DNA of 64,000 nt, taken from positions 1,674,001-1,738,000 of the forward strand of contig NZ_AP018725.1 of NCBI RefSeq assembly GCF_003967195.1. Direction: 5' to 3'. The stretch is from Sulfuriflexus mobilis. GTDB lineage: Bacteria > Pseudomonadota > Gammaproteobacteria > AKS1. Below the pieces are notes generated by a model. It was not told where the DNA came from. It did not search any database and saw only the letters and a program-made list of their open reading frames with translations. Within the stretch, counting starts at the first letter, position 1, and each line of letters starts with the position of its first letter. The position numbers were made by a program, and so were the translations under genes. Below are positions 1 to 64,000 of the stretch, piece by piece.

Positions 1-121
1 TCACCGTCAGGGTACCATAGGGAAAATCACGACCGGTCACGGCATAGACCGCGTTAGAGACCGCAAAACGCAACACCGCACCCAGGGCACCGCCGGCGGC
101 AATAAAGAGTAACTGTGACAT
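1..121 (-). CDS. crcB: Fluoride channel CrcB/FluC, N-terminal fragment
   Basis: The first 40 residues of a small inner-membrane fluoride exporter are visible; the rest runs off the window. The reverse strand starts at the ATG ending at 121 and reads MSQLLFIAAGGALGAVLRFA, followed by a YPYGTL-like stretch (here FPYGTLTV). The glycine-rich first helix with GGxxGAxxRF is characteristic of CrcB. It lies 5 bp downstream of rarA on the same strand and is probably cotranscribed with it. Family identity rests only on the N-terminus. Confidence 0.85.
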   Translation of the reverse strand, partial: MSQLLFIAAGGALGAVLRFAVSNAVYAVTGRDFPYGTLTV

Positions 122-126
122 AGACC

Positions 127-1464
127 TTAGCCCCCCGGCTTGTTGTCTTTTTTGTATTGCGCATCAAGCTCGCGCAAGTGTTGCATCTTAGCGGCGATCT
201 TTTCTTCCAGCCCGCGTGGCACCGGCGTGTAGTAGACACGTGGCCCAAGCTCATCGGGGAAATAATTTTCGCCCGCAGCATAACCATCCGGCTCATCGTG
301 CGCGTAACGGTAGGCCTGGCCGTAGTCGAGCTCTTTCATCAACTTGGTCGGTGCGTTACGCAGTTGCAAGGGCACCTCATAGGTACCGCTTTCCCTCACA
401 TCGGCCATAGCCATGTTGAAGGCCTTGTATACCGCATTACTCTTTGGCGCCACGGCAAGATACAACACGGCCTGTGCCAGTGCCAGGTCCCCTTCCGGAC
501 TGCCGAGGCGCTCGACCGTATCCCAGGCATTCAGGCATATTTGTAACGCACGCGGGTCGGCATTGCCGATATCTTCCGAGGCCATACGCACGACACGGCG
601 GGCAAGATATAAAGGCTCGCAGCCACCATCGAGCATACGCGCCAGCCAGTATAGCGCGCCATCGGCCGAGGAACCGCGTACCGATTTATGCAAGGCCGAT
701 ATCTGATCGTAAAAGACCTCACCGCCCTTGTCGAAACGGCGCACGCCTCCGGCCACGACCTCCTTGATAATCTCATCACTGACTACCGCCTCGTCACTCA
801 GGTCGGTGATGATCTCAAGCAGGTTCAGGGCCCGACGCGCATCGCCATCCGCGGCCTGCACCAACAACAAGAGTTGATCATCACGCATCGCGGATGGCGA
901 ATAACCCAGACCCTGCTCAGGGTCTTCGAGCGCGTGACGCAGGATGCGTAACAACTCCCCTTCTTCATGTCGGCGCAGGACATAAACACGCGAACGTGAT
1001 AACAGAGCATTATTCAGTTCAAAGGAGGGGTTCTCGGTGGTCGCGCCGATAAATATCAAGGTACCGTCTTCAACGTAAGGCAGGAAGGCATCCTGTTGCG
1101 CCTTGTTAAAGCGATGTACCTCATCAACAAACAATACGGTCTGCTTGCCACTGGCCTGGCGTTGCTTGGCCTGGTCGACCGCGGCACGAATATCCTTGAC
1201 CCCGGATAACACCGCCGACAGGCTCAAAAACTCGGCACCGCAATAATTCGCCAGCATGCGTGCCAAGGTAGTCTTGCCAGTGCCGGGTGGTCCCCAGAAT
1301 ACCATCGAGTGCAAGGCGCCGGATTCAATCGCAATGCGTAGCGGCTTGCCCTCAGCGAGCAAGTGGCTCTGGCCAAAAAAGTAATCAAGATGGTGTGGGC
1401 GCATGCGGTCGGCCAGTGGCTGACCGATATCCGGGGTTTGCGCTGAAAAGAGATCGGGCTTCAT
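127..1464 (-). CDS. rarA: Replication-associated recombination protein RarA (MgsA)
   Basis: AAA+ ATPase of the clamp-loader-like RarA family, which acts at stalled replication forks. The 445-residue protein has Walker A GPPGTGKT at about residues 58-65, Walker B VLFVDEVHRF at about 110-119, and a sensor-type GATTENPSFE segment, all typical of RarA/MgsA/WRNIP1. Length is normal for the family. It follows lolA by 27 bp and precedes crcB by 5 bp, so ftsK-lolA-rarA-crcB looks like one transcription unit; ftsK-lolA-rarA is a common gammaproteobacterial order. Confidence 0.95.
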   Translation of the reverse strand: MKPDLFSAQTPDIGQPLADRMRPHHLDYFFGQSHLLAEGKPLRIAIESGALHSMVFWGPPGTGKTTLARMLANYCGAEFLSLSAVLSGVKDIRAAVDQAKQRQASGKQTVLFVDEVHRFNKAQQDAFLPYVEDGTLIFIGATTENPSFELNNALLSRSRVYVLRRHEEGELLRILRHALEDPEQGLGYSPSAMRDDQLLLLVQAADGDARRALNLLEIITDLSDEAVVSDEIIKEVVAGGVRRFDKGGEVFYDQISALHKSVRGSSADGALYWLARMLDGGCEPLYLARRVVRMASEDIGNADPRALQICLNAWDTVERLGSPEGDLALAQAVLYLAVAPKSNAVYKAFNMAMADVRESGTYEVPLQLRNAPTKLMKELDYGQAYRYAHDEPDGYAAGENYFPDELGPRVYYTPVPRGLEEKIAAKMQHLRELDAQYKKDNKPGG

Positions 1465-1491
1465 ATAAGCCTATGCCGGAAAACGCACAAC

Positions 1492-2106
1492 TTACTCACC
1501 AATGACATCCACACCCTGTGGCGGCACAAAATCAAATTGCGCAGGGTTGAGTTCGGGGTTACGCTCAATATTGGTGAAACTGATTCGGGTCAACTGGCCA
1601 AAGCTGTCCTGCAGCTCCATGCGTTTAAGATTATGTTCGTCAAAACCCAGTACCAGCTTTTCAAAACCGGTCTCTTTATTCTTCGGCGTCAACTCGACCC
1701 AGGCAAGTTCATGTTCCATGCCCAGTTCACGGATGCTGAAGTTGTCTTCAATCTTCGTCTTACTGCTGAGTAACAAGGCCGGTGTATTATCGAGTGCCGC
1801 GTCCATCTTTCGCACCGTGACCTGTTCAAGGTCAACATCATACAGCCAGACCTTCTCACCATTGGCAACGATCAACTGCTGGTAAGGCTTCTGGTAGTCC
1901 CAGCGGAAGCGTCCGGGGCGAGATAGCAGCATGATACCACTGGTCTGTTGCAGAGCTTTGTTCTGCGAGTCCAGCACCTGCTGGGTAAAATCGGCACGCA
2001 CCGACGTCACATCATTAAAAAATGCCTGCAGGCGCTCACCGGCAACACCGGCCAGCGATGGCAGGGGCAGTAATAACAGCAATACACAAAACAATCTTTT
2101 CATCAT
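1492..2106 (-). CDS. lolA: Outer-membrane lipoprotein carrier LolA
   Basis: Periplasmic chaperone that takes lipoproteins from LolCDE to LolB. The 204-residue product begins with a clear signal peptide ([20 protein letters not shown]), followed by the LolA fold with ADFTQQVLDSQ near the mature N-terminus and a PGRFRWDYQKPYQQLIV segment that is a hallmark of the family. Its ATG overlaps the ftsK stop by one base (TAATG), so translation is probably coupled to ftsK. A second ATG one codon later is equally possible as the start. Confidence 0.95.
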   Translation of the reverse strand: MMKRLFCVLLLLLPLPSLAGVAGERLQAFFNDVTSVRADFTQQVLDSQNKALQQTSGIMLLSRPGRFRWDYQKPYQQLIVANGEKVWLYDVDLEQVTVRKMDAALDNTPALLLSSKTKIEDNFSIRELGMEHELAWVELTPKNKETGFEKLVLGFDEHNLKRMELQDSFGQLTRISFTNIERNPELNPAQFDFVPPQGVDVIGE

Positions 2107-4412
2107 TAGCCTTTCGGTGGCCGTGGCGCGATCACCTCGCGCTGGCCGTTACTTTGAACTTCACTGACAACCCCGGCGAGTTCCATCTCTTCGATCATAC
2201 GCGCCGCGCGGTTATAACCGACCTTCAGACGACGTTGCAGACCCGAGATCGAGGCACGACGTGACTCGGTGATAATCGCCACAGCCTGGTCGTAGAGGGG
2301 GTCCATTTCATCACCACTGCCACCTTCAGAGGGCGTCAGTCCCGGCACACCATCACCACTGCTTTCACTGGTAATCGCATCGAGGTAATCCGGCTCACCC
2401 TTACTCTTCAGGTTATCAACGACCTTGTGCACTTCCTCATCAGAAACAAAGGCTCCATGGATACGCGTCGGCACGCCGGTACCGGGCGCCATGTAAAGCA
2501 TGTCACCATGACCGAGTAGTTGCTCTGCCCCACCCTGGTCAAGGATCGTCCGCGAATCGATCTTGGTCGAGACCTGGAAGGCCACCCGCGTCGGGATGTT
2601 GGCCTTGATCAAACCCGTGATCACATCCACCGAGGGGCGTTGCGTGGCAAGAATCAAATGAATACCGGAGGCACGGGCCTTTTGCGCCAGACGTGCGATC
2701 AACTCCTCGACCTTTTTGCCGACCATCATCATCATGTCGGCCAGCTCATCAATTATGACCACGATAAAAGGCAGGTGTTCCAGCATCGGGGCTTCTTCAT
2801 CGAGGCCTTCTGCCGCGACGAAGGTCGGGTCAGGAATGGGTTCGCCCCTGTCGATCGCCTCTTTTACCTTACGGTTATAACTGGTCAGGTGCCGCACCCC
2901 GAGCGCGGCCATGAGTTTATACCGGCGTTCCATCTCTGCGACACACCAGCGCAGAGCGTTCGCGGCATCCTTCATATCGGTCACCACGGGCGTTAACAGA
3001 TGTGGAATACCTTCGTAGATCGACAACTCGAGCATCTTCGGGTCGACCATGATGAGACGCACATCATGCGGCGTGGCGTTATAAAGCAAACTCAGGATCA
3101 TGGCGTTAATCGCCACCGACTTACCGGAACCAGTCGTGCCCGCTACCAGCAGGTGCGGCATCTTCGCCAGGTCGACCACTACCGGATAACCGGCAATGTC
3201 CTTACCCATCGCCAGTGACAGTTTCGAGTCATGGCTTTCGTATTCTTTCGAGTTGACGATCTCGCGCAGGCGTACAATCTCACGTATTTCGTTTGGCACC
3301 TCAAGACCGATCACCGACTTACCGGGGATCACTTCAACAACCCGTACACTGACTATCGACATGGCACGCGCCAGGTCCTTGTCGAGGTTACTGATCTTAC
3401 TGGCCTTCAAACCGGGTGCCGGCTGTAACTCAAAGCGCGTGATCACGGGGCCGGGATGCACGGCAACGACTTCAACCTCAACACCGAAGTCCTGCAGCTT
3501 TAGTTCCACCAACCGCGACATGGCCTCAAGGGCCTCATTCGATAACTTGTTTTCAACCACCTTTGGCAGGTCGAGCAACGACAACGGCGGCAGCGGTGTA
3601 TCATCGGCGGTGTCGAATAACGGCACCTGGCGTTCACGTTCGGCGCGCACCCCAGGCTCAGGCAAGATCACCACCGGTTCAATGCGCGGTGGTTTGCGTG
3701 TCTCGATCCTGCGCTTGACCACCTCGACCGTATCATTACGTTTAATGCGTGCCCGACGGCCCTGCAGGTATTCACGGAAACGCGCTGCCTGCTCGCGTGA
3801 CAGGCTGAGCAGCATCAGTGTGTACTTGCCAGTCACGTCCATGAGCCTGAACCATGACAGGCCGGTAAACAGGGTCACCCCGGTGAGAAACAGGGCCAGC
3901 AGGAATAGCGTCGCACCGAGAAAGCTGAACAGTCCCACCAGGCCGTTACCGGCCAGGTCACCGAGGATCCCGCCGGGATTGAGTGGCAGGGCCAGTTCGG
4001 GCTGCTGTACGTGCAGGGTCGCCAGACCCGCCCCAGCACCGAGGGTGAGCAGAAAACCAACTGCACGCAGGACAAACTGCCGGGTGTTGAAGCCCACGGT
4101 CAAATTACGCCCCTGGAATAACAGCCAGCCACTGTAGACAACCATGATCGGGAACAGGTAGGCCATCAGGCCGAACAAATACAGGAAAATATCGGCAAAC
4201 AGCGCCCCGGCGATACCACCGGCGTTATTGACACTGCCCGGCTGACTGGCGCTGTGCGACCAGCCAGGGTCTGAGACCTTGTAGGTCAGCAGGCAGAGCA
4301 ACAGGTAGACACCGATGGCCCCCAGCACCAGCAGGCTGCCCTCGCGCAGGCCGCGATGGTGGTTAATCGTGCTCTCGTTTGCCGTGGATTGTGTGCGTTT
4401 TGCCTGGGCCAA
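2106..4412 (-). CDS. ftsK: DNA translocase FtsK
   Basis: Septal DNA pump that segregates chromosome termini and activates XerCD at dif. The 768-residue protein has an N-terminal membrane domain with about four hydrophobic segments (residues 28-45, 72-100, 115-135, 158-185), a short linker, and the motor domain with Walker A GTTGSGKS at about 425-432. A C-terminal winged-helix gamma domain contains [23 protein letters not shown]. The linker is far shorter than the roughly 600-residue linker of E. coli FtsK, as in many non-enteric gammaproteobacteria. It is the first gene of the ftsK-lolA-rarA-crcB unit. Confidence 0.96.
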
Positions 4413-4585
4413 GTGGGGTACCGTTATGACAAATATAAAAGAAGAGGTTTTTTAGTGTCAGTCGTTTTACATTACTGACACTTATGATGCTTTTATTTAT
4501 GTAACTTTCTTAATCTTAACGAGTTTTATTCAATAAGACCATCCCTGTGCCCATCTCCGGATGGGTTATTGCCTTTCCGGCCTGT
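4413..4585. promoter_or_regulatory. ftsK upstream region with an 8-bp inverted repeat
   Basis: AT-rich 173-bp gap between ald and ftsK, both on the minus strand. It contains the perfect inverted repeat GTGTCAGT / ACTGACAC with an 11-base spacer (about 4454-4480), only about 45 bp from the ftsK start. This could be an operator or a transcript hairpin; no T-run follows on either strand in terminator position. Closer to ald two small GC-rich hairpins are present (for example CCCATC-N4-GATGGG near 4550). I see no convincing promoter boxes. Confidence 0.35.
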
Positions 4586-5641
4586 TCAGGCCCGCAGCGC
4601 TGGGTGCACCACCTTACCCGCCTCGACGTTCACCGCCCCGAGCAGGACCGGGTCCTCACGCCATTCCGGTGTGCAGAGTCGCCCCAGCCACGGCAAGATC
4701 GCCGCTGACAGGGCCTGCGAGGCACTCCTCGGCACCGCCCCCGGCATGTTCGTGACCCCAAAATGGGTCACCCCATACCGCTCGAAGGTCGGCTGGCTGT
4801 AATCTGTGGGCCGCGTGGTCTCGATGCAACCGCCCTGATCCACGGCGATGTCGACAATCACACTGCCCGGCTGCATGGTCTTGACCATGGCCTCACTGAC
4901 GAGGTGCGTGGCCTTTTGACCGGGGATGAGGATCGCCCCAACCAGCAGGTCTGCGCCCTGCACGGCCTCGGCGATACTCTCGCCATAGCTGTGCAGGCCG
5001 GTGACGTTGTCGCCGAGGGCCCGCATCTCGGCCAGTTTGTCGCGATTACGGTCAAATACGGTCACCTCGGCACCGAGCGCGGCGGCCACACGTGCGGCAT
5101 TGCCCCCGGCGACACCGGCCCCAAGCACCACGACCCTGCCCCGCTCGACGCCGGGCAGTCCCCCCAGCAACAGGCCCTTACCGCCCTGTGGCCGATGTAG
5201 CAGGTTACTGCCTATCTGCACCGACAGGCGTCCGGCGATATCGCTCATCGGTGCCAGCAGCGGCAGCTGCCGGTCTACTGCCACGGTTTCAAAGCCAATC
5301 GCGGTCAGGCCAATGACCTGTAGTTGCCGGGTCAGCTCCGGCAGGGCCGCCAGGTGCAGGTAGGAAAATACCAGGTGCCTGGCGGTCAGGTGTTCAAGGT
5401 CTGCGGCCACCGGTTCCTTAACCTTGACCACGAGGCGTGAACGAGCATACAACTCGGCGGCGTCTTCAACCACCCGTGCCCCGGCCTGTGTATAGGCCGC
5501 ATCGGCATAGCCGCTGGCCTGTCCGGCACCGGCCTCGACAAACACCGTATGGCCGAGACGGCACAGGTCGGCGACCGCCGCCGGCACCAGGGCCACACGG
5601 CCCTCGAGCACCTTGATCTCCCTCGGGACACCAATATCCAT
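4586..5641 (-). CDS. ald: Alanine dehydrogenase
   Basis: NAD-dependent interconversion of alanine and pyruvate plus ammonia. The 351-residue protein starts MDIGVPREIKVLEGRVAL, the typical N-terminus of the alanine dehydrogenase/PNT family. It has a catalytic VKVKEP segment near residue 75, the Rossmann motif VVVLGAGVAGGNAAR at about 169-183, and a C-terminal THFGVTNMPGAVPRSAS block conserved in Ald. It is slightly shorter than the usual 360-372 residues. The start is supported by a strong GGAGG ribosome binding site. It stands alone on the minus strand, divergent from trxB. Confidence 0.92.
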   Translation of the reverse strand: MDIGVPREIKVLEGRVALVPAAVADLCRLGHTVFVEAGAGQASGYADAAYTQAGARVVEDAAELYARSRLVVKVKEPVAADLEHLTARHLVFSYLHLAALPELTRQLQVIGLTAIGFETVAVDRQLPLLAPMSDIAGRLSVQIGSNLLHRPQGGKGLLLGGLPGVERGRVVVLGAGVAGGNAARVAAALGAEVTVFDRNRDKLAEMRALGDNVTGLHSYGESIAEAVQGADLLVGAILIPGQKATHLVSEAMVKTMQPGSVIVDIAVDQGGCIETTRPTDYSQPTFERYGVTHFGVTNMPGAVPRSASQALSAAILPWLGRLCTPEWREDPVLLGAVNVEAGKVVHPALRA

Positions 5642-5797
5642 TCACCACCTCCATCATTGTATCGAGTTATACCGCCTGACCGACTTTACCGCTCGCCGGG
5701 CTTTCCGTACCATAGCGTTCAGGAACTTCCCTATAGTTTGCACCTCCAACCGTAGACGAACAACCACGGTTTTTTTTCAAACGGAGACACCATATAA

Positions 5798-6763
<966 letters not shown>

Positions 6764-6781
6764 ACCACCATTGCATTAAAC

Positions 6782-6810
6782 AAAAAAGCCCTGCAATGCA
6801 GGGCTTTTTT
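6782..6810. terminator. Intrinsic terminator after trxB
   Basis: The perfect stem GCCCTGC / GCAGGGC is flanked by A6 on the left and T6 on the right, so it can end transcription of trxB and also from the opposite side, where the minus-strand histidine kinase gene converges on trxB and ends at 6854. Confidence 0.9.
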
Positions 6811-6853
6811 GATCTAATTCATGCGTTTTTTACGTGGGACCTGTCATTAATTT

Positions 6854-8053
6854 TTATTTAATTAACGGCAACTTAAAATAAAACGTTGTCTTTTCGCCTG
6901 AAATGGATTCAAAGCCAACCAGCCCTTGTTGCGCCTCTATAATTAACTTACTTATATTTAAACCCAAACCCGTACCGGGCAACTTGTTATTATTTTTATT
7001 ATTAAGTTGTTTAAACTTCATGAACAATAACTCTTGATGCTCAACCGGGATACCCGGGCCATGATCGGTTATTTCGACAACGGCATAGCCCTCTTCAACT
7101 TTAAGATTGATTATAATTTCATCATCCCTATGCGTGAACTTTGCCGCATTAGAAATAAAATTACTCATCACCTGCAGCAATCTATGCTCATCTCCATAAA
7201 TCCATAAACAATCATCGACTGGATGCTGAAGCGTTAGGGTAGTATGGCATTCCCTGCAATACTGCTCATTCAGCTCTGTCGATTTTTTCAGCAAACTGAT
7301 TATGTTCAGCCGCTCTCTATGGAGTTCTATTTTTCCAGATTCAAATTTAGCGATGTCCAGAATGTCATTGACGAGTCCAAGCAAACGTTCAGCATTACGA
7401 AAGGAGATATCAACCAATTGTTGTTGCTCCTTTAATTTTCCAACTTTGCTATTCAGTAATAATGACAGCGAACCATAAAGTGCCGTCAATGGCGTTCGTA
7501 ATTCATGACTCACCATTGAGACAAACTCGTCTTTGGCATGGTCCAGAATTTGAAGCTCCTTTAATTTAAGCCTTAATTCCAACTGGCTCACCACTTGCCG
7601 CGCCAATGCCTTGAGGGCATCTTTTTGATTCTGTGAAAGTGTTCGCGCCTGATTGCCTATCACACACAGGGTGCCCAGCTTTTGATTATCACTCATAATC
7701 AACGGCGCACCCGCATAGAACTCAACATGCGGCCCACCGGTGACCAGGGGATTATCAATAAATCTCTCGTCCTTACTGGAATCCTCAACCACCATGATAT
7801 CGTCGCCAAGAATGGCGTGTGCACAGAACGCGAACTCGCGGGGTGTTTCGCGGGCCTTCAGGCCATAGTGTGATTTAAACCATTGTCGATCACGGTCAAC
7901 CAGGCTCACCAAGGCAATGGGGGTACGGCAAATTTCCGCCGCCAGCATGGTCAGGTCGTCATACGCCTGCTCTTCAAGCGTATCAAGAATACCCAGTTCA
8001 TATAATTTGCGAAGACGATCTTCTTCGTTGTCGGGAATATCCGCTGCTATCAT
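6854..8053 (-). CDS. GAF-domain sensor histidine kinase
   Basis: Soluble sensor kinase of 399 residues with no transmembrane segments. A GAF domain covers about residues 20-165 (ALVSLVDRDRQWFKSHYGL, then FAFCAHAI and YAGAPL motifs). A HisKA domain has the phospho-acceptor H183 in VSHELRTPLT, and an HATPase domain has DHGPGIP and GTGLGLNISK near the C-terminus. There is no receiver domain and no response regulator beside it, so it is an orphan kinase. The GAF type is common in light, redox or small-molecule sensing, but the ligand cannot be read from sequence. Base composition is visibly more AT-rich than trxB, hinting at later acquisition. Confidence 0.88.
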   Translation of the reverse strand: MIAADIPDNEEDRLRKLYELGILDTLEEQAYDDLTMLAAEICRTPIALVSLVDRDRQWFKSHYGLKARETPREFAFCAHAILGDDIMVVEDSSKDERFIDNPLVTGGPHVEFYAGAPLIMSDNQKLGTLCVIGNQARTLSQNQKDALKALARQVVSQLELRLKLKELQILDHAKDEFVSMVSHELRTPLTALYGSLSLLLNSKVGKLKEQQQLVDISFRNAERLLGLVNDILDIAKFESGKIELHRERLNIISLLKKSTELNEQYCRECHTTLTLQHPVDDCLWIYGDEHRLLQVMSNFISNAAKFTHRDDEIIINLKVEEGYAVVEITDHGPGIPVEHQELLFMKFKQLNNKNNNKLPGTGLGLNISKLIIEAQQGLVGFESISGEKTTFYFKLPLIK

Positions 8054-8251
8054 TTCGTGACTGCCTGGATGATATTAAATACACCTATTGACTGCGGCCT
8101 CGATGCGCGTCAATAAAAGGTCTATTAGTGTAGTCACTTGCAAGACAGCTTGTCTATTAACATATTATTAGTCCGTTATTTCATCATTTGTACACCTAAT
8201 ACATTTAACCTTTAAGAAAGCATGGTCAAAGGCTGTTGCTGAGACGCAAAA

Positions 8252-8710
8252 TTATTGTGCCGGCTCTTCAAACTTAACCGGCTCAGGTGATGTCCGCCTG
8301 ATTACGACAGTACCCGCAAGTTTGTCGTGCCAGCCCTGTTTACGCTTATCAATACCCACCCATATGATGCCCAGCATGAGCGGGATAATTGAAACATAAT
8401 AAGCAAGATAACGGCCTATGAACTGCCCCGTAGACGGCTTACCGCCCGTCCGCGCATCAACAATAGTGAGCTGGGTTGCCATCTTGCCCGGTGTGGCTGA
8501 TTTATACACCCAGAAAACAATAACCGCGACCATGGGCAGGAGATAATTTAGCAACACATCCCAAGTACCTTTAAAAAAACTTTCATCGAGCCAATAATCG
8601 ACGCCATAGATAGCGGTCAGGATCGGCGCAATGATAAAGAACACCAGAATAGTATCGATGATGGCCGCGCCTGTTCTAATCCAAAACCCGGCATATTGTT
8701 GTTCGATCAT
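8252..8710 (-). CDS. RDD family membrane protein
   Basis: Small integral membrane protein of 152 residues with three hydrophobic helices. The N-terminal segment GFWIRTGAAIIDTILVFFII carries the conserved Arg and Asp, and TPGKMATQLTIVDARTGGKPS is the usual RDD-family signature between helices 2 and 3. The C-terminal part has IDKRKQGWHDKLAGTVVI. The start is supported by GGGAG seven bases upstream. Function is unknown for most RDD proteins; transport has been suggested for some. Confidence 0.85.
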   Translation of the reverse strand: MIEQQYAGFWIRTGAAIIDTILVFFIIAPILTAIYGVDYWLDESFFKGTWDVLLNYLLPMVAVIVFWVYKSATPGKMATQLTIVDARTGGKPSTGQFIGRYLAYYVSIIPLMLGIIWVGIDKRKQGWHDKLAGTVVIRRTSPEPVKFEEPAQ

Positions 8711-9041
8711 ATATCAACTCCCTTTATGGAATAACGATCTGAACTCACATGCATGCGAAGCATGTCGCGTGAAGTGTATTGTTAGATCTGACGACTTGCC
8801 TAGCTATTTCTCTCCACAATGCATGCATTAAACTCAGGCTTCTTCGCCATGATCCTGTCGCAGTAAATAGGCTTTAATTTTCAGCAAACACAGGCAACCT
8901 GCTTGCCCCCCCCTCTTTATAACTGTCTATTTGTTATTTATTGTTATCAACCTACATAAACATACCCGATAACCTGCTAATTACAAGGTCTTATGGTTAA
9001 TTCCATTTGTCACCGCGCCGCTTTACTGCTGAAATAGCCCC
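8711..9041. other. Gene-free 331-bp region
   Basis: Divergent intergenic region between the RDD gene and the FemAB-like gene. It is AT-rich toward the right (runs such as ttgttatttattgttatca). It holds short palindromes (CATGCATG near 8750, ATGCATGCAT near 8820) and a C9-like homopolymer near 8906-8914. I see no convincing small gene, terminator or RNA structure. Promoters for both flanking genes presumably lie here. Confidence 0.4.
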
Positions 9042-10178
9042 ATGCAAGCCCTTGTTCACTCCTCTCTCTCTGCCATTGATGCCAGCGACTGGAACGCCCT
9101 GGTCGGTGAGACCAACCCGTTCCTGCGTTATGAGTTCCTGCACGCCCTCGAGGCACACGACTGCCTGCGGCTCTGGGGCTGGTTGCCACAGTACCTGTGC
9201 GTGTTTGAGGGGGAGCAGCTGGTCGGCGCCGCACCGATGTATTTAAAGGATAACTCCTACGGCGAGTTTGTGTTCGACTGGGCCTGGGCCGAGGCCTATG
9301 CCCGCCACGGCCTGCAGTATTACCCGAAGCTGGTCGTCGCCGTGCCCTATACCCCGGTGACGGGTCAGCGCCTGCTGGTGAATGCCAACCACCCACAGGC
9401 CGATCTTATTCGCCATGCCCTGCACGAGGGTGCGCTGTCGCATGCGAAGCAACTCGAGGTCTCCTCCCTGCACTGGTTGTTTACCAATGAGGCCGACACC
9501 GACTTTCTCGAACAGCAAGGCCTGATGCGACGCACGGGTTGCCAGTTCCACTGGCACAACGCCGGTTACCAGAGGTTTGATGATTACCTCGCCGTACTGA
9601 CCTCGAAAAAACGCAAACAGGTACGTCGTGAACGGCGGTTGGTTGACGAGGCCGGGATCGAGGTGGAACTCTTGCATGGCCGTGACACCACCGAGGCGCA
9701 TTGGGAGACCTTCTATGAATTTTATTGCTCGACCTTTGCGCGCAAGAGTGGCCACCCGACCCTGAGCAAGGCCTTCTTTATTGCCCTGAGCCAGGACATG
9801 CCCGATGCGGTGGTGCTGGTGCTGGCCAAACACGAGGGCCGTTATGTGGCAGGCACCTTTAACCTGCGTGGCAGCAATGCGCTGTTTGGTCGCCACTGGG
9901 GCTGCCACGAGTCGTTTTCCGGCCTGCACTTTGAGCTGTGTTACTACCGCCTGATTGATTACTGCATTGAACACGGTCTGGCGCGCTTCGAGGCCGGTGC
10001 CCAGGGCGAGCACAAGATCAGCCGCGGTTTCCTGCCACAGGCAACGTGGTCGGCCCACTGGCTGGCACACCCGGACTTCAGTGACGCGGTCTCGAACTTC
10101 CTTAAGCACGAACACGGTGGCATGCAGGATTATATGCAGGTACTGAATGAACACAGCCCTTATAAAACAAATAAATAG
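9042..10178 (+). CDS. FemAB-like GNAT acyltransferase (peptidoglycan-type, DUF482)
   Basis: The 378-residue cytosolic protein belongs to the FemAB-like family with two GNAT folds. Supporting segments are NPFLRYEFLHALE near residue 27, the conserved KLVVAVPYTPVTGQRLL block near 105, a KRKQVRRERR basic motif near 190, and LFGRHWGCHESFSGLHFELCYYRLIDYCIEHG near 290, followed by GAQGEHKISRGF. These are shared by proteobacterial proteins annotated as peptidoglycan biosynthesis or GNAT enzymes; the substrate is not established. It is the first of a rightward series with aat and ate, but a weak terminator separates them. Confidence 0.85.
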   Translation: MQALVHSSLSAIDASDWNALVGETNPFLRYEFLHALEAHDCLRLWGWLPQYLCVFEGEQLVGAAPMYLKDNSYGEFVFDWAWAEAYARHGLQYYPKLVVAVPYTPVTGQRLLVNANHPQADLIRHALHEGALSHAKQLEVSSLHWLFTNEADTDFLEQQGLMRRTGCQFHWHNAGYQRFDDYLAVLTSKKRKQVRRERRLVDEAGIEVELLHGRDTTEAHWETFYEFYCSTFARKSGHPTLSKAFFIALSQDMPDAVVLVLAKHEGRYVAGTFNLRGSNALFGRHWGCHESFSGLHFELCYYRLIDYCIEHGLARFEAGAQGEHKISRGFLPQATWSAHWLAHPDFSDAVSNFLKHEHGGMQDYMQVLNEHSPYKTNK

Positions 10179-10300
10179 GTAAAATTTCAGGCCTCCTTGT
10201 TTCAGTGCGAGACGGATGGCCGTGAGGCTATCAAGACAGCCGCAAGACCTGACCGTGCGGAAGAGCCAGAATGCCCGTAAACACCGACCTCTGTGACGTA

Positions 10301-10330
10301 AAAAACCTCCTTATCGAAGGCTTTTTTTGT
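10301..10330 (+). terminator. Possible terminator after the FemAB-like gene
   Basis: A6 and T7 tracts flank a short CCTT-ATCG-AAGG hairpin. The stem is imperfect, with mismatches between the GC core and the A/T arms, so this is a weak candidate. Confidence 0.4.
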
Positions 10331-10406
10331 ATCCCCGATGCCCTGGCCTTGCGTTATGATAGCCATGCAGGCAAACAGTATATGATGAGACATCGACGAC
10401 GACGGC

Positions 10407-11150
10407 ATGGCAATAAATTCATCCATTGAGAGTTTGTACTGGCTATCACCTGATGATGACGAGGTGGCCTTCCCGCCCGTAGACCTGGCCCTGCGCGAGC
10501 CAGATGGCCTGCTCGCCTTTGGCGGCAGCCTCTCGGTGCAACGTTTACTGCATGCCTACCAACAAGGAATTTTTCCCTGGTATAGCGAGGGCCAGCCGAT
10601 CATGTGGTGGTCGCCCGACCCGCGCATGGTGTTGTTCCCTGCAGATTTGAAGGTCTCACGCAGCCTGCGTAAAACGCTTAAGAAGAAATACTACACACTG
10701 ACACTGGATACGGCCTTTGCCGAGGTGGTTGAGGCTTGTGCGGCACCACGTAAGGATGATGCCGGTACCTGGATCACCGATGATATGAAAAATGCCTACA
10801 AGGAACTGTACCGGCAAGGCCATGCACATTCAGTCGAAGTCTGGCTCGGTGAGGAACTCGTTGGCGGGCTTTATGGTGTGGCTATCGGTACGGTGTTCTT
10901 CGGCGAGTCCATGTTTGCACGCCGCAGTGATACCTCCAAGCTGGCCTTTGTCTACCTTGTGCAACAACTCAAACGTTGGGGCTATAGCCTGATCGATTGC
11001 CAGGTATATTCCGCCCATCTGGCCTCACTCGGCGCGATAAACATCCCGCGCGCCGCCTTTGTATCTTTGCTCAATGCGCATTGCCATGAAGCTGTCCATG
11101 GCGGCCATACTGGCCCCTGGCAGTTTGATAACGATTTTCAGGTGCTGTGA
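10407..11150 (+). CDS. aat: Leucyl/phenylalanyl-tRNA-protein transferase
   Basis: Adds Leu or Phe to proteins with N-terminal Lys or Arg, making ClpS/ClpAP degradation signals. The 247-residue protein carries the family motifs [45 protein letters not shown] and [19 protein letters not shown]. It overlaps the ate start, so the two N-degron transferases are translationally coupled. clpS and clpA, which encode the recognition and unfolding components, lie 2-4 kb downstream, placing the whole N-degron pathway in one neighbourhood. Confidence 0.97.
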
Positions 11151-11869
11151 TGGGTATTGCGGATCAACGGGCACTGAATTTCTATCTCACCCCTGAACAT
11201 GAGTGCAGTTACCTGCCCGAAAAAACCTCGCAAACCCTGTTTGCCGACCCGGCGGTGCAGATCGGCACCAGCACGTATAGCGAATTGATCAAGTTCGGCT
11301 TTCGCCGCAGTGGCACACACGTCTATCGGCCGCACTGCCCGATGTGCGATGCCTGCATTCCCATCCGGATTGACGTGGCGGCATTTCGCCCCTCGCGTAG
11401 CCAGCGCCGCAACTGGCAGGCCAATGCCGACCTTGAGGTTATCAGCGTGCCTAACGAATACCGCGACGAACATTTCATGCTCTACCGCCGCTACATGCAT
11501 TCCCGCCACCCGGGTGGCGGCATGGATACACCCGACCCGGGCAAATACAGTGAGTTTCTGATCAATCCTTATATAGACGGTGTATTTTACGAGTTTCGTC
11601 TCGATGACCGCCTGCTGGGCGTGGCCGTGGTCGATGTACTCGAGGATGCGCTCTCCGCCGTCTATACCTATTTCGACCCGCATGAAGCGGCCCGCGGCCT
11701 GGGGGTGTATGCGGTGCTCTGGCAGATTGCACAGGCAAAGGCGTCAGGATTAGGGCACGTTTATCTCGGTTACTGGATCAAGGCGTGTCAAAAAATGGCC
11801 TATAAGGATCAATATCGGCCCTTCGAGGTATACCGCGAGGGCACCTGGCAGCCCCAGCCAAAAAAATAA
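11150..11869 (+). CDS. bpt: Aspartate/glutamate leucyltransferase (Bpt/Ate family)
   Basis: Aminoacyl-tRNA-protein transferase that marks acidic N-termini with leucine in bacteria. The roughly 239-residue protein has EHECSYLPEKTSQTLFADP at the N-terminus and the Cys-containing HCPMCDACIPIR, with GSGLGHVYLGYW-like (here ASGLGHVYLGYWIK) and KACQKMAYKDQYRPFE near the C-terminus. The ATG at 11150 overlaps the aat stop; an in-frame GTG one codon earlier is an alternative start. Bpt rather than the eukaryotic-type arginyl specificity is inferred from the bacterial family and from the adjacent aat. Confidence 0.93.
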   Translation: MGIADQRALNFYLTPEHECSYLPEKTSQTLFADPAVQIGTSTYSELIKFGFRRSGTHVYRPHCPMCDACIPIRIDVAAFRPSRSQRRNWQANADLEVISVPNEYRDEHFMLYRRYMHSRHPGGGMDTPDPGKYSEFLINPYIDGVFYEFRLDDRLLGVAVVDVLEDALSAVYTYFDPHEAARGLGVYAVLWQIAQAKASGLGHVYLGYWIKACQKMAYKDQYRPFEVYREGTWQPQPKK

Positions 11870-11920
11870 TATTCATATATTTCATATATTTAACTATTTT
11901 TAACAAAAATCACCCTTGTG

Positions 11921-11936
11921 TGGTCCGACCTTTGCA
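11921..11936 (+). promoter_or_regulatory. Candidate sigma-54 promoter before the 78-residue orphan gene
   Basis: The sequence TGGTCC-N5-TTGCA has the invariant GG and GC exactly ten bases apart, and matches the TGGCAC-N5-TTGCW consensus except in the -24 element's fourth and fifth positions. It lies about 50 bp before the ATG at 11987, a usual distance. No activator site was recognised. Confidence 0.5.
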
Positions 11937-11986
11937 CCGATATAAGTAACAGCACACAGCTGAGTTTCATAACCCAGGAGTCAGCC

Positions 11987-12223
11987 ATGTTGAGCTTTAT
12001 CTACCGCTTGGTACGCGATTTTGAGATCGAACAGGGCATGAAGCCTAACGTGCTCTATCTCAATCCCATCCATTTCCGGCGCCTGCGCCAGGATTTCGTC
12101 GACCCGGACGATATTGAGGCCATCATTAATCGCCTCGATATGGAAGTCGTGATTGATAACAGTGCCTTACACCCGCACTTGTCACACGTGGGTAGCTCGC
12201 ACCGCCAGGCCGCCTCATTCTGA
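11987..12223 (+). CDS. Conserved-looking hypothetical protein, 78 residues
   Basis: I do not recognise a named family. The protein starts MLSFIYRLVRDFEIEQGMKP and continues with NVLYLNPIHFRRLRQDF and an acidic DPDDIEAIINRLDMEVVI segment, reading as a compact alpha/beta domain; the tail is His- and Ser-rich. The ATG at 11987 was chosen because AGGAG stands seven bases upstream; a longer reading from 11918 has no such site. It sits between ate and infA and has its own candidate sigma-54 promoter. Confidence 0.7.
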   Translation: MLSFIYRLVRDFEIEQGMKPNVLYLNPIHFRRLRQDFVDPDDIEAIINRLDMEVVIDNSALHPHLSHVGSSHRQAASF

Positions 12224-12405
12224 CCCCATGCTGAGATAGGGGGTTGGCCTGAAGTGGCCCTCGTTGTTCCTGTGGCCTGCGCCATGATCGGCCACTATTT
12301 CGCCTTTTTGCCACTAATTCATTGAACATTAATGATAATTCGGGCATTATTCAGCGCCGTTAACCACCAAAAAGCAGAGATGTCGCCCTAACGGCGCTAA
12401 GATTT

Positions 12406-12624
12406 ATGGCAAAAGAAGAAGCAATTGAAATGGAAGGCACCGTCGTCGAGACGCTGCCTAATACGATGTTCCGTGTTGAGCTGGAAAATGGCCACGTTGT
12501 GACCGCGCATATTTCGGGTAAAATGCGCAAACACTACATCCGCATCCTGACTGGTGATAAGGTCACTGTGCAACTGACCCCCTACGACCTCAGTAAGGGG
12601 CGCATTACCTACCGCGCCAAGTAA
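12406..12624 (+). CDS. infA: Translation initiation factor IF-1
   Basis: The 72-residue S1/OB-fold protein [20 protein letters not shown] has the family's [21 protein letters not shown] and [10 protein letters not shown] ends, and normal length. It occupies the 30S A site during initiation. It stands between the N-degron genes and clpA, the usual gammaproteobacterial order, and converges on clpA with a shared hairpin. Confidence 0.98.
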
Positions 12625-12660
12625 GACACGCCCCGGTAAGACCTCAGGCAAGCATTCTTA

Positions 12661-12694
12661 ATGAGGGCGTCCACTCATCAGTGGACGCTCTCAT
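12661..12694 (+). terminator. infA terminator overlapping the clpA stop codon
   Basis: The stem GAGgGCGTCCACT / AGTGGACGCtCTC with a four-base loop is followed by ATTTTCTTTCTC on the plus strand. The hairpin contains the last codons and TGA of the opposing clpA gene, so the sequence does double duty as coding and termination signal. Confidence 0.8.
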
Positions 12695-14948
12695 TTTCTT
12701 TCTCATCGGTCTGAATATCAAAACTCAGGCCATCGCTATTGGCACTGATGCGTACATGACCACCATTGACCAGCTTACCGAAGAGTAGCTCTTCGGCCAG
12801 TGGCTTCTTGATGTTCTCCTGGATCAGACGCGTCATTGGCCGTGCACCCATTTGTTCATCAAAGCCGTTTACAGCCAGCCAGGTTTGCGCGGCCTCATCA
12901 AGTTCCAGTGTGACATTTTTGTCATGGAGCTGCGCCTCAAGTTCAAAGATGAACTTGTTGACAACGTTGTCGATGGTGCGGCGATCCAGATTCTTGAACC
13001 AGATCACCGAATCAAGACGGTTACGGAATTCCGGTGTAAAGGTCTTGTTAATGACTTCCATATTATCCTTGTTGTGATCCTGCTTGGTGAAACCCATGCT
13101 GGCACGACTGATATGTTCGGCACCGGCATTCGTAGTCATGACAATCACTACATTACGGAAGTCCGCCTTGCGACCATTATTATCGGTAAGCGTACCGTGG
13201 TCCATAACCTGTAGCAGAAGATTAAAGACATCCGGGTGGGCCTTTTCGATTTCATCGAGCAACAACACGGCATGCGGCTGTTTGTTGACCGCCTCGGTGA
13301 GCAAACCACCCTGGTCAAAACCGACATAACCCGGTGGCGCACCGATCAGACGCGACACGGTGTGACGCTCCATGTACTCCGACATATCGAAACGGATCAA
13401 CTCAACACCCATAATACGCGCAAGCTGACGTGTCACTTCTGTCTTACCTACACCGGTTGGGCCGGCAAACAGGAAAGAACCAATCGGGCGGTCTTCCGTA
13501 CCGAGACCGGAACGTGACATCATGATAGCCGTAGACAAACTATCAATCGCCTCATCCTGGCCATAGATCACCATCTTCAGATCTTTATCAAGATTCTTGA
13601 GCATGTCCTTATCCGAAGAAGAAACCGTCTTCGGTGGAATGCGTGCGATGCTGGCAACAATACTCTCAATATCACCGACACCAATGGTCTTCTTGCGTTT
13701 CGATACCGGACGCAGGCGCTGGCTGGCCCCGGCCTCATCGATCACGTCAATGGCCTTGTCTGGCATGTGCCGATCATTGATGTAACGGTCAGCCAGTTCG
13801 GCAGCGGCACGCAGGGCCTGGCGTGTGTAACGAATCTCATGAAACTCTTCAAAGCGCGGTTTCAGACCCATGAGGATCAGTACAGTTTCTTCAACCGTTG
13901 GTTCATTGACATCAATCTTCTGGAAGCGACGTGCCAGCGCGCGGTCTTTTTCAAAGATACCGCGATACTCCTGATAGGTGGTCGAACCAATACACTTGAG
14001 TTCACCCGAGGCGAGCATCGGCTTGATGAGATTCGAGGCATCCATTACCCCACCGGAGGCCGCACCGGCGCCGATGATGGTATGTATCTCATCGATGAAT
14101 AAGATTGCATGTTTTTCTTTCTTTAACTGTTTAAGGATCGCCTTCAGGCGCTTTTCAAAATCGCCGCGGTACTTGGTGCCTGCCAACAGTGCACCAAGAT
14201 CCAGGGAATAAATCGTGGCATCAAGCAGAATATCCGGTACTTCGGCATCAACGATCATCTTTGCCAGGCCCTCGGCAATGGCGGTCTTGCCCACACCGGC
14301 CTCGCCGACATACAGTGGATTATTCTTTCTGCGCCGACACAGGATCTGTACAGTACGCTGTACTTCCTGCTGGCGACCAATTAGCGGGTCAATCTTGCCC
14401 TGCGCGGCCTGCTCGTTCAGGTTAACTGCATAATTATCCAGTGGGGATTTGGCCTGTTCTTCACCACCCTCTTCGTCCAGTTCCGGGCTAAGCTCATCAT
14501 CATCGTTATCTTCGCTGATCTTTGAGATACCGTGCGAGATATAATTCACTACATCAAGACGCGTGATCCCCTGCTTGTTGAGGAAATAAACAGCCTGTGA
14601 GTCCGGTTCGCTATAGATCGCGACGAGTACATTGGCGCCGGTGACCTCTTTCTTGCCTGATGACTGCACATGGAACACGGCACGTTGCATCACGCGCTGA
14701 AAACCGAGTGTCGGCTGGGTTTCACGATCATCGGTTTGTGAAAGTATTGGGGTGGTCTCGTCAAGGAATCTTTCCACCTCGACTTTCAGGTCGGTAAGAT
14801 TGGCGCCACAAGCATGTAGGACAGCCGAGGCCTCCGGGTTGTCCAACAGTGCCAGTAACAGGTGCTCGACAGTCATAAACTCATGCTTCTTGTCCCGTGT
14901 TTCCCTGTAGGCAAGATTGAGCGTGAATTCGAGTTCTTTATTCAACAT
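12678..14948 (-). CDS. clpA: ATP-dependent Clp protease ATP-binding subunit ClpA
   Basis: Hexameric unfoldase that feeds ClpP. The 756-residue protein has an N-domain that binds ClpS (LNLAYRETRDKKHEFMTVEHLLLALL). Two AAA+ modules follow, with Walker A motifs GEAGVGKT at about 218-225 and GPTGVGKT at about 497-504. The C-terminal D2 includes RNRLDSVIWF. Length is normal. clpS lies 28 bp upstream on the same strand, forming a clpS-clpA operon. Confidence 0.97.
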   Translation of the reverse strand: MLNKELEFTLNLAYRETRDKKHEFMTVEHLLLALLDNPEASAVLHACGANLTDLKVEVERFLDETTPILSQTDDRETQPTLGFQRVMQRAVFHVQSSGKKEVTGANVLVAIYSEPDSQAVYFLNKQGITRLDVVNYISHGISKISEDNDDDELSPELDEEGGEEQAKSPLDNYAVNLNEQAAQGKIDPLIGRQQEVQRTVQILCRRRKNNPLYVGEAGVGKTAIAEGLAKMIVDAEVPDILLDATIYSLDLGALLAGTKYRGDFEKRLKAILKQLKKEKHAILFIDEIHTIIGAGAASGGVMDASNLIKPMLASGELKCIGSTTYQEYRGIFEKDRALARRFQKIDVNEPTVEETVLILMGLKPRFEEFHEIRYTRQALRAAAELADRYINDRHMPDKAIDVIDEAGASQRLRPVSKRKKTIGVGDIESIVASIARIPPKTVSSSDKDMLKNLDKDLKMVIYGQDEAIDSLSTAIMMSRSGLGTEDRPIGSFLFAGPTGVGKTEVTRQLARIMGVELIRFDMSEYMERHTVSRLIGAPPGYVGFDQGGLLTEAVNKQPHAVLLLDEIEKAHPDVFNLLLQVMDHGTLTDNNGRKADFRNVVIVMTTNAGAEHISRASMGFTKQDHNKDNMEVINKTFTPEFRNRLDSVIWFKNLDRRTIDNVVNKFIFELEAQLHDKNVTLELDEAAQTWLAVNGFDEQMGARPMTRLIQENIKKPLAEELLFGKLVNGGHVRISANSDGLSFDIQTDEKENESVH

Positions 14949-14976
14949 TACAGCATCCTCACTTTATACAACCGCT

Positions 14977-15297
14977 TCAGGCCTCTTCCATCACACACTT
15001 CAGCGGATGCTGATTTTCACGCGAATGGGCGTTCACCAGTTCTACCTTGGTTTCGGCTACATCGCGTGTGTATGTACCACATACACCCATACCACGAGTA
15101 TGCACATGCAACATAACCTGGGTGGCCTTTTCACGGTTCATCGCAAAAAAGCCTTCCAGCACGTAGACCACGTATTCCATCGGCGTGTAGTCGTCATTCA
15201 ATAACAGGACCTTATACTGCGGTGGCTGCTTGAGGCTGGGCTTGGCCTCCTGCAGGGCAAGGTCATCGTCTTTGTGATTCTGGTTCTGGTCACTCAT
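14977..15297 (-). CDS. clpS: ClpAP adaptor ClpS
   Basis: N-recognin that binds N-terminal Leu, Phe, Trp or Tyr and delivers substrates to ClpAP. The 106-residue protein has a disordered acidic N-terminal extension, then [20 protein letters not shown] with the conserved binding-pocket residues, and the [23 protein letters not shown] segment. It is the upstream gene of the clpS-clpA pair and functionally matches aat/bpt nearby. Confidence 0.97.
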
Positions 15298-15552
15298 ATT
15301 TCGAAACTAGTTTTCATTAAAGGTTCACATTCATCTTTTAACCATTTTCCTCGTCTCACGCTAATGCTGCAAGTCAGTCCGAGCACGTACACAGGTATTC
15401 CCTTCCTGTTTATAGGTTATTGTAATTCCACACTTTTTGCATATCAACAAAGTTGACTATTCTAGTCGGGTTCGATAAAAATTAGTACTCGTACCCTGGC
15501 TATAGATTAATATGGGGACGGCATTACTTTTCTGCAACCAGAGGAAATGACT

Positions 15553-15780
15553 ATGTCACAAGGCATCGTAAAATGGTTCAACAACAGCAAAGGCTATGGA
15601 TTTCTGACTGAAGATAATGGCCGCGATGATATCTTCGCCCACTTCTCTTCTGTTGAAATGGAAGGATACAAGACCCTGAAACGTGGCCAGCACGTGGCGT
15701 TTGAGGTAATCGATGGTCCCAAGGGCCTGCAGGCCCAGCACATCCGCCTGGATGAGCTGAACCAGCACGTTTCACATTAG
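15553..15780 (+). CDS. cspD: Cold-shock-domain protein (CspD type)
   Basis: Single-stranded nucleic-acid-binding CSD protein of 75 residues, MSQGIVKWFNNSKGYGFLTE, with RNP1 (KGYGFL) and RNP2-like DDIFAHFSSV motifs. The second in-frame ATG at 15553 is preferred because AGAGGAA then has proper spacing; the ATG at 15547 would abut it. The position between clpS (divergent) and icd is the usual place of CspD, hence the name; CspD in E. coli inhibits replication in stationary phase, but that role is not shown by sequence. Confidence 0.9.
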   Translation: MSQGIVKWFNNSKGYGFLTEDNGRDDIFAHFSSVEMEGYKTLKRGQHVAFEVIDGPKGLQAQHIRLDELNQHVSH

Positions 15781-15793
15781 GCACAGCCTGCGA

Positions 15794-17050
15794 TTACATC
15801 CGCTCGATCAGGACATCGCCGAAACCGGAGCAGCTGACCTCGTTGGCCCCTGCCATGAGACGGGCCAAATCATAGGTCACATTGCCGCTGACGATCGCGG
15901 CGGACATGCCCTTGATGATGAGGTCGGCGGCCTCAAACCAGCCCAGATGACGTAACATCATCTCGGCAGAGAGGATCAATGAGCCCGGATTGACCTTATC
16001 CTGGCCGGCATACTTGGGCGCCGTGCCATGGGTGGCCTCGAACATGGCTATCGTATCGCTAAGGTTGGCACCCGGGGCGATGCCGATACCCCCTACCTGT
16101 GCAGCCAGTGCGTCAGAGACATAATCGCCATTCAGGTTCAGGGTCGCGATCACGTCGTATTCATCCGGGCGTAATAGAATCTGCTGCAGAAAGGCATCGG
16201 CGATGACATCCTTGATAATGATATCCTTGCCGGTCTTCGGGTTTTTGAAGGTCGTCCATGGTCCAGCATCAATTTCAGTTGCAGCAAATTCTTCCTTGGA
16301 AAGCGCATAACCCCAGCTACGGAAGCCGCCCTCGGTGAACTTCATGATATTACCCTTGTGAACGAGGGTCACGGAGTCACGGTCATTGTCGATGGCATAC
16401 TGAATAGCCTTACGCACGAGGCGCTTGGTGCCTTCGCTGGAAACCGGCTTGATACCAATGGAACTGGTTTCCGGGAAACGGATCTTGCTGACGCCCATCT
16501 CATCCTGCAGGAACTTGATGACCTTCTTGACCTCGTCAGTCCCGGCATTCCACTCGATACCGGCATAGATGTCTTCGGAATTCTCGCGGAACACGACCAT
16601 GTCGGTCTTTTCCGGTTCTTTCAATGGGCTTGGGGTGCCGTCGAAGTAACGGATCGGACGCAGGCAAACATACAGGTCAAGGTCCTGGCGCAGGGTCACG
16701 TTCAGAGAACGCATGCCGCCACCCACTGGCGTGGTCAACGGACCTTTGATGGAGACCGGGAATTCGCGCACGGCCTCGAGTGTCTCAGCTGGCAACCAGG
16801 TGTTTTCACCATAAATCTGGTTAGACTTCTCACCGGCATAGATTTCCATCCAGGCGATAGACTTCTCGCCAGCGTAGGCCTTCTCCACGGCCGCATCGAC
16901 GACCTTGCGCATGACCGGGGTAATATCAGCACCGATGCCGTCACCTTCGATAAAGGGGATGATGGGCCGGTTTGGCACATGCAGGGAACTGTCATCATTA
17001 ACAGTGATTTTCTCACCATCCTGCGGCACATTGATCTTGTCAAAACTCAT
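15794..17050 (-). CDS. icd: NADP-dependent isocitrate dehydrogenase
   Basis: TCA-cycle enzyme making 2-oxoglutarate. The 418-residue protein shows [17 protein letters not shown], the substrate-loop [21 protein letters not shown] with the phosphorylatable Ser, [16 protein letters not shown] and [18 protein letters not shown], all typical of the homodimeric E. coli-type enzyme. Length is canonical. It converges on cspD with 13 bp between stops. Its product, 2-oxoglutarate, is the nitrogen-status signal relevant to the NtrC-type control inferred further right. Confidence 0.97.
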
Positions 17051-17163
17051 ACTGAAACTCCGATATTTTTGAAACTGGCGCTGAGACTACCCATAAAGCC
17101 GTGCATTATAGCACTTTTCCGGGGCTGCTCGAAGTCATCCGCCACGGTATACTATGTATAACC

Positions 17164-17532
17164 ATGAACAGTAAACACCACACCTCTCGCCGCGAGACCC
17201 CCGCCTACACGACCAAAGATGGCTCACAAATCAGAGAGTTAATGCACCCCTCGTCGCATACCAGTCAAAACCAGAGCCTCGCCGAGGCCGTGGTGCCGGC
17301 AGGCACGAGCACCCGCCTGCACCGCCACCAAAACAGCGAGGAGCTTTACCATATCACCGTCGGCAGTGGGATGATGCGGCTGGCCGATAAGGAATTTGAG
17401 GTCAAGGCCGGTGATACAGTCTGTATTGCCCCGGGTACGGCACACTGCATCTGCAATACCGGTGATGGGGATCTCGTGATCCTCTGTTGTTGCAGCCCGG
17501 CCTACCGCCACGAAGATACCGAATTGCTGTGA
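17164..17532 (+). CDS. Cupin-domain protein
   Basis: Small beta-barrel protein of 122 residues. The metal-binding cupin motifs are [23 protein letters not shown] (motif 1: H-x-H...E) and [19 protein letters not shown] (motif 2, P-G-x-x-H). Substrate is unknown. No Shine-Dalgarno precedes the ATG, and a TATACT -10-like box lies only 10 bp before it, so the mRNA may be nearly leaderless. The stop overlaps the GTG start of rluE, so the two are coupled. Confidence 0.85.
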
Positions 17533-18068
17533 GTCGCCTGCTGCTGTTTAATAAGCCCTACGGGGTCTTAAGCCAGTTCACCGATGCCGAGGGTCGCGAG
17601 ACCCTGGCCAATTATATCGACCTGCCCGGTGTCTACCCGGCTGGTCGACTGGATCGTGACAGCGAGGGCCTGTTGCTGCTCACCGATGACGGCAAACTGC
17701 AACAAAAAATCGCTGATCCAAAGTACAAAAAGTGGAAGACCTATTGGGTACAGGTAGAGAAACAACCCGATGAGACCGCCCTGCAACAACTGCGCGATGG
17801 CGTCACCTTAAAAGATGGGCCGACCCGTCCGGCCCAGGTGAAGGTTATCGACGAACCCGCACTGTGGCCACGCACCCCGCCGGTGCGGTTTCGACAAAAC
17901 ATCCCCACCGCCTGGCTGGAGTTAAAGATACGCGAGGGCCGTAACCGCCAGGTACGACGCATGACCGCCGCCGTGGGTTACCCTACCCTGCGCCTGGTGC
18001 GCGTCTCCATAGGTGAATGGGGCATCCAGGGTATCGCCCCTGGTGAGTGGCAAGAACAACATATTTAG
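17529..18068 (+). CDS. rluE: 23S rRNA pseudouridine(2457) synthase RluE
   Basis: RsuA/RluE-family pseudouridine synthase of 179 residues without an S4 domain, as in RluE. It starts at GTG 17529 ([18 protein letters not shown]), which gives the canonical RluE N-terminus and a GTGA overlap with the cupin gene. The catalytic Asp is in [18 protein letters not shown] at about residues 41-58. [22 protein letters not shown] near the C-terminus is the conserved RNA-binding motif. nudJ follows closely, as in other gammaproteobacteria. Confidence 0.95.
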
Positions 18069-18078
18069 CGAGTTTATT

Positions 18079-18531
18079 ATGGTCTGGAAACCCCATGTTA
18101 CCGTCGCCGCCATTATTGAGCGAAATGGCGAATTCCTCATGGTTGAAGAAATTGCCGATCAGCAGGTGGTTAATAACCAACCGGCCGGGCACCTTGAGCA
18201 AGGTGAGGGCTTTGTCGAGGCAATTATCCGCGAGGTGCAGGAAGAGACGGCCTGGCAGTTTACACCCAACGCCATCACCGGCATCTATCGCTGGCAAAAA
18301 CCGGATGATGGCAAGACCTTTATCCGCATTTGCTTTAGCGGAACGCTTGGCGAACATAGCCCCGAACAGGCACTCGATGAGGGTATACTGCGTGCACTCT
18401 GGTTAAGCCGTGATGAATTGGCTGCAAGGCAGGAACAGCTTCGCAGCCCAATGGTTTTAAGATGCATCGATGATTATTTGTCAGGGCATCGTTATTCAAT
18501 GGAAATGTTTCATGATCTGGAAAATTTTTAG
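18079..18531 (+). CDS. nudJ: Nudix phosphatase NudJ
   Basis: The 150-residue Nudix hydrolase MVWKPHVTVAAIIERNGEFL contains the complete Nudix box G-x5-E-x7-REVQEET (about residues 38-60). In E. coli NudJ hydrolyses thiamine pyrophosphate precursors and nucleotides. The ATG at 18079 is 10 bp after the rluE stop and gives the standard N-terminus; a longer in-frame reading from 18013 would overlap rluE and is rejected. Context rluE-nudJ-mnmA is typical. Confidence 0.95.
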   Translation: MVWKPHVTVAAIIERNGEFLMVEEIADQQVVNNQPAGHLEQGEGFVEAIIREVQEETAWQFTPNAITGIYRWQKPDDGKTFIRICFSGTLGEHSPEQALDEGILRALWLSRDELAARQEQLRSPMVLRCIDDYLSGHRYSMEMFHDLENF

Positions 18532-19114
18532 CATTTGCCTGGTGGTCATGTTGATGACAATGACAGCACCGACGGCAATTGCAGATACTTTTACTCGTGA
18601 AGACCTCATCACCGAGCCTGTGCCTTCCAGATTTACTGTCTGTTATCACGGTACCTGTGAGGATATTGCTGAAGTTAACCTTAGCACCGAGCAATGGCGT
18701 AACATTCAATCAGTTTTCAAGGATAACGCCAACCCGCAACAGGAACGCAATAATATTCGTCTTGCCATTGCTCGCCTGGAAACCATGGTGGGCAAAATCA
18801 CTGGCACCTATGTCGATAAGGCTGGGACCTTTGCTCACCTTGGCGAAGAAGGTCAGCTCGATTGTATCGATGAATCGACCAATACCACTTTCTATCTCAC
18901 CATGATGATACATGACGGTTTGATTCGCTGGCATGATCTCGAAGATCGCGAGACAAGGGGCTACTTCCTGCTTGGCTGGCCACATACCACGGCCGTCATC
19001 AGTGACAGACAGAGTGGGCAGAAATATGCCGTAGACTCGTGGTTTCTTGATAACGGCGAAGCGCCTTACATCCTGCCACTGGAGCAATGGGATAGTGGCT
19101 GGGAACCCTCCTAG
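18512..19114 (+). CDS. Secreted hypothetical protein, 200 residues
   Basis: I do not recognise a named function. The protein begins MIWKIFSICLVVMLMTMTAP with an apparent signal peptide cleaved after TAIADT-like Ala residues. The mature part has FTVCYHGTCEDIAEVNLS (two Cys), a QERNNIRLAIARLETMVG helix, GEEGQLDCIDESTNTTFYL, and a C-terminal WPHTTAVISDRQSGQKYAVDSW. The Cys/His/Asp pattern GQLDCIDES...GWPHTT...VDSW resembles a transglutaminase-like cysteine-protease arrangement, but this is only an impression. It overlaps the end of nudJ by 20 bp and is followed 12 bp later by mnmA, so it is inside that operon. Confidence 0.75.
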   Translation: MIWKIFSICLVVMLMTMTAPTAIADTFTREDLITEPVPSRFTVCYHGTCEDIAEVNLSTEQWRNIQSVFKDNANPQQERNNIRLAIARLETMVGKITGTYVDKAGTFAHLGEEGQLDCIDESTNTTFYLTMMIHDGLIRWHDLEDRETRGYFLLGWPHTTAVISDRQSGQKYAVDSWFLDNGEAPYILPLEQWDSGWEPS

Positions 19115-19126
19115 ACAGACCTTTAC

Positions 19127-20242
19127 ATGCGCAATATAAACAAACAGAAGATTATTGTTGGCATGTCCGGTGGTGTTGACTCATCCGTGGCCGCCTACCT
19201 GCTTCTTGAGCAGGGTTATGAGGTGGAAGGCCTGTTCATGAAGAACTGGGAAGAAGACGACACCGAGGAATACTGCACCGCTGCTACTGACCTTGCGGAT
19301 GCACAACAGGTTTGCGATAAACTCGGCATAAGATTACACACGGTTAACTTTTCGTCTGAATACTGGGACCGCGTATTTAAACACTTCCTTACCGAATACA
19401 AGGCCGGACGCACGCCCAACCCGGATGTGTTGTGTAACCGCGAGATCAAATTTCGCGCCTTCCTCGACCATGCCATTGGCCTGGGTGCCGGCGCGATTGC
19501 CACCGGCCATTATGTGCGCGGTGGCATGAGCGACCCGCAACACTTGTTACGCAAGGCTGTGGATATCAACAAGGATCAAAGTTATTTCCTGTATATGCTT
19601 GACCATGAGCAGTTGTCACATGCACTGTTTCCACTAGGCGATATCGAGAAACCACGCGTACGCGAAATTGCCGAACAGCAGGGCTTTGCCAACAGCAAAA
19701 AGAAAGACAGTACCGGCATCTGTTTTATCGGAGAGCGCAACTTCCGCGATTTTCTCGAACGTTATCTGCCGGCGCGACCCGGTGACATCTGCACCTGCGA
19801 AGGCAAGGTCATCGGCCGGCATCATGGCCTGATGTATTACACCATCGGTCAACGGCAGGGGCTGGGGATTGGCGGCATGAAAGATACCGATGAACGCCCG
19901 TGGTTTGTGGCCGATAAGGACCTTGAACATAATCGTCTGCTCGTTGTACAGGGCGGTGAACACCCATTACTTTACAAACAGGGTCTATTGGCAATCGATT
20001 TGCACTGGACGGCGGACAAGCCACCTGCCCTGCCAATGACCTGTATGGCCAAGACCCGTTACCGTCAACCTGACCAGGTCTGCGCGGTCGAGCAACATGG
20101 CGATAGTCTGCGTGTGGTGTTTGATGTACCTCAACGTGCCATTACACCCGGGCAATCGGTAGTTTTTTATAATGATGACATATGCCTTGGCGGCGGCATC
20201 ATCCGCGAAGGCTTTAACCTAGAGGACAATACCATTTCATGA
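19127..20242 (+). CDS. mnmA: tRNA 2-thiouridylase MnmA
   Basis: Puts the 2-thio group on U34 of Lys, Glu and Gln tRNAs, taking sulfur from the Tus relay. The 371-residue protein has the PP-loop [15 protein letters not shown] at about 12-26, catalytic Cys in [12 protein letters not shown] at about 101-112, and the second Cys in [16 protein letters not shown] near 200. Length is normal. Its stop overlaps the hflD start (ATGA). Confidence 0.97.
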
Positions 20243-20865
20243 GTGGCACTATCACCGATCGCACCCTGGCCATGGCCGGCATTATCCAAGCCTGTCGTTG
20301 TGTGCAGCAGATTGCACGCACAGGCATAACGGATGCGGATGCCCTGGCAGCCAGTATCAACAGCCTGTTTGTTATTGATGCCGATACAACGGAGGCCATT
20401 TATGGCGGGCGAGAAAACCTGCTTCCCGGCCTCAAACTGGGTGCAAGGCTGTTCGGCAAACAACAGGATGCCGAATCCATTGAGATCATGCGTTATTGCC
20501 TGACCGTCATCCAGCTCGAACACAGCCTGGGGAAACACCCGGCCATGCTCGATGCCATAGGCAGGGGCATCGACAAGGCCCGTCAGCAATCCGAACACTA
20601 CTCCACCACGCATACCAATGTGCTGGCCAATCTCGCTGGCCTCTACAGCGATACCCTGAGTACGCTGAGCCCGCGTATTATGGTCAATGGCGATCAGCTC
20701 TACATCGGCAACAGTGAAAATGTTAACCGTATTCGCAGCCTGCTCCTCGCCGCCGTACGCGCCGCCGTTTTATGGCGACAGAAAGGCGGTTCACGCCTGC
20801 AACTCATCTTCTTTCGCAAACGTTACCTTAATGAAATCAACAGGTTACTATCTGGCGAGGTATAG
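20239..20865 (+). CDS. hflD: HflD-family lysogenization regulator
   Basis: All-helical peripheral membrane protein of 208 residues. [21 protein letters not shown] at the N-terminus, [11 protein letters not shown] in the middle and [21 protein letters not shown] at the C-terminus match HflD. In E. coli HflD interacts with phage CII; its general role is unclear. It overlaps mnmA by four bases, the conserved mnmA-hflD arrangement, which in enterics is followed directly by purB; here acnB and two small genes intervene. Confidence 0.94.
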
Positions 20866-21042
20866 CCGGGAACTGACCCACAAAAAACCTGTCATATTAC
20901 TCAGGTATTGCATGTTGGCCGATCTGGCGTACACTTTATTGTGATGGTCGACGACACGCTAATTGCTAAGTCGTTATCAGGAGCTAGTAGAATCATAACG
21001 TAATAACGAAGTCCCTGTCACAGCAACAGAGGAGGACGTGTC

Positions 21043-21558
21043 ATGCGAAGATTATATTTTCTCTCCCCGCACGTGAATAGTGCCAAACAGATCGTTCACG
21101 ATTTGCTTCTCGCCCGCGTTGATGCCAATCATATGCACGTTATAGGCAAAGACGAAAGCCAACTCATCAAGGCCGACCTGCCCGGCGCCAGCCTGCTGGA
21201 AAAAACCGATGTTATTCCCGCCTTTGAGCGCGGTCTTGTGGTCGGTTTTGCAACCGGTCTGATTGCAGGCCTGATTGGTGCGGGATTCTCTCCTCTCGGA
21301 CTCGCCTTTGACGGGGCCACCATTCTCGGCATTACTCTGGCGGGTGCGGTATTTGGCGCCTGGGTGTCCGGCATGATCGGTGTCTCACTGCATAATTCGC
21401 AACTCAAGCAATTTGAGTCCGCGATTGAAGCGGGACAGCTGTTATTGATCGTCGATGTACCGAAGGCGCGTATTGAAGAGATTACACAACTCGTCAAACG
21501 TCATCACCCTGAGGCTGGCGAACGCAGTTCCGAGCCGACCATCCCGGCGTTTCCTTAA
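21043..21558 (+). CDS. DUF1269-like glycine-rich membrane protein
   Basis: A 171-residue protein with a soluble N-terminal alpha/beta part (MRRLYFLSPHVNSAKQIVHD) and a central glycine-zipper hydrophobic region at about residues 66-122 (GFATGLIAGLIGAGFSPLG, then ATILGITLAGAVFGAWVSGM). It resembles small DUF1269/DUF1118-like proteobacterial proteins. A strong ribosome binding site (GAGGAGG) precedes the ATG. Function unknown; a lipid- or stress-related role is typical speculation for this class. Confidence 0.7.
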   Translation: MRRLYFLSPHVNSAKQIVHDLLLARVDANHMHVIGKDESQLIKADLPGASLLEKTDVIPAFERGLVVGFATGLIAGLIGAGFSPLGLAFDGATILGITLAGAVFGAWVSGMIGVSLHNSQLKQFESAIEAGQLLLIVDVPKARIEEITQLVKRHHPEAGERSSEPTIPAFP

Positions 21559-21571
21559 TCTAAGCTTAAAG

Positions 21572-21609
21572 ACCAGCGCAGAGACGCGAACTCTGCACCT
21601 TTGCGCTGG
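21572..21609. repeat. Cruciform-capable repeat between the glycine-rich gene and acnB
   Basis: Outer arms CCAGCGCA / TGCGCTGG enclose inner arms CAGAG / CTCTG. The unit contains CGCAGAGACGC, related to the larger inverted repeat near 60.9 kb. It sits between two converging genes and may act as a bidirectional terminator, though no long T-run follows. Confidence 0.5.
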
Positions 21610-21638
21610 GCATTTAGCAAGAACGCATTACTGATTAA

Positions 21639-24197
21639 TCAAACCAGTGTTACCGGAATGACTTTATCCGCAACATCTTTGTATTCCGCCATCTCGTGAA
21701 AGTTTAGGTAACGATAGATCTCGTCGCCTAATGGCTGCAGACCCTGCATGTGTTGCATGTATTCTTCAACCGTCGGAATATGTGCGAGTGCCGCCGACAC
21801 TGCTGCCAGTTCGGCAGAGCCCAGATAGACCTTGGCATCCTTGCCCATGCGGTTCGGGAAGTTGCGCGTCGACGTCGACACCACCGTAGCACCATCGGCG
21901 ACACGCGCCTGGTTACCCATACACAATGAACAACCCGGCACCTCGGTGCGGGCACCGGCCTTGCCGAAGATGGCGTAGTAGCCCTCTTCGGTGAGTTGGT
22001 GTACATCCATGCGGGTTGGTGGCACGATCCACAAACGCACTGGCACATTGGTGATATTTTCCAGCACTTTGCCGGCCGCACGGTAGTGGCCAATATTGGT
22101 CATGCAGGAACCGATAAACACTTCATCAACCTGGGCACCGGCCACGGCACTGAGTGTGCGCACATCATCCGGGTCATTCGGACAGGCCAGCAACGGCTCA
22201 GTGATGGCATTCAGATCGATGTCGATGACCTCGGCGTACTCGGCATCGGCATCCGGCTGCATGAGTTCTGGCTTGGCCAGCCAGTCCTGCATGGCATCAA
22301 TACGCCGTTGCAGTGTCCGCGTATCCCCATAGCCACTCGCGATCATCCACTTTAACAAGGTAACGTTGGATTCAAGGTACTCGATGATCGGTTCTTTGTT
22401 AAGACGCACGGTACATCCGCCAGCCGAACGTTCGGCCGAGGCATCGGAGAATTCAAAGGCCTGTTCGACTTTTAAATCCGGCAATCCTTCGATTTCAAGA
22501 ATACGCCCGGAGAAAATGTTTTTCTTGTTCTTCTTTTCAACCGTGAGCAGGCCCTTTTGAATCGCCACGTAGGGAATGGCATTAACCAGGTCACGCAGGG
22601 TAATACCGGGTTGCATCTCACCCTTAAAACGCACCAGTACAGATTCCGGCATATCCAGTGGCATCACACCGAGTGCGGCGGCAAAGGCCACCAGTCCGGA
22701 ACCGGCCGGGAAACTTATGCCGATCGGGAAACGTGTATGCGAATCACCACCGGTACCAACGGTATCCGGCATCACCATACGGTTTAACCAGGAGTGGATC
22801 ACGCCATCACCCGGGCGCAGACTGACACCGGCACGGGTCTGAATAAAGTCAGGTAGTTCGTGTTGCAAGGTTATATCGACCGGCTTTGGGTAGGCCGCGG
22901 TATGACAAAAACTCTGCATCACCAGGTCCGCCGAGAAGCCCAAACAGGCAAGCTCTTTCAGTTCATCGCGGGTCATGGCACCAGTAGTATCCTGTGAACC
23001 CACCGTCGTCATGCGGGGTTCACAATAGGTACCCGGGCGGACACCCTCCACGCCACAGGCGCGACCGACCATCTTTTGCGCCAGCGTATACCCCTTACCG
23101 GTATCGACCGGGGCAACCGGACGGGTGAAGACATCAGACGGTGCAAGGCCCAGGCCTTCACGGGTCTTGTCCGTCAGCGAACGACCAATAATAAGCGGGA
23201 TACGTCCCCCGGCACGTACTTCATCGGCCATGGTGATTGGCTTCAGGCTAAACGTACTGATCACTTCACCAGCTTCATTCGTGATCTCACCCTTGCGGGT
23301 ATGGATCGTAATCACATCACCGGTTGCCATTCTGGTGACATCACATTCAATCGGTAAGGCGCCGGAGTCTTCGGCGGTATTAAAAAAGATCGGCGCGATA
23401 TTCCCCCCAAGGACGACACCACCCTGACGTTTGTTCGGCACGTAAGGGATATCCTGGCCCATATGCCAGAGCACCGAATTGATCGCAGACTTGCGTGAAG
23501 AACCGGTACCGACCACGTCACCCACATAGGCTAGCGGATGCCCCTTCTCTTTCAATTCGTCGATGATGGAGAGCGCACTCGGCATCTTGTTGATCAACAT
23601 GGCCTTGGCATGCAGCGGGATGTCTGGACGACTCCAGGCCTCCGAAGCCGGAGACAGGTCATCGGTATTGGTTTCGCCTTCTACCTTGAAGACCGTTACC
23701 GTGATGGTCTCCGGCATTTCCTCGCGCGCGGTAAACCAATCGGCATCGGCCCAGCTCTGTACCACTTGTCTGGCAATATCATTGCCCTTCGCCTTCTCAA
23801 CCACATCATGGTAGGCATCGAAGATGAGCAGGGTCTTGGAGAGGGCCTCGGCGGCCAACGGCGCCAGTTCTCGGTCATCGAGCAGGTCAACCAGCGGTGC
23901 AATATTGTAACCACCGAGCATGGTGCCTAGTAGTTCGGTGGCACGAGACTTGTCGATCAACGGGCACTCTGTCTCCCCCTTGGCAACCGCGGCGAGAAAA
24001 CCGGCCTTCACATACGCGGCCTGGTCCACCCCTGGTGGCACACGGTGGGTCAGCAATTCAACCAGCACCTCACCTTCGCCGGCGGGTGGGGTCTTTAAAA
24101 ACTCAACCAGCTCAGCCGTCTGTTCGGCATTCAGGGCCAGCGGCGGCAGGCCTTCAGCGGCACGTTCTTCAACATGTTGACGGTATAACTCGAGCAC
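21639..24197 (-). CDS. acnB: Aconitate hydratase B
   Basis: Citrate/isocitrate isomerase with a [4Fe-4S] cluster. The 852-residue protein has the AcnB-specific N-terminal HEAT-like domain ([20 protein letters not shown]) followed by the swivel domain and the catalytic core. Cluster Cys ligands are seen in [10 protein letters not shown] (two) and in [20 protein letters not shown]. Length is normal for AcnB (about 860). Together with icd it supplies the oxidative TCA branch; it interrupts the usual hflD-purB order. Confidence 0.97.
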
Positions 24198-24439
24198 AGG
24201 GACTCCTTCAGGAAACAGCTTCCAGTCAATTTTGGGCGGTCAATCCGCTTCATCGTGCCACGGGCACGGCGACAAAGCGCACTATTTTACCCTTTCACGC
24301 GCCTGCCGTCATATATGGAGGAATCAGGCGCATTTTACATGACGATAATTACTGGCTTATTTGGGTTTTATGAGCTATATATTTAAGTAGTACTGTTAAC
24401 TGATTAATATATAGAAGATTTCAACCTGTTGTTAACAAA
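24198..24439. other. acnB upstream region, no gene seen
   Basis: About 240 bp between acnB and the structured leader of the next gene (gene-free stretch 24198-24549 in total). The right part is AT-rich (tatatatttaagtagtactg, then ttaatatatag) and likely holds promoters for the rightward small gene and, on the other strand, for acnB. No open frame with a ribosome binding site was found. Confidence 0.4.
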
Positions 24440-24485
24440 CCGGATTAAATCCGGAGGGCGTGACCCGGTTCACGGATTAGGCCCT
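24440..24485 (+). ncRNA. Structured 5' leader of the 93-residue gene
   Basis: Two consecutive structured units are visible: a perfect hairpin CCGGAT-TAA-ATCCGG, then a stem AGGGC / GCCCT enclosing a hairpin GTGA-N6-TCAC. The heptamer CGGATTA occurs in both units. This lies 65 nt before the ATG at 24550. It does not match a riboswitch consensus that I can recall; it could be a cis-regulatory leader or a small RNA start. Confidence 0.4.
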
Positions 24486-24549
24486 ATGGATATGCGTTAA
24501 TTCATACACGCTAGTCAGACTTATCACGCAACAGGGAAGGAGGCAAGCT

Positions 24550-24831
24550 ATGGACACGACAATAGCACTGATATTCACCCTCGGTTTGGCCCTTGGCAGT
24601 CAGGATTCTGTGACGATGTCCGGTCACCAGCCCTCGACGCCCACACAGAACACGCAGCACCACATGGCCCAGAGGCAGCAGCGAGTTCGCCAGCGCATCC
24701 TCTTGACCAATGCCTGGTTAAAACAGCAAAAACAGACCCGTCGCAGTCTCCTCGCTCAGCATAAGCAAAATCCGTTACCCACCCAACTTGCCGGAATACT
24801 CGTCTGTACGGCCGATTGGGATACCGTATAA
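24550..24831 (+). CDS. Hypothetical protein, 93 residues
   Basis: I do not recognise a family. It starts MDTTIALIFTLGLALGSQDS, a mildly hydrophobic N-terminus, followed by a Gln/His/Arg-rich helical region (QRQQRVRQRILLTNAWLKQQ). Support for a real gene is a strong ribosome binding site (GGAAGGAGG) seven bases before the ATG, a structured leader and an intrinsic terminator about 30 bp after the stop. It is therefore an isolated short transcription unit. Confidence 0.6.
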   Translation: MDTTIALIFTLGLALGSQDSVTMSGHQPSTPTQNTQHHMAQRQQRVRQRILLTNAWLKQQKQTRRSLLAQHKQNPLPTQLAGILVCTADWDTV

Positions 24832-24859
24832 CCATACTAATAGCTTTTAATCTGCCTCC

Positions 24860-24884
24860 AGCCCTGCTTTTGCGGGGCTTTTTG
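24860..24884 (+). terminator. Intrinsic terminator after the 93-residue gene
   Basis: Stem AGCCCTGC / GCGGGGCT (one G-T wobble) with a TTTT loop, followed by T5. Confidence 0.85.
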
Positions 24885-24987
24885 TTTTCCGCATAGCATT
24901 TTCTCGCCCAAATGGGCACAATTTGCGTCTGACATGCCGTAGCGATATAAAAGCGGCTACACACACCCGGCAGCAATGCCCGAATGA

Positions 24988-26367
<1,380 letters not shown>

Positions 26368-26496
26368 TTGCGGTTTTGTGAACCAGCGCACAGTGTTCAA
26401 GGCACAGAAACGAGATAGTTTGGTCCAGGCAGACAGATGATGTGTGGCAACCCCTTCCTACCCCCCACATGTCGCCATCGTTTGACTACCGATTAC

Positions 26497-26535
26497 ACCC
26501 GGGCTGCATCCCCCACCCCAGCAGCCCGGGTTTTT
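26497..26535 (+). terminator. Strong intrinsic terminator after purB
   Basis: An 11-bp perfect stem ACCCGGGCTGC / GCAGCCCGGGT with a 13-base C-rich loop, followed by a run of T. It separates purB from roxA. Confidence 0.92.
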
Positions 26536-26563
26536 AATGCCCGCCTGCCACGATGACCTGACG

Positions 26564-27733
26564 ATGATTCTGCCCATAAATTTTCCTGAAAGCATTGATG
26601 CGAAGATTTTTGTCCGTGACTACTGGCAGCAGAAACCGCTGTTTATCAAAAATGCCCTGCCTGATTTTACAGACCCCTTAACGGCGGAAGAACTCGCCGG
26701 GCTGGCCTGCGAGGAAGGCATTGCCTCACGTCTGATTCTTGAACGGGGTGATAGCCCCTGGCAGGTCAGACACGGCCCATTCAATGAAAAGGACTTCACC
26801 AGTCTGCCCGAGTCGCATTACACCTTTCTGGTTCAGGACCTGAACCGCTATATCCCGGAACTCAACCAGTTGCTCGACAGCTTTAACTTTTTGCCGGCAT
26901 GGCGCATTGATGACGTCATGGTCAGTTACGCCGCTCCGCATGGTACGGTGGGCCCACACACCGATCAATATGATGTATTCCTGCTCCAGGGCCTCGGTAC
27001 TCGCCGCTGGCAGATCAACACACAGGCGGATGCAAGGAATGAGAAACTGATCCCCGACCTGGACCTGCGCATCCTCGCCGAATTTGCGGCGGAAGAGGAA
27101 TTTTTCATGCAAGCCGGTGACATGCTCTATCTGCCACCCGGTGTACAGCATCACGGCATCAGTGATGCAGCGTGCATGACCTACTCGGTCGGTTTTCGCG
27201 CCGCTACACAACTGGAACTGCTCGGTGATTATATTGACCAGCGCACACTGCACAGTTGTGATGAGGTGCGTTTTCGAGATGGTGGTATTGAGGCCGACAC
27301 GCACAACGGCGAGATCAAACCGGCTGCGCGACAACGTGTGCGGGATATGATTAAACAGATACCGGGCAGTGATGCAGAGATCGATGACTGGTTTGGGCGT
27401 TTTATCACCTATACCGGCATACACCTCAATACCGGCATCCCTCTGACGCCGACCGGCGAAGCGGCCGTATTTGTCAGCACATTGCAGACACAGGGACCCC
27501 TGCTGCGCGACAGCCAGAGTCGTTTTGCCTATATTGAAATGTCGCAGGGCCTGCAACTCTATATCGATGGTGAATCATTGCCTGTACCTGCATCGCTCGC
27601 TGAACTCGTTCGCCTGCTTTGCGACTGCCGCCAGTATGACGAGGCCATGTTAAGCCCCTACCTGCAACGGCCAGAACATCTCGGACTATTATGTGCCTGG
27701 TGGGAAACCGGCCTGGTGTATTTCGATGACTGA
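26564..27733 (+). CDS. roxA: Ribosomal protein uL16 3-hydroxylase RoxA (YcfD)
   Basis: 2-oxoglutarate/Fe(II) oxygenase of the JmjC-like cupin fold that hydroxylates an Arg of ribosomal protein L16. The 389-residue protein has iron ligands in GPHTDQYDVFLLQG at about residues 130-143 (H-x-D) and in LPPGVQHHGISD near 205. A C-terminal winged-helix region carries SRFAYIEMSQGLQLYIDGES. The ATG at 26564 matches the family N-terminus; an upstream in-frame ATG at 26537 would overlap the terminator. The GNAT gene overlaps its stop. Confidence 0.93.
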   Translation: MILPINFPESIDAKIFVRDYWQQKPLFIKNALPDFTDPLTAEELAGLACEEGIASRLILERGDSPWQVRHGPFNEKDFTSLPESHYTFLVQDLNRYIPELNQLLDSFNFLPAWRIDDVMVSYAAPHGTVGPHTDQYDVFLLQGLGTRRWQINTQADARNEKLIPDLDLRILAEFAAEEEFFMQAGDMLYLPPGVQHHGISDAACMTYSVGFRAATQLELLGDYIDQRTLHSCDEVRFRDGGIEADTHNGEIKPAARQRVRDMIKQIPGSDAEIDDWFGRFITYTGIHLNTGIPLTPTGEAAVFVSTLQTQGPLLRDSQSRFAYIEMSQGLQLYIDGESLPVPASLAELVRLLCDCRQYDEAMLSPYLQRPEHLGLLCAWWETGLVYFDD

Positions 27734-28172
27734 TTGGCGGCTACGTATCGCTGACTGGCATGATGATGGCGATCAGGCCGCCATACGCCACCTGCGCGAA
27801 CAGGTCTTTATTCATGAACAGGCTGTGCCGGTTGCACTCGAGTGGGATGGCCGGGATGATGACTGCATGCACCTGCTTGCCATGCACCCACAACATGGTG
27901 CCCTGGCCACGGCCCGACTCTGTTATGAAGCAAACACCGGGCATGCTCATATTGGCCGTATGTCCGTGTTAAAAGACTGGCGTCGACAAGGGATTGGCCG
28001 TGCCATGCTCGACATGCTCATTGAACATGCTGGCATGCAGCAGATCCTGCAGCTGGAACTGAATGCACAAAGCCATGCCGTCGGCTTTTATCAAAAAGCC
28101 GGTTTTAGCCCCTGCGGTGACGAATTTCTTGATGCCGGGATCCCGCACTTCAAGATGCGGCGTAGTATATAA
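27726..28172 (+). CDS. GNAT-family N-acetyltransferase (YjcF-like)
   Basis: The 148-residue GNAT enzyme has REQVFIHEQAVPVALEWDG near the N-terminus, typical of ElaA/YjcF-type proteins, and the acetyl-CoA motif VLKDWRRQGIGRAMLDMLIEHA at about 80-101. Substrate unknown. The ATG at 27726 overlaps the last codons of roxA, so it is translationally coupled to it. Confidence 0.88.
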   Translation: MTDWRLRIADWHDDGDQAAIRHLREQVFIHEQAVPVALEWDGRDDDCMHLLAMHPQHGALATARLCYEANTGHAHIGRMSVLKDWRRQGIGRAMLDMLIEHAGMQQILQLELNAQSHAVGFYQKAGFSPCGDEFLDAGIPHFKMRRSI

Positions 28173-28233
28173 GCCAAACACTGGCATCAGCGCAAGAATG
28201 GACTATCTTTATAAACAGACAATAAAGTGCTGA

Positions 28234-28767
28234 ATGGCTCTCATGGAAAACAGCTTTAACACCCGGATTCAGGACGCCCAACTCGGCCATGACCTCGTCT
28301 TGCACACGGGGAACCGTGACGAAGTGGCCACCGCCTGCTTACACTTGGCAAGGCAGGCGCGCTTCAGCCTGAACCTGATCAGCCGCGACCTGGAACCTGC
28401 GATCTATGATAACAACGACTTTGCCGAGGCCATCAGGCAGCTGGCCATGCGCAGCGCAAAATCCAGGGTCCGTATTCTGATCCAGGACAGTCAGCGGGTC
28501 GTCAAATATGGCCACCGCCTTGTTGAACTTTCCCGGCGCCTGAGCAGTTATATCGACATACGCCTGCAAGGTCGTGAGCACAAAGAGTTTAATGAAGCCT
28601 GGTTGATTGCCGACCATCACGGCTGGTTACGTCGTCCACAGTCAGATGGTTTCAGGGGTGAGTGCCATTTTAACGCCCCACGCGAGGTACAGGAACGTCT
28701 CAAACAGTTTGACATGATGTGGGATACCAGTACTGATGACCCTAACCTGCGACGTCTGCACCTATAG
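28234..28767 (+). CDS. Conserved hypothetical protein (DUF7931-like)
   Basis: A 177-residue soluble protein. Recognisable features are FNTRIQDAQLGHDLVLHTGN, LNLISRDLEPAIYDNNDFAEAI and SRVRILIQDSQRVVKYGHRL, followed by LSSYIDIRLQ. The pattern (a strand, an H near LVEL, and RLQGREHKEFNEAWLIADHHG) recalls phospholipase-D-like or MIT-type helpers, but no HKD catalytic motif is seen. Similar proteins often follow a GNAT gene in gammaproteobacteria. No function assigned. Confidence 0.7.
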   Translation: MALMENSFNTRIQDAQLGHDLVLHTGNRDEVATACLHLARQARFSLNLISRDLEPAIYDNNDFAEAIRQLAMRSAKSRVRILIQDSQRVVKYGHRLVELSRRLSSYIDIRLQGREHKEFNEAWLIADHHGWLRRPQSDGFRGECHFNAPREVQERLKQFDMMWDTSTDDPNLRRLHL

Positions 28768-28779
28768 TAGGGAGTATTT

Positions 28780-29604
28780 ATGCAAGACAGTACCAAGCAT
28801 CTCATGTTGTACAGTTTCATTGCCATGCTTCTGATTAGTACCGCCCTGTTTGCGGCGGATCGCATCGAGGTTATCTCCCTCAAGCATCGCAGCGTCAATG
28901 AGATTATCCCCATTATCAAACCCTTACTCGGGGATGGTACTGCCGTAAGTGGTCAGGGCTTTAATCTGATTATCCGTGCCCCGGAGTCCTCTCTGCTCGA
29001 GGTCCGTGAACTCATCCAACAACTGGACCGTGCACCGAAACAGCTTCGCATCAGCGTGCGCCGTCAACAGGCCGACACGGTCAGTCGCCAGGATATAGAG
29101 GCCTCCGGTAGCATACGCTCCGGTGATGCCGAAATTCACATCAATAAACCCGGCCCGCCGCAGTTGCGACTATATGAGACACATGGAGATTCTAATAACG
29201 GCGGTACACAGACCATACACGTCCAGGAAGGTCGACAGGCCTATATACAGGTTGGACAGCAAATACCCGTGGCGCAACGCAGCATCGATCAATTCGGCAC
29301 TATTCACGAGAGTATCGAATATAAAAATGCAACCACCGGATTTTATGTACTGGGCCGTGTTAATGGTGATCATGTAACACTGGATATTAGCCCACATAGC
29401 ATCAGTCTTAACCGTCATGGTCAACAAAGTTTTGATGTACAGCAGGCCAGTACGACATTGAACGGTAAACTTGGCGAATGGATGGAGCTGGGTGGACTGA
29501 CGCAATCAGAAAAGAATAACCAGCGTGGTACTGTTTACTCAACCCGACGCCGCAAGGACCAGGATTTGCAAATTCAGATACGCGCAGAAATCGTAAATCC
29601 CTGA
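28780..29604 (+). CDS. Secretin N-domain protein without a pore region
   Basis: Exported 274-residue protein with a signal peptide (MLYSFIAMLLISTALFAADR). An N1/N3-type secretin subdomain follows: RIEVISLKHRSVNEIIPIIKPLL, GFNLIIRAPESSLLEVRELI. After it comes a short beta-rich C-terminal part ending GTVYSTRRRKDQDLQIQIRAEIVNP that resembles the secretin core edge (QIPVAQRS...TGFYVLGRV). It is far shorter than GspD or PilQ and has no obvious full beta-barrel. It has a good ribosome binding site (GGAG) and directly follows the DUF7931-like gene. Confidence 0.75.
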   Translation: MQDSTKHLMLYSFIAMLLISTALFAADRIEVISLKHRSVNEIIPIIKPLLGDGTAVSGQGFNLIIRAPESSLLEVRELIQQLDRAPKQLRISVRRQQADTVSRQDIEASGSIRSGDAEIHINKPGPPQLRLYETHGDSNNGGTQTIHVQEGRQAYIQVGQQIPVAQRSIDQFGTIHESIEYKNATTGFYVLGRVNGDHVTLDISPHSISLNRHGQQSFDVQQASTTLNGKLGEWMELGGLTQSEKNNQRGTVYSTRRRKDQDLQIQIRAEIVNP

Positions 29605-29613
29605 GTGAACCCC

Positions 29614-29949
29614 TTACTCGTTTGGCATGGCACTGAGTGCGCGCCGCAGGGCGTTCATTTTCACATCGATGGTATTGATCATGGCCGAGCTTATCGCAAT
29701 GTCACCACGCAGAATGGACTTGATGTCAATCTCGATGGCCCGTGCAGCTTCGCCGATCTCCGGCAAATCGAAGGTGGGTGCAGAACCGGCAATGGCATGA
29801 CAGGCACAATCGAACTCAACGACCGTTGGCATATCCCAGCTATTCTTCAGCTGCTGCCATAACGATTCGAGCTCATGCATGCGATTGGGTAAATCCTCAC
29901 GATAGGACTTGAATATCGCCGAGATACGCTCTTCTCTTGAGGGGATCAT
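29614..29949 (-). CDS. Hpt-domain phosphotransfer protein
   Basis: Stand-alone Hpt protein of 111 residues. The helical bundle carries the phosphorylatable His in CHAIAGSAPTFDLPEIGEAA (about residues 50-69), matching H-x3-G-x4-F/L-G-x3-L. It converges on the secretin-domain gene with 9 bp between stops. Partner kinase and regulator are not adjacent; the hybrid kinase at 37.2-38.8 kb is a conceivable but unproven partner. Confidence 0.8.
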   Translation of the reverse strand: MIPSREERISAIFKSYREDLPNRMHELESLWQQLKNSWDMPTVVEFDCACHAIAGSAPTFDLPEIGEAARAIEIDIKSILRGDIAISSAMINTIDVKMNALRRALSAMPNE

Positions 29950-30083
29950 GCACTGGAGTCCTTGCTATCAAAAACCGCTTACATCAGGTACGATCAGACT
30001 ATCATGCCAACCGATGTATATATACCATTCAGATTGTGATCCTTTGTTAAATACCTTATATTTTCAAGTAGTTAATCCCTAGC

Positions 30084-32087
30084 GTGTCATTACAATCCCT
30101 CAACCCGCGACAGCGTGAAGCCGTAGAATACCTGGCTGGACCGGTGCTGGTATTGGCCGGTGCCGGCAGCGGAAAAACCCGCGTTATAACCTATAAAATA
30201 GCCGAATTGATCCGCCGCCATGGCCTCGAGGCACGGCATATCGCCGCGGTTACCTTTACCAACAAGGCCGCTCGTGAGATGAAGGCGCGCATCACCGGCC
30301 TGCTAAACGCCGAGGCCGCCAAGGGCCTGCGCATCAGCACCTTTCATACCCTGGGCCTGAATATTATCCGCCGCGAGCTTACGACCCTGGGCTACCGCAA
30401 GGGTTTTTCAATCTACGACGATCAGGACAGCATGGCAGTACTGACCGAATTGGGCCGGGGTGAGAAAGAGGAACGTATTCGCCAGTTCCGCAACCAGATC
30501 TCACGCTGGAAGTCCGCCTGCATCGACCACAAGGAGGCGCAGCGTCTGGCCGAAGACCCGTTGCACAGCCATGCCGCCGAGCTCTATGAGGCCTACGACC
30601 GGCACCTGCAGGCCTGTAATGCCGTCGACTTTGATGACCTCATCTTCCTGCCCGTTCGCCTGTTCAGAGACCATGACAAGGTCTTGCAGCGCTGGCGTTC
30701 AAATATCCGCTACCTGCTGGTCGATGAGTACCAGGACACCAACTCCACACAATACGAGCTGGTGCGACAGCTGGTTGGTGATCGGGGTTGTCTGACCGTG
30801 GTCGGTGATGATGACCAGTCGATCTACGCCTGGCGCGGTGCGCAACCGGAAAATCTGGAACAACTGGCCAAGGACTTTACCAGCCTCAAGCTCATCAAGC
30901 TGGAGCAAAACTACCGTTCCATGGGTTGTATCCTCAAGGCGGCCAACCAGCTCATTGCCAACAACCCGCACGTGTTCGAAAAGGCCTTGTGGAGTGAACT
31001 GGGTTTTGGCGAACCCCTACAGGTGATTCGTGCCGCAAATGAAGAGCGTGAGGCCGAAAAGGTCGTCAACCGACTCATGCATCACAAATTCACCCAGCGA
31101 ACCCAGTTCAAAGATTACGCGATCCTTTATCGTGGTAACCATCAGTCGCGCCTGTTTGAACGCGCCCTGCGTGAATACAACATCCCTTATTACCTGAGCG
31201 GTGGCACCTCCTTTTTCGCCTACACCGAGATCAAGGACATCATGGGTTACCTGCGTGTACTCGCCAACCCGGACGATGACAATGCCATGCTGCGCATTAT
31301 CAATACACCAAGACGTGAGATCGGCCCCGGTACGGTAGAGAAACTCGTCGCCTTCTCACATGAGAAAAACTGCAGCCTGTATACGGCCTGCCATGATGCC
31401 GATCTCGATGAGAAACTGTCGAGCCGTGCACTGCGCAAGGTCCGCGAGTTTGCCGACTGGCTGGCCCGCATGTCCTACCAGACCGAGTCCGAACCACCAC
31501 TGCGGGTCGTTAAACAATTACTCACCGAGATTAATTACCAGCAGTGGCTGGAGGACACCTGCACGGATGAAAAGGCCGCCGAACGGCGCATGAACAATGT
31601 CCTGGAACTCGTCGAGTGGCTGGACCGCCTCGCCAAGCGCCCCAGCATGAGTGATGCCACACTCGGTGATCTGGTTGCCCGCCTGACCCTGCTCGACATC
31701 CTTGATCGTGACGATGAACAGGAAGGCGACCATGTTCACCTCATGACCCTGCATGCCGCCAAGGGCCTCGAATTCCCACACGTTTATATGGTCGGAATGG
31801 AAGAGGATATCCTGCCCCACCGTGTCAGTATCGAGGAAGGCAATATTGAAGAAGAACGTCGTCTCGCCTACGTCGGCATTACCCGGGCACAACGCACCCT
31901 TACCTTCAGTTATGCCGCACGACGTAAACGCTTTGGTGAAATGATCGAGTGCGAACCGAGTCGCTTCCTCGATGAGCTACCGGACGACGTCATTGAGCGT
32001 GAGGGACAAAATGAAGACCCTGAAGCCGCCCATGCCGAGGCTGAGGCCACACTGACTAGCCTGCGTTCGCTGTTACAGAAAAACTAG
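30084..32087 (+). CDS. rep: ATP-dependent DNA helicase Rep
   Basis: UvrD/Rep superfamily-1 3'-5' helicase. The 667-residue protein starts at GTG (SLQSLNPRQREAVEYLAGPV), with Walker A AGAGSGKT at about 25-32, motif II LLVDEYQDTNSTQYEL near 210, motif III VVGDDDQSIYAWRGA, and the C-terminal LMTLHAAKGLEFPHVYMVGMEE and RRLAYVGITRAQRTL motifs. The last 163 residues are duplicated at 36540-37028. dnaJ converges on it. Confidence 0.95.
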   Translation: MSLQSLNPRQREAVEYLAGPVLVLAGAGSGKTRVITYKIAELIRRHGLEARHIAAVTFTNKAAREMKARITGLLNAEAAKGLRISTFHTLGLNIIRRELTTLGYRKGFSIYDDQDSMAVLTELGRGEKEERIRQFRNQISRWKSACIDHKEAQRLAEDPLHSHAAELYEAYDRHLQACNAVDFDDLIFLPVRLFRDHDKVLQRWRSNIRYLLVDEYQDTNSTQYELVRQLVGDRGCLTVVGDDDQSIYAWRGAQPENLEQLAKDFTSLKLIKLEQNYRSMGCILKAANQLIANNPHVFEKALWSELGFGEPLQVIRAANEEREAEKVVNRLMHHKFTQRTQFKDYAILYRGNHQSRLFERALREYNIPYYLSGGTSFFAYTEIKDIMGYLRVLANPDDDNAMLRIINTPRREIGPGTVEKLVAFSHEKNCSLYTACHDADLDEKLSSRALRKVREFADWLARMSYQTESEPPLRVVKQLLTEINYQQWLEDTCTDEKAAERRMNNVLELVEWLDRLAKRPSMSDATLGDLVARLTLLDILDRDDEQEGDHVHLMTLHAAKGLEFPHVYMVGMEEDILPHRVSIEEGNIEEERRLAYVGITRAQRTLTFSYAARRKRFGEMIECEPSRFLDELPDDVIEREGQNEDPEAAHAEAEATLTSLRSLLQKN

Positions 32088-32126
32088 CACCATAAAATTT
32101 ATACAAATAAGTTGATAACTATCGGT

Positions 32127-33260
32127 TTATTGCCACCAGCGTTTTTTATCACTCTTGTCTGTTTTTCGTAATTGCTCATAGAGTGATTTTTCTTCTGCCG
32201 AAAGCCGTTCTGGAATGTGAACCTGTATACGTATATTGATATCGCCGTGCATTTTGGCACCGAATACCGGCAGGCCTTTACCCTTCAGACGCAGAACCTC
32301 ATCGGGTTGCGTACCTGCCGGCACGGTAACTTCAACGGAACCCTCCAGGGTGGGGATATTAAGTTTGGTCCCCAATACGGCGTCTGTGATCGCGATGGTC
32401 TCCATTCGCCATAAATCGGCACCGAGTCGTTCAAAGCGCGGATCGCGTTTACTCCTGACAATGACATAAAGATCGCCCGGCTGGCCGCCCGCCTCGGGGC
32501 TGGGCAAGCCGTGCCCGGGGATACGCAGGGCAGTCCCTTCATCGACACCGGCGGGGATCGTAACTTTGAGCTTATCGTCTTTTTCTATTTCACCCCGCCC
32601 TTTACATGTTTCGCAGGGATGATCAATAAAGGTCCCCTGGCCATGACAGACGGGACAAATGGCTATCTGTTGGAAACTGATCGTGCCCTTTTCCTTGGTC
32701 TCCCGCCGGGTCGTCACCTGCTTGCCACTGCCACCGCAGGCCTCGCATTGTCGTGGCTCAGTGCCCGGTTGTGAGCGTGTGCCATGACAATCAGGACAGC
32801 TCATCGGGCGGGTAAAGTGTACGGTTTCATCGCCACCGCTATTTACCTTTTCCAGTGGGATGGTCAGCCTGACTTCCAGATCACTGCCCCTGGCGGGCCC
32901 TGCCGGGCGCCGGTGACGGCCAAAGAAACTGTCAAACAGGCCGCCACCTCTCCCCAGGTCAAAGCCAAAACCCATGTCGCCGAAGATGTCGCCAAAATCG
33001 ATGCCGGAAAACAGGTCCTCGGCGGAGAAACCGGCTACGCCGGCAAAACCTCGTGCATCATAGTCGGCGCGTTTTTTTGGATCGGAGAGAATGGCATAGG
33101 CCTCGGCAATTTCCTTAAAGCGTGTCTCGGCATCGGGGGACTTGTTGCGATCAGGGTGATATTTTAACGCCAGTTCGCGGAAGGCATTCTTGATTGCCTT
33201 GGCGTCCGCATCGCGTGAAACACCGAGTACTTCATAGTAATCACGCTGTTCAGCGACCAT
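32127..33260 (-). CDS. dnaJ: DnaJ-type co-chaperone (accessory)
   Basis: The 377-residue type-I J-protein has a J domain with HPD (ELALKYHPDRNK, about 28-39). A Gly/Phe-rich segment at about 80-115 precedes four zinc-binding CxxCxGxG repeats (CPDCHGT, CEACGGSG, CPVCHGQG, CETCKGRG, about 150-225), followed by substrate-binding C-terminal domains. It is 8 bp downstream of dnaK. The hsp20-dnaK-dnaJ order without grpE differs from the housekeeping grpE-dnaK-dnaJ cluster, so I regard this as an accessory stress module. Confidence 0.88.
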   Translation of the reverse strand: MVAEQRDYYEVLGVSRDADAKAIKNAFRELALKYHPDRNKSPDAETRFKEIAEAYAILSDPKKRADYDARGFAGVAGFSAEDLFSGIDFGDIFGDMGFGFDLGRGGGLFDSFFGRHRRPAGPARGSDLEVRLTIPLEKVNSGGDETVHFTRPMSCPDCHGTRSQPGTEPRQCEACGGSGKQVTTRRETKEKGTISFQQIAICPVCHGQGTFIDHPCETCKGRGEIEKDDKLKVTIPAGVDEGTALRIPGHGLPSPEAGGQPGDLYVIVRSKRDPRFERLGADLWRMETIAITDAVLGTKLNIPTLEGSVEVTVPAGTQPDEVLRLKGKGLPVFGAKMHGDINIRIQVHIPERLSAEEKSLYEQLRKTDKSDKKRWWQ

Positions 33261-33268
33261 GAGTGATC

Positions 33269-35146
33269 TTAACTGGTCTCGGTGTAGTCCGCATCAACCA
33301 CCTTACCACGCGGACCGGCGCCGGAGGGTTTTGCCTCACCGCCCGCCCCACTCATGTCCGGCGCCTCATGGTAGGAATAGGGGCCTGATTTTGGCGCCTC
33401 GGGTGACTGCGAATAAACGGCGGTACCGGCCTCGCGGATGACCTTTTCAAGTTCGTCGGCACGTTGAGAGGCCAGTTCGGCATCACGGGCAGTAATGGCC
33501 TCACGTGTTTCACGCAACCGCTCTTCCAGACGATTGACGAGTTCTTCGCTCAATTTGTCACTGAATTCTGCTAACAGCTTTTCTGCCTGGTAACACATGC
33601 TGTCAGCCGTGTTAAGTTTATCGGCCTCTTCACGTCGTTTTTTATCCTGCTCGGCATATTTTTCCGCCTCATCGATAAAATGCTGCTTCTCATCATCAGA
33701 AAGTCGTGTCGAACCGGTAATGCTGATGGACTGGGATTTGCCGGTGACCTGGTCCTTGGCCGTGACATTCAGAATACCGTTGGAGTCTATGTCGAAAGTA
33801 ACATCGATCTTCGGTATGCCGCGCGGTGCCGGTACCAGTCCTTCAAGGTTGAATTCACCAAGGCTGGTATTATCGCGCGCCATTGGCCTTTCACCCTGAT
33901 AAACATGGATGGTCACGGCGGTTTGCATATCGGCCGCGGTGGTAAAGGTTTCGGTATGTTTCACCGGGATAGGGGAATTACGCGCAATCAGCGATGTTGC
34001 GACCCCGCCAAGGGTCTCTACACCCAGCGTGAGCGGTGTCACATCAACCAGGACAATATCCCCCACCTCGCCACTCAGCACACCGGCCTGAATGGCGGCA
34101 CCGCTGGCCACGCACTCCATCGGGTCGACACCCATTTCGGCTTTACGACCAAACAGGTCTTCAAAATATTTTCGTACCACAGGCATGCGTGTCGGCCCGC
34201 CGACAAAGACAATCCGGTCGATATCTTTTGCAACAACTCCGGCGTCCTTTAAGGCCTGCTCGATAGGGCCCCGGCAACGTTGCACGACGGCGTTCACCTG
34301 CCGTTCAAGTTCGGTGCGCGTCAGGTCCATTTCAAGATGCTTCGGTTGACCACCCGCCGCGGTGAGGTACGGCAGACTGATGTGCGTGGTCGTGCTGGTC
34401 GAGAGTTCAATCTTGGCCATCTCGGCCGCTTCCTTGAGTCGGGCGGCAGCTTTTACATCGGAACGAACATCTACACCGATCTCGGCATTAAATTTTTCAG
34501 CCAGGTAGTTAAGCAGGTTCTCATCCATGTCTGTCCCACCCAACTGGGTATCCCCACTGGTCGCTTTAACCTCAAACACGCCCTTGCCAAACTCCATGAT
34601 CGTGACATCGAGTGTGCCACCACCAAAATCAATTACCGCGATGCGTAATTCCTCACCCGCCCGGTCAAGTCCATAGGCCAGTGATGCCGCGGTGGGTTCA
34701 TTCACCAGGCGTGCCACTTCAAGACCGGCAATACGACAGGCATCTTTGGTTGCGCTACGTTGATTATCATCAAAGTAGGCAGGGACGGTGACCACTGCCT
34801 TTTCAACTGGTTCACCCAAAAAGGCTTCCGCATCACGCTTGATTTTTTGTAGAAGAAAGGCAGAAAGCTGTTCAGGTGAAAATGATTTATCGCGTAGTTG
34901 AAATTGTTTACGTTGCCCCATGCTCCGTTTGAAGGCCGTTGCGGTTCCCTCGGGGTTGGCTGCGGCTTGACGCCGGGCGGGCTCACCGGTCAGGGTCTGG
35001 CCATCAGCGGTAATCGCCACATAACTGGGGAAGGCCTTGCCACCAAGGCTGATCCCCTCGGCACTGGGTATGATCACAGGCCGGCCGCCACGCAAAACGG
35101 CAGCCGCCGAGTTTGATGTCCCCAGGTCAATGCCGATGATCGCCAT
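33269..35146 (-). CDS. dnaK: DnaK-type Hsp70 chaperone (accessory)
   Basis: The 625-residue Hsp70 has the N-terminal ATPase signature [34 protein letters not shown] and [18 protein letters not shown]. The linker is [14 protein letters not shown] at about residue 370, and the helical lid ends in a [13 protein letters not shown] tail. It deviates from E. coli DnaK in the first strands ([20 protein letters not shown]), as in secondary DnaKs. A strong terminator lies between hsp20 and this gene, so read-through or its own promoter at about 35150-35180 is needed. Confidence 0.9.
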
Positions 35147-35186
35147 CTACTTCTCCTTCACTTATTCTTACTATATAAACGAAAAA

Positions 35187-35218
35187 CCGATGCCCGGCCT
35201 AAACAAACCGGGCATCGG
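35187..35218 (-). terminator. Terminator or attenuator between hsp20 and dnaK
   Basis: An 11-bp perfect stem CCGATGCCCGG / CCGGGCATCGG with a 10-base loop, followed on the minus strand by TTTTTC. It lies 12 bp after the hsp20 stop and about 40 bp before dnaK, and so would uncouple abundant Hsp20 from DnaK/DnaJ expression. Confidence 0.88.
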
Positions 35219-35230
35219 GAGGTAAAGACT

Positions 35231-35740
35231 TTACTCCACCTTAATGGTGTGTCGCTTTGATTTCTTCAGTTTTGGCAAGGTTAGATTGAGGATGCCGTCC
35301 TTGAACTTGGCCTTGGTCTTCGATTCATCTACATCGGCCGGTAGTGATAGAGTACGTGAATAACTGCCGCGCGACATTTCGCAGCGGTAGTAATCCCCCT
35401 TCTCTTCCTTCTCTTCATGACTGGTCGTGCCTTTGATGGTTACCGTATTTTGGGTAACGGAGATATCGAGGTCCTTTTTATCCACCCCCGGCAGTTCTGC
35501 CTTCACGACAATCTCATTATCGCGCTCAATGACATCGACACTCGGCGTTTTGCCTTCGAATGGCGCCATCGTCTTGGGAAATGATGGCCACTCCATGTGG
35601 AAAGGTCGCAGCCAACCACGTGAGAAGTAATTGTCAAACATCCGTTCCATTTCCTCGAACGGACTCACCCCGCGGGCCGGCTCTACCTTCTGTACCGCCT
35701 GTTCGCTCTTTTTGCTCTCTTTTTTCTCTTCTTTAGCCAT
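35231..35740 (-). CDS. Small heat shock protein Hsp20
   Basis: Alpha-crystallin-domain holdase of 169 residues. A charged Lys/Glu N-terminus (MAKEEKKESKKSEQAVQKVE) is followed by FEEMERMFDNYFSRGWLRPF, an alpha-crystallin domain at about 65-160 (SVDVIERDNEIVVKAELPGV), A-x-F-KDGILNLTLPK, and a C-terminal lysine tail. The ATG at 35740 is preferred because AAGGAGT stands upstream; a longer frame to 35824 lacks a site. It is the first gene of the chaperone module. Confidence 0.93.
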   Translation of the reverse strand: MAKEEKKESKKSEQAVQKVEPARGVSPFEEMERMFDNYFSRGWLRPFHMEWPSFPKTMAPFEGKTPSVDVIERDNEIVVKAELPGVDKKDLDISVTQNTVTIKGTTSHEEKEEKGDYYRCEMSRGSYSRTLSLPADVDESKTKAKFKDGILNLTLPKLKKSKRHTIKVE

Positions 35741-35798
35741 GTCAGACACTCCTTGGTCAATAAATTGCAGTTGCACCAGTAATAACTCATGGATAGCT

Positions 35799-35825
35799 AT
35801 ATGTACGGCCATCCTCGTATTCAAG
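35799..35825 (-). promoter_or_regulatory. Candidate heat-shock or vegetative promoter of hsp20
   Basis: On the minus strand CTTGAAT (35825-35819) is followed after about 12 bases by GTACATAT (35806-35799), a partial match to the sigma-32 consensus. An overlapping TTGACT with TACATA could instead serve sigma-70. The gap upstream of hsp20 (35741-36076) holds this and one tiny frame, nothing else. Confidence 0.3.
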
Positions 35826-35951
35826 TCAAGGGGATACCATGATCTGGATCATCTTTAGGTATGTGAGGCCACATTTACCCCGAGTCCCGGATCACGAGGG
35901 TTTTGGCAGGCATTACTTATGACGCTGCATAACAGACTGAGGAGCTGAAAT

Positions 35952-36056
35952 ATGCTTGGTAATTCAAGAGCATATATTAATACCGGAAAGCGCCTTGCGC
36001 GAAGACGCTGCCGAAAGCCTGAGGTACCGGCCGGGCCGGCGGCGCCATACCGATAA
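35952..36056 (+). CDS. Possible 34-residue basic peptide
   Basis: A short frame MLGNSRAYINTGKRLARRRC, continuing to a Pro/Ala-rich tail, is preceded by GAGGAG at ideal spacing. It lies in the gap between hsp20 and the first dsrC-like gene. There is no homology clue; it may be chance. Confidence 0.25.
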   Translation: MLGNSRAYINTGKRLARRRCRKPEVPAGPAAPYR

Positions 36057-36076
36057 AATAACTAGAAGACGGGCAA

Positions 36077-36418
36077 CTAGAGATCCAGCAGCACCTTGAG
36101 GGGTTTCCGCATACCGGCGATCTTGCAGGCCTGTTGTCCATAGCCATAAGGGAACAAATTATAAACATGTTTGCGTGTGGCCCTGTCAGCACCGGAGTGT
36201 TCCTTCAGTGACTTCAGCACTTTTCTTAACTCGATCACACAACTGGTATGTTCGTAGTGATCACGAACGATCCTGACTATCTGCCAGCGCTCCTCGTTCA
36301 TCTCCAGCGATTCACCTTCGGCGATCTGTAAGGCAACCTCTTCGTTCCACTGTTCCGGCTCGAGGAGGTAGCCTTCATTGTCGGTATCGATGATCTTGCC
36401 AGCATATTCCAATGTCAT
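36077..36418 (-). CDS. DsrC/TusE-like protein, copy 1
   Basis: The 113-residue protein belongs to the TusE/DsrC/DsvC family: GYLLEPEQWNEEVALQIAEGE near the N-terminus and LFPYGYGQQACKIAGMRKPL near the C-terminus. The penultimate CysA of true DsrC and TusE is absent (the protein ends KVLLDL), leaving only the upstream Cys of ACKIAG and another in TSCVIELRK. It therefore cannot make the DsrC trisulfide chemistry in the standard way. It is nearly identical to the copy at 38810 and follows a remnant of dmsBC, so it is one half of a duplication. ATG 36418 is preferred on ribosome-site spacing. Confidence 0.8.
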   Translation of the reverse strand: MTLEYAGKIIDTDNEGYLLEPEQWNEEVALQIAEGESLEMNEERWQIVRIVRDHYEHTSCVIELRKVLKSLKEHSGADRATRKHVYNLFPYGYGQQACKIAGMRKPLKVLLDL

Positions 36419-36430
36419 CATATTCCCCTG

Positions 36431-36539
36431 TTAGTGCGCGTCGGGTACAACACCGGTCTGTGGCATATTGGCCAGGCCGGTTTCGCGGGCGTGTTCCTGA
36501 AAGCCCTTGTTACGCCAGAAAAAGCTCCCGGCATCGTCG
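36431..36539 (-). pseudogene. 3' remnant of dmsBC (duplicate)
   Basis: On the minus strand the last 35 or so codons read MPGAFFWRNKGFQEHARETG and on to VVPDAH plus stop, matching the end of the intact dmsBC gene at 39165 with one change (R for K). The homology stops at about 36539, where it joins a fragment of rep in the opposite orientation. No start or upstream domain remains. Confidence 0.85.
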
Positions 36540-37028
36540 AATGTCCTGGAACTCATCGAGTGGCTGGACCGCCTCGCCAAGCGCCCCAGCATGAGTGATG
36601 CCACACTCGGTGATCTGGTTGCCCGCCTGACCCTGCTCGACATCCTTGATCGTGACGATGAACAAGAAGGCGACCATGTTCACCTCATGACCCTGCATGC
36701 CGCCAAGGGCCTCGAATTCCCACACGTTTATATGGTCGGCATGGAAGAGGATATCCTGTCCCACCGTGTCAGTATCGAGGAAGGTAATATTGAAGAAGAA
36801 CGTCGTCTCGCCTATGTCGGCATTACCCGCGCCCAGCGCACCCTTACCTTCAGTTATGCCGCACGACGTAAGCGCTTTGGTGAAATGATCGCGTGCGAAC
36901 CGAGTCGTTTCCTCGATGAGCTACCGGACGACGTCATTGAACGTGAGGGACAAAATGAAGACCCGGAGGCCGCCCATGCCGAGGCTGAGGCCACACTGAC
37001 TAGCCTGCGTTCGCTTCCGCAAGACTAA
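36540..37028 (+). pseudogene. 3' fragment of rep (duplicate, residues about 505-667)
   Basis: Reads NVLELIEWLDRLAKRPSMSD through RRLAYVGITRAQRTL to the end of Rep, almost identical to 31597-32087. The Walker A half is missing, so it cannot be a helicase. Differences from rep are mostly synonymous (I count about 12 synonymous and 3 replacement changes), and the last residues differ (SLPQD versus SLLQKN). A TTG at 36507 in the fused dmsBC remnant could start a 173-residue protein, but this is doubtful. Confidence 0.85.
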
Positions 37029-37115
37029 TGACACCCGTATTACTGTCCAGTAACCCTCAATAATATACATATATGTATTATGGCTTTATAACCTATATAT
37101 AATAGGGAATTATTG

Positions 37116-37138
37116 ATACACATACGAGTCATGTGTAT
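37116..37138. promoter_or_regulatory. Inverted repeat upstream of the hybrid kinase
   Basis: ATACACAT-N7-ATGTGTAT, about 100 bp before the start, downstream of a TATAAT-like box near 37098. Could be an operator. Confidence 0.35.
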
Positions 37139-37236
37139 ATTATTCTTTACAAGGACGTGTAACGCGCTGAATAAGCGCTGTTACCAGGTAGATGAGCCTG
37201 AGAATCCAGCAGGCTAGAGTTTTCAGCTGAGGTAGT

Positions 37237-38787
37237 ATGAACAGTACAAAAAGTTCAGCAGGTTCATCGATTGATGAAAAAGAACTTATCGAGATCTTTA
37301 ACTACATGGTCGAAGGGATCATTACCATCAATGATCGTGGCAAGATACTCATTTTCAACCATAGCGCAGAAACCATGTTCGGCTATGACTCTAGTGAAGT
37401 CATTGGGAGCAATATAAATATACTGATGCCTGAACCACAAAGATCTAACCATGATAACTACCTCAAGAACTACATTGAAACCGGCATAGCACATATAATC
37501 GGTATAGGCAGAAAAGTTACCGCAGTAAAAAAGAATGGGGAAAAGTTTCCTATTCATCTTTCAGTAACCGAGTATCCATCCAAAAAAGAAGGCGAACGCT
37601 GGTTTATTGGCTCACTTCTCGATATCAGTCAACAAGTAAAACAGGAGGAACAATTACGCCGCAGCATGAAAATGGATGCCTTGGGTAAATTAACCGGTGG
37701 CATCTCACATGATTACAATAATATGCTCGGTATTATTATTGGTTATTCCGAAATTCTGTCACGAATACTGAAGGACGAACCAAAACCACTTGAGTATGTA
37801 GAGACCATTCGTCATGCTGCCCAGCGTGGCAGCGACTTGACGCGTAAACTATTATCGTTTTCCAGTGATAAACCCTTCAGCAGCGAAGTTGTCATCATTA
37901 ATGACTTGCTCAATGATGACTATAAAATGCTAAAGAAGACACTCACTGCAAATATTCAACTAACGCTCAAGCTTGAAAAGGACCTCTGGCCGGTGTTGGT
38001 AGACAAGGGCTGCCTTGAAGATGCCATTCTAAATATGAGCATCAATGCCATGCATGCCATGCCTGAAGGGGGTAAACTGGATTTTGCCACATCGAACGCT
38101 GAAATAGGCCCAATTGATGCACAGGTATTAAATATTGATAGCGGTGAATATGTTAAGCTTGCTATATGCGACACCGGCATTGGCATGAACGAAGAAATAC
38201 TATCCCACGTCTTTGACCCTTTCTATACCACCAAGAATGAAAAAGGTACGGGCCTAGGACTTAGCCAGGTATATGGATTTGTTAACAATGCAGGAGGGAC
38301 GATTCGTGTTTACTCTGAACCGGGGAAAGGAAGTTGTTTTTCCATATATTTCCCGAAATACGTGGAAAGAACAGACAATATAAAACCAATCAGCAACAAT
38401 GCAAGAGATGAAACACTGCCTCACCCCCCGGCGACAATATTAGTTGTCGACGATGAGCCCGATCTAAACAATCTTACCTGTACCATACTCAGGGCAGATG
38501 GTTATAGCGTTTTCAGTGCCGCCAACGCGAAACAGGCACTGACTATCTTAGAAAATAGGCATATAGACCTGGTTATCAGTGATGTGATCATGCCGCAGAC
38601 AGATGGCTTTGAGTTGGCGCATTATATTAAAAACACATACCCCAATATAAAAATCCAGTTATGTAGTGGCTTTGCCGAGAACAGAGGGAAAACTGTTACC
38701 GATGAGGACTTGTACAAAAAAATTCTACTCAAGCCTTTTATGACCAAGGAACTACTGGCGCGAGTCAAAGAAGTACTGGAAGAGTAA
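37237..38787 (+). CDS. PAS-domain hybrid histidine kinase with receiver
   Basis: Cytosolic 516-residue protein. An N-terminal PAS domain (NYMVEGIITINDRGKILIFN, FGYDSSEVIG, about 12-130) is followed by a HisKA domain with the acceptor His in GGISHDYNNMLGIIIGYSE at about 150-168. The HATPase domain has LNMSINAMHAMPEGG, CDTGIGM and GTGLGLSQVYGF. A C-terminal receiver runs from about 395 with VVDDEPDLNN and the phospho-Asp in LVISDVIMPQTDGFE. No output domain exists, so an Hpt partner and a second regulator are implied. The gene is AT-richer than its neighbours and lies between the two duplicate arms. Confidence 0.9.
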   Translation: MNSTKSSAGSSIDEKELIEIFNYMVEGIITINDRGKILIFNHSAETMFGYDSSEVIGSNINILMPEPQRSNHDNYLKNYIETGIAHIIGIGRKVTAVKKNGEKFPIHLSVTEYPSKKEGERWFIGSLLDISQQVKQEEQLRRSMKMDALGKLTGGISHDYNNMLGIIIGYSEILSRILKDEPKPLEYVETIRHAAQRGSDLTRKLLSFSSDKPFSSEVVIINDLLNDDYKMLKKTLTANIQLTLKLEKDLWPVLVDKGCLEDAILNMSINAMHAMPEGGKLDFATSNAEIGPIDAQVLNIDSGEYVKLAICDTGIGMNEEILSHVFDPFYTTKNEKGTGLGLSQVYGFVNNAGGTIRVYSEPGKGSCFSIYFPKYVERTDNIKPISNNARDETLPHPPATILVVDDEPDLNNLTCTILRADGYSVFSAANAKQALTILENRHIDLVISDVIMPQTDGFELAHYIKNTYPNIKIQLCSGFAENRGKTVTDEDLYKKILLKPFMTKELLARVKEVLEE

Positions 38788-38809
38788 ATACAAATAGCTT
38801 ACTTCACTA

Positions 38810-39151
38810 TCAAAGGTCGAGTAATACCTTGAGAGGCTTTCGCATGCCGGCAATCTTACAGGCCTGCTGACCATAACCGTAAGGGAAAAGTTGATAAACA
38901 TGCTTGCGCGTGGCCTTATCCGTACCGGATTGCTCTTTCAGTGACTTCAGCACTTTCCTCAGCTCAATCACGCAACTGGTATACTCGTAGTGATCACGAA
39001 CGATCCTGACTATCTGCCAGCGATCCTCTGTCATCTCGAGTGACTCACCTTCAGCAATCTGTAAGGCAACCTCTTCGTTCCATTGTTCCGGCTCAAGAAG
39101 ATAACCTTCATTGTCGGTATCGATGGTCTTGCCTGCATATTCCAATATCAT
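38810..39151 (-). CDS. DsrC/TusE-like protein, copy 2, last gene of the nitrate operon
   Basis: The 113-residue homologue of the protein at 36077 differs at about ten positions (MILEYAGKTIDTDN, TEDRW, KEQSGTDKATRKHVYQLF). It again ends ACKIAGMRKPLKVLLDL without the C-terminal CysA. It starts 13 bp after dmsBC, so it is transcribed with nirB-nirD-nasA-dmsBC. The family normally moves sulfur or senses sulfur state; a link to nitrate reduction is inferred from position only. Confidence 0.85.
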   Translation of the reverse strand: MILEYAGKTIDTDNEGYLLEPEQWNEEVALQIAEGESLEMTEDRWQIVRIVRDHYEYTSCVIELRKVLKSLKEQSGTDKATRKHVYQLFPYGYGQQACKIAGMRKPLKVLLDL

Positions 39152-39164
39152 AATATCTCTCATG

Positions 39165-41024
39165 TTAATGTGCATCCGGTACAACACCGGTCTGTGGCAT
39201 ATTGGCCAGGCCGGTTTCGCGTGCGTGTTCCTGAAAGCCCTTATTCTTCCAGAAGAAGGCGCCCGGCATCGTCGTCGGTATCACCAGCACATAAAATAAT
39301 GCCCTGCCGATCACTGCTGTTATTAGTATGCTGGCGGCTATGAATGTCCAGGCGACCAGACCCGCGACACCGGAAAGCCCGGCAAGGCTGATGCCGGCTA
39401 CCGCCAGCACACTCAGGGCAAGACCGGCATTTCGCAACCGATAGGTGTTGCCGAATGTCGTTGTCTGTTCGTAGTGTGAGGCGGCCCCTTCCCCACCTTG
39501 CTTGTGCATGTCACCCGCTTGACGCCAGAGGCCTGTCGCTTCGATAAGCAGGCCAATCAACATGGGCATGCTCAGGACCTGCAGGAGAGGGACATAATCG
39601 TGGCCGGCGGCCTGTTCCAGTGCGGCAAACACGAGCCCGGCGGCAAGTGGGCCGAGCACCAGCATGCTGCCGTAGAAGCTGCTCAGCACCTGCCAGTGGT
39701 TCCAGAACGGGCGTGCCTGGATGCGGTAGATCTTGTGCATAAAGTACAGTGCCACCGGCCCGGCCACGAGCGCCATCCATCCACTTGCCGTGCGCAGCGC
39801 CTCAACAAAGCCTTCGGGCAACCAGAGCAGACCCGGAAACAGGGTCATCAGGGTATAGGCACCGAGCAGGTTGTAAAATACGGCAATCGCGGCCACCTCG
39901 CGACTCACGGGTGAGTAACGCAGGTTATTAAAGGCACGGTAAAAACGCTGCGGTTTACCCAGATGCATGGTCGACAGAAACAATGCCAGTGTCTCCAGTC
40001 CAAGCAAGGCCAGTAACATAACCGGGAAACCGATCGGGTGTGCCTCGACACTGAGTTGTTGCAGGCCAAACATTGGGCCGAGGAACAGAACCGCAAAGGC
40101 ACCGACCACGGCCTGTGAGATAAGCGTGAAGATCACGAGTGGGTCTTCACGTGAGCGTAGCTTGCGCAGGTTCCACTCACGGCCCTTGCCGGTATCATGT
40201 ACCTTGGTATGAAACTCGCCCCTGCCCTGCTCATCGCGCTCATAACGGATCGGCATGCTGTCGGTGCGGGTCATCTCGCGTGGCAGACTTTTTTTCTGCT
40301 GGAAACGGATATTCGGCTGCGTGATCGCCGGCGTTGGGAAACCAGGGATGGTTGTCGACAGCTGATCCCGGTTTTCCGGACGGGTTTCGATAATACCGAA
40401 GTCCAGTGCACCGGCAAGACAGGCCGAGGCACAGGCGGGCTTCAGACCCACCTCAAGCCGGTCGACACACATGTTGCACTTTTCCACATGGCCCTTGACC
40501 GGATCCAGTTGTGGTGCGTTGTAGGGACAGACCCAGGTGCAATAGCCACAGCCAAAACAGATATCCGGGTCCTGGAGCACGGCGCCGTACTCGGCGAATT
40601 TGGTATAGGCACGGGTTGGGCAACCCTTCAGGCAGACCGGGTCATCGCAGTGGTTACAGGCCATGGAGATGTTCATGCGGTGATAATCCGGCCAGGTGCC
40701 ACCTTCTACGTACCCAACAGAACGGAAGGCCACGTGCGGTGACAGGTCGTTCTTTTCACTGCAGGCCGATTCACAGGCATGGCAGGCGATGCAATGATCC
40801 GCATTAAAGTAAAAACCGTGCTGCTTGTAGCGATTCGGGTTATCACTGACACCGCCATCGCCATTAATGTTCAGGCTCTTGCCTGCCAGTTCACTATCTG
40901 CCGTGACCAGGGTGATGGCTTTGCCGTAACGATTTTTTTGTGGTGCCTCAACCTGCGGGACGCGGGCATAATCCGGTTCATCATCACGGACCTTGAAGGC
41001 GCGGGTTTGGGTTTTATCCAGCAT
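39165..41024 (-). CDS. Fused DmsB/DmsC-type electron-transfer and membrane-anchor subunit
   Basis: The 619-residue fusion has an N-terminal half with four [4Fe-4S] binding clusters of Cys: CIACHACESAC, CNHCDDPVCLKGC, CFGCGYCTWVCP and CNMCVDRLEVGLKPACASAC (about 75-210). The C-terminal half (about 300-600) has roughly eight transmembrane helices of the DmsC/NrfD-like anchor type. It lies 18 bp after nasA, so it most likely passes electrons from the quinol pool to the nitrate reductase. The last 35 codons are duplicated at 36431-36539. Confidence 0.88.
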   Translation of the reverse strand: MLDKTQTRAFKVRDDEPDYARVPQVEAPQKNRYGKAITLVTADSELAGKSLNINGDGGVSDNPNRYKQHGFYFNADHCIACHACESACSEKNDLSPHVAFRSVGYVEGGTWPDYHRMNISMACNHCDDPVCLKGCPTRAYTKFAEYGAVLQDPDICFGCGYCTWVCPYNAPQLDPVKGHVEKCNMCVDRLEVGLKPACASACLAGALDFGIIETRPENRDQLSTTIPGFPTPAITQPNIRFQQKKSLPREMTRTDSMPIRYERDEQGRGEFHTKVHDTGKGREWNLRKLRSREDPLVIFTLISQAVVGAFAVLFLGPMFGLQQLSVEAHPIGFPVMLLALLGLETLALFLSTMHLGKPQRFYRAFNNLRYSPVSREVAAIAVFYNLLGAYTLMTLFPGLLWLPEGFVEALRTASGWMALVAGPVALYFMHKIYRIQARPFWNHWQVLSSFYGSMLVLGPLAAGLVFAALEQAAGHDYVPLLQVLSMPMLIGLLIEATGLWRQAGDMHKQGGEGAASHYEQTTTFGNTYRLRNAGLALSVLAVAGISLAGLSGVAGLVAWTFIAASILITAVIGRALFYVLVIPTTMPGAFFWKNKGFQEHARETGLANMPQTGVVPDAH

Positions 41025-41042
41025 TATTCACTCTCACCTGCT

Positions 41043-43223
41043 TTAGTACGTTCTAGCCGCATGATTGCGCACGGCGGCGGCAGTCTGATCCGCTACCGAT
41101 TCAATCTTCACGGCACTTTGTTTGAAGGCCGGCTGGCGCGAATGCGGATCCAGCAGACCCAGGGTCAGGCGGTTGACACATTCATGGAAATGAAACGGGA
41201 TAAAGATCATGTTTGGTGCCACGCGCTGGGTGAGCTGTACCATAACCACGGCATCCCCTCGACGTGAGATCAGACGTGCATATTTACCATGTTCGATACC
41301 CAACTCACGTGCGGCATCCGGGTTCATTTCCATATATGGGGTCGGACTGAACTTGTTCAGGTTACCAACCTTGCCCGTGCGGGTGCGGGTATGGAAATGT
41401 TCAACGACACGACCGGTATTCAGCCAGAATGGATACTCTTCGTCAGGACGTTCATTGTTATCGATAAATGGCAAAGGGATCAGCTTGGCCTTGCCATCCT
41501 CGAACTGGAACCTGCCATCACTATACAGACGAGCCGTACCGCCCTCTGCCCCTTCCGTGCAGGGCCACTGGATTCCACGTTGCTGCTCGAGCTTTTCATA
41601 ACTCAGCCCGGAGTAATCCAGCATCCTGCCCCTGGAGAGCTCACGCAATTCGTCAAAGACCTCCTCACTGGTTTCCGGGAAGCGGATTTTTCTGCCTTGC
41701 GCAAAGCGCTTTGCCATTTGGTTGAATATCCACAGGTCTGATTTGGACTCTTCATGCGGTGGCATGACGTTGCGGATCAGGTTCACACGACGCTCGGTAT
41801 TGGTAAAACAGCCCTCTTTCTCCGCCCACACGGCGGCCGGGAAATAAACGTGACTATATTCGTTGGTTTCCACATCGGCGTAGGCATCCTGTACAACCAG
41901 GAATTCGAGTTTCTCCAGGGTCTTGCGGATTCGCGCGGTATTGGTCATTGAGGTCATCGGGTTGGTCGCGATCAACCACAGGCCCTTGATCTGACCCGTC
42001 TCAATCGCCGGGAAGATATCGGTCTGGAACAGACCGCGTTGTTTGGGGAAAAATTCCGGATCAATGCCCCAGTAATTGGCGATATCCTCGCGGTCTTTTT
42101 CCTTTTCCAGCGCCCTGTAACCCGGCAGGCCGGAACAGGATGACCACTCACGTGTACCCATGGCATTGCACTGGCCGGTAATGGAAAGGCTCGTACCACC
42201 CGGCTTGCCAATATTACCGGTGATCAGGTTCAGGTTATTGATACCCACCACACCATCCGAGCCGTGCGTACTCTGATTAATCCCCATGGTCCAGATCGTC
42301 ATCGCCGCACCGGCCTTTGCATAGAGGCGCGCCACATTACGGATGGTGTCTTCATCGATACCACAAATACGGGAAGCGGTTACCGGGTCATACTCAGCTA
42401 CGAGTTTCTTAAATTCCTCATTGCCATTGGTATGTGCATCGATATAGGCGCGGTCTTCAAGGCCCTCATCAAGAATGACATGCGCCAGTGCATTCAATAA
42501 CACAACATCCGTACCAGGCGTGACCGGCAGATGCATATCGGCCATTTGCGAAAACATGGTCACGCGCGGGTCAACCACGATGATCGGGAACTTGCGTTTT
42601 TCCAGTGCCTGGCGCAGGCGCCAGAAGATGATCGGGTGCTGTTCCGGCAGGTTGGAGCCAATCGCCAGCAGGCATTCGGTATGTTCGAAATCATCGTAAC
42701 AACCCGGCGGGCCATCCGAACCAAAGGAACGCTTGTAACCGGACACGGCCGAGGCCATGCACAAGGTCGTGTTGCCGTCATAGTTGTTGGTACCGAGCAC
42801 ACCCCGGGACAACTTGCCCAGGGTGTAAAACTCCTCGGTCATGATCTGCCCGGTGGAGACCACGGCAAAGGCATCGCGGCCATAGGTCGACTGGATACGC
42901 TCGATCTCCGAGGCGGTCTTGTCAAGGGACCTGTCCCAACTGACCTCCTTGAAATCGTGATGGATCTGGTCACGCATGAGTGGCACACGGCCACGGTTTG
43001 GCGTATAGAACAACTCATGCTCAAAGATGCCCTTCAGGCATAACTTGCCGCGGTTGACATCGGCACCTGCAACACCGCGACTACTGACGGCCTTGCCGTC
43101 CTTGTCCAGACCGACTTCGATGGAGCAGCCCGTAGAGCAATAGCCACAGGTGGTGTATTTCCAGTCGACGACACCCTTGTCGGCGATCCTGATGGCATTC
43201 TTTTTTGCACGACCAAACAACAT
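41043..43223 (-). CDS. nasA: Assimilatory nitrate reductase catalytic subunit (molybdopterin)
   Basis: Reduces nitrate to nitrite in the cytoplasm. The 726-residue protein has the N-terminal [4Fe-4S] motif CGYCSTGCSIEV then NRGKLCLKG. It has bis-MGD regions CMASAVSGYKRSFGSDGPPG and TMGINQSTHGSD, then GQCNAMGTREWSSCSGLPG, and the C-terminal NTGRVVEHFHTRTRTGKV pocket. It lacks the C-terminal [2Fe-2S]/BFD extension of Klebsiella NasA (about 870 residues), so it needs an external donor, consistent with the fused subunit next to it. There are 16 bp between the nirD stop and its start. Confidence 0.93.
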   Translation of the reverse strand: MLFGRAKKNAIRIADKGVVDWKYTTCGYCSTGCSIEVGLDKDGKAVSSRGVAGADVNRGKLCLKGIFEHELFYTPNRGRVPLMRDQIHHDFKEVSWDRSLDKTASEIERIQSTYGRDAFAVVSTGQIMTEEFYTLGKLSRGVLGTNNYDGNTTLCMASAVSGYKRSFGSDGPPGCYDDFEHTECLLAIGSNLPEQHPIIFWRLRQALEKRKFPIIVVDPRVTMFSQMADMHLPVTPGTDVVLLNALAHVILDEGLEDRAYIDAHTNGNEEFKKLVAEYDPVTASRICGIDEDTIRNVARLYAKAGAAMTIWTMGINQSTHGSDGVVGINNLNLITGNIGKPGGTSLSITGQCNAMGTREWSSCSGLPGYRALEKEKDREDIANYWGIDPEFFPKQRGLFQTDIFPAIETGQIKGLWLIATNPMTSMTNTARIRKTLEKLEFLVVQDAYADVETNEYSHVYFPAAVWAEKEGCFTNTERRVNLIRNVMPPHEESKSDLWIFNQMAKRFAQGRKIRFPETSEEVFDELRELSRGRMLDYSGLSYEKLEQQRGIQWPCTEGAEGGTARLYSDGRFQFEDGKAKLIPLPFIDNNERPDEEYPFWLNTGRVVEHFHTRTRTGKVGNLNKFSPTPYMEMNPDAARELGIEHGKYARLISRRGDAVVMVQLTQRVAPNMIFIPFHFHECVNRLTLGLLDPHSRQPAFKQSAVKIESVADQTAAAVRNHAARTY

Positions 43224-43239
43224 ACCTGAAAACCTTTAC

Positions 43240-43575
43240 TTAATTCGGACAACCTTCATTCGGCGTCAGGGACAAAAATACGGCATCCCCCTCCAGCTTG
43301 ACCGGGTAGTAAGCCGCACAACCCTCATCCGGGGCCACGGCCAGACCGGAATCGAGATTGATCTTCCAGTCATGCAGCGGGCAGGCCACGCGTTTACCGT
43401 GTACGATACCCTGTGATAAGGGCCCGCCCTTGTGCGGACACTTGTCACGCAGGGCAAATACCTCGTCGTCTGCGGTGCGGAATACCGCAATATCACCCTG
43501 CTTTGACTCAACCACGCGTGCGCCGAGTCTCGGGATGTCGCTGAGGGTGCCAATTTCTATCCAGTTTTCACTCAT
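43240..43575 (-). CDS. nirD: Nitrite reductase small subunit NirD (Rieske type)
   Basis: The 111-residue protein MSENWIEIGTLSDIPRLGAR has a Rieske-type domain with CPHKGGPLSQG and CPLHDWKINLDSG, i.e. both Cys-x-His and Cys-x2-His ligand pairs, so it may carry a [2Fe-2S] cluster, unlike the cluster-less E. coli NirD. ATG 43575 is preferred over the TTG at 43587. It lies 45 bp after nirB. Confidence 0.93.
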   Translation of the reverse strand: MSENWIEIGTLSDIPRLGARVVESKQGDIAVFRTADDEVFALRDKCPHKGGPLSQGIVHGKRVACPLHDWKINLDSGLAVAPDEGCAAYYPVKLEGDAVFLSLTPNEGCPN

Positions 43576-43620
43576 TGTCTTGTCCAATCTGTTTTTCTGG
43601 CCTGTTGTTCCAGAAGATAT

Positions 43621-46059
43621 TTAGGCATTGAGCTGCTTGAGCGGCTCGAATTCATGTTTTTCTGCACCCTGGGCACGTTGCTGCCACGGGTCATCCTGGG
43701 CGAACTTCTGCGAGAAGTGGAAACGCTCAGCCAGTGCCACGCGGTTATCCGCGTCATCGACGATCTGTTCCTTAACATGGGCCAGGCCGACACGTTCTAT
43801 CCACGGTGCGGTACGTTCGAGGTAATGCGCCTGTTCACGATAGACCTGCATAAAGGCCGCGGCGTACTCGAGCACCTCTTCCTCTGTACTGACTGCACAA
43901 AGGAAATCTGTGGCGCGGACCTTGATGCCGCCGTTACCGCCGACATGCAGTTCGTAACCGGAATCGACACAGACCACACCAAAGTCCTTAATGGTCGCCT
44001 CGGCACAATTACGCGGACAACCGGAGGCGGCCATCTTGTACTTATGCGGGGTCCAGGAACCCCAGGTCATCTTTTCCAGCTCGATACCGAGCTGGGTCGA
44101 GTCCTGGGTACCAAAACGACACCACTCCTTGCCAACACAGGTCTTCACGGTACGCAGGGCCTTGCCGTAGGCATGCCCCGAGACCATGCCAGCCTGGTTC
44201 AGGTCATTCCAGATCACCGGCAGTTCGTGTTTTTTCAGGCCATACAGCGCGATGCGCTGACCGCCGGTAACATGCACGGTCTTGACGTTAAACTTTTCTG
44301 CCACATCGGCGATTGCACGCAACTCTTCCGGCGTTGTGCCGCCCCCCCACATACGCGGAATCACGGAATACGTCGCATCCTTCTGGATATTGGCGTGGGC
44401 GCGTTCGTTGATAAAACGTGACTGGCCGTCATCGCTGCCAGCGTCCGGCCAGGCACACATGACGTAATAGTTCAGGGCCGGGCGACATTTGCTGCAACCA
44501 TCCGGGGTCTTCCATTCCATGAAGTCCATTACGCTGCGGATAGACTTGAGTTCTTTTTCCTTGATCGTGGCACGAATTTCATCATGCGTATGTTCGGTAC
44601 AGGCACACAGGGGTTTCAGGTGCGGGGCTACCGAGTAGTCACCACCAACAGTATGCGCGAGCAGGCTCTCGACGAGACCCGTACAGGAGCCACAGGAACT
44701 CGAAGCCTTGGTGTGCGCACGCACGTCTTCAAGCGTAAAGAGTTTCTTGTCGGTAATGGCCTTGACGATGTCACCCTTGCAAACACCGTTACAACCACAG
44801 ATTTCGGCACTGTCGGCCATCATGGCAATACGGTTCTCATCACCGTGACCCGAATCACCAAGATGGGCCTGACCGAAGAGGATATTTTCACGGAAGTCGC
44901 TGATATCCGTCGCATCGCGCATCAGGTCGAAATACCAGCTGCCATCGATAGTATCGCCATACATGACCGCGCCCTTGAGCTTGTTGTCCTGCACGACCAG
45001 CTTACGGTAGACACCCCGCGAGGCATCCTGGAAGACCAGTTCCTCGGTATCTTCACCGCCGGTAAAATCCCCGGCCGAGAACAGGTCGATGCCGGTGACC
45101 TTGAGCTTGGTTGAGGTCATTGAACCCTCATAACGACCAATCCCCATCTTCGCCAGGTGATTGGCGCAGACCTTACCCATTTCAAACAGGGGCGCGACCA
45201 GACCATAGACCTGGCCACGGTGTTGCACACATTCACCGACGGCATAAACCTTCGGGTCAAAGGTCTGCATCGTGTCATTGACGACAATACCGCGTTCACA
45301 GTGAATGCCGACCTTTTCGGCCAGAGCTATATTGGGTCGAATCCCCACGGCCATGACGACCAGCTCGGCGGGTATCTCACGGCCGTCTTCAAGCAGCACT
45401 GATTGCACGTGGTCCTGACCCTTGATCTCTTTGGTCGAGGCCTGCATAAGGATTTCCAGACCGCGGTCTTCCAGCGACTTGCGCAGCATCTTACCGGCGA
45501 CGCTATCAAGCTGGCGTTCCATCAGGGTATCCATGAGGTGCAGCACAGTGACCTTCATGCCCTGCTGCATCAAACCGTTGGCCGCCTCAAGACCCAGCAG
45601 GCCACCACCGATGACCACCGCATGCTGATGTTGCTTGGCGGCCTCGAGCATCTTGTCGACATCATGGATATCACGGAAGCCGATGACTCCCTCGAGCTCA
45701 TGTCCGGGGCATGGGATAATAAATGGAGTAGAACCGGTAGCCATCAGCAGGCGATCGTAGCTTGCCTTGGTACCGTCTGAGGCGATCACCTTCTGCGCAG
45801 AGCGGTCGATATTGATAACCTCTTTGCCTTTGTGCAGGGTGATATGGTTATCGATATACCACTGTTCATCATTGAGCATGATCTCATCAATGGTCTTCTC
45901 GCCGGCCAACACCGGTGAGAGCATAATGCGATTGTAGTTGCCGTATGGCTCTGCGCCAAAGACTGTAATGTCATACAGGTCAGGGGCGACTTTAAGGAGT
46001 TCTTCGAGGGTTCGTACACCGGCCATGCCGTTGCCGATAAGGACAAGTTTTTCTTTCAT
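43621..46059 (-). CDS. nirB: NADH-dependent nitrite reductase large subunit NirB
   Basis: Siroheme enzyme reducing nitrite to ammonium. The 812-residue protein starts KEKLVLIGNGMAGVRTLEEL with the FAD motif. A second dinucleotide motif VVIGGGLLGLEAANGL follows, then a BFD-like [2Fe-2S] region (CGCNGVCKGDIV, SSCGSCTGLVESLL) and siroheme/[4Fe-4S] ligands in KTCVGKEWCRFG and ASGCPRNCAEA near residues 640-690. ATG 46059 fits the family N-terminus; a start at 46071 would add four residues. It is the first gene of the nirB-nirD-nasA-dmsBC-dsrC operon. Confidence 0.95.
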   Translation of the reverse strand: MKEKLVLIGNGMAGVRTLEELLKVAPDLYDITVFGAEPYGNYNRIMLSPVLAGEKTIDEIMLNDEQWYIDNHITLHKGKEVINIDRSAQKVIASDGTKASYDRLLMATGSTPFIIPCPGHELEGVIGFRDIHDVDKMLEAAKQHQHAVVIGGGLLGLEAANGLMQQGMKVTVLHLMDTLMERQLDSVAGKMLRKSLEDRGLEILMQASTKEIKGQDHVQSVLLEDGREIPAELVVMAVGIRPNIALAEKVGIHCERGIVVNDTMQTFDPKVYAVGECVQHRGQVYGLVAPLFEMGKVCANHLAKMGIGRYEGSMTSTKLKVTGIDLFSAGDFTGGEDTEELVFQDASRGVYRKLVVQDNKLKGAVMYGDTIDGSWYFDLMRDATDISDFRENILFGQAHLGDSGHGDENRIAMMADSAEICGCNGVCKGDIVKAITDKKLFTLEDVRAHTKASSSCGSCTGLVESLLAHTVGGDYSVAPHLKPLCACTEHTHDEIRATIKEKELKSIRSVMDFMEWKTPDGCSKCRPALNYYVMCAWPDAGSDDGQSRFINERAHANIQKDATYSVIPRMWGGGTTPEELRAIADVAEKFNVKTVHVTGGQRIALYGLKKHELPVIWNDLNQAGMVSGHAYGKALRTVKTCVGKEWCRFGTQDSTQLGIELEKMTWGSWTPHKYKMAASGCPRNCAEATIKDFGVVCVDSGYELHVGGNGGIKVRATDFLCAVSTEEEVLEYAAAFMQVYREQAHYLERTAPWIERVGLAHVKEQIVDDADNRVALAERFHFSQKFAQDDPWQQRAQGAEKHEFEPLKQLNA

Positions 46060-46125
46060 TGGGCTTCCCATGTTGCACTGACTCGCCGTTGAGCCGTGTC
46101 CTGCTAAATTAGCTAATCCTGATAG

Positions 46126-46141
46126 AGCAACATGCGTGCCA
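46126..46141 (-). promoter_or_regulatory. Sigma-54 promoter of nirB
   Basis: On the minus strand TGGCAC-GCATG-TTGCT, a perfect match to TGGCAY-N5-TTGCW, about 67 bp before the nirB start. Expected transcription start near 46114. Confidence 0.85.
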
Positions 46142-46202
46142 AAATCGATTTTTCCGGTTTCCCCCCTGAATTTCGCACTTTTCGACAGAAATTCCCCCTA
46201 TT

Positions 46203-46230
46203 GCACCAATTTATCGCACTATTTTGATGC
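46203..46230. promoter_or_regulatory. NtrC-like sites between nirB and narK
   Basis: GCACTATTTTGATGC (46216-46230) matches the NtrC dyad GCAC-N7-GTGC with one change, and GCACCAATTTATCGC (46203-46217) is a weaker overlapping copy. They lie about 75-100 bp from the nirB promoter and about 200 bp from that of narK, suitable for an enhancer serving both. Confidence 0.5.
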
Positions 46231-46427
46231 GTTCGCAGTAATTATGCATCGTTATGAACCATCGGCTTTATGCCCCATATATATAGGTGCAGGCATGAAT
46301 CTTTATGCCAGGCATGGAGATTGTCGCTGGTTTAGCCCTCCCGAACGCGCCCTGCTTGTGCAGACCGCATATCTTTACTCTGACTGTTATATGAATAATA
46401 GCCGGTGTTTTTGCCAAATTATAAAGT

Positions 46428-46443
46428 TGGCATGTTCATTGCT
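46428..46443 (+). promoter_or_regulatory. Sigma-54 promoter of narK
   Basis: TGGCAT-GTTCA-TTGCT matches the sigma-54 consensus exactly and lies about 85 bp before the narK start. The rest of this 468-bp gap (46060-46527) holds the nirB promoter, NtrC-like sites and a leader hairpin, and no gene. Confidence 0.85.
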
Positions 46444-46471
46444 CTGGAGTGTGGCATTAGCGAATAAAGCT

Positions 46472-46487
46472 GCCGCAAAGAAGCGGC
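46472..46487 (+). ncRNA. narK leader hairpin with A1/G4 hexaloop
   Basis: Stem GCCGC / GCGGC closes the six-base loop AAAGAA, which has A at position 1 and G at position 4, the signature bound by ANTAR proteins such as NasT/NasR. It lies in the predicted narK leader. A second hairpin or terminator is not evident here. Confidence 0.4.
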
Positions 46488-46527
46488 ACAGCATGATTAA
46501 ATGACCCATCGAAGGGAGTTAGAAGTA

Positions 46528-48006
46528 ATGAGTACCGACACCAGTAAGCTCAACCTGCTATCGTTCAGCGGCAACACAAAGATCTTGCACCTGACCTGGG
46601 TGGCCTTTTTTATCAGTTTCTTTGTCTGGTTTAACCACGCACCACTACTGGCGTATATACGTGACGAATTTGGGCTTAGCCCACAGCAAGTCAAAACCCT
46701 GCTCATCCTCAACGTCGCGCTGACTATTCCCGCAAGAATCATCGTCGGCATGCTGGTAGACAAGCTCGGTCCGAGGATCATGTACTCTGCCCTGCTCTCA
46801 ATATCCAGCCTGCTTTGTTTCGGTTTTGCCTTCGCCGACAGCTTTGAGCAGATGGCCATCATGCGCTTCCTGCTCGGCTTTGTCGGCGCCGGCTTCGTGG
46901 TCGGTATTCGTATGATTGCAGAGTGGTTCCCGGCCAAGCAACTGGGCGTGGCGGAAGGTATTTATGGTGGTTGGGGTAACTTTGGGTCTGCCGCCGCGGC
47001 ATTGAGCCTACCGACACTGGCTCTGATATTTGGTGGTGAAGAAAATGGCTGGCGTTACGCCATTGCCATGACCGGTGTCATCGCCCTGGTTTATGCCTTT
47101 ATTTATTACTTCTCAGTCAGTAACACCCCAAAGGGGTCTACCTACTTCAAGCCAAAGAAGACGGGTGCCATGGAAGTGAGTACGCCCGGAGACTTTTTCC
47201 TTTACATGCTGATGAACATTCCTATGTTTGCTGCACTGGCCCTGTTGACATGGAAACTGGGACCGACCAACCTGAACCTGCTCGCCGCCAGTATTACCTA
47301 CACGCTCTATGGTCTGCTGGTGCTGCTATATATCTACCAAACCATGCACATCTACCGCATCAATAAACATGTGTTTGAAAAGGCCGTGCCTGAGATTGAC
47401 CGTTATAAGTTCAAGCAGGTCGCCGTACTAGACCTCTCTTACATGGTGACATTTGGTTCGGAGCTGGCCGTGGTCTCCATGCTGCCCCTGTTCTTCCTCG
47501 ATACCTTTGACCTGGGTATGGTTGAGGCTGGCCTGCTCGCCTCCGGTTATGCCTTCATGAACCTCGTCGCCAGACCCGGTGGCGGCCTGATCAGTGACAA
47601 GTTCGGCCGTCGCAAGACCCTGTTGATCCTGCTGGCTGGATTGGCCATTGGCTACTATATGATGAGCCAGATAGATTCCAGCTGGAATTTATTCCTGGCC
47701 GTGGTCATTACCATGGTCTGCTCATTCTTTGTCCAATCGGGTGAAGGTGCCGTATTTGCTATGGTGCCACTGGTGAAACGTCGCATGACAGGCCAGGTCG
47801 CCGGCATGGCGGGCGCCTACGGCAGTGTAGGGGCCGTGAGCTTTCTGACCATCCTCTCCTTTGTTTCACCACAAATATTCTTCCTGGTGATCGCTGCATC
47901 CGCTGTGGTGGTTCTGGCCATCGTCTTCTTGTTCCTCGAAGAACCACGTGGCGAGATGGCCGAGGTGTTGCCGGATGGCACTGTGCAGATGATTGAAGTA
48001 GAGTAA
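46528..48006 (+). CDS. narK: NarK/NasA-type MFS nitrate/nitrite transporter
   Basis: The 492-residue protein has about 12 transmembrane helices. It has the nitrate-porter signatures [20 protein letters not shown] with the conserved Arg and [20 protein letters not shown] in the second half, and [12 protein letters not shown] in helix 1. ATG 46528 is chosen because GGGAG lies upstream; a longer frame from 46501 has none. It is followed by the phosphatase-kinase gene on the same strand. Confidence 0.92.
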
Positions 48007-48069
48007 GCCTCATCAGCTTGTCATTAAGGGGCCAGCGTCGCTTCACAGCGACGTTGGCTATTGATATAT

Positions 48070-49782
48070 ATGATGCAATCCCAACCTGGCATCCAGTCCG
48101 GGCAATGCAGTGAAGCCGGCGTCAAGGCGATTAATGATGATGCCTGCGACATCCGCATTCCCGATGAACCCCTGCTCAGCACCAAGGGCATTGTTGCACT
48201 CATCGCCGATGGCGTAAGCCGCAGCGAGGCAGGACGTGAGGCCAGTCATGCCTGTGTACGTGGCTTTCTCAGTGATTACTATAGCACCCCGGATTCCTGG
48301 TCGGTGAAAAATGCCGGGCAAAAGATTATCGGCTCACTCAATACCTGGTTGTACAGCCAGGCGCAGAGAAAGTACGACTCTGACCGTGCCATGCTGACCA
48401 CGCTCAGTAGCCTGGTCATAAAATCAGGCACTGCACACATCTTCCATGTAGGCGATACACGTATCTACCGTCTGCGTGATAATGATCTCGAATGCCTGAC
48501 CCAGGACCACCGCGTCTGGGGCTCCGGGGAAAAGACCTACCTTGGCCGGGCCATGGGGGCTGATAGCCACATTGATATCGATTACCGCAGTCTGCCCGTC
48601 GAGGTGGGTGACCTGTACCTGCTCGCCACAGATGGCATTTATGAATTCATCAGCGATAGCGAACTAAAAAGATACTTGCGTGAGGGTCGAGAGATGCCGG
48701 AGGCCACCGCACGGAAAATCGTCACCCGTGCCCTGGAGGGGGGAAGTAATGACAATGCCACCTGCCAGATACTCCGTGTTGACCACCTGCCAGAGCTCGA
48801 TGAAGAGGCATTCTACCGGCAGCTAACCGAATTGCCCTTCCCGCCATTCCTTGAGGCCGGCATGGTTCTGGACGGTTACCGTATTACGCGAGAGATCCAT
48901 GCCAGTTCGCGCACCCAGGTGTATGCCGCGCAGGATGTGGCAACGGGACAACGTGTCATCCTGAAGACCCCCTCGGTTAATTACGAAGACGACCCTGCCT
49001 ACATTGAACAGTTTCTTCACGAGGAATGGATAGGCCGACGCATTAATAACAGTCACGTATTGAAGGTGATCGTACCGACTCGCCGGCGGCGTTTTCTCTA
49101 CTATGTCACTGAGTATATAGAGGGTCAGACACTGCGTGAATGGATGCAGGAGAACACCCGCCCGTCCTATATTGCCGTACGTAATATTCTCGAGCAGATC
49201 GCCGGCGGCTTACGCGCATTTCATAAACTTGAAATGCTGCACCGCGATCTAAAGCCGGAAAATATCATGTTCGATGATAGTGGCCGCCTCATCATTATTG
49301 ACTTTGGCTCGACCCGGGTCGCCGGCATCGATGAAAAACATGCGCCATTCGAACGTGACAACATACTCGGCACGCTGGATTATGCCGCACCGGAATTCTT
49401 TGAGGGTTATGCGGGCAGCACCTATTCCGATATCTATTCGCTTGGTGTCATCGCCTATGAAATGCTGACCGGTCACCTGCCCTACAAACGCGCCCTCACT
49501 GCTAAAAGGCTGTCACAGGCCCGGTATACACCGGTCAAGCACTATACGCCCGAGGTACCCGCCTGGGTGGATGCCGCCATACACAAGGCCGTCAACCTGA
49601 AACCGGAAAAACGCTATACCAGACTGTCCGAGTTCATTCACGACCTGGGCACCGCCAATCCGAATTTCATCAATAAAGAACCTGTGCCGCTGATGCAGCG
49701 CAATCCACTCGCCTTCTGGAAAACATTCGCCCTGCTATTGCTATTCACCAACCTGGCATTAATTATATATATTTTCAAATAA
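48070..49782 (+). CDS. Bifunctional PP2C phosphatase / Ser-Thr kinase, membrane-anchored
   Basis: The 570-residue fusion has an N-terminal PP2C-type phosphatase (LIADGVSRSEAGREAS, AHIFHVGDTRIYRLR, LYLLATDGIYEF, GSNDNATCQIL, about 1-240). A Hanks-type kinase (about 260-530) follows, with the catalytic Lys in RVILKTP, HRDLKPENIM, IDFGSTR, and LDYAAPEFFEG. One C-terminal helix (FALLLLFTNLALIIYIFK) anchors it. The glycine-rich loop (REIHASSRTQVY) is degenerate. Similar fusions recur beside nitrate transporter genes, suggesting control of uptake or reduction. ATG 48070 is preferred over TTG 48061; 48073 is possible. Confidence 0.85.
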   Translation: MMQSQPGIQSGQCSEAGVKAINDDACDIRIPDEPLLSTKGIVALIADGVSRSEAGREASHACVRGFLSDYYSTPDSWSVKNAGQKIIGSLNTWLYSQAQRKYDSDRAMLTTLSSLVIKSGTAHIFHVGDTRIYRLRDNDLECLTQDHRVWGSGEKTYLGRAMGADSHIDIDYRSLPVEVGDLYLLATDGIYEFISDSELKRYLREGREMPEATARKIVTRALEGGSNDNATCQILRVDHLPELDEEAFYRQLTELPFPPFLEAGMVLDGYRITREIHASSRTQVYAAQDVATGQRVILKTPSVNYEDDPAYIEQFLHEEWIGRRINNSHVLKVIVPTRRRRFLYYVTEYIEGQTLREWMQENTRPSYIAVRNILEQIAGGLRAFHKLEMLHRDLKPENIMFDDSGRLIIIDFGSTRVAGIDEKHAPFERDNILGTLDYAAPEFFEGYAGSTYSDIYSLGVIAYEMLTGHLPYKRALTAKRLSQARYTPVKHYTPEVPAWVDAAIHKAVNLKPEKRYTRLSEFIHDLGTANPNFINKEPVPLMQRNPLAFWKTFALLLLFTNLALIIYIFK

Positions 49783-49943
49783 TTCGGCATGGCGGGCGTT
49801 CCCTTGCGCGCAGCCAGGCCATCATCGTCAGCTAAGAAACAAAACAGCCCCAGCAACCTCGCCAGCCATCATTATGGTTATCGGCATAAATACGCCTATG
49901 CTATCGAATACCTTTCCTGCTCACAGAACATAGTCGATGTGCA

Positions 49944-50816
49944 TCAGGCCGCATCCTCCTGTGAGTAAGCGACTGTCTCCTTCTCCTCTTTTTCATTTTC
50001 CCCGGTATCAACTGAAGCGGATACCTGCTGAGCCGGGTTATGCTGGCGGTCATAAAGGAACTTCAGCACCTGGGCACGATAGTGGTTGTACTGCGGGTCA
50101 TCGGCCAACTGCAAACGGTCTCTGGGCCTGTCCAGCTCGATCTTCAGAACCTCGCCTACTGTTGCCTCCGGACCGTTGGTCATCATGACGATACTATCAG
50201 ATAACAACACAGCCTCATCGACGTCATGCGTGATCATAATCACAGTATTGCCGAGTTTGGCATTGATCTCCATGATAGAATCCTGCATATGCGCACGTGT
50301 CAGCGCATCGAGTGCCCCCAGCGGCTCATCCAGCAACAGGACCTCGGGTTCCATTGCCAGTGCCCGTGCAATACCGACACGCTGTTTCATGCCTCCGGAT
50401 ATCTCCGAGGGGCGCTTGTGTAGGGCGTGTTCCATATGCACGAGTTCAAGGTTGTGCTTAATCCATTCATCGGCCTCGGCCTTTGTCTTCTTGCCCTTGA
50501 ATATAGAATTCACGGCCAATGCAACATTTTCATAGGCTGTCAGCCATGGCAACAGAGAATGGTTTTGGAAAACCACAGCCCGGTCTGGTCCGGGCTCGTT
50601 GACCTCTCTGCCATTCAGGATCACTCCGCCACGACTGGCCCGATAAAGACCGGCGACAATATTCAGGACTGTCGACTTGCCACAGCCCGAGTGACCAATG
50701 ATGGAAACAAATTCGCCTTTATTGATCTTCAGGTTGACATTCTTCAGCGCTGTAAAGACACCACCCGGTACGGGAAAATCCATACTTACATCTGAAATTA
50801 CTAAATGTTCACTCAT
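49944..50816 (-). CDS. nrtD: Nitrate/nitrite ABC transporter ATP-binding protein
   Basis: The 290-residue ABC ATPase has Walker A GHSGCGKS at about 40-47, the signature EISGGMKQRVGIARAL, Walker B EVLLLDEPLGALD and switch His ITHDVDEAV, all typical of the NrtD/SsuB/TauB class. A Gln/Glu-rich tail ends YSQEDAA. Its ATG at 50816 is supported by GGAG upstream. Last gene of the nrtABD operon. Confidence 0.92.
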   Translation of the reverse strand: MSEHLVISDVSMDFPVPGGVFTALKNVNLKINKGEFVSIIGHSGCGKSTVLNIVAGLYRASRGGVILNGREVNEPGPDRAVVFQNHSLLPWLTAYENVALAVNSIFKGKKTKAEADEWIKHNLELVHMEHALHKRPSEISGGMKQRVGIARALAMEPEVLLLDEPLGALDALTRAHMQDSIMEINAKLGNTVIMITHDVDEAVLLSDSIVMMTNGPEATVGEVLKIELDRPRDRLQLADDPQYNHYRAQVLKFLYDRQHNPAQQVSASVDTGENEKEEKETVAYSQEDAA

Positions 50817-50831
50817 TGCCACATTCTCCAC

Positions 50832-51851
50832 TTATCGTAACTCAAGGCTCTTGTCCCAGCTAACCGACTTTTGCAGCATCAGCATAAGCTTATCGAGCAT
50901 AAAACCAATTACGCCAATAACAAACACGGCAACCATGATCCGTGCCAGGGAATTAGAACTACCATTCTGAAATTCATCCCAGACAAACTTTCCAAGCCCC
51001 GGGTTTTGCGCCAGCATTTCTGCCGCGATCAACACCATCCAGCCAATACCCAGAGACACGCGCAGGCCGGCAAACATCATCGGCACTGAGGCTGGCAATA
51101 CAATTTTGACCACTTTGGTCCACCAGCCAAGTCTTAATACCCGACCCACATTGAGAAGGTCCTTATCAATAGATGTTACACCGACTGCTGTATTGATGAT
51201 CGTAGGCCAGATACAGCAAAGCGTTACAGTAATCGCTGAGGTCAGGTATGACTTGGAAAACATCGGGTCGTCACTGACATACACCGCGCTGACGATTATG
51301 GTCACAATCGGCAACCACGCCAGAGGGGACACCGGCTTGAATATCTGAATAAGCGGATTTATCGCCCTGTATAACGTGATGCTAATCCCGCAGGCCACAC
51401 CTATAGGAATAGCAAATAGCGAGGCAATAATGAATCCACTCGCCACGGTATAAATACTGGTAAAGACCTGGTCAAAGAATGTTGGCTTTCCCGTATAGTC
51501 ACGTATCTTAATCTTTGCATCCGGATTTTTTTCAAGCTTCTTCGCGTTACGCGCATCCTGCCTGAGGTAAAAAGCCTCAGCCTTGTTGCGCTCTGTCACA
51601 TGCTCATCAACAAGAACACGCATTTGTTCCCACACCTGAATCGGCCCAGGCACCACACCAAGCGAGGTCTGGATCTGTGAGGCAGTAAGCCCCCACATTA
51701 ATAGAAAGACAATAAAGGCTATACCCGGAACAATGGCCCCTTGAAGATACGCCATGGACTTTTCCATTATGCGCATATTGCCAAGTGACTGTTGCAGGCT
51801 GGCGAAGAGAGAGAGTTCACTTGCGGATCTTTTTAGTGTCTGTGTTGTCAT
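50832..51851 (-). CDS. nrtB: Nitrate ABC transporter permease
   Basis: The 339-residue integral membrane protein has about six helices and the ABC permease loop (INTAVGVTSIDKDLLNVGRVL). VVKIVLPASVPMMFAGLRVSLGIGWMVLIAAEM near the C-terminus is diagnostic of NrtB. An unusually long periplasmic segment after the first helix (residues about 65-125, rich in Lys and Asp) precedes the permease core. It follows nrtA by 65 bp. Confidence 0.93.
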   Translation of the reverse strand: MTTQTLKRSASELSLFASLQQSLGNMRIMEKSMAYLQGAIVPGIAFIVFLLMWGLTASQIQTSLGVVPGPIQVWEQMRVLVDEHVTERNKAEAFYLRQDARNAKKLEKNPDAKIKIRDYTGKPTFFDQVFTSIYTVASGFIIASLFAIPIGVACGISITLYRAINPLIQIFKPVSPLAWLPIVTIIVSAVYVSDDPMFSKSYLTSAITVTLCCIWPTIINTAVGVTSIDKDLLNVGRVLRLGWWTKVVKIVLPASVPMMFAGLRVSLGIGWMVLIAAEMLAQNPGLGKFVWDEFQNGSSNSLARIMVAVFVIGVIGFMLDKLMLMLQKSVSWDKSLELR

Positions 51852-51916
51852 AAACTGTCACCTTGATAGGCTATCAAACCGGGATATGCCCCCTGCATGA
51901 GCAAGGGGCATATCAT

Positions 51917-53323
51917 TTATGGCTTGTCAGCCCCCTTTAAACCAATTGAAAACTTCTCAAGGTAGGCATTGGGCTTGCTGCCGTCATAGACAATATTGTC
52001 GATAAAGTGCTTCTGTGGTGCCTTGAAGCCGGATTCTTTAACAAAATCCGGAAACTCATCCGCCTTCATTTTGTCTTCGGCAATCAGTTCCTTTGCAGCC
52101 ACGGCATAAATGTCTGGACGATAAACCTTCCTGGCAATATCCATGTACCAATTGTCAGATTTCTTCTCGGAAATCTGACCCCAGCGACGCATCTGGGTCA
52201 GGTACCAGATGGCATCCGAGTAGTAGGGATAGGTCGCGTTGTGACGGAAAAAGACATTGAAGTCCGGCACCTCACGCTTGTCGCCCTTCTCATACTCAAA
52301 GGTCCCGGTCATGCTGTTGGCAATGACATCGTAATCGGCACCAACGTACTGGCTTTTCGACAGGATCTTCACCGCCTCGGGACGATTCTTGTTGTTATTT
52401 TCATCCAGCCACTTGGCAGCACGGATCATGGCCTTTAACACACGGATGTGCGTATTCGGATTTTTTTCGGCCCAGGTCTTGCTGACACCAAAGACCTTTT
52501 CCGGGTTATCCTTCCAGATTTCATAGTCCGTGACAACCGGTACACCAATACCTTTGAAGACGGCTTGCTGGTTCCAGGGCTCACCTACGCAATAGCCATC
52601 GATGGTCCCCGCCTCCATGGTTGACGGCATCTGCGGCGGCGGGGTGACGGACAACAGTGCATCGGCCTTGATCTGACCGCTGATGTCTCCCTTTGCCGGG
52701 GCATAATAGCCCGGGTGTATGCCCCCAGCCGCAAGCCAGTAGCGTAGCTCATAGTTATGTGTGGATACCGGGAAGACCATGCCCATCTTGAAGGGCTTGC
52801 CGGCTTGTTTGTATTCCTCAATGACGGGTTTAAGCGCGTCGGCTTTAATCGGGTGTACCGGTTTGCCATCCTTGTGCGGGATGTGCTTTTTCATCTTTCC
52901 CCAGACGTCATTGGAAACGGTAATGGCATTACCATTTAGGTCCATGCTGAAGGCGGTAATGATATCGGCCTTGGTACCAAAGCCGATGGTGGCACCCAGT
53001 GGCTGTCCTGCCAGCATATGCGCCCCGTCCAGCTCACCATCGATAACACGATCAAGCAGCACCTTCCAGTTAGCCTGCGCCTCGAGGGTCACATAGAGTC
53101 CCTCATCTTCAAAGTATCCCTTCTCATAGGCAATGGCCAGCGGTGCCATATCGGTCAGTTTAATAAAACCGAATTTCAATTCCTCTTTTTCCGGCTCACC
53201 GACGGCGGCAACGGCCTGTGGTAACAGGCCTGCCGATGTCATGGAAAGGGAAAATGCCGTACCGATGAATAACTGCTTGAGGAAACCTCGTCGTGATGGG
53301 CGTAAGGCTGTTAACAACTTCAT
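51917..53323 (-). CDS. nrtA: Nitrate-binding protein NrtA
   Basis: Periplasmic solute-binding protein of about 468 residues. The N-terminus [20 protein letters not shown] carries a twin-arginine signal (SRRGFLK). The mature part has [37 protein letters not shown] and the nitrate-binding type SYCVG/WN motif. The ATG at 53323 has GGGAG at correct spacing; a longer frame to 53350 would include the terminator. It is the first gene of nrtA-nrtB-nrtD. Confidence 0.93.
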
Positions 53324-53348
53324 AAATCCGCTCCCGCGTTGGATATGC

Positions 53349-53395
53349 AAAAAAAATGGCGCCCGGACAAGGCTTTCACCCTGTTGCAGACACCA
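53349..53395 (-). terminator. Intrinsic terminator in the nrtA leader
   Basis: On the minus strand TGGTGTCTG (53395-53387) pairs with CGGGCGCCA (53365-53357), 9 bp including three wobbles, with an inner ACAGG/CCTTGT hairpin. T8 follows at 53356-53349. It lies between promoter and nrtA, so it must be overcome for expression. Confidence 0.8.
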
Positions 53396-53429
53396 TTGTC
53401 AAAATAATTCATATTGGCCTACGTTGGCC
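53389..53429 (-). promoter_or_regulatory. Two candidate ANTAR-protein hairpins in the nrtA leader
   Basis: P1 is GGCC-AACGTA-GGCC (53429-53416) and P2 is GAC-AATGGT-GTC (53400-53389). Both hexaloops have A1 and G4. P2 shares GGTGTC with the 5' arm of the terminator, so P2 formation would block it. The P2 stem is short (3 bp). Confidence 0.55.
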
Positions 53430-53468
53430 GAGTAAAATGTACTGAACGTCTACTCTGGTATTTACTAG

Positions 53469-53484
53469 AGCAATTCGTGTGCCA
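53469..53484 (-). promoter_or_regulatory. Sigma-54 promoter of nrtA
   Basis: Minus strand TGGCAC-ACGAA-TTGCT is a perfect consensus match. Expected start near 53457, giving a leader of about 134 nt. Confidence 0.87.
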
Positions 53485-53599
53485 ATTGTTATTAAACGCA
53501 CAAAACGCTAGAAAGTAAGCATTTTTGTCGCGATATAAACAAGATTACTCAATGTGGAAGATATTATTACCGCGTAACTTGCATCATCAAGGTGCTTAT

Positions 53600-53616
53600 T
53601 GCACCGATATAGTGCT
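53600..53616. promoter_or_regulatory. NtrC-binding site upstream of nrtA
   Basis: On the minus strand AGCACTATATCGGTGCA is nearly identical to the well-known NtrC dyad of glnA (TGCACTATATTGGTGCA). It lies about 120 bp upstream of the sigma-54 promoter and overlaps the nasT stop codon. An adjacent GGTGC-N5-GCACC half-site pair extends the region. Confidence 0.7.
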
Positions 53617-54223
53617 ATTGCAAGAGTGATGAAATATCGAGGATCTGTTTGGCAATATCAGCGATACGGACATTTTTATCCATGGCCATCTTACGTATTA
53701 ACTTATAGGCCGTATCCTCATCACAGTGTTTTTGCTTCATCACCACGCCTTTTGCCCGATCAATATCCTTGCGGTCACCGAGTGCACACCTGGCCTCGTT
53801 CAATTCCTTTTTAAGACGCTGGCCTTCCTGAAATCGGGCTATCGCCAGGTCAATAATTGGCCTGATACGATGCCGATGGAAACCATCGACCACATAGGCG
53901 CTTACGCCCGACTTGACTACGTCGGCGATGACATCCTCACTACTTTCTTCGACAAACATAATAATCGGTACTGGCCTGTTCTTGTTTACTGCCGATACGG
54001 ATTCCAGCAGACTTTCATCTGGGATACTTATGTCGACCACTATCATGCCCGGCTGATAATCCCGCGCATGATAATAGATATCTGATTTGCGATTTAACTG
54101 CCGAATATCCCGATAGCCCAGCTCAGACATGACCTCGATAAGGTCATGTGAATCGCCGGAATCATCCGTAATCAAGAGCACTTTCTCCGTCATCGCTAAT
54201 ACAGCGTTGTTATCACTACTCAT
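53615..54223 (-). CDS. nasT: ANTAR-domain antiterminator NasT
   Basis: RNA-binding regulator of about 202 residues. An N-terminal receiver domain (VLLITDDSGDSHDLIEVMSE, with Asp in GMIVVDISIPDESLLE) is followed by a C-terminal ANTAR domain (DRAKGVVMKQKHCDEDTAYKLIRKMAMDKN). It lies just upstream of nrtA on the same strand, whose leader has ANTAR-type hairpins. A NasS nitrate-sensing partner is not seen beside it; NrtA-like proteins elsewhere may serve. The start among ATG 54223, ATG 54193 and TTG 54250 is uncertain. Confidence 0.88.
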   Translation of the reverse strand: MSSDNNAVLAMTEKVLLITDDSGDSHDLIEVMSELGYRDIRQLNRKSDIYYHARDYQPGMIVVDISIPDESLLESVSAVNKNRPVPIIMFVEESSEDVIADVVKSGVSAYVVDGFHRHRIRPIIDLAIARFQEGQRLKKELNEARCALGDRKDIDRAKGVVMKQKHCDEDTAYKLIRKMAMDKNVRIADIAKQILDISSLLQ

Positions 54224-54246
54224 CTCGGTAAATTTTAACTTTGTAC

Positions 54247-55458
54247 TCAAGGCTTAACATCTGAGCGCGACTTGCCGATCGCGATCACCCCATTAGGCGT
54301 TATTTTGAACTGTTTGCCATCCTCACTGGCAGAAAAACCGATTTTCGTTGCCGCCGCGATCACGACATCCTTATCGATAATACAGTTGCGTATATGTGCG
54401 CCATCACCCACTTTCACCCCATCGAACAGAATGCTGTCTTCAACAACGGCCTCATCGCCGATATGCACATTAGAAAACAAGATCGACTTCTGCACACTAC
54501 CCCCGGCAATCACGGTGCCTGACGAGATAATCGAGTTTATTGAGATACCTTCATTGCCTAACACACCCGGGACAGTCCTTGCCGGCGGGTACTGTGGCTG
54601 GTGGGTACGAATCGGCCAGTCCCGCTGATATAAATCAATAGGAGGAACCGGCTTCAACAAATCCATATTGGCTTCGTAGAAATCATCCAGGTCAGCGATA
54701 TTCCGCCAGTAACCATCCTGGCTCACCCTGCCCTCTGAGGCACCAAACTCATAAGCATAGACCCGGTGGCTGTCAATCAGACCTGAAATCACATCTGTCG
54801 CCAGCCCATGGGAGGATTGTGCCTGCTCATGGTCCTTGCTGAGCGCCTCGACCAGGAGATCCTTTGAGAAGATATAAATACCCAGTGAGGAAAAAGTCTT
54901 TTTATCCACATCATCTGGTGCTTGTTGCAAACATGCTCGGACACGCTGTTCATCATCCACCTGTAGTGTTAAACAGCCCGTCGCGCACATAGCGGCTGAA
55001 TCTACACAGGCCATGGTCACATCGGCGTTGTTTTTCAAATGCTGTTGTAACAACACGGCGTAGTCCATTCTATATATATTGTCCCCGGAGAGGACGATCA
55101 CATATTTTGCCGGGTTTCGTTCCAGTAGATAAAGATTCTGGTAAATGGCATCCGCCGTGCCGGCATACCAGCCGCTGCCGGTCCGCATCTGCGGGGGTAC
55201 GGCCGTAATGTATTCACCCAGTTCCGGGTTATAAATCGACCAGGCATCACGCAGGTGTTTTTGCAGAGAATGCGACTTGTACTGGGTCAATACCAGTGCA
55301 CGCCGCAGACCGGAATGCAGACAATTAGACAAGGGGAAGTCGATAATACGGTATTTGCCACCAAACGGCACCGCCGCCTTGGTACGCTCATCCGTTAAGG
55401 GAGACAGGCTCTCACCCGCCCCGCCGGCGAGGATAATGGCCAGGGTTTCTTCAATCAT
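54247..55458 (-). CDS. glgC: Glucose-1-phosphate adenylyltransferase (GlgC-like)
   Basis: Makes ADP-glucose for glycogen. The 403-residue protein has the nucleotidyltransferase signature AIILAGGAGESLSPLTDERTKAAVPFGGKYRIIDF at the N-terminus, WYAGTADAIYQNL, VLSGDNIYRMDY and a left-handed beta-helix with repeated GDEAVVEDSIL-type turns at the C-terminus. The usual GGxGxRLxPLT motif is GAGESLSPLT here, so the conserved Arg is replaced by Glu. The stop lies next to nasT; nasT begins 24 bp after it or less. Confidence 0.85.
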   Translation of the reverse strand: MIEETLAIILAGGAGESLSPLTDERTKAAVPFGGKYRIIDFPLSNCLHSGLRRALVLTQYKSHSLQKHLRDAWSIYNPELGEYITAVPPQMRTGSGWYAGTADAIYQNLYLLERNPAKYVIVLSGDNIYRMDYAVLLQQHLKNNADVTMACVDSAAMCATGCLTLQVDDEQRVRACLQQAPDDVDKKTFSSLGIYIFSKDLLVEALSKDHEQAQSSHGLATDVISGLIDSHRVYAYEFGASEGRVSQDGYWRNIADLDDFYEANMDLLKPVPPIDLYQRDWPIRTHQPQYPPARTVPGVLGNEGISINSIISSGTVIAGGSVQKSILFSNVHIGDEAVVEDSILFDGVKVGDGAHIRNCIIDKDVVIAAATKIGFSASEDGKQFKITPNGVIAIGKSRSDVKP

Positions 55459-55615
55459 GCTATGACCTGTATTCAAACTATTTAATGTTCTGAATGCAAA
55501 GGCCATGCCGCTTTTATGCGGTCAATTCAGCGGAAATACACTTCAAAATGGTGCGCCAGGTGATATCAGCCGGTGTATGCGCACCCAGCTGGTGCATATC
55601 GATCGGTGCTGTGCG

Positions 55616-56215
55616 TCAGGGGGATTTGGTGAGTAGACGGATGTCTTCGGGACTGTTCAGGTTGCTCAGGCGTTGTGGCTGCTCGGAAAAGTCGACACGG
55701 GCATAGCCTGTGGCCTCAACCCATTGCATCAGTTTCAGGTCGCCTTGTTCCAGCCTCTTGCGGACGCCCTCATAAACACTTCTTTTCATCAGGTTGATCA
55801 CCGGGTGGAGTCGCTGCGCATCCGTGGCAATGGCCATAGGCTGATCGCTGGCCTGCAAGGCTGCAACCATCAGGGCCAGAAGATTTACGGGTAACAAGGG
55901 GCTGTCACAGGGCACACAGAGTAAATAGGGCTTGTCTGTTGCGGCAAACGCCGCATCAATACCGGCCAGTGGCCCACAAAATCCTTCCTGTCTGTCGCCA
56001 ATAACCGGATAGGAAAAGGCCTCGTATTGTTTAATGTTACGATTGGCGCTAATTACCAGGCTCTCGACTTGTGGTGCGATGATATCGATAACATGCGCAA
56101 TCAGGGGCTTGCCATTCAGCTCGATCAATCCCTTGTCTTCACCACCTACACGACGACCCATGCCACCGGCGAGAATAACGGCGGCCACATCTTTATATGC
56201 TATGGGCTTTGTCAC
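55616..56215 (-). CDS. mobA: Molybdenum cofactor guanylyltransferase MobA
   Basis: Attaches GMP to Mo-molybdopterin to form MGD, the cofactor of NasA. The 199-residue protein has AAVILAGGMGRRVGGEDKGLIELNGKPL at the N-terminus and LCVPCDSPLLP in the centre. Its ATG overlaps the moeA stop (ATGA), showing a moeA-mobA operon placed beside the nitrate genes. Confidence 0.95.
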   Translation of the reverse strand: MTKPIAYKDVAAVILAGGMGRRVGGEDKGLIELNGKPLIAHVIDIIAPQVESLVISANRNIKQYEAFSYPVIGDRQEGFCGPLAGIDAAFAATDKPYLLCVPCDSPLLPVNLLALMVAALQASDQPMAIATDAQRLHPVINLMKRSVYEGVRKRLEQGDLKLMQWVEATGYARVDFSEQPQRLSNLNSPEDIRLLTKSP

Positions 56216-57444
56216 GAAAGCAATTCGAAAAAATCCAGCCAGGTGATGCTATCGCCCCGCTTGACGGTGGCGTGTTCGGGGATCTCGACCAGGCCATGCG
56301 CCCACACCGTTGAGGTTAACACCCCTGAGCTCTGTGATGGATAAAGTGTTGCCTTGACAACACCTTCATCAGTATGGAGTTGGGCACGGACAAACTCACG
56401 ACGTGGACCTTCTTTCGGCCAGTCAAAGTCCGCCATCACCTGCATTCGGCGCGGCATGACATCCTCTATACCCATCATGCGCAGGATAAACGGTCGCGCA
56501 AACAAACAGAAGGTCGCAAAGGCCGACACCGGGTTACCCGGCAAACCGAGGAAGGCACTGTTGGCGACTTTACCAAAGGCCACCGGCTTACCCGGCTTCA
56601 TGGCAACACGCCACATATCGACACTGCCAAGTTGATCCAGCGCGGCCTTGACATAGTCCTCTTCGCCGACTGAGACACCACCGGTGGTCATAATCAAATC
56701 AGCATTCTTCGATGCCTCTTGTAATGCGTTCACGGTTGCTGCAAGTGAATCAGGGATACTGCCGAGGTCGATAATTTCACAGTCTAATGTCTGTAGCAGA
56801 CCGGTAAGGATAAAGCGGTTCGAGTTATAGATTTGACCCGGCCCAACGGCTTCACCCGGTGCAACCAGTTCATCGCCGGTTGAGAAGATTGCCACGCGCG
56901 GCTTACGCCAGACCGCGATCTTTGGGATACCCACCGAGGCGATCAAACCAACATCTTGTGGACGCAGGCGTGTACCGGCTGGCAGGATTTTTGCGCCGGC
57001 CTGAATGTCTTCGCCGGCTCGACGGATATGATCACCAACGCAGACCTCTGCATTCACCGTCAGGCTATCCCCTTCCTGCACGCACTGTTCCTGCATCACC
57101 ACCGCATCAGCGCCCTCCGGGATGGGCGCACCGGTAAAGATGCGTGCGGCCTCACCGGCATTAAGCCTTTTCCCAACCGTCCCGGCCGGGATGCGCTGGC
57201 TAACAGTCAGGCCAGTACCCTTCGCAACATCTGCCGCGCGTAGTGCGTAACCATCCATCGCCGTGTTATCGGCCGGTGGCACATTGATCGTCGAATGCAC
57301 GTCCTCGGCCAGTACCCGGCCACGCGCTGAGAACAGGTCAACCTGTTCTTTATCAACTATAGGCGTGGCACGTTCCAACAGGAAGTGAAGCGCCTCATCG
57401 ACCGTGAGCATTTTGTCGTTAGGATTAAAACAGGGATCAATCAT
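56212..57444 (-). CDS. moeA: Molybdopterin molybdenumtransferase MoeA
   Basis: Inserts molybdenum into adenylylated molybdopterin. The 410-residue protein has VPPADNTAMDGYALRA, ARIFTGAPIPEGADAVVMQE, IFSTGDELV, MTTGGVSVGEEDYVK and KPVAFGKVANSAFLGLPGNPVS, all in family order. The ATG at 57444 is preferred over a GTG three codons earlier. Confidence 0.95.
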   Translation of the reverse strand: MIDPCFNPNDKMLTVDEALHFLLERATPIVDKEQVDLFSARGRVLAEDVHSTINVPPADNTAMDGYALRAADVAKGTGLTVSQRIPAGTVGKRLNAGEAARIFTGAPIPEGADAVVMQEQCVQEGDSLTVNAEVCVGDHIRRAGEDIQAGAKILPAGTRLRPQDVGLIASVGIPKIAVWRKPRVAIFSTGDELVAPGEAVGPGQIYNSNRFILTGLLQTLDCEIIDLGSIPDSLAATVNALQEASKNADLIMTTGGVSVGEEDYVKAALDQLGSVDMWRVAMKPGKPVAFGKVANSAFLGLPGNPVSAFATFCLFARPFILRMMGIEDVMPRRMQVMADFDWPKEGPRREFVRAQLHTDEGVVKATLYPSQSSGVLTSTVWAHGLVEIPEHATVKRGDSITWLDFFELLS

Positions 57445-57493
57445 ATCTTTCACTTCGGTGTATTAATTAAACGAAGGGGATAATAATCAGAGT

Positions 57494-57638
57494 ATTGGTC
57501 GGGGCGAAAGGGTGAACCATGACCGATTGTCCTTAATGGACAATCGCAGCATGGTGAACGCCCAGCGGGCCGGCAATCCGTTCGTCCTCATCTACCAGCC
57601 GCGAGGCTGGATAAAATTAAATTGGTCGGGGCGAAAGG
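57494..57638. repeat. 18-bp direct repeat of the tRNA-Pro 3' end
   Basis: ATTGGTCGGGGCGAAAGG occurs at 57494-57511 and at 57621-57638, the second being the 3' end of tRNA-Pro plus flank. Between them lie two perfect hairpins, CGATTGTCC-N5-GGACAATCG (57524-57546) and CCAGCC-GCGA-GGCTGG (57595-57610). This looks like an att-type duplication or a degraded second tRNA end. Confidence 0.7.
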
Positions 57639-57699
57639 ATTTGAACCTTCGACCACCGGCACCCCATGCCGGTGCGCTACCAGACTGCGCTACGCCCCG
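57623..57699 (-). tRNA. tRNA-Pro(GGG)
   Basis: The minus strand folds as a full cloverleaf of 77 nt: acceptor CGGGGCG / CGCCCCG, anticodon stem CCGGC / GCCGG with loop ATGGGGT (anticodon GGG), T-loop GGTTCAAATCC and an encoded CCA end. It reads Pro codons CCC/CCU. Confidence 0.97.
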
Positions 57700-57764
57700 T
57701 TAGTGTGATCTTGCCACAGATCGACGTTTGGCTAAATACTAAAGGTTGGAAAAAACCCGACTAA

Positions 57765-58121
57765 TCAGGTCTTGAGGATATGCAACAACTCTTCAAGTTC
57801 GGTACGTACCTGGCGAATGATCTGCTGGCTCTGGATAGAGTCATCCTTGGCCTCACTACCGGCCAGTTTCTGGCGTGCACCGCCGATCGTAAAGCCCTGC
57901 TCGTAAAGCAGGTTGCGGATCTGGCGGATCATGATCACATCCTGACGCTGGTAATAACGGCGGTTACCACGGCGTTTTACCGGCTTCAGCTGTGGAAATT
58001 CCTGTTCCCAATAACGCAGCACGTGTGGTTTGACCTCACACAGGTCGCTGACCTCACCTATGGTGAAGTAACGCTTTCCGGGGATCGCGGGCAGTTCGTT
58101 ATTATTGCTCGGTTCCAGCAT
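57765..58121 (-). CDS. MerR-family transcriptional regulator
   Basis: The 118-residue protein has an N-terminal MerR helix-turn-helix ([40 protein letters not shown]) and a short coiled C-terminus without metal-binding Cys. It is the small type always found after ihfA in gammaproteobacteria; its target is not established. It overlaps the end of ihfA by 20 bp. Confidence 0.92.
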
Positions 58122-58401
58122 ATGCTTCTACTCGTGACTTGAGTTTCTGTCCGGGGCGGAATGTCACCACACGACGTGCGGTAATCGGAATTTCTTCGCC
58201 TGTCTTGGGGTTCCGACCCGGGCGCTCATTCTTATCGCGCAGATCAAAATTTCCAAAACCGGAGAGTTTTACCTGGTGTCCTTGCTCGAGCGCACCGCGG
58301 ATCTCTTCGAAAAACTGCTCGACGATCTCTTTCGCCTCGCGTTTGTTCAATCCCAGCTCCTCGAACAGGCGCTCGGCCATTTCTGCTTTTGTTAGTGCCA
58401 T
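58102..58401 (-). CDS. ihfA: Integration host factor subunit alpha
   Basis: DNA-bending HU/IHF protein of 99 residues: [40 protein letters not shown] with the intercalating Pro arm, and [13 protein letters not shown]. It follows pheT by 10 bp, the standard pheST-ihfA arrangement. IHF often assists sigma-54 promoters such as those found here. Confidence 0.98.
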
Positions 58402-58411
58402 GCCCTGCTCT

Positions 58412-60790
58412 CTAATCTCTTAAAGTTGCATCATATTCTGACTTTAATGCCGATAACACCGCTTCCAGAACGGCCTCAACATCAGAGTCTGTAAGAGTGC
58501 GCGAAGTCGCCTGTAAGGTCAAGCCCAGAGCAAGACTTTTTCGCCCTGAATCAATACCTTTGCCACTATATACGTCAAATAACTCGAGGTTGTGAAGCTT
58601 ATCCCCTGCTGCCATTCTAATTGTATTACAAACATTTTCGGCAGCGACCGCCTCATTTACGATGATGGCGATATCACGACGTATAGAAGGATAGCGGGAA
58701 ACCTCAGTAAATCCAGGCAATTCACCCGCTTGCAGGGCATCCAGCGACATTTCGAAGGCAAAAACGGCCCCTGACAGGCCCATTTCACGGACCAATAGCG
58801 GATGCAGCGCGCCAATAACACCAATTTCCTCGCCATGACGACTGATTTTCGCCGTTTGACCGGGGTGATACACCGGATTTTCCGCGGCGACAAAGCTCAC
58901 AGAGCCCAGTCCACCACTCATGGCCAGCAGGTCCTCGACATCCGCCTTCATATCGAAATAGTCAAAGCCCCGGCCCTCTACTGCCCACTGTTCTGTCAGG
59001 GCAGTCCCCGAGGCGACCCCAGCGATAGTTCTTTTTTCATTAATATCATTATCTTGCTTAATATAGTTAACACCACACTCGAAGAGCAGGACACGGTCCT
59101 GCTGGCGGTTAAGATTGTATTTCAGCGACTCAACCAGGCCCGGCAAGAGGCTGGTGCGCATGACGGCCATATCGGCCGCCAGGGGGTTGGCCAGCGCCAT
59201 GGCCGTCTGCCCCGGGCTGAAGCGGGCCTGCATGGCTGGGTCGATAAAGCTGTAATTGACCGCCTCCTGGTAGCCGCGGTCGACCAGGCGCTGGCGGATA
59301 CGGCGTAGCGGCAGCTTGGTCTCATCACGCGGGGCAATTTCCAACTCGGCCTGCGGGTGGCGGGTAGGCAATTGGTCATAGCCGTAGATCCGGCCAATCT
59401 CCTCGATCAGGTCAACCTCAATGCCGACATCAAAACGGAAGGCCGGCGGTGTCACCTGCCAGTCGCCTGTACCGGTTTCCACGTGCATGCCGAGTCGTCC
59501 AAGCATACCGCTGACCTCAGCGGCCGGCACGGTGATGCCCAACACACGTTCTATGCGCGCGGCGCGGAGGCTGATCGGCGTCGGTGTGGGCAAATGGGCC
59601 TCACTGAGCACCTCGATGACCGGACCGGGTTCACCACCAACGATCTCCAGCAACAGTGCCGTTGCACGCTCCATCGCCTGTCTCTGTATCTGCGGGTCCA
59701 CACCTCGCTCAAAGCGGTGTGAGGAGTCTGTATGCAGGCCATAACCGCGCGCCCGGCCGGCAATACTCTCCGGGGCAAAAAAGGCGCTCTCAAGGAACAG
59801 GTGTTTACTGCTATCCGTCACCCCGCTATGCTCGCCACCCATGATCCCGGCCAGGGCCAACGGGCCACGCGCATCGGCGATCACCAGCGTATCCGGCTTG
59901 AGTGCTAGCTTGTTGCCATCCAGCAGTACCAGTGTCTCCTGACGAACTGCCTGACGCACCCATATCCCGCCCTGCAGCGTGTCGAGGTCAAAGGCGTGCA
60001 TGGGCTGCCCCAGTTCCAACAGGACATAGTTGGTGACATCGACCACCGGGCTGATGCTGCGCAGGCCACTGCGACGCAGGCGCTCCTGCATCCACATCGG
60101 GGTTTGTGCCGAGGTATCGATATTGCGGATCACACGCCCGAGATAACGCGGACAATCTTCCGTAGCCTGAACCTCTACCGGCAAGGTGTCTGAAATCATT
60201 GCCGCGACGGCATCCATGGCCGGTTGCTGTACATCCATATTAAACAAAACGCCGGTCTCACGGGCCAAACCCGCCATACCCAGACAGTCACCACGATTTG
60301 GGGTCAGGCCCAGCTCAATACTGACATCGTCGAGTTTTAGATACTCTCGCACATCCGCGCCCGGTTCGGCATCCTCTGGTAATGGCAACAGGCCTTCGGC
60401 TTCTTCAGCCAGACCCAGCTCGGCGGCCGAGCACAACATGCCGAATGACTCGACGCCACGCAACTTGCCCTTTTTAATCTTCATGCCGCCGGGCAGTTTT
60501 GCCCCAACCAGTGCAGCGGGGACACGCATGCCGTTCGAGACATTCGCTGCACCACAGACGATCTGTAACCAGTCCGGCTCGCCCACATTCACCTTGCAGA
60601 CGCGCAGACGATCGGCGTCCGGGTGTTGTTCAACGGCCATGACCTCACCGACAACGATCTTGCTGAACTCGCCCGCCACCGGTTCAATGGCATCGACCTC
60701 AAGCCCGGCCATGGTTAAACGGTGCCCGAGCTCTTCAGTCGAGACATCCGGGTTTACCCATTCACGTAACCATTGTTCACTGAATTTCAT
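58412..60790 (-). CDS. pheT: Phenylalanyl-tRNA synthetase beta subunit
   Basis: The 792-residue beta chain begins [20 protein letters not shown], has the EMAP-like tRNA-binding domain near 40-150 ([24 protein letters not shown]), the B3/B4 editing domain, B5, and a C-terminal ferredoxin-like anticodon-binding domain ([18 protein letters not shown]). Length is normal. A 217-bp gap with an inverted repeat separates it from pheS. Confidence 0.97.
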
Positions 60791-60876
60791 ATCTTATAAC
60801 TCACCGAGGTTAACGCAAAACACGTCAACACATAATCATAACTCACTAAATTTCGTTATTTTCTGACTCACAGATA

Positions 60877-61000
60877 TTAACGCAAAGGTCGCAAAGACGC
60901 AGAGAACGCCAAGAAAACTCAAAATCAATGATATTTTTATATTTATAATATAAATAATTCTCTGCGACCTTTGCGTCTTTGCGACCTCTGCGTTTAATCC
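60877..61000. repeat. Inverted repeat with CGCAAAG/ACGCAGAG units between pheS and pheT
   Basis: Left arm (about 60877-60905) contains ATTAACGCAAAGGTCGCAAA and GACGCAGAG. The right arm (about 60960-61000) is its reverse complement, carrying an additional CAAAGGTCG. An AT-rich spacer of about 55 bp lies between. Such CGCAAAGACGCAGAG repeats are widely scattered in proteobacterial genomes. Confidence 0.8.
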
Positions 61001-61007
61001 GATATTT

Positions 61008-62072
<1,065 letters not shown>

Positions 62073-62100
62073 TCACTGAATCTTATTTATTGGAATGCAT

Positions 62101-62136
62101 AAAAAAACAGGGGAAAGACTTTAGGCCTTTCCCCTG
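62101..62136 (-). terminator. Terminator between rplT and pheS
   Basis: On the minus strand a 10-bp stem CAGGGGAAAG / CTTTCCCCTG with a 9-base loop is followed by T7. No Phe-rich leader peptide precedes it, so it looks like a plain terminator of the ribosomal-protein operon rather than a phe attenuator. Confidence 0.88.
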
Positions 62137-62168
62137 ATGTATTTCACAAGCTGTTACGACAGTTTGAT

Positions 62169-62522
62169 TTACAGGGCGGCCTTGGCCTGTTCTGCAATCG
62201 CTGCAAAACCTGTCTTATCAAATACTGCAATATCAGCCAGTACCTTACGGTCGATTTCGATCTCGGCCTTCTTCAGACCATTGATCATACGACTGTAAGA
62301 CAAACCACATTCACGTGCAGCAGCGTTGATACGGGCAATCCACAATGCGCGGAACTGACGCTTACGCTGACGGCGGTCACGGTAAGCATACTGACCGGCC
62401 TTGGTAACAGCCTGAACGGCTACACGATATACATTCTTGCGACGACCACTATAGCCCTTCGCAAGTTTAAAAACCTTATTATGGCGTGCACGTGCAAGCG
62501 TGCCGCGTTTTACTCTGGCCAT
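62169..62522 (-). CDS. rplT: Ribosomal protein bL20
   Basis: The 117-residue protein [20 protein letters not shown] has the family's [20 protein letters not shown] segment and normal length. In E. coli L20 also represses this operon. Confidence 0.99.
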
Positions 62523-62534
62523 TAATCCTTCCCC

Positions 62535-62732
62535 TTAAACGTAAGGCAACATGCGGCGAATAGATGCCACATCTTTAGCGTTAATCATTGCAGCAGAACG
62601 CAGGTGACGCTTACGCTTGGTGCTCTTCTTGGTCAGGATATGACGACGGTGTGACTGGATACGCTTGAAACCACCTGAGGCGGTTTTCTTGAAGCGTTTC
62701 GCGGCACCGCGATTCGTTTTCATCTTAGGCAT
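62535..62732 (-). CDS. rpmI: Ribosomal protein bL35
   Basis: The 65-residue basic protein [20 protein letters not shown], with [20 protein letters not shown], is a standard bL35. It lies 12 bp before rplT and 118 bp after infC. Confidence 0.99.
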
Positions 62733-62850
62733 TGTCTACAGACTCCAAATTACTACATCTGACTTCGCATTTTCATTTGGCTTTCGCCATCATTACAACA
62801 AGCATTTAACTGGACACCTGGACCGACAAAGCCCGGCGGACAGTAGCCTG

Positions 62851-63369
62851 CTACTTCTTCTTTGGAGCAATGACCATCACCATCTGGCGACCTTCCATCT
62901 TCGGAAACTGTTCAACAGTTCCCAATTCTGCAAGATCCTCCTCGACGCGCTTAAGTAAATCGCGGCCAAGGTTCTGGTGAGCCATTTCACGACCACGGAA
63001 ACGTAAGGTTACCTTGGTCTTGTCTCCCTGCTCCAGAAAGCGCTTCAGGTTGCGAAGTTTTACCTGATAGTCGCCAACTTCTGTGCCAGGCCGGAACTTG
63101 ATTTCCTTAACCTGGCTTTGTTTCTGTTTCTTGCGCGAAGACTGTTGCTTCTTGCTGTTCTCGAACCTGAACTTGCCATAATCCATAATACGGCAAACGG
63201 GTGGTTCTGCAGCGGGCACAATCTCCACAAGGTCCAAACTGACCTCTTTAGCCTTCTCGAGCGCCTCGGCGATCTTTACAACACCTACCTGCTCACCATC
63301 CTGATCGATGAGACGAACTTCCGGTACGGTAATGTCTTCATTGAGACGCGTCTTCTTGTCTATAGCGAT
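62851..63369 (-). CDS. infC: Translation initiation factor IF-3
   Basis: The 172-residue IF-3 begins [20 protein letters not shown] and continues [17 protein letters not shown]-like ([13 protein letters not shown]) to [15 protein letters not shown]. No ATG, GTG or TTG gives this N-terminus; the frame begins at ATC 63369 with GGAGG eight bases upstream, and the thrS stop is 4 bp away. A non-canonical AUU/AUC start is the known autoregulatory feature of infC. Confidence 0.95.
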
Positions 63370-63372
63370 ACT

Positions 63373-64000
63373 TCATTCCTCCAAAGATGCAATGCCACGA
63401 CTCGCGTTTTCTGCGGCGAGGCGTTCTGCAAAGGCCTCGATTGACATCGAGCCCAGATCCTCACCGCCGCGCGTACGGACGGCTACTGCATTGTCTTCAA
63501 CTTCGCGATCCCCCACCACGAGGATGTACGGGACGCGCTGAATTGTGTGCTCGCGGATTTTAAAGCCGATCTTCTCATTTCTCAAGTCCGAAATGACCCT
63601 GAGACCCTGTTTTTTCAGGATTTCTTCAACTTTTCGGGCATGAGCGGCCTGATTGTCGGTAATATTGCTCACCACGGCCTGGATCGGCGCCAGCCAGACC
63701 GGGAAGGCACCGGCATGGTGCTCGATGAGAATGCCGATAAAACGCTCCAGCGAGCCCAAAATAGCACGGTGCAGCATGACCGGCACCTGTTTGTCGCCGT
63801 GTTCATCGATATAGCTGGCATCGAGGCGGCCCGGCATGGAGAAATCGACCTGGATGGTGCCGCACTGCCAGACACGGTCGAGGCAGTCCTTGAGGGAAAA
63901 CTCGATCTTCGGCCCGTAGAAGGCGCCCTCGCCCGGCTGCAGGTCCCACTCCAGGCCCTTGGCGTTGAGGGCCTGTTCGAGGGCGTGCTCGGCCTTGTCC
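63373..64000 (-). CDS. thrS: Threonyl-tRNA synthetase, C-terminal part
   Basis: The last 208 codons are present; the rest lies beyond the window. The visible part has the zinc-site end and motif 3 region ([60 protein letters not shown]) and the anticodon-binding domain ([20 protein letters not shown]). It is the first gene of thrS-infC-rpmI-rplT. Confidence 0.97.

Follow-up and report, generated by a model that had tools for sequence, protein, structure and literature searches.

In Neisseria, minimal mobile elements (MMEs) are described as conserved flanking genes between which whole-gene cassettes are exchanged, with no mobility gene (Saunders and Snyder 2002; Snyder et al. 2007, as cited in PMC3082526). 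Pneumococcal merodiploids form via natural transformation, in which incoming DNA promotes tandem duplication (Johnston et al. 2013, PMC3784515). Of 60 clones recovered in an Escherichia coli screen for illegitimate integration, 56 had partial target duplications, which measured 109-950 bp in the 14 that were sequenced and which the authors ascribed to a single crossover of circles with lost sequence; in the same work, three of the four sequenced true joints of homology-facilitated illegitimate recombination (HFIR) were without homology (PMC3240628).

The locus described here, in the sulfur-oxidising bacterium Sulfuriflexus mobilis aks1, carries two cargo-bearing arms in tandem, and our literature search found no tandem minimal mobile elements. 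It lies in a window of 64 kb, the whole stretch of DNA that was analysed, which covers bases 1674001-1738000 of the 3,111,340-bp genome; all positions below are those of the window.

Two cargo-bearing arms and a homology-free joint

Self-BLAST of the entire window, complemented by directed searches for the genome-wide comparison, recovers two pairs of direct repeats and no others, the sole other match in the 64 kb being a short palindrome elsewhere. The first pair (31596-32071 against 36540-37015; 476 bp, 96.8% identity, 15 mismatches, 0 gaps, E = 0.0) consists of the 3′ part of rep, and the second (36093-36539 against 38826-39274; 449 bp, 86.2% identity, 60 mismatches, 2 gaps, E about 1e-149) of dsrC and the 3′ end of dmsBC. 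Allele A thereby reads rep-(dnaJ-dnaK-hsp20)-dsrC1-dmsBC and allele B rep-(hybrid kinase)-dsrC2-dmsBC. A first-pass annotation of this DNA had proposed a partial tandem duplication of the rep 3′ end, dsrC and the dmsBC 3′ end, and the two repeat pairs bear this out; the different cargo and the gene order that it gave for each copy agree with the open reading frames (ORFs) and profile families (Table 1). The alignment of the arms that it recommended yields these same two pairs, whose identities of 96.8% and 86.2% reveal unequal divergence.

Table 1 Features of the tandem and its right-hand context (window coordinates).
Feature	Position	Strand	Basis
Intact rep (DNA helicase Rep), duplicated over codons 505-662	30084-32087	+	TIGR01074 above cut-off
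Duplicated rep 3′ segment as it stands in arm 1, 476 bp	31596-32071	+	96.8% identical to 36540-37015
dnaJ, arm 1 cargo	32127-33260	-	Pfam DnaJ, DnaJ_C, CXXCXGXG
dnaK, arm 1 cargo	33269-35146	-	HSP70
hsp20, arm 1 cargo	35231-35740	-	PF00011; start placed at an internal ATG (inferred)
dsrC-like gene dsrC1, arm 1	36077-36418	-	PF04358, TIGR03342; 92% amino acid identity to dsrC2
dmsBC 3′-end remnant, 1-bp frameshift near the joint	36431-36539	-	Alignment to 39165-39274
Chimeric junction where the dmsBC and rep remnants meet	36539/36540		Sequence of both partners; shared bases = 0
rep 3′ remnant, frame still open, own last codons LPQD-stop	36540-37028	+	Sequence comparison with intact rep
PAS / HisKA / HATPase / receiver hybrid kinase, arm 2 cargo	37237-38787	+	Profile matches
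dsrC-like gene dsrC2, arm 2	38810-39151	-	TIGR03342
Intact dmsBC (DmsB-DmsC fusion), duplicated over 39165-39274	39165-41024	-	TIGR02951 (below its cut-off), PF04976
nasA-like molybdoenzyme (nitrate-reductase-like), nirD and nirB, common to relatives	41043-46071	-	Profiles, relatives' order

The chimeric junction that had been placed at about 36540 can be set exactly, between 36539 and 36540. With a slash at the breakpoint, dmsBC reads CATCGTCG/TCGG and rep reads ATGAAC/AATG, and the chimera takes the left side of dmsBC and the right side of rep. Genome-wide, the only matches to the junction region are these places and a 48-bp echo of the DsrC family. At its other end, the rep homology stops 16 bp short of the stop codon of intact rep, and the last six codons are unlike (LLQKN-stop against LPQD-stop).

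The genome has two Hsp70 genes besides the arm 1 dnaK, which is distinct from both (49% identity to its nearest paralogue), and DnaK relatives at 76-88% occur in 3 of the 273 other genomes of the class that were searched; the chaperone set is patchily distributed. A plasmid search with the interval returned weak matches only, and those among the matches listed fall in dnaK. The products of both dsrC genes match the DsrC / TusE / DsvC family (PF04358, 8.8e-32; TIGR03342, 97-101 bits against a cut-off of 53.5). DsrC of the sulfur-trafficking type carries a C-terminal arm with two conserved cysteines. Both products and those of the relatives end in ACKIAGMRKPLK(V/I)LLDL, with the upstream cysteine present and the penultimate one missing. 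A literature search on the DsrC sub-type found nothing useful.

Strain-variable cargo between rep and dsrC

The locus was compared with three other genomes of the genus (G001, G002 and G003), which belong to species other than S. mobilis and make up the whole order in the searched set. All three have an unduplicated rep-X-dsrC-dmsBC-nasA-nirD order, with nasA, nirD and nirB present as far as the contigs reach and one G003 contig beginning within this order. This is the ancestral rep-X-dsrC-dmsBC arrangement that the first-pass annotation had predicted, and X is different in each. The flanks rep and dsrC-dmsBC(-nasA-nirD) accordingly keep the same order in four of four genus genomes. The same annotation had considered that duplicate arms might turn up elsewhere in relatives; the relatives are without such arms, and a scan of the genome contigs gave no further loci. 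Going by ORF translations rather than profile matches, G001 has a PEP-CTERM-like gene as X, G002 a large cytochrome-like gene with a small gene, and G003 EF-hand-like and MCP genes. According to Pfam/NCBIfam scans of the window ORFs, neither arm has an integrase, transposase or resolvase, and the ORF translations of the relatives show no evident one.

G001 and the sibling-strain contig G003:C175 come from one metagenome, S139. Along both dsrC and rep their identity is 96%, and it ends about 13 bp outside each gene. Between the two genes they have no common sequence, a PEP-CTERM-like gene in one standing against EF-hand and MCP genes in the other. A further contig, G003:C38, has both cargoes: the EF-hand/MCP genes together with a remnant of the PEP-CTERM gene that carries a large internal deletion. 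Since these sibling strains hold unlike cargo, the cargo at the rep/dsrC interval is strain-variable in Sulfuriflexus.

Unequal divergence of the arms

Of the 15 differences between the arms in the rep tail, 12 are synonymous and 3 nonsynonymous (dS 0.117, dN 0.008). The two dsrC genes, both strongly constrained, have reached a dS of 1.04 and a dN of 0.044, a synonymous divergence about ninefold higher than that of the rep tail. When degenerate codons with the same residue in both arms are counted, 12 of 149 differ in rep and 37 of 99 in dsrC (P = 2e-8). In dmsBC, 3 of 23 such codons differ ahead of the last four codons (P = 0.03 against dsrC), and the last four differ in all four cases, a step within the gene that is itself significant (P = 0.002). 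In control comparisons between relatives, rep and dsrC have diverged to a similar extent (P = 0.06-0.84). For reference, dS is 0.1-0.23 between G001 and G003:C175 (two strains) and 1.45 for dsrC between G001 and G003 (two species). On this scale, the rep and dmsBC flanks differ at strain level, and the interior (dsrC and the last four dmsBC codons) at species level. Nucleotide constraint on the conserved stretch of dmsBC was considered and rejected, as that stretch varies freely between G001 and G003.

Divergence climbs along dsrC in the direction of the cargo, and it steps at about rep codon 662 and at the last four dmsBC codons, sites compatible with crossovers or with gene conversion between the arms. 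The hybrid kinase has a GC content of 42%, against 55-57% in the flanking genes, and the GC3 of dsrC2 is 0.535, below that of dsrC1 (0.623) and of the neighbours (about 0.65). The low G+C of the kinase and the lower GC3 of dsrC2 tentatively suggest that the foreign portion is the inner part of arm 2. A simple in-place tandem duplication is expected to leave equal divergence along both arms, which is not what we find (P about 1e-8). With a dS of about 0.12 in rep and about 1.0 in dsrC, duplication of the whole segment in one event is therefore impossible unless parts of it were replaced or converted.

The rep remnant serves as a clock for the joining. Free drift predicts that about 54-63% of its differences are nonsynonymous, whereas the observed share is 20% (3/15), giving P = 0.0008-0.009 for drift as a free relic over kappa 1-6 and omega 0.02-0.1 (n = 15 differences). 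By maximum likelihood, 14% of the divergence would have accumulated in a free relic, and the upper bound on this share is near 60%. Because synonymous differences are in excess, most of the rep-tail divergence probably arose before the remnant was cut off, when both sequences would have belonged to working genes in separate cells. Outgroup polarisation places three differences on the remnant, two of them nonsynonymous, and one nonsynonymous difference on intact rep; some drift of the remnant since the joining is likely. The 15 differences are spread unevenly, with fewer near the joint, a trend that is not significant (KS P = 0.13) and gives a weak hint of duplication followed by overwriting. 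In the dmsBC remnant, 25 of 27 residues are kept ahead of the diverged terminal codons.

Origin of the tandem and comparison with known systems

The reading that we favour, and hold to be probable, is that two alleles of one cassette interval, both known only from this tandem, had already diverged in separate cells and now stand side by side in one chromosome as a small merodiploid. Most likely, a sister strain supplied DNA that came to lie next to the resident copy; that one copy was duplicated and changed in place is less likely. As to the source of the DNA, its route and the order of steps, we infer the following. Cargo between the convergent rep and dsrC is probably swapped in the manner of minimal mobile elements, by homologous recombination in the genes on either side; in this case the incoming sister-strain DNA would have been placed next to the resident allele and not in its stead. 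A donor piece ending within dmsBC would most likely have been joined illegitimately to a point within rep, and a homologous crossover in rep would complete the integration. The partial target duplication, the 476-bp rep repeat, does end at a homology-free joint, as expected for a single crossover with an illegitimate joint. The piece may have been a circularised fragment that entered by a single crossover, or it may have come in by HFIR. Alternatively, a tandem duplication may have come first, with incoming DNA then overwriting one arm, a route with near-identical traces that we count within the same merodiploid account.

Allele A would have brought or held the chaperones and dsrC1, and allele B the kinase and dsrC2; since different cargo is normal in near-identical strains, each arm can have arrived with its own. 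The far greater divergence of dsrC than of rep would then place the origin of the inner segment of one allele in a more distant lineage, which is an extra step. A ComEC domain is present in the S. mobilis genome, and the same search also finds ComEC in E. coli, used as a control. The first-pass annotation saw in the layout exactly what a tandem duplication from rep to dmsBC leaves. This stands for the layout and the ancestral order, but a single duplication diverging in place does not agree with a dS of 0.117 in rep against 1.04 in dsrC or with the 12:3 synonymous bias. Its suggestion that each arm had lost the other's cargo, or that one cargo was inserted later, finds no support where the arms are unequal and the cargo varies between siblings.

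An old tandem duplication in place would explain a good deal. With both dsrC copies functional and diverged, cargo gained and lost, and gene conversion keeping the rep and dmsBC ends alike, it accounts for the layout and the joint and fits the strong constraint on both dsrC copies. The rise of dsrC divergence towards the cargo is also expected if conversion acts from the far ends, and reciprocal cargo retention is known between strains of the relatives. We nevertheless judge it rather unlikely. After conversion, the rep remnant should drift mostly nonsynonymously, yet 12 of its 15 differences are synonymous, and a dmsBC remnant that keeps nearly all its residues would need recent conversion too. 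A recent simple duplication into which one cargo was inserted later, the second option of the first-pass annotation, is favoured by the gap-free, 97% identical rep arms, but it is very unlikely, for a dS of about 1 in dsrC is incompatible with the age of rep arms whose dS is about 0.12 (P about 1e-8). It could be rescued only via a replaced dsrC, and it would then become the preferred explanation.

The remaining two alternatives are more improbable still. Successive insertions could stack if a site-specific element targeted the rep 3′ end and carried its own rep end; the remnant is indeed a rep 3′ end, resembling the target-gene fragments left by tandem islands, and the cargo at the interval varies in every relative. 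Against this, neither the arms nor, as far as is evident, the relatives' ORFs provide an integrase, transposase or resolvase, the repeat is 476 bp long and bounded by dmsBC material with no short core, and the rep 3′ ends of the relatives are not repeated beside their cargo as a short repeat. Equally hard to credit is an assembly artefact merging contigs of two strains. Mixed-strain data could also place two alleles on one contig, but S. mobilis aks1 is a cultured strain, its genome (AP018725) is a single circular PacBio contig (PMC6397845) with a contamination estimate of 0.11%, and the flanking genes are without a second copy. An assembly error at the junction, which the first-pass annotation had allowed for, thus does not apply at the level of the assembly.

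On the favoured account of two alleles joined in tandem, the locus illustrates known processes in a new and clean case, and is unusual only in having the two alleles side by side. One complete natural genome appears to have caught a cassette interval midway between two alleles, with the cargoes, the joint and the remnants all kept. A tandem with unlike cargo need not imply duplication followed by loss, and unequal arm divergence combined with the synonymous bias of a remnant can separate the addition of an allele from such a history. The rep/dsrC interval also emerges as a place where Sulfuriflexus strains differ. Practical reach is modest. Recombination within either pair of repeats could remove an arm and restore a clean parental arrangement. 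It is improbable that the tandem functions as a two-way switch; if it did, recombination between the rep copies would remove 4,944 bp and leave only the kinase allele, and recombination between the dsrC-dmsBC copies would remove about 2,734 bp and leave only the chaperone allele. Should such tandems often form and resolve, they would be the intermediate that produces the cargo differences of sibling Sulfuriflexus strains.

Like the events recovered in E. coli, the tandem combines one homologous event with one homology-free joint, and its duplication of 476 bp compares with 109-950 bp there (PMC3240628); those events were obtained in the laboratory with plasmid DNA, whereas the S. mobilis case is read from one natural genome. 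As in pneumococcal merodiploids, two allelic versions lie in one chromosome through tandem duplication of chromosomal material, but those duplications span about 100-900 kb and arise via repeats pre-existing in the chromosome, while the S. mobilis tandem measures a few kb and its joint is without homology. With the minimal mobile elements of Neisseria, the interval shares two conserved genes flanking strain-specific whole-gene cassettes, unlike ones even in strains as close as G001 and G003:C175, the lack of an integrase or transposase of its own, and a sibling-strain identity that stops just beyond the flanking genes. Homologous exchange and natural competence are putative in Sulfuriflexus, a point of difference from Neisseria. 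Unlike a Neisseria element, S. mobilis has two cassettes at once, each with its own dsrC and with gene remnants between them.

Cargo of the rep-X-dsrC-dmsBC interval

The DnaK encoded in the arm 1 cargo has relatives at 76-88% in only three other genomes across the class searched (L079, L080 and L081). At L079 and L080 the genes run dnaK-dnaJ-hsp20, which permutes the hsp20-dnaK-dnaJ arrangement of the window. The hsp20 and dnaK genes are separated by a strong terminator-like hairpin on the strand that encodes them; its 14 pairs are followed by a T run. On contig G003:C38 of a congeneric genome, a PEP-CTERM-like gene, next to an EF-hand-like gene and an MCP gene, is reduced to a remnant missing the repetitive middle that is present in the congener G001.

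Features and their coordinates (window positions unless a locus is named)
Feature	Position	Strand
Imperfect palindrome, 51 bp	6772-6821	
Low-GC stretch	7-9 kb	
hsp20-dnaK-dnaJ set	32127-35740	-
Terminator-like hairpin	35187-35218	hsp20/dnaK coding strand
dsrC1, arm 1	36077-36418	-
dsrC2, arm 2	38810-39151	-
PEP-CTERM-like remnant	L039:2289-2680	

Strain mixture and local composition

Contig G003:C175 (L040) is binned under G003, yet its rep and dsrC match those of G001 at 96% identity; G003 is therefore a metagenome bin of mixed strains. G001 and G003:C175 share a common source, sample S139. Elsewhere in the window, the palindrome follows a thioredoxin-reductase-like gene and adjoins the low-GC stretch (44% GC), which carries a histidine-kinase-like gene.

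DsrC-like proteins

The genome bearing the window has eight DsrC/TusE-family places, the highest count among the 56 genomes in the search. Both DsrC-like proteins of the tandem, together with the relatives' copies, retain the upstream C-terminal cysteine and lack the penultimate one. Upstream of their genes are those for a DmsB-DmsC fusion and for a nitrate-reductase-like enzyme accompanied by NirBD.

Follow-up and report, generated by a model that had tools for sequence, protein, structure and literature searches.

The nas operon and its two DsrC-family genes

The window analyzed here, a stretch of 64,000 nucleotides of the Sulfuriflexus mobilis genome, contains a nitrate assimilation (nas) operon with the order nirB-nirD-nasA-dmsBC on one strand, closed by a small gene of the DsrC family. 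nirB (43621 to 46071, minus strand) and nirD (43240 to 43587, minus strand) encode the large and small subunits of a siroheme nitrite reductase, both scoring above their profile cutoffs (TIGR02374, 941 bits, and TIGR02378, 95.3 bits, respectively). nasA (41043 to 43223, minus strand) encodes a Mo-type assimilatory nitrate reductase with molybdopterin domains, which matches the NasC/NasA/Fdh families under their equivalog cutoffs and has no evident signal peptide. dmsB and dmsC turned out to be a single fused gene (39165 to 41024, minus strand) that joins a ferredoxin-type subunit to a DmsC membrane anchor (Fer4_11; DmsC, PF04976). After a gap of 13 nt, and sharing the orientation of nirB, nirD, and nasA, comes the DsrC-family gene (copy 2; 38810 to 39151, minus strand; 113 aa), with its ATG at 39151 preceded by GAGAG, so that its description as the last gene of the operon, after dmsBC, holds. 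A narK-type nitrate/nitrite transporter gene is divergent (46501 to 48006, plus strand; TIGR00886, 342 bits, above cutoff). A hybrid histidine kinase gene (37237 to 38787, plus strand; PAS, HisKA, HATPase_c, and Response_reg domains) is convergent with copy 2; nothing observed ties it to the system.

The second DsrC-family gene (copy 1; 36077 to 36418, minus strand; further in-frame ATG at 36421) encodes a protein with 91% identity to that of copy 2. The two had been cited together as evidence, but they are not independent, since copy 1 is a local duplicate that carries a stub of dmsC: the 447 bp of DNA from 36093 to 36539, comprising dsrC and the last ~110 bp of dmsC, match 38826 to 39274 at 86%, which places a dmsC 3' remnant (36430 to 36539, minus strand) upstream of copy 1. 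The duplicated stretch directly adjoins a 3' fragment of a rep helicase gene (36540 to 37015, plus strand; 97% identity to 31596 to 32071 of the parent gene at 30084 to 32087). The interval 36077 to 37028 is a chimeric junction, with a dsrC-dmsC 3' half matching its parent at 86% and a rep half at 97%, indicative of unequal divergence. Because dN between the two copies is low (0.044) while silent sites are near saturation (dS of 1.04), both copies appear to be maintained, with copy 1 apparently under purifying selection.

A clade of DsrC relatives without CysA

Both proteins pass the Pfam DsrC profile (PF04358; 113.6 bits for copy 2 and 110.2 bits for copy 1, cutoff 24.9) and the TusE/DsrC/DsvC profile (TIGR03342; 101.5 and 97.0 bits, cutoff 53.5) but fail the TusE equivalog (NF008562; 91.6 and 89.8 bits, far under the cutoff of 191). 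The copy 2 protein ends in ACKIAGMRKPLKVLLDL, and its arm reads QQACKIAGMRKPLKVLLDL compared to QACKYAGLPKPTGCV in the canonical DsrC of the same genome (L009); it is longer by 3 residues, retains CysB, and lacks CysA. The same holds for copy 1: CysB (in the motif ACK) is present and CysA is absent in both copies, whereas DsrC ends in KPTGCV, confirming the initial description of a DsrC-like protein that has lost the penultimate cysteine and kept the inner one. The further cysteine (TSC) described as conserved is indeed shared by both copies, but it is constant only within the genus; in relatives outside it, this position is mostly S, T, V, or another residue, with some C.

CysA (Cys111) is the sulfur-binding residue of Allochromatium vinosum DsrC, and TusE retains CysA but usually lacks CysB (PMC3397948); the window proteins, members of the same PF04358 family that score below the TusE cutoff, reverse the TusE pattern by having CysB only. 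DsrC in the strict sense has both cysteines and a gene within the dsr cluster, and the window proteins have neither the pair nor the location: the canonical gene lies at genome position 1655696 and copy 2 at 1712828, outside the dsr cluster. The genome encodes nine DsrC-family proteins in total, one of which is the canonical DsrC within the dsr cluster, and six of the nine lack CysA.

Relatives were collected by using aligned close homologues to scan genome contigs, which yielded 80 loci, 67 of them counted as having the same tail. The conserved tail of this LD clade is AGMRKPxK...LD. The LD near the end and the tail Pro and Lys are invariant in all 53 aligned members, LFPYGYGQ is largely invariant as well, and CysB is kept in at least 90% of the rows of this 53-member alignment; the CysB-only pattern extends from the two window copies to nearly all clade members. 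Phylogenetic analysis with the cysteine pattern mapped, as the initial annotation had proposed, places the CysA-less LD proteins in one supported clade, both in a first tree of 70 rows (support 100/97) and in a second tree (100/98). Their sister in the first tree is a clade with a RAWSTG tail (STG), likewise CysB-only (99/89). A few cysteine labels in the first tree were wrong by pattern matching (rows --_LD and --_STG), and the second tree was grouped by tail; there, the LD, STG, and KGEH clades are each monophyletic with support of 100/98 or better (KGEH, 100/99).

An AlphaFold2 model of the LD protein gave a confident DsrC fold (pLDDT 90.4; tail, 59 to 80), and in a Foldseek search with this model solved DsrC structures ranked first, the best being A. 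vinosum DsrC (1yx3; TM 0.80), with 1sau at TM 0.84/0.82. The LD protein therefore shares with A. vinosum DsrC the fold, the TIGR03342 and PF04358 memberships, the LFPYG..QAC..AG..KP arm, and CysB, but differs from it in the missing CysA, a longer tail (LKVLLDL in place of TGCV), and a gene outside the dsr operon. One LD protein (L027) has an N-terminal extension, for which no Pfam match besides DsrC and no relatives at an E value of 1e-8 were found.

Co-occurrence with Dsr

Among 370 genomes of the class searched with a DNA pattern for the LD tail, 23 matched, compared to none for the backward pattern used as a control. All 23 encode dsrA, compared to 124 of the 370 overall (p = 2.7e-12). In a separate set of 50 LD clade genomes, dsrA was found in 45, and some of the five without it are probably incomplete assemblies; one dsrA-less sequence recorded as a chromosome (L071) carries an LD gene in which Ser replaces CysB. 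A dmsBC match, by contrast, was found in only 14 of these 50 genomes, and within the dsrA-positive genomes of the class sample dmsBC does not predict the LD gene (9/23 versus 33/101, p = 0.63). NirB was matched in just 28 of the 50, which rules it out as an obligate partner of the LD protein. Since dsrA co-occurs with the LD gene while dmsBC is unrelated to it within dsrA-positive genomes, the LD clade is a companion of Dsr and not of nitrate assimilation, and the outcome that the initial annotation had named as refuting its reading, a Cys-lacking group located mainly away from nitrate genes, was obtained, with only 10 of the 67 loci adjoining nas or nir genes.

Recurrent placement beside nas genes

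A smaller but recurrent association with nas genes nevertheless stands. Nine LD genes among the 80 scanned loci are inside nirBD-nasA-dmsBC operons. Seven of them (L046, L047, L049, L058, L063, L064, and L070) are located 3' of dmsBC, the one in L050 lies between nirD and nasA, and the one in L077 follows mobB. Three more loci are probable cases: in L075 the LD gene is close to nirBD and a gene of the narG type, and in L082 and L086 it follows mobB and narK, respectively. The LD clade also has members in Marichromatium gracile (L105) and Leucothrix pacifica (L057), where the gene is not linked to nas. In one Chromatiaceae MAG, two divergent nas operons are each followed by an LD gene of their own (L058 and L070). 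The linked operons show at least four gene orders, and nas-linked LD rows are not monophyletic within the LD clade in the first tree.

We read the dmsBC neighborhoods of all 57 dmsBC-positive genomes of the class sample, 42 with dsrA and 15 without. Of the 42 dsrA-positive genomes, 11 have a same-strand gene of the DsrC family no more than 3.4 kb downstream of dmsBC; the other 31, and all 15 dsrA-negative genomes, have none in this interval. One more genome (G374) has a DsrC-family gene 7.4 kb from dmsBC on the opposite strand; with this genome counted (12/42) the contrast gives p = 0.024, which serves as a guide only, the genomes being related. A stronger point is the origin of the eleven linked genes from three clades: LD in G000, G001, G077, G149, and G217, STG in G291, and KGEH in G048, G127, G306, G366, and G372. 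Three separate CysA-less DsrC clades have thus reached the nas operon, and the link is a real, recurrent one. All eleven proteins lack CysA, which is only mildly surprising because six of the nine paralogues in the window genome lack it too. The five KGEH proteins have no arm cysteine, and that of G048 is cysteine-free throughout. The proposed tie of a DsrC relative to nitrate assimilation is therefore upheld as a recurrent operon link of a protein with a conserved replacement tail, but not as the usual setting, since most LD loci lie elsewhere.

In many dsrA-positive nas operons, a gene for a small protein of about 110 to 140 aa, likely a membrane protein, lies directly 3' of dmsBC (L050:14439-14762, L126, L127, L128, L131, L132, and L135); the one in L050 matches no Pfam family.

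Elsewhere, LD genes are found near Rrf2/NsrR-type regulators (identified as NsrR only through similarity and an Rrf2 domain), a truncated hemoglobin, or a LysR-HPP-CBS cluster, which is accompanied by NnrS in two instances; HPP proteins have a role in nitrite transport. In SUP05-like genomes, LD genes lie near a 2OG-Fe oxygenase-TrpD2-Rieske cluster with other DsrC genes alongside, and many LD genes have unrelated neighbors, for instance prmC or a glutaredoxin gene. A nas, nir, narK, NsrR, HPP, NnrS, or globin gene is present in the fetched flanks of 20 of the 67 LD loci, compared to 1 of 40 random 20-kb windows from dsrA-positive genomes, a comparison that is post hoc for NsrR, HPP, and NnrS, which were chosen after viewing the loci, while the nas part was predicted beforehand. 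Counted by lineage, using greedy clusters at 70% (single linkage had merged nearly all), 11 of 34 LD clusters have such N-oxide-type neighbors.

A possible link between Dsr sulfur oxidation and nitrate use

How might a companion of Dsr act from within a nitrate assimilation operon? We give even odds to the LD protein being a cysteine-independent docking or regulatory DsrC relative that links the Dsr sulfur system with nitrate or nitrite use. On this reading, a CysA-less paralogue accompanying reverse-Dsr sulfur oxidation has been recruited into the nas operon; it keeps the predicted DsrC fold and the highly conserved C-terminal arm, but the persulfide and trisulfide chemistry of CysA is impossible for it. 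As the arm is conserved, we infer that it docks, without cysteine, on a DsrC-type partner, which could be rDsrAB, DsrEFH, or the DsrMKJOP complex, or else homologues encoded in the same operon, NirB and DmsBC, and that the docked protein would modulate this partner during nitrate or nitrite use. rDsrAB would be an attractive target because nitrite inhibits Dsr in sulfate reducers (PMC5965020); NirB is a candidate as a member of the same siroheme reductase superfamily, and DmsBC because its ferredoxin part matches the DsrO profile (83 bits).

The initial annotation had offered a repurposed sulfur carrier sensing redox state. A redox or persulfide sensor that uses CysB, with or without the middle cysteine, to monitor sulfur state and regulate nitrate assimilation would fit the retention of CysB across the LD alignment and its replacement by Ser in L071, where dsrA is missing. 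However, the middle cysteine is not conserved, and the relatives in G048, G127, G306, G366, and G372 hold the same operon position without any arm cysteine. The property common to the linked proteins is therefore the DsrC fold with its arm rather than sulfur transfer, which disfavors both a sulfur carrier and a cysteine sensor as the common function, and we regard the sensor as unlikely.

Historical accident is to our mind just as unlikely: a paralogue may have landed by nas genes and spread with the operon by horizontal transfer without any functional link. Such a history is consistent with the lack of a DsrC relative in most nas operons and with the location of most LD genes elsewhere, but it does not readily account for three DsrC clades and several gene orders converging on one place, only in dsrA-positive genomes, for the scattered positions of the nas-linked rows in the LD tree, or for the rarity of N-oxide genes in random windows. 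A role devoted to the NasA-DmsBC nitrate reductase, whether as its subunit, its chaperone, or a sulfur donor acting, for example, in Mo-cofactor maturation, agrees with the position right after dmsBC, the adjacency of mobB in L077 and L082, and the preservation of the link across operon layouts, but it is quite improbable, and not supported as a general role, given that the LD motif is missing from 48 of the 57 dmsBC genomes, 36 of the 50 LD genomes lack a dmsBC match, dsrA-negative genomes have the same operon without a nearby DsrC gene, and the known chaperone of the related Paracoccus NasC is NarJ (PMC6618116).

The docking or regulatory reading leaves a modulator that would be relevant only in cells with a Dsr system. 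In one specific form of it, which we consider unlikely, the CysA-less relatives would keep nitrite and NO away from rDsrAB, the siroheme sulfite reductase, or gate the enzyme against them, by filling its DsrC site with an unreactive arm. This would explain why the relatives depend on dsrA, why three clades have lost CysA, and why the genes lie beside nasA (a source of cytoplasmic nitrite), NsrR, NnrS, and HPP genes. If the broader link is true, a protein would tie sulfur cycling to nitrogen cycling in chemolithotrophs and symbionts that are widespread, among them the Solemya velum symbiont (L063), and the DsrC fold would have a function without sulfur chemistry. The repeated recruitment into nas operons of Dsr sulfur oxidizers itself suggests that sulfur oxidation and nitrate use are connected in a way not yet explored.

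Other DsrC paralogues of Dsr sulfur oxidizers

Dsr sulfur oxidizers bear several unassigned DsrC paralogues, whose clades can now be told apart by their tails, their cysteine patterns, and the genes they accompany, giving the LD clade a specific genomic context. Like the LD genes, the four additional A. vinosum genes Alvin_0028, 0345, 0732, and 1508 are extra family members in a dsr sulfur oxidizer; their role is not established (PMC3368242), and they are regulated differently on pyrite (PMC11267869). The dsrC_1 of phages and SUP05 is also reported to lack the second C-terminal cysteine, a likeness by description only, but it has a viral context and is said to be without the insertion of 7 to 8 residues (PMC4164917). 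The freely accessible literature found describes neither a nitrate link for the A. vinosum paralogues nor a DsrC relative in nitrate operons, and in a Riftia coexpression paper a DsrC-like protein appears solely within the rTCA model. A review reportedly names an RspA class, made up of DsrC relatives that lack the two cysteines of DsrC and are possible regulators, and the novelty of the LD clade as such is uncertain.

Two other paralogues of the window genome belong to different clades. One with an STG tail (L013:5942-6274) is located within a LysR-HPP-CBS cluster, and in L113 an STG gene and an LD gene occur together in a similar cluster with NnrS. The other (L014:5942-6280) has a KGGY tail and no arm cysteines, as do relatives in L091, L095, L097, L109, and L115; these KGGY-tail genes belong to a dsr accessory cluster that also includes a 2OG-Fe oxygenase gene and a TrpD2-like gene.

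Follow-up and report, generated by a model that had tools for sequence, protein, structure and literature searches.

What would a protein that joins a phosphatase to a kinase be doing directly behind the gene of a nitrate transporter, and on which of its neighbors would it act? The window analysed here, a 64,000-nucleotide stretch of the Sulfuriflexus mobilis genome, holds such an arrangement, for which a preliminary description had proposed reversible control of the transporter or of the nitrate reductase NasA. In bacteria, the rapid regulation of nitrate and nitrite uptake that has been described involves mainly PII-type proteins.

The fusion gene and its nitrate locus

The gene is embedded among genes for the uptake and reduction of nitrate and nitrite:

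41043..43223, minus strand: NasA/NasC-like molybdopterin oxidoreductase, a probable assimilatory nitrate reductase, scoring below NCBIfam cut-offs (PF00384; NF047855, 543.8 bits against 1100)
43240..43587, minus strand: nirD, nitrite reductase small subunit (TIGR02378, 95.3 bits)
43621..46071, minus strand: nirB, nitrite reductase large subunit (TIGR02374, 941.1 bits)
46501..48006, plus strand: NarK-family MFS nitrate/nitrite transporter, the proposed target; likely start ATG 46528 (TIGR00886, 342.2 bits, cut-off 311.7)
48007..48069, plus strand: narK-kinase gap of 63 bp with a 13-pair hairpin and no U-run (folding)
48070..49782, plus strand: PP2C phosphatase–Hanks-type kinase fusion with a predicted C-terminal membrane helix, 570 aa without internal stops (translation, Pfam, structure model)
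48181..48708, plus strand: PP2C domain, residues 38-213 by Pfam, structural matches covering 5-238 (PF13672; PppA 6jkv, tPphA 5d2u, PstP 1txo)
48910..49620, plus strand: kinase domain, residues 281-517 by Pfam (PF00069; PknB 5u94; conservation)
49705..49776, plus strand: predicted C-terminal membrane helix, residues 546-569, with a conserved [E/Q]RNPLxFW motif at the helix start (hydrophobicity, model, conservation)
49944..50831, minus strand: nrtC-like nitrate ABC transporter ATPase (TIGR01184, 345.7 bits)
50832..51851, minus strand: nrtB-like ABC permease, below the NCBIfam cut-off (TIGR01183, 156.6 bits against 209.05; PF00528)
51917..53350, minus strand: NMT1-like periplasmic binding protein, NrtA-like (PF13379, 337.8 bits)

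The fusion gene, for which a TTG at 48061 is a possible alternative start, follows narK on the same strand. The gap between them folds into a hairpin of -25.9 kcal/mol (z -5.5 against mononucleotide shuffles). By the same measure, z falls below -2 in 36 of the 75 distinct gaps between narK and the kinase gene, and some of these hairpins are terminator-like (L184, L197). The output of the kinase may lie below that of the transporter or be separate from it, and the cotranscription named in the preliminary description is only a possibility. Some narK-kinase gaps are without any hairpin, and the gap hairpins, considered as a conserved attenuator, are kept as an observation only.

Several other genes surround this locus. 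The NasA-like gene is followed by a protein that carries 4Fe-4S ferredoxin and DmsC-type membrane anchor domains in one chain (39165-41024, minus strand), a pairing kept in relatives (L009, 74%; L017, 58%), and this partner suggests that the assimilatory nitrate reductase is quinol-linked rather than soluble. On the other side, the NrtA-like gene is separated from glgC by an ANTAR response regulator (NasT-like; 53615-54250, minus strand). Two very similar DsrC-like proteins (36077-36421 and 38810-39187, both minus strand) flank a PAS histidine kinase and a stand-alone protein of 173 aa that matches the UvrD helicase C-terminal domain only (36507-37028, plus strand); a DsrC-like gene likewise precedes the kinase-phosphatase homologue in locus L107.

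Within the fusion, residues 38-213 match PP2C_2 (44.4 bits, cut-off 24) and residues 281-517 match Pkinase (135.6 bits, cut-off 31.7). The structure model (30 sequences; mean pLDDT 88.0; pTM 0.77) contains both domains and one C-terminal helix at 546-569, where a hydrophobic stretch spans residues 547-570, and only one residue of the chain remains beyond this helix. Structure searches matched the PP2C half to PppA (6jkv, Z 30.6), tPphA (5d2u, Z 30.5) and PstP (1txo, Z 29.4), and the kinase half to PknB (5u94, Z 29.1). The structural matches were single-domain structures only, with no solved PP2C-kinase fusion among them, which does not show that none exists. In an alignment of 128 rows (127 homologues and the window protein), the C-terminal hydrophobic stretch is present in 126, the two exceptions ending at or near a contig end, and the juxtamembrane motif is kept, with W550 in 127 rows and P546 in 124. 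The architecture given in the preliminary description, a PP2C with intact Asp motifs, a Hanks kinase with HRD, DFG and APE, a predicted C-terminal anchor and a position after narK, is thereby borne out.

Intact active sites and a conserved loop variant

The PP2C half holds N22/D24, D47-G48, D129, D188-G189 and D228-N229, and is assigned to the PP2C (PPM) phosphatases by its fold and its metal-binding residues (N/D, DG, GD, DG, DN). The kinase half holds K299, E318, H391-R392-D393, N398, D411-F-G and A-P-E442, the catalytic Lys, Glu, HxD, Asn, DFG and APE of a Hanks-type Ser/Thr kinase. Across the 128 rows, K299, G413 and E442 are kept in all, E318, D393, N398 and D411 in 127 each, D47 and D129 in 127, and D188 and D228 in 126. 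The presence of catalytic residues in 125-128 of 128 rows indicates conservation far beyond chance, and kinase activity is predicted.

The glycine-rich loop GxGxxG is not found in the fusion, which is filed as a variant, with the superfamily set by the fold and the other motifs. Just before the Pfam kinase match, residues 277-282 read HASSRT, so that positions 277, 279 and 282 are H, S and T without a glycine, and the loop is degenerate as had been described. The same replacement is widespread: H occurs at 277 in 100 of the 128 rows, S at 279 in 102 (glycine in 14), and T (69) or S (54) at 282 in 123. Combinations differ by linkage: H-S-T is found in 53 of the 74 rows linked to NarK, and among the 27 rows linked to transporters of the formate/nitrite type (FNT), 15 have H-S-S. 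Judged from the aligned rows, the altered loop (H-A-S-x-R) is a conserved family trait and not decay. With the loop conserved and the catalytic residues all intact, the earlier suggestion that a weak P-loop makes for a slow or regulated kinase is unsupported; a conserved variant is a better reading of the loop than a mark of slow catalysis. A rival reading would have the kinase half be a pseudokinase, or very slow, and the protein be mainly a membrane PP2C. The lack of glycine at the three loop positions would agree with this, as would the HRD arginine, which is present in the window protein and is Q (HQD) in 105 of 128 rows, but the retention of Lys, Glu, catalytic Asp, Asn and the DFG-Asp in 127-128 rows, together with the conservation of the altered loop itself, renders it very improbable.

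Association with narK across genomes

A first pattern scan of named genomes recovered 78 loci; because it depends on exact matches to short peptides, it favors near relatives. The close relatives (L007-L061) belong nearly all to the Gammaproteobacteria, many of them to the Methylococcales, and most have narK directly upstream; the neighborhood listing does not include 23 further loci (L062-L084), almost all of which match distantly and in the kinase only. In a sample of 276 genomes spread over the class, a homologue (E <= 1e-60) was found in 101, about a third, giving 115 rows. Co-occurrence with narK in other genomes had been set as a check on the original proposal, and it is pronounced: narK (E <= 1e-60) occurs in 79 of these genomes, 76 of which also carry the homologue (Fisher p 9e-42, relatedness ignored), mostly directly downstream. 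Of the three other narK genomes, G106 shows a fragment of the kinase where a contig ends; the remaining two, G188 and G274, come from one genus and indicate that narK can be kept without the fusion gene.

In the class sample, 99 rows have 43% identity or more; 67 of them are beside NarK, 21 beside an FNT transporter and 11 beside neither, and 66 of the 67 rows within 4 kb of narK lie downstream on the same strand. The remaining 16 rows (30-37% identity) are beside neither at the thresholds used, and a more sensitive look places 11 of them in nas loci. A phylum sample of 299 genomes gave 93 with a homologue at E <= 1e-50; five of these already belonged to the first sample and were set aside, and 80 of the remaining 88 were analysed, yielding 97 rows, with 43 beside NarK, 33 beside FNT and 21 beside neither (relatedness ignored). 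Of the rows beside neither transporter (27 of 115 in the class sample and 21 of 97 in the phylum sample), several sit where a contig ends or within a nas locus, and several are truly elsewhere (e.g., L124-L126). Two individual loci should be noted. In a genome of the same genus (G115), one kinase-phosphatase gene stands between two narK genes, one per strand (L136, 5134-9891). A 33% relative outside any nitrate locus seen (L119, 7643-9403) has lost PP2C motif 2 (DG) and has HQA in place of HRD, and is a probable pseudoenzyme of the PP2C-kinase fusion family.

A sister copy beside FNT transporters

A paralogue in the S. mobilis genome, 51% identical to the window fusion, follows an FNT transporter (PF01226, 222.4 bits) and a cyanase, the three genes lying in a row (L005, 9079-12261, minus strand), and no NirB or NasA match was found within the 20-kb stretch that holds the paralogue. 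Cyanase recurs beside the FNT-linked copies of L128, L129 and L131-L134. The orientation is again regular, 19 of the 21 FNT-adjacent close rows in the class sample being on the same strand and downstream of the FNT gene. By comparison of the rows, ten class-sample genomes have a copy of each kind, one linked to NarK and the other to FNT, and in the phylum sample the same holds for 11 of 11 genomes with two linked copies. Elsewhere in the S. mobilis genome, a separate PP2C-like stretch and a Hanks kinase lie side by side (L003 and L004), the kinase being ~27% identical to the fusion.

In a quick tree of 127 rows (LG+G4, root untested; L058 and L059, partial or broken, left out), the 27 FNT-linked rows and one unlinked row form a single clade (SH-aLRT 99) nested among the NarK-linked rows. 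Just outside this clade are two rows (L104, L105) that have the remnant of a narK gene where the contig ends, and several long branches occur in the outer 30-37% group. Because the FNT-linked clade falls inside the NarK-linked rows, the simplest history would be that the partner changed once, the MFS carrier NarK giving way to the unrelated FNT channel.

Which neighbor is the likely target

Linkage is a sign of shared function or regulation, and the identity of a substrate is beyond its reach. Of the 48 loci flanked on either side by 5 kb or more, and with NirB, NirD and NasA counted within 5.5 kb, 16 have a transporter without an enzyme and 3 an enzyme without a transporter, with both in 18 and neither in 11. 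Together with the FNT-linked paralogue, which lies apart from genes for nitrate reduction, this count favors the transporter as the controlled protein. Thus, of the two targets first proposed, the transporter is the one retained and NasA appears less likely.

The same observations bear on a reading in which the substrates are the cytosolic reductases (NasA, NirBD) or a NasT-type regulator, and adjacency to the transporter reflects one shared regulon. NirB, NirD and NasA are common neighbors too, and the copies at L113, L115 and L117 stand beside NirBD-NasA without a close NarK. However, the imbalance of 16 to 3 loci and the FNT-linked copy of S. mobilis, without NirB or NasA nearby, make this reading rather unlikely. 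A transceptor-like role, in which the protein senses nitrate or nitrite flux via its partner transporter and phosphorylates a global nitrogen target (PII or a nitrogen regulator), is more doubtful still. That two-copy genomes have a copy for each type of transporter would fit a read-out of each, and the L107 relative has two nearby ammonium-transporter-like genes (read by eye), but the chain has no receptor domain by Pfam and no conserved further neighbor points to such a target.

If the transporter is the substrate, a Ser/Thr at NarK position 23 is a candidate site only, and the first to be sought by mass spectrometry. This position lies in the N-terminus (SF[S/T]GK) just before helix 1 and is presumably cytosolic by the NarK topology. 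As a phosphosite that marks linkage it was rejected: the association was strong at first (Ser/Thr in 52 of 56 linked NarKs without a gap there and in 0 of 10 unlinked ones), weaker in a larger sample (86 of 114 against 1 of 14), and not significant among relatedness-independent pairs (7 comparisons, median p ~0.6). The NarK loop TPKGSTYF was likewise promising in the first sample and less so in the larger one; several unlinked NarKs that are closely related retain it too, and it need not be a phosphosite. For the FNT proteins, a comparison by eye of linked and near unlinked members found no separating site.

Relationship to known systems

By gene order, the fusion is placed like PpkB of Pseudomonas sp. 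UW4 and PA1782, which we take to lie in the nas locus of P. aeruginosa: narK ends 63 bp upstream, and NirBD and the NasA-like gene adjoin. The 30-37% relatives in nas loci are probably the PpkB/PA1782 branch, though this is suggestive only. The UW4 cluster for nitrate assimilation runs nasST-nasA-ppkB-nasDEC-cobA; the gene of a NarK-family transporter is followed directly by the Ser/Thr kinase gene, and the authors cite Arabidopsis and Hansenula, where kinases act on nitrate transporters (PMC3596284). Both the arrangement and the idea of transporter phosphorylation are already in print for Pseudomonas (nasA-ppkB, 2013). Similarly, narT of P. pseudoalcaligenes is followed by a protein kinase gene (PMC5333837), and PA1782 is named beside PpkA and Stk1 as the third Ser/Thr kinase of P. 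aeruginosa (PMC8560001). The passages cited here for PpkB and PA1782 (PMC3596284, PMC8560001) mention neither a PP2C half nor an FNT-linked sister. In the openly licensed PMC papers searched, we found no tested function of a nas-linked kinase, no reversible Ser/Thr phosphorylation of a bacterial nitrate transporter, and neither the FNT-linked sister copy nor the partner switch. The family itself is known, and the partner switch is the new element.

Known single enzymes resemble each half of the protein. PppA, tPphA and PstP (PPM) share the fold and the metal-binding Asp residues (Z 29-31) but are stand-alone domains, whereas the fusion has its PP2C ahead of a kinase with a membrane helix. Hanks kinases of the PknB/StkP type share the kinase fold (StkP matches with E 4e-32) and a single membrane helix after the kinase; the fusion differs in having no PASTA and no extracellular domain, in carrying a PP2C on the chain, and in its H-A-S-x-R-[S/T] loop. 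A PASTA kinase proper (StkP/PknB/Stk1) was rejected on an NF033483 score of 183.3 bits against a cut-off of 450 and on a chain that stops at the membrane helix. Matches of the kinase domain to defence kinases (PADLOC PD-T4-6 and others) reflect generic kinase similarity, with no defence neighbors, and the PppA/PpkA regulatory pair of type VI secretion was dismissed, as the neighbors are nitrate assimilation genes and include no type VI secretion cluster.

Plant NRT2.1 and NarK belong to the same superfamily. NRT2.1 is phosphorylated at Ser28 and Ser501, and the PP2C CEPH dephosphorylates Ser501, by which uptake is activated (PMC10944928). The likeness is that of a PP2C acting on a nitrate transporter, and the comparison is convergent only, with a eukaryote in which kinase and phosphatase are separate.

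A proposed switch for nitrate and nitrite entry

The reading preferred here, to which we give an even chance, is a dedicated two-way switch for nitrate and nitrite entry with the transporter as its substrate. The C-terminal helix would anchor the enzyme in the inner membrane next to NarK, and the two catalytic domains would face the cytoplasm. The kinase would phosphorylate the transporter, or a bound partner protein, on a cytosolic Ser/Thr; the phosphate would be taken off by the PP2C domain of the same chain, the balance between the two being set by some signal. Uptake could then be matched to nitrogen status faster than via transcription. That the phosphorylated state is the inactive one is a guess by analogy with Ser501 of plant NRT2.1.

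More tentatively, it is possible that these proteins constitute a membrane kinase-phosphatase family dedicated to nitrogen-oxyanion transporters, with one copy per transporter, one move from NarK to FNT and a glycine-free ATP loop, and form an independently evolved counterpart of the control of plant NRT2.1 by kinase and PP2C. The gene is found in about a third of the sampled class, beside its possible target and duplicated for a second transporter type, and an otherwise uncharacterised kinase family thereby poses a directly testable question. Should this proposal hold, many bacteria would possess one switch per entry route.
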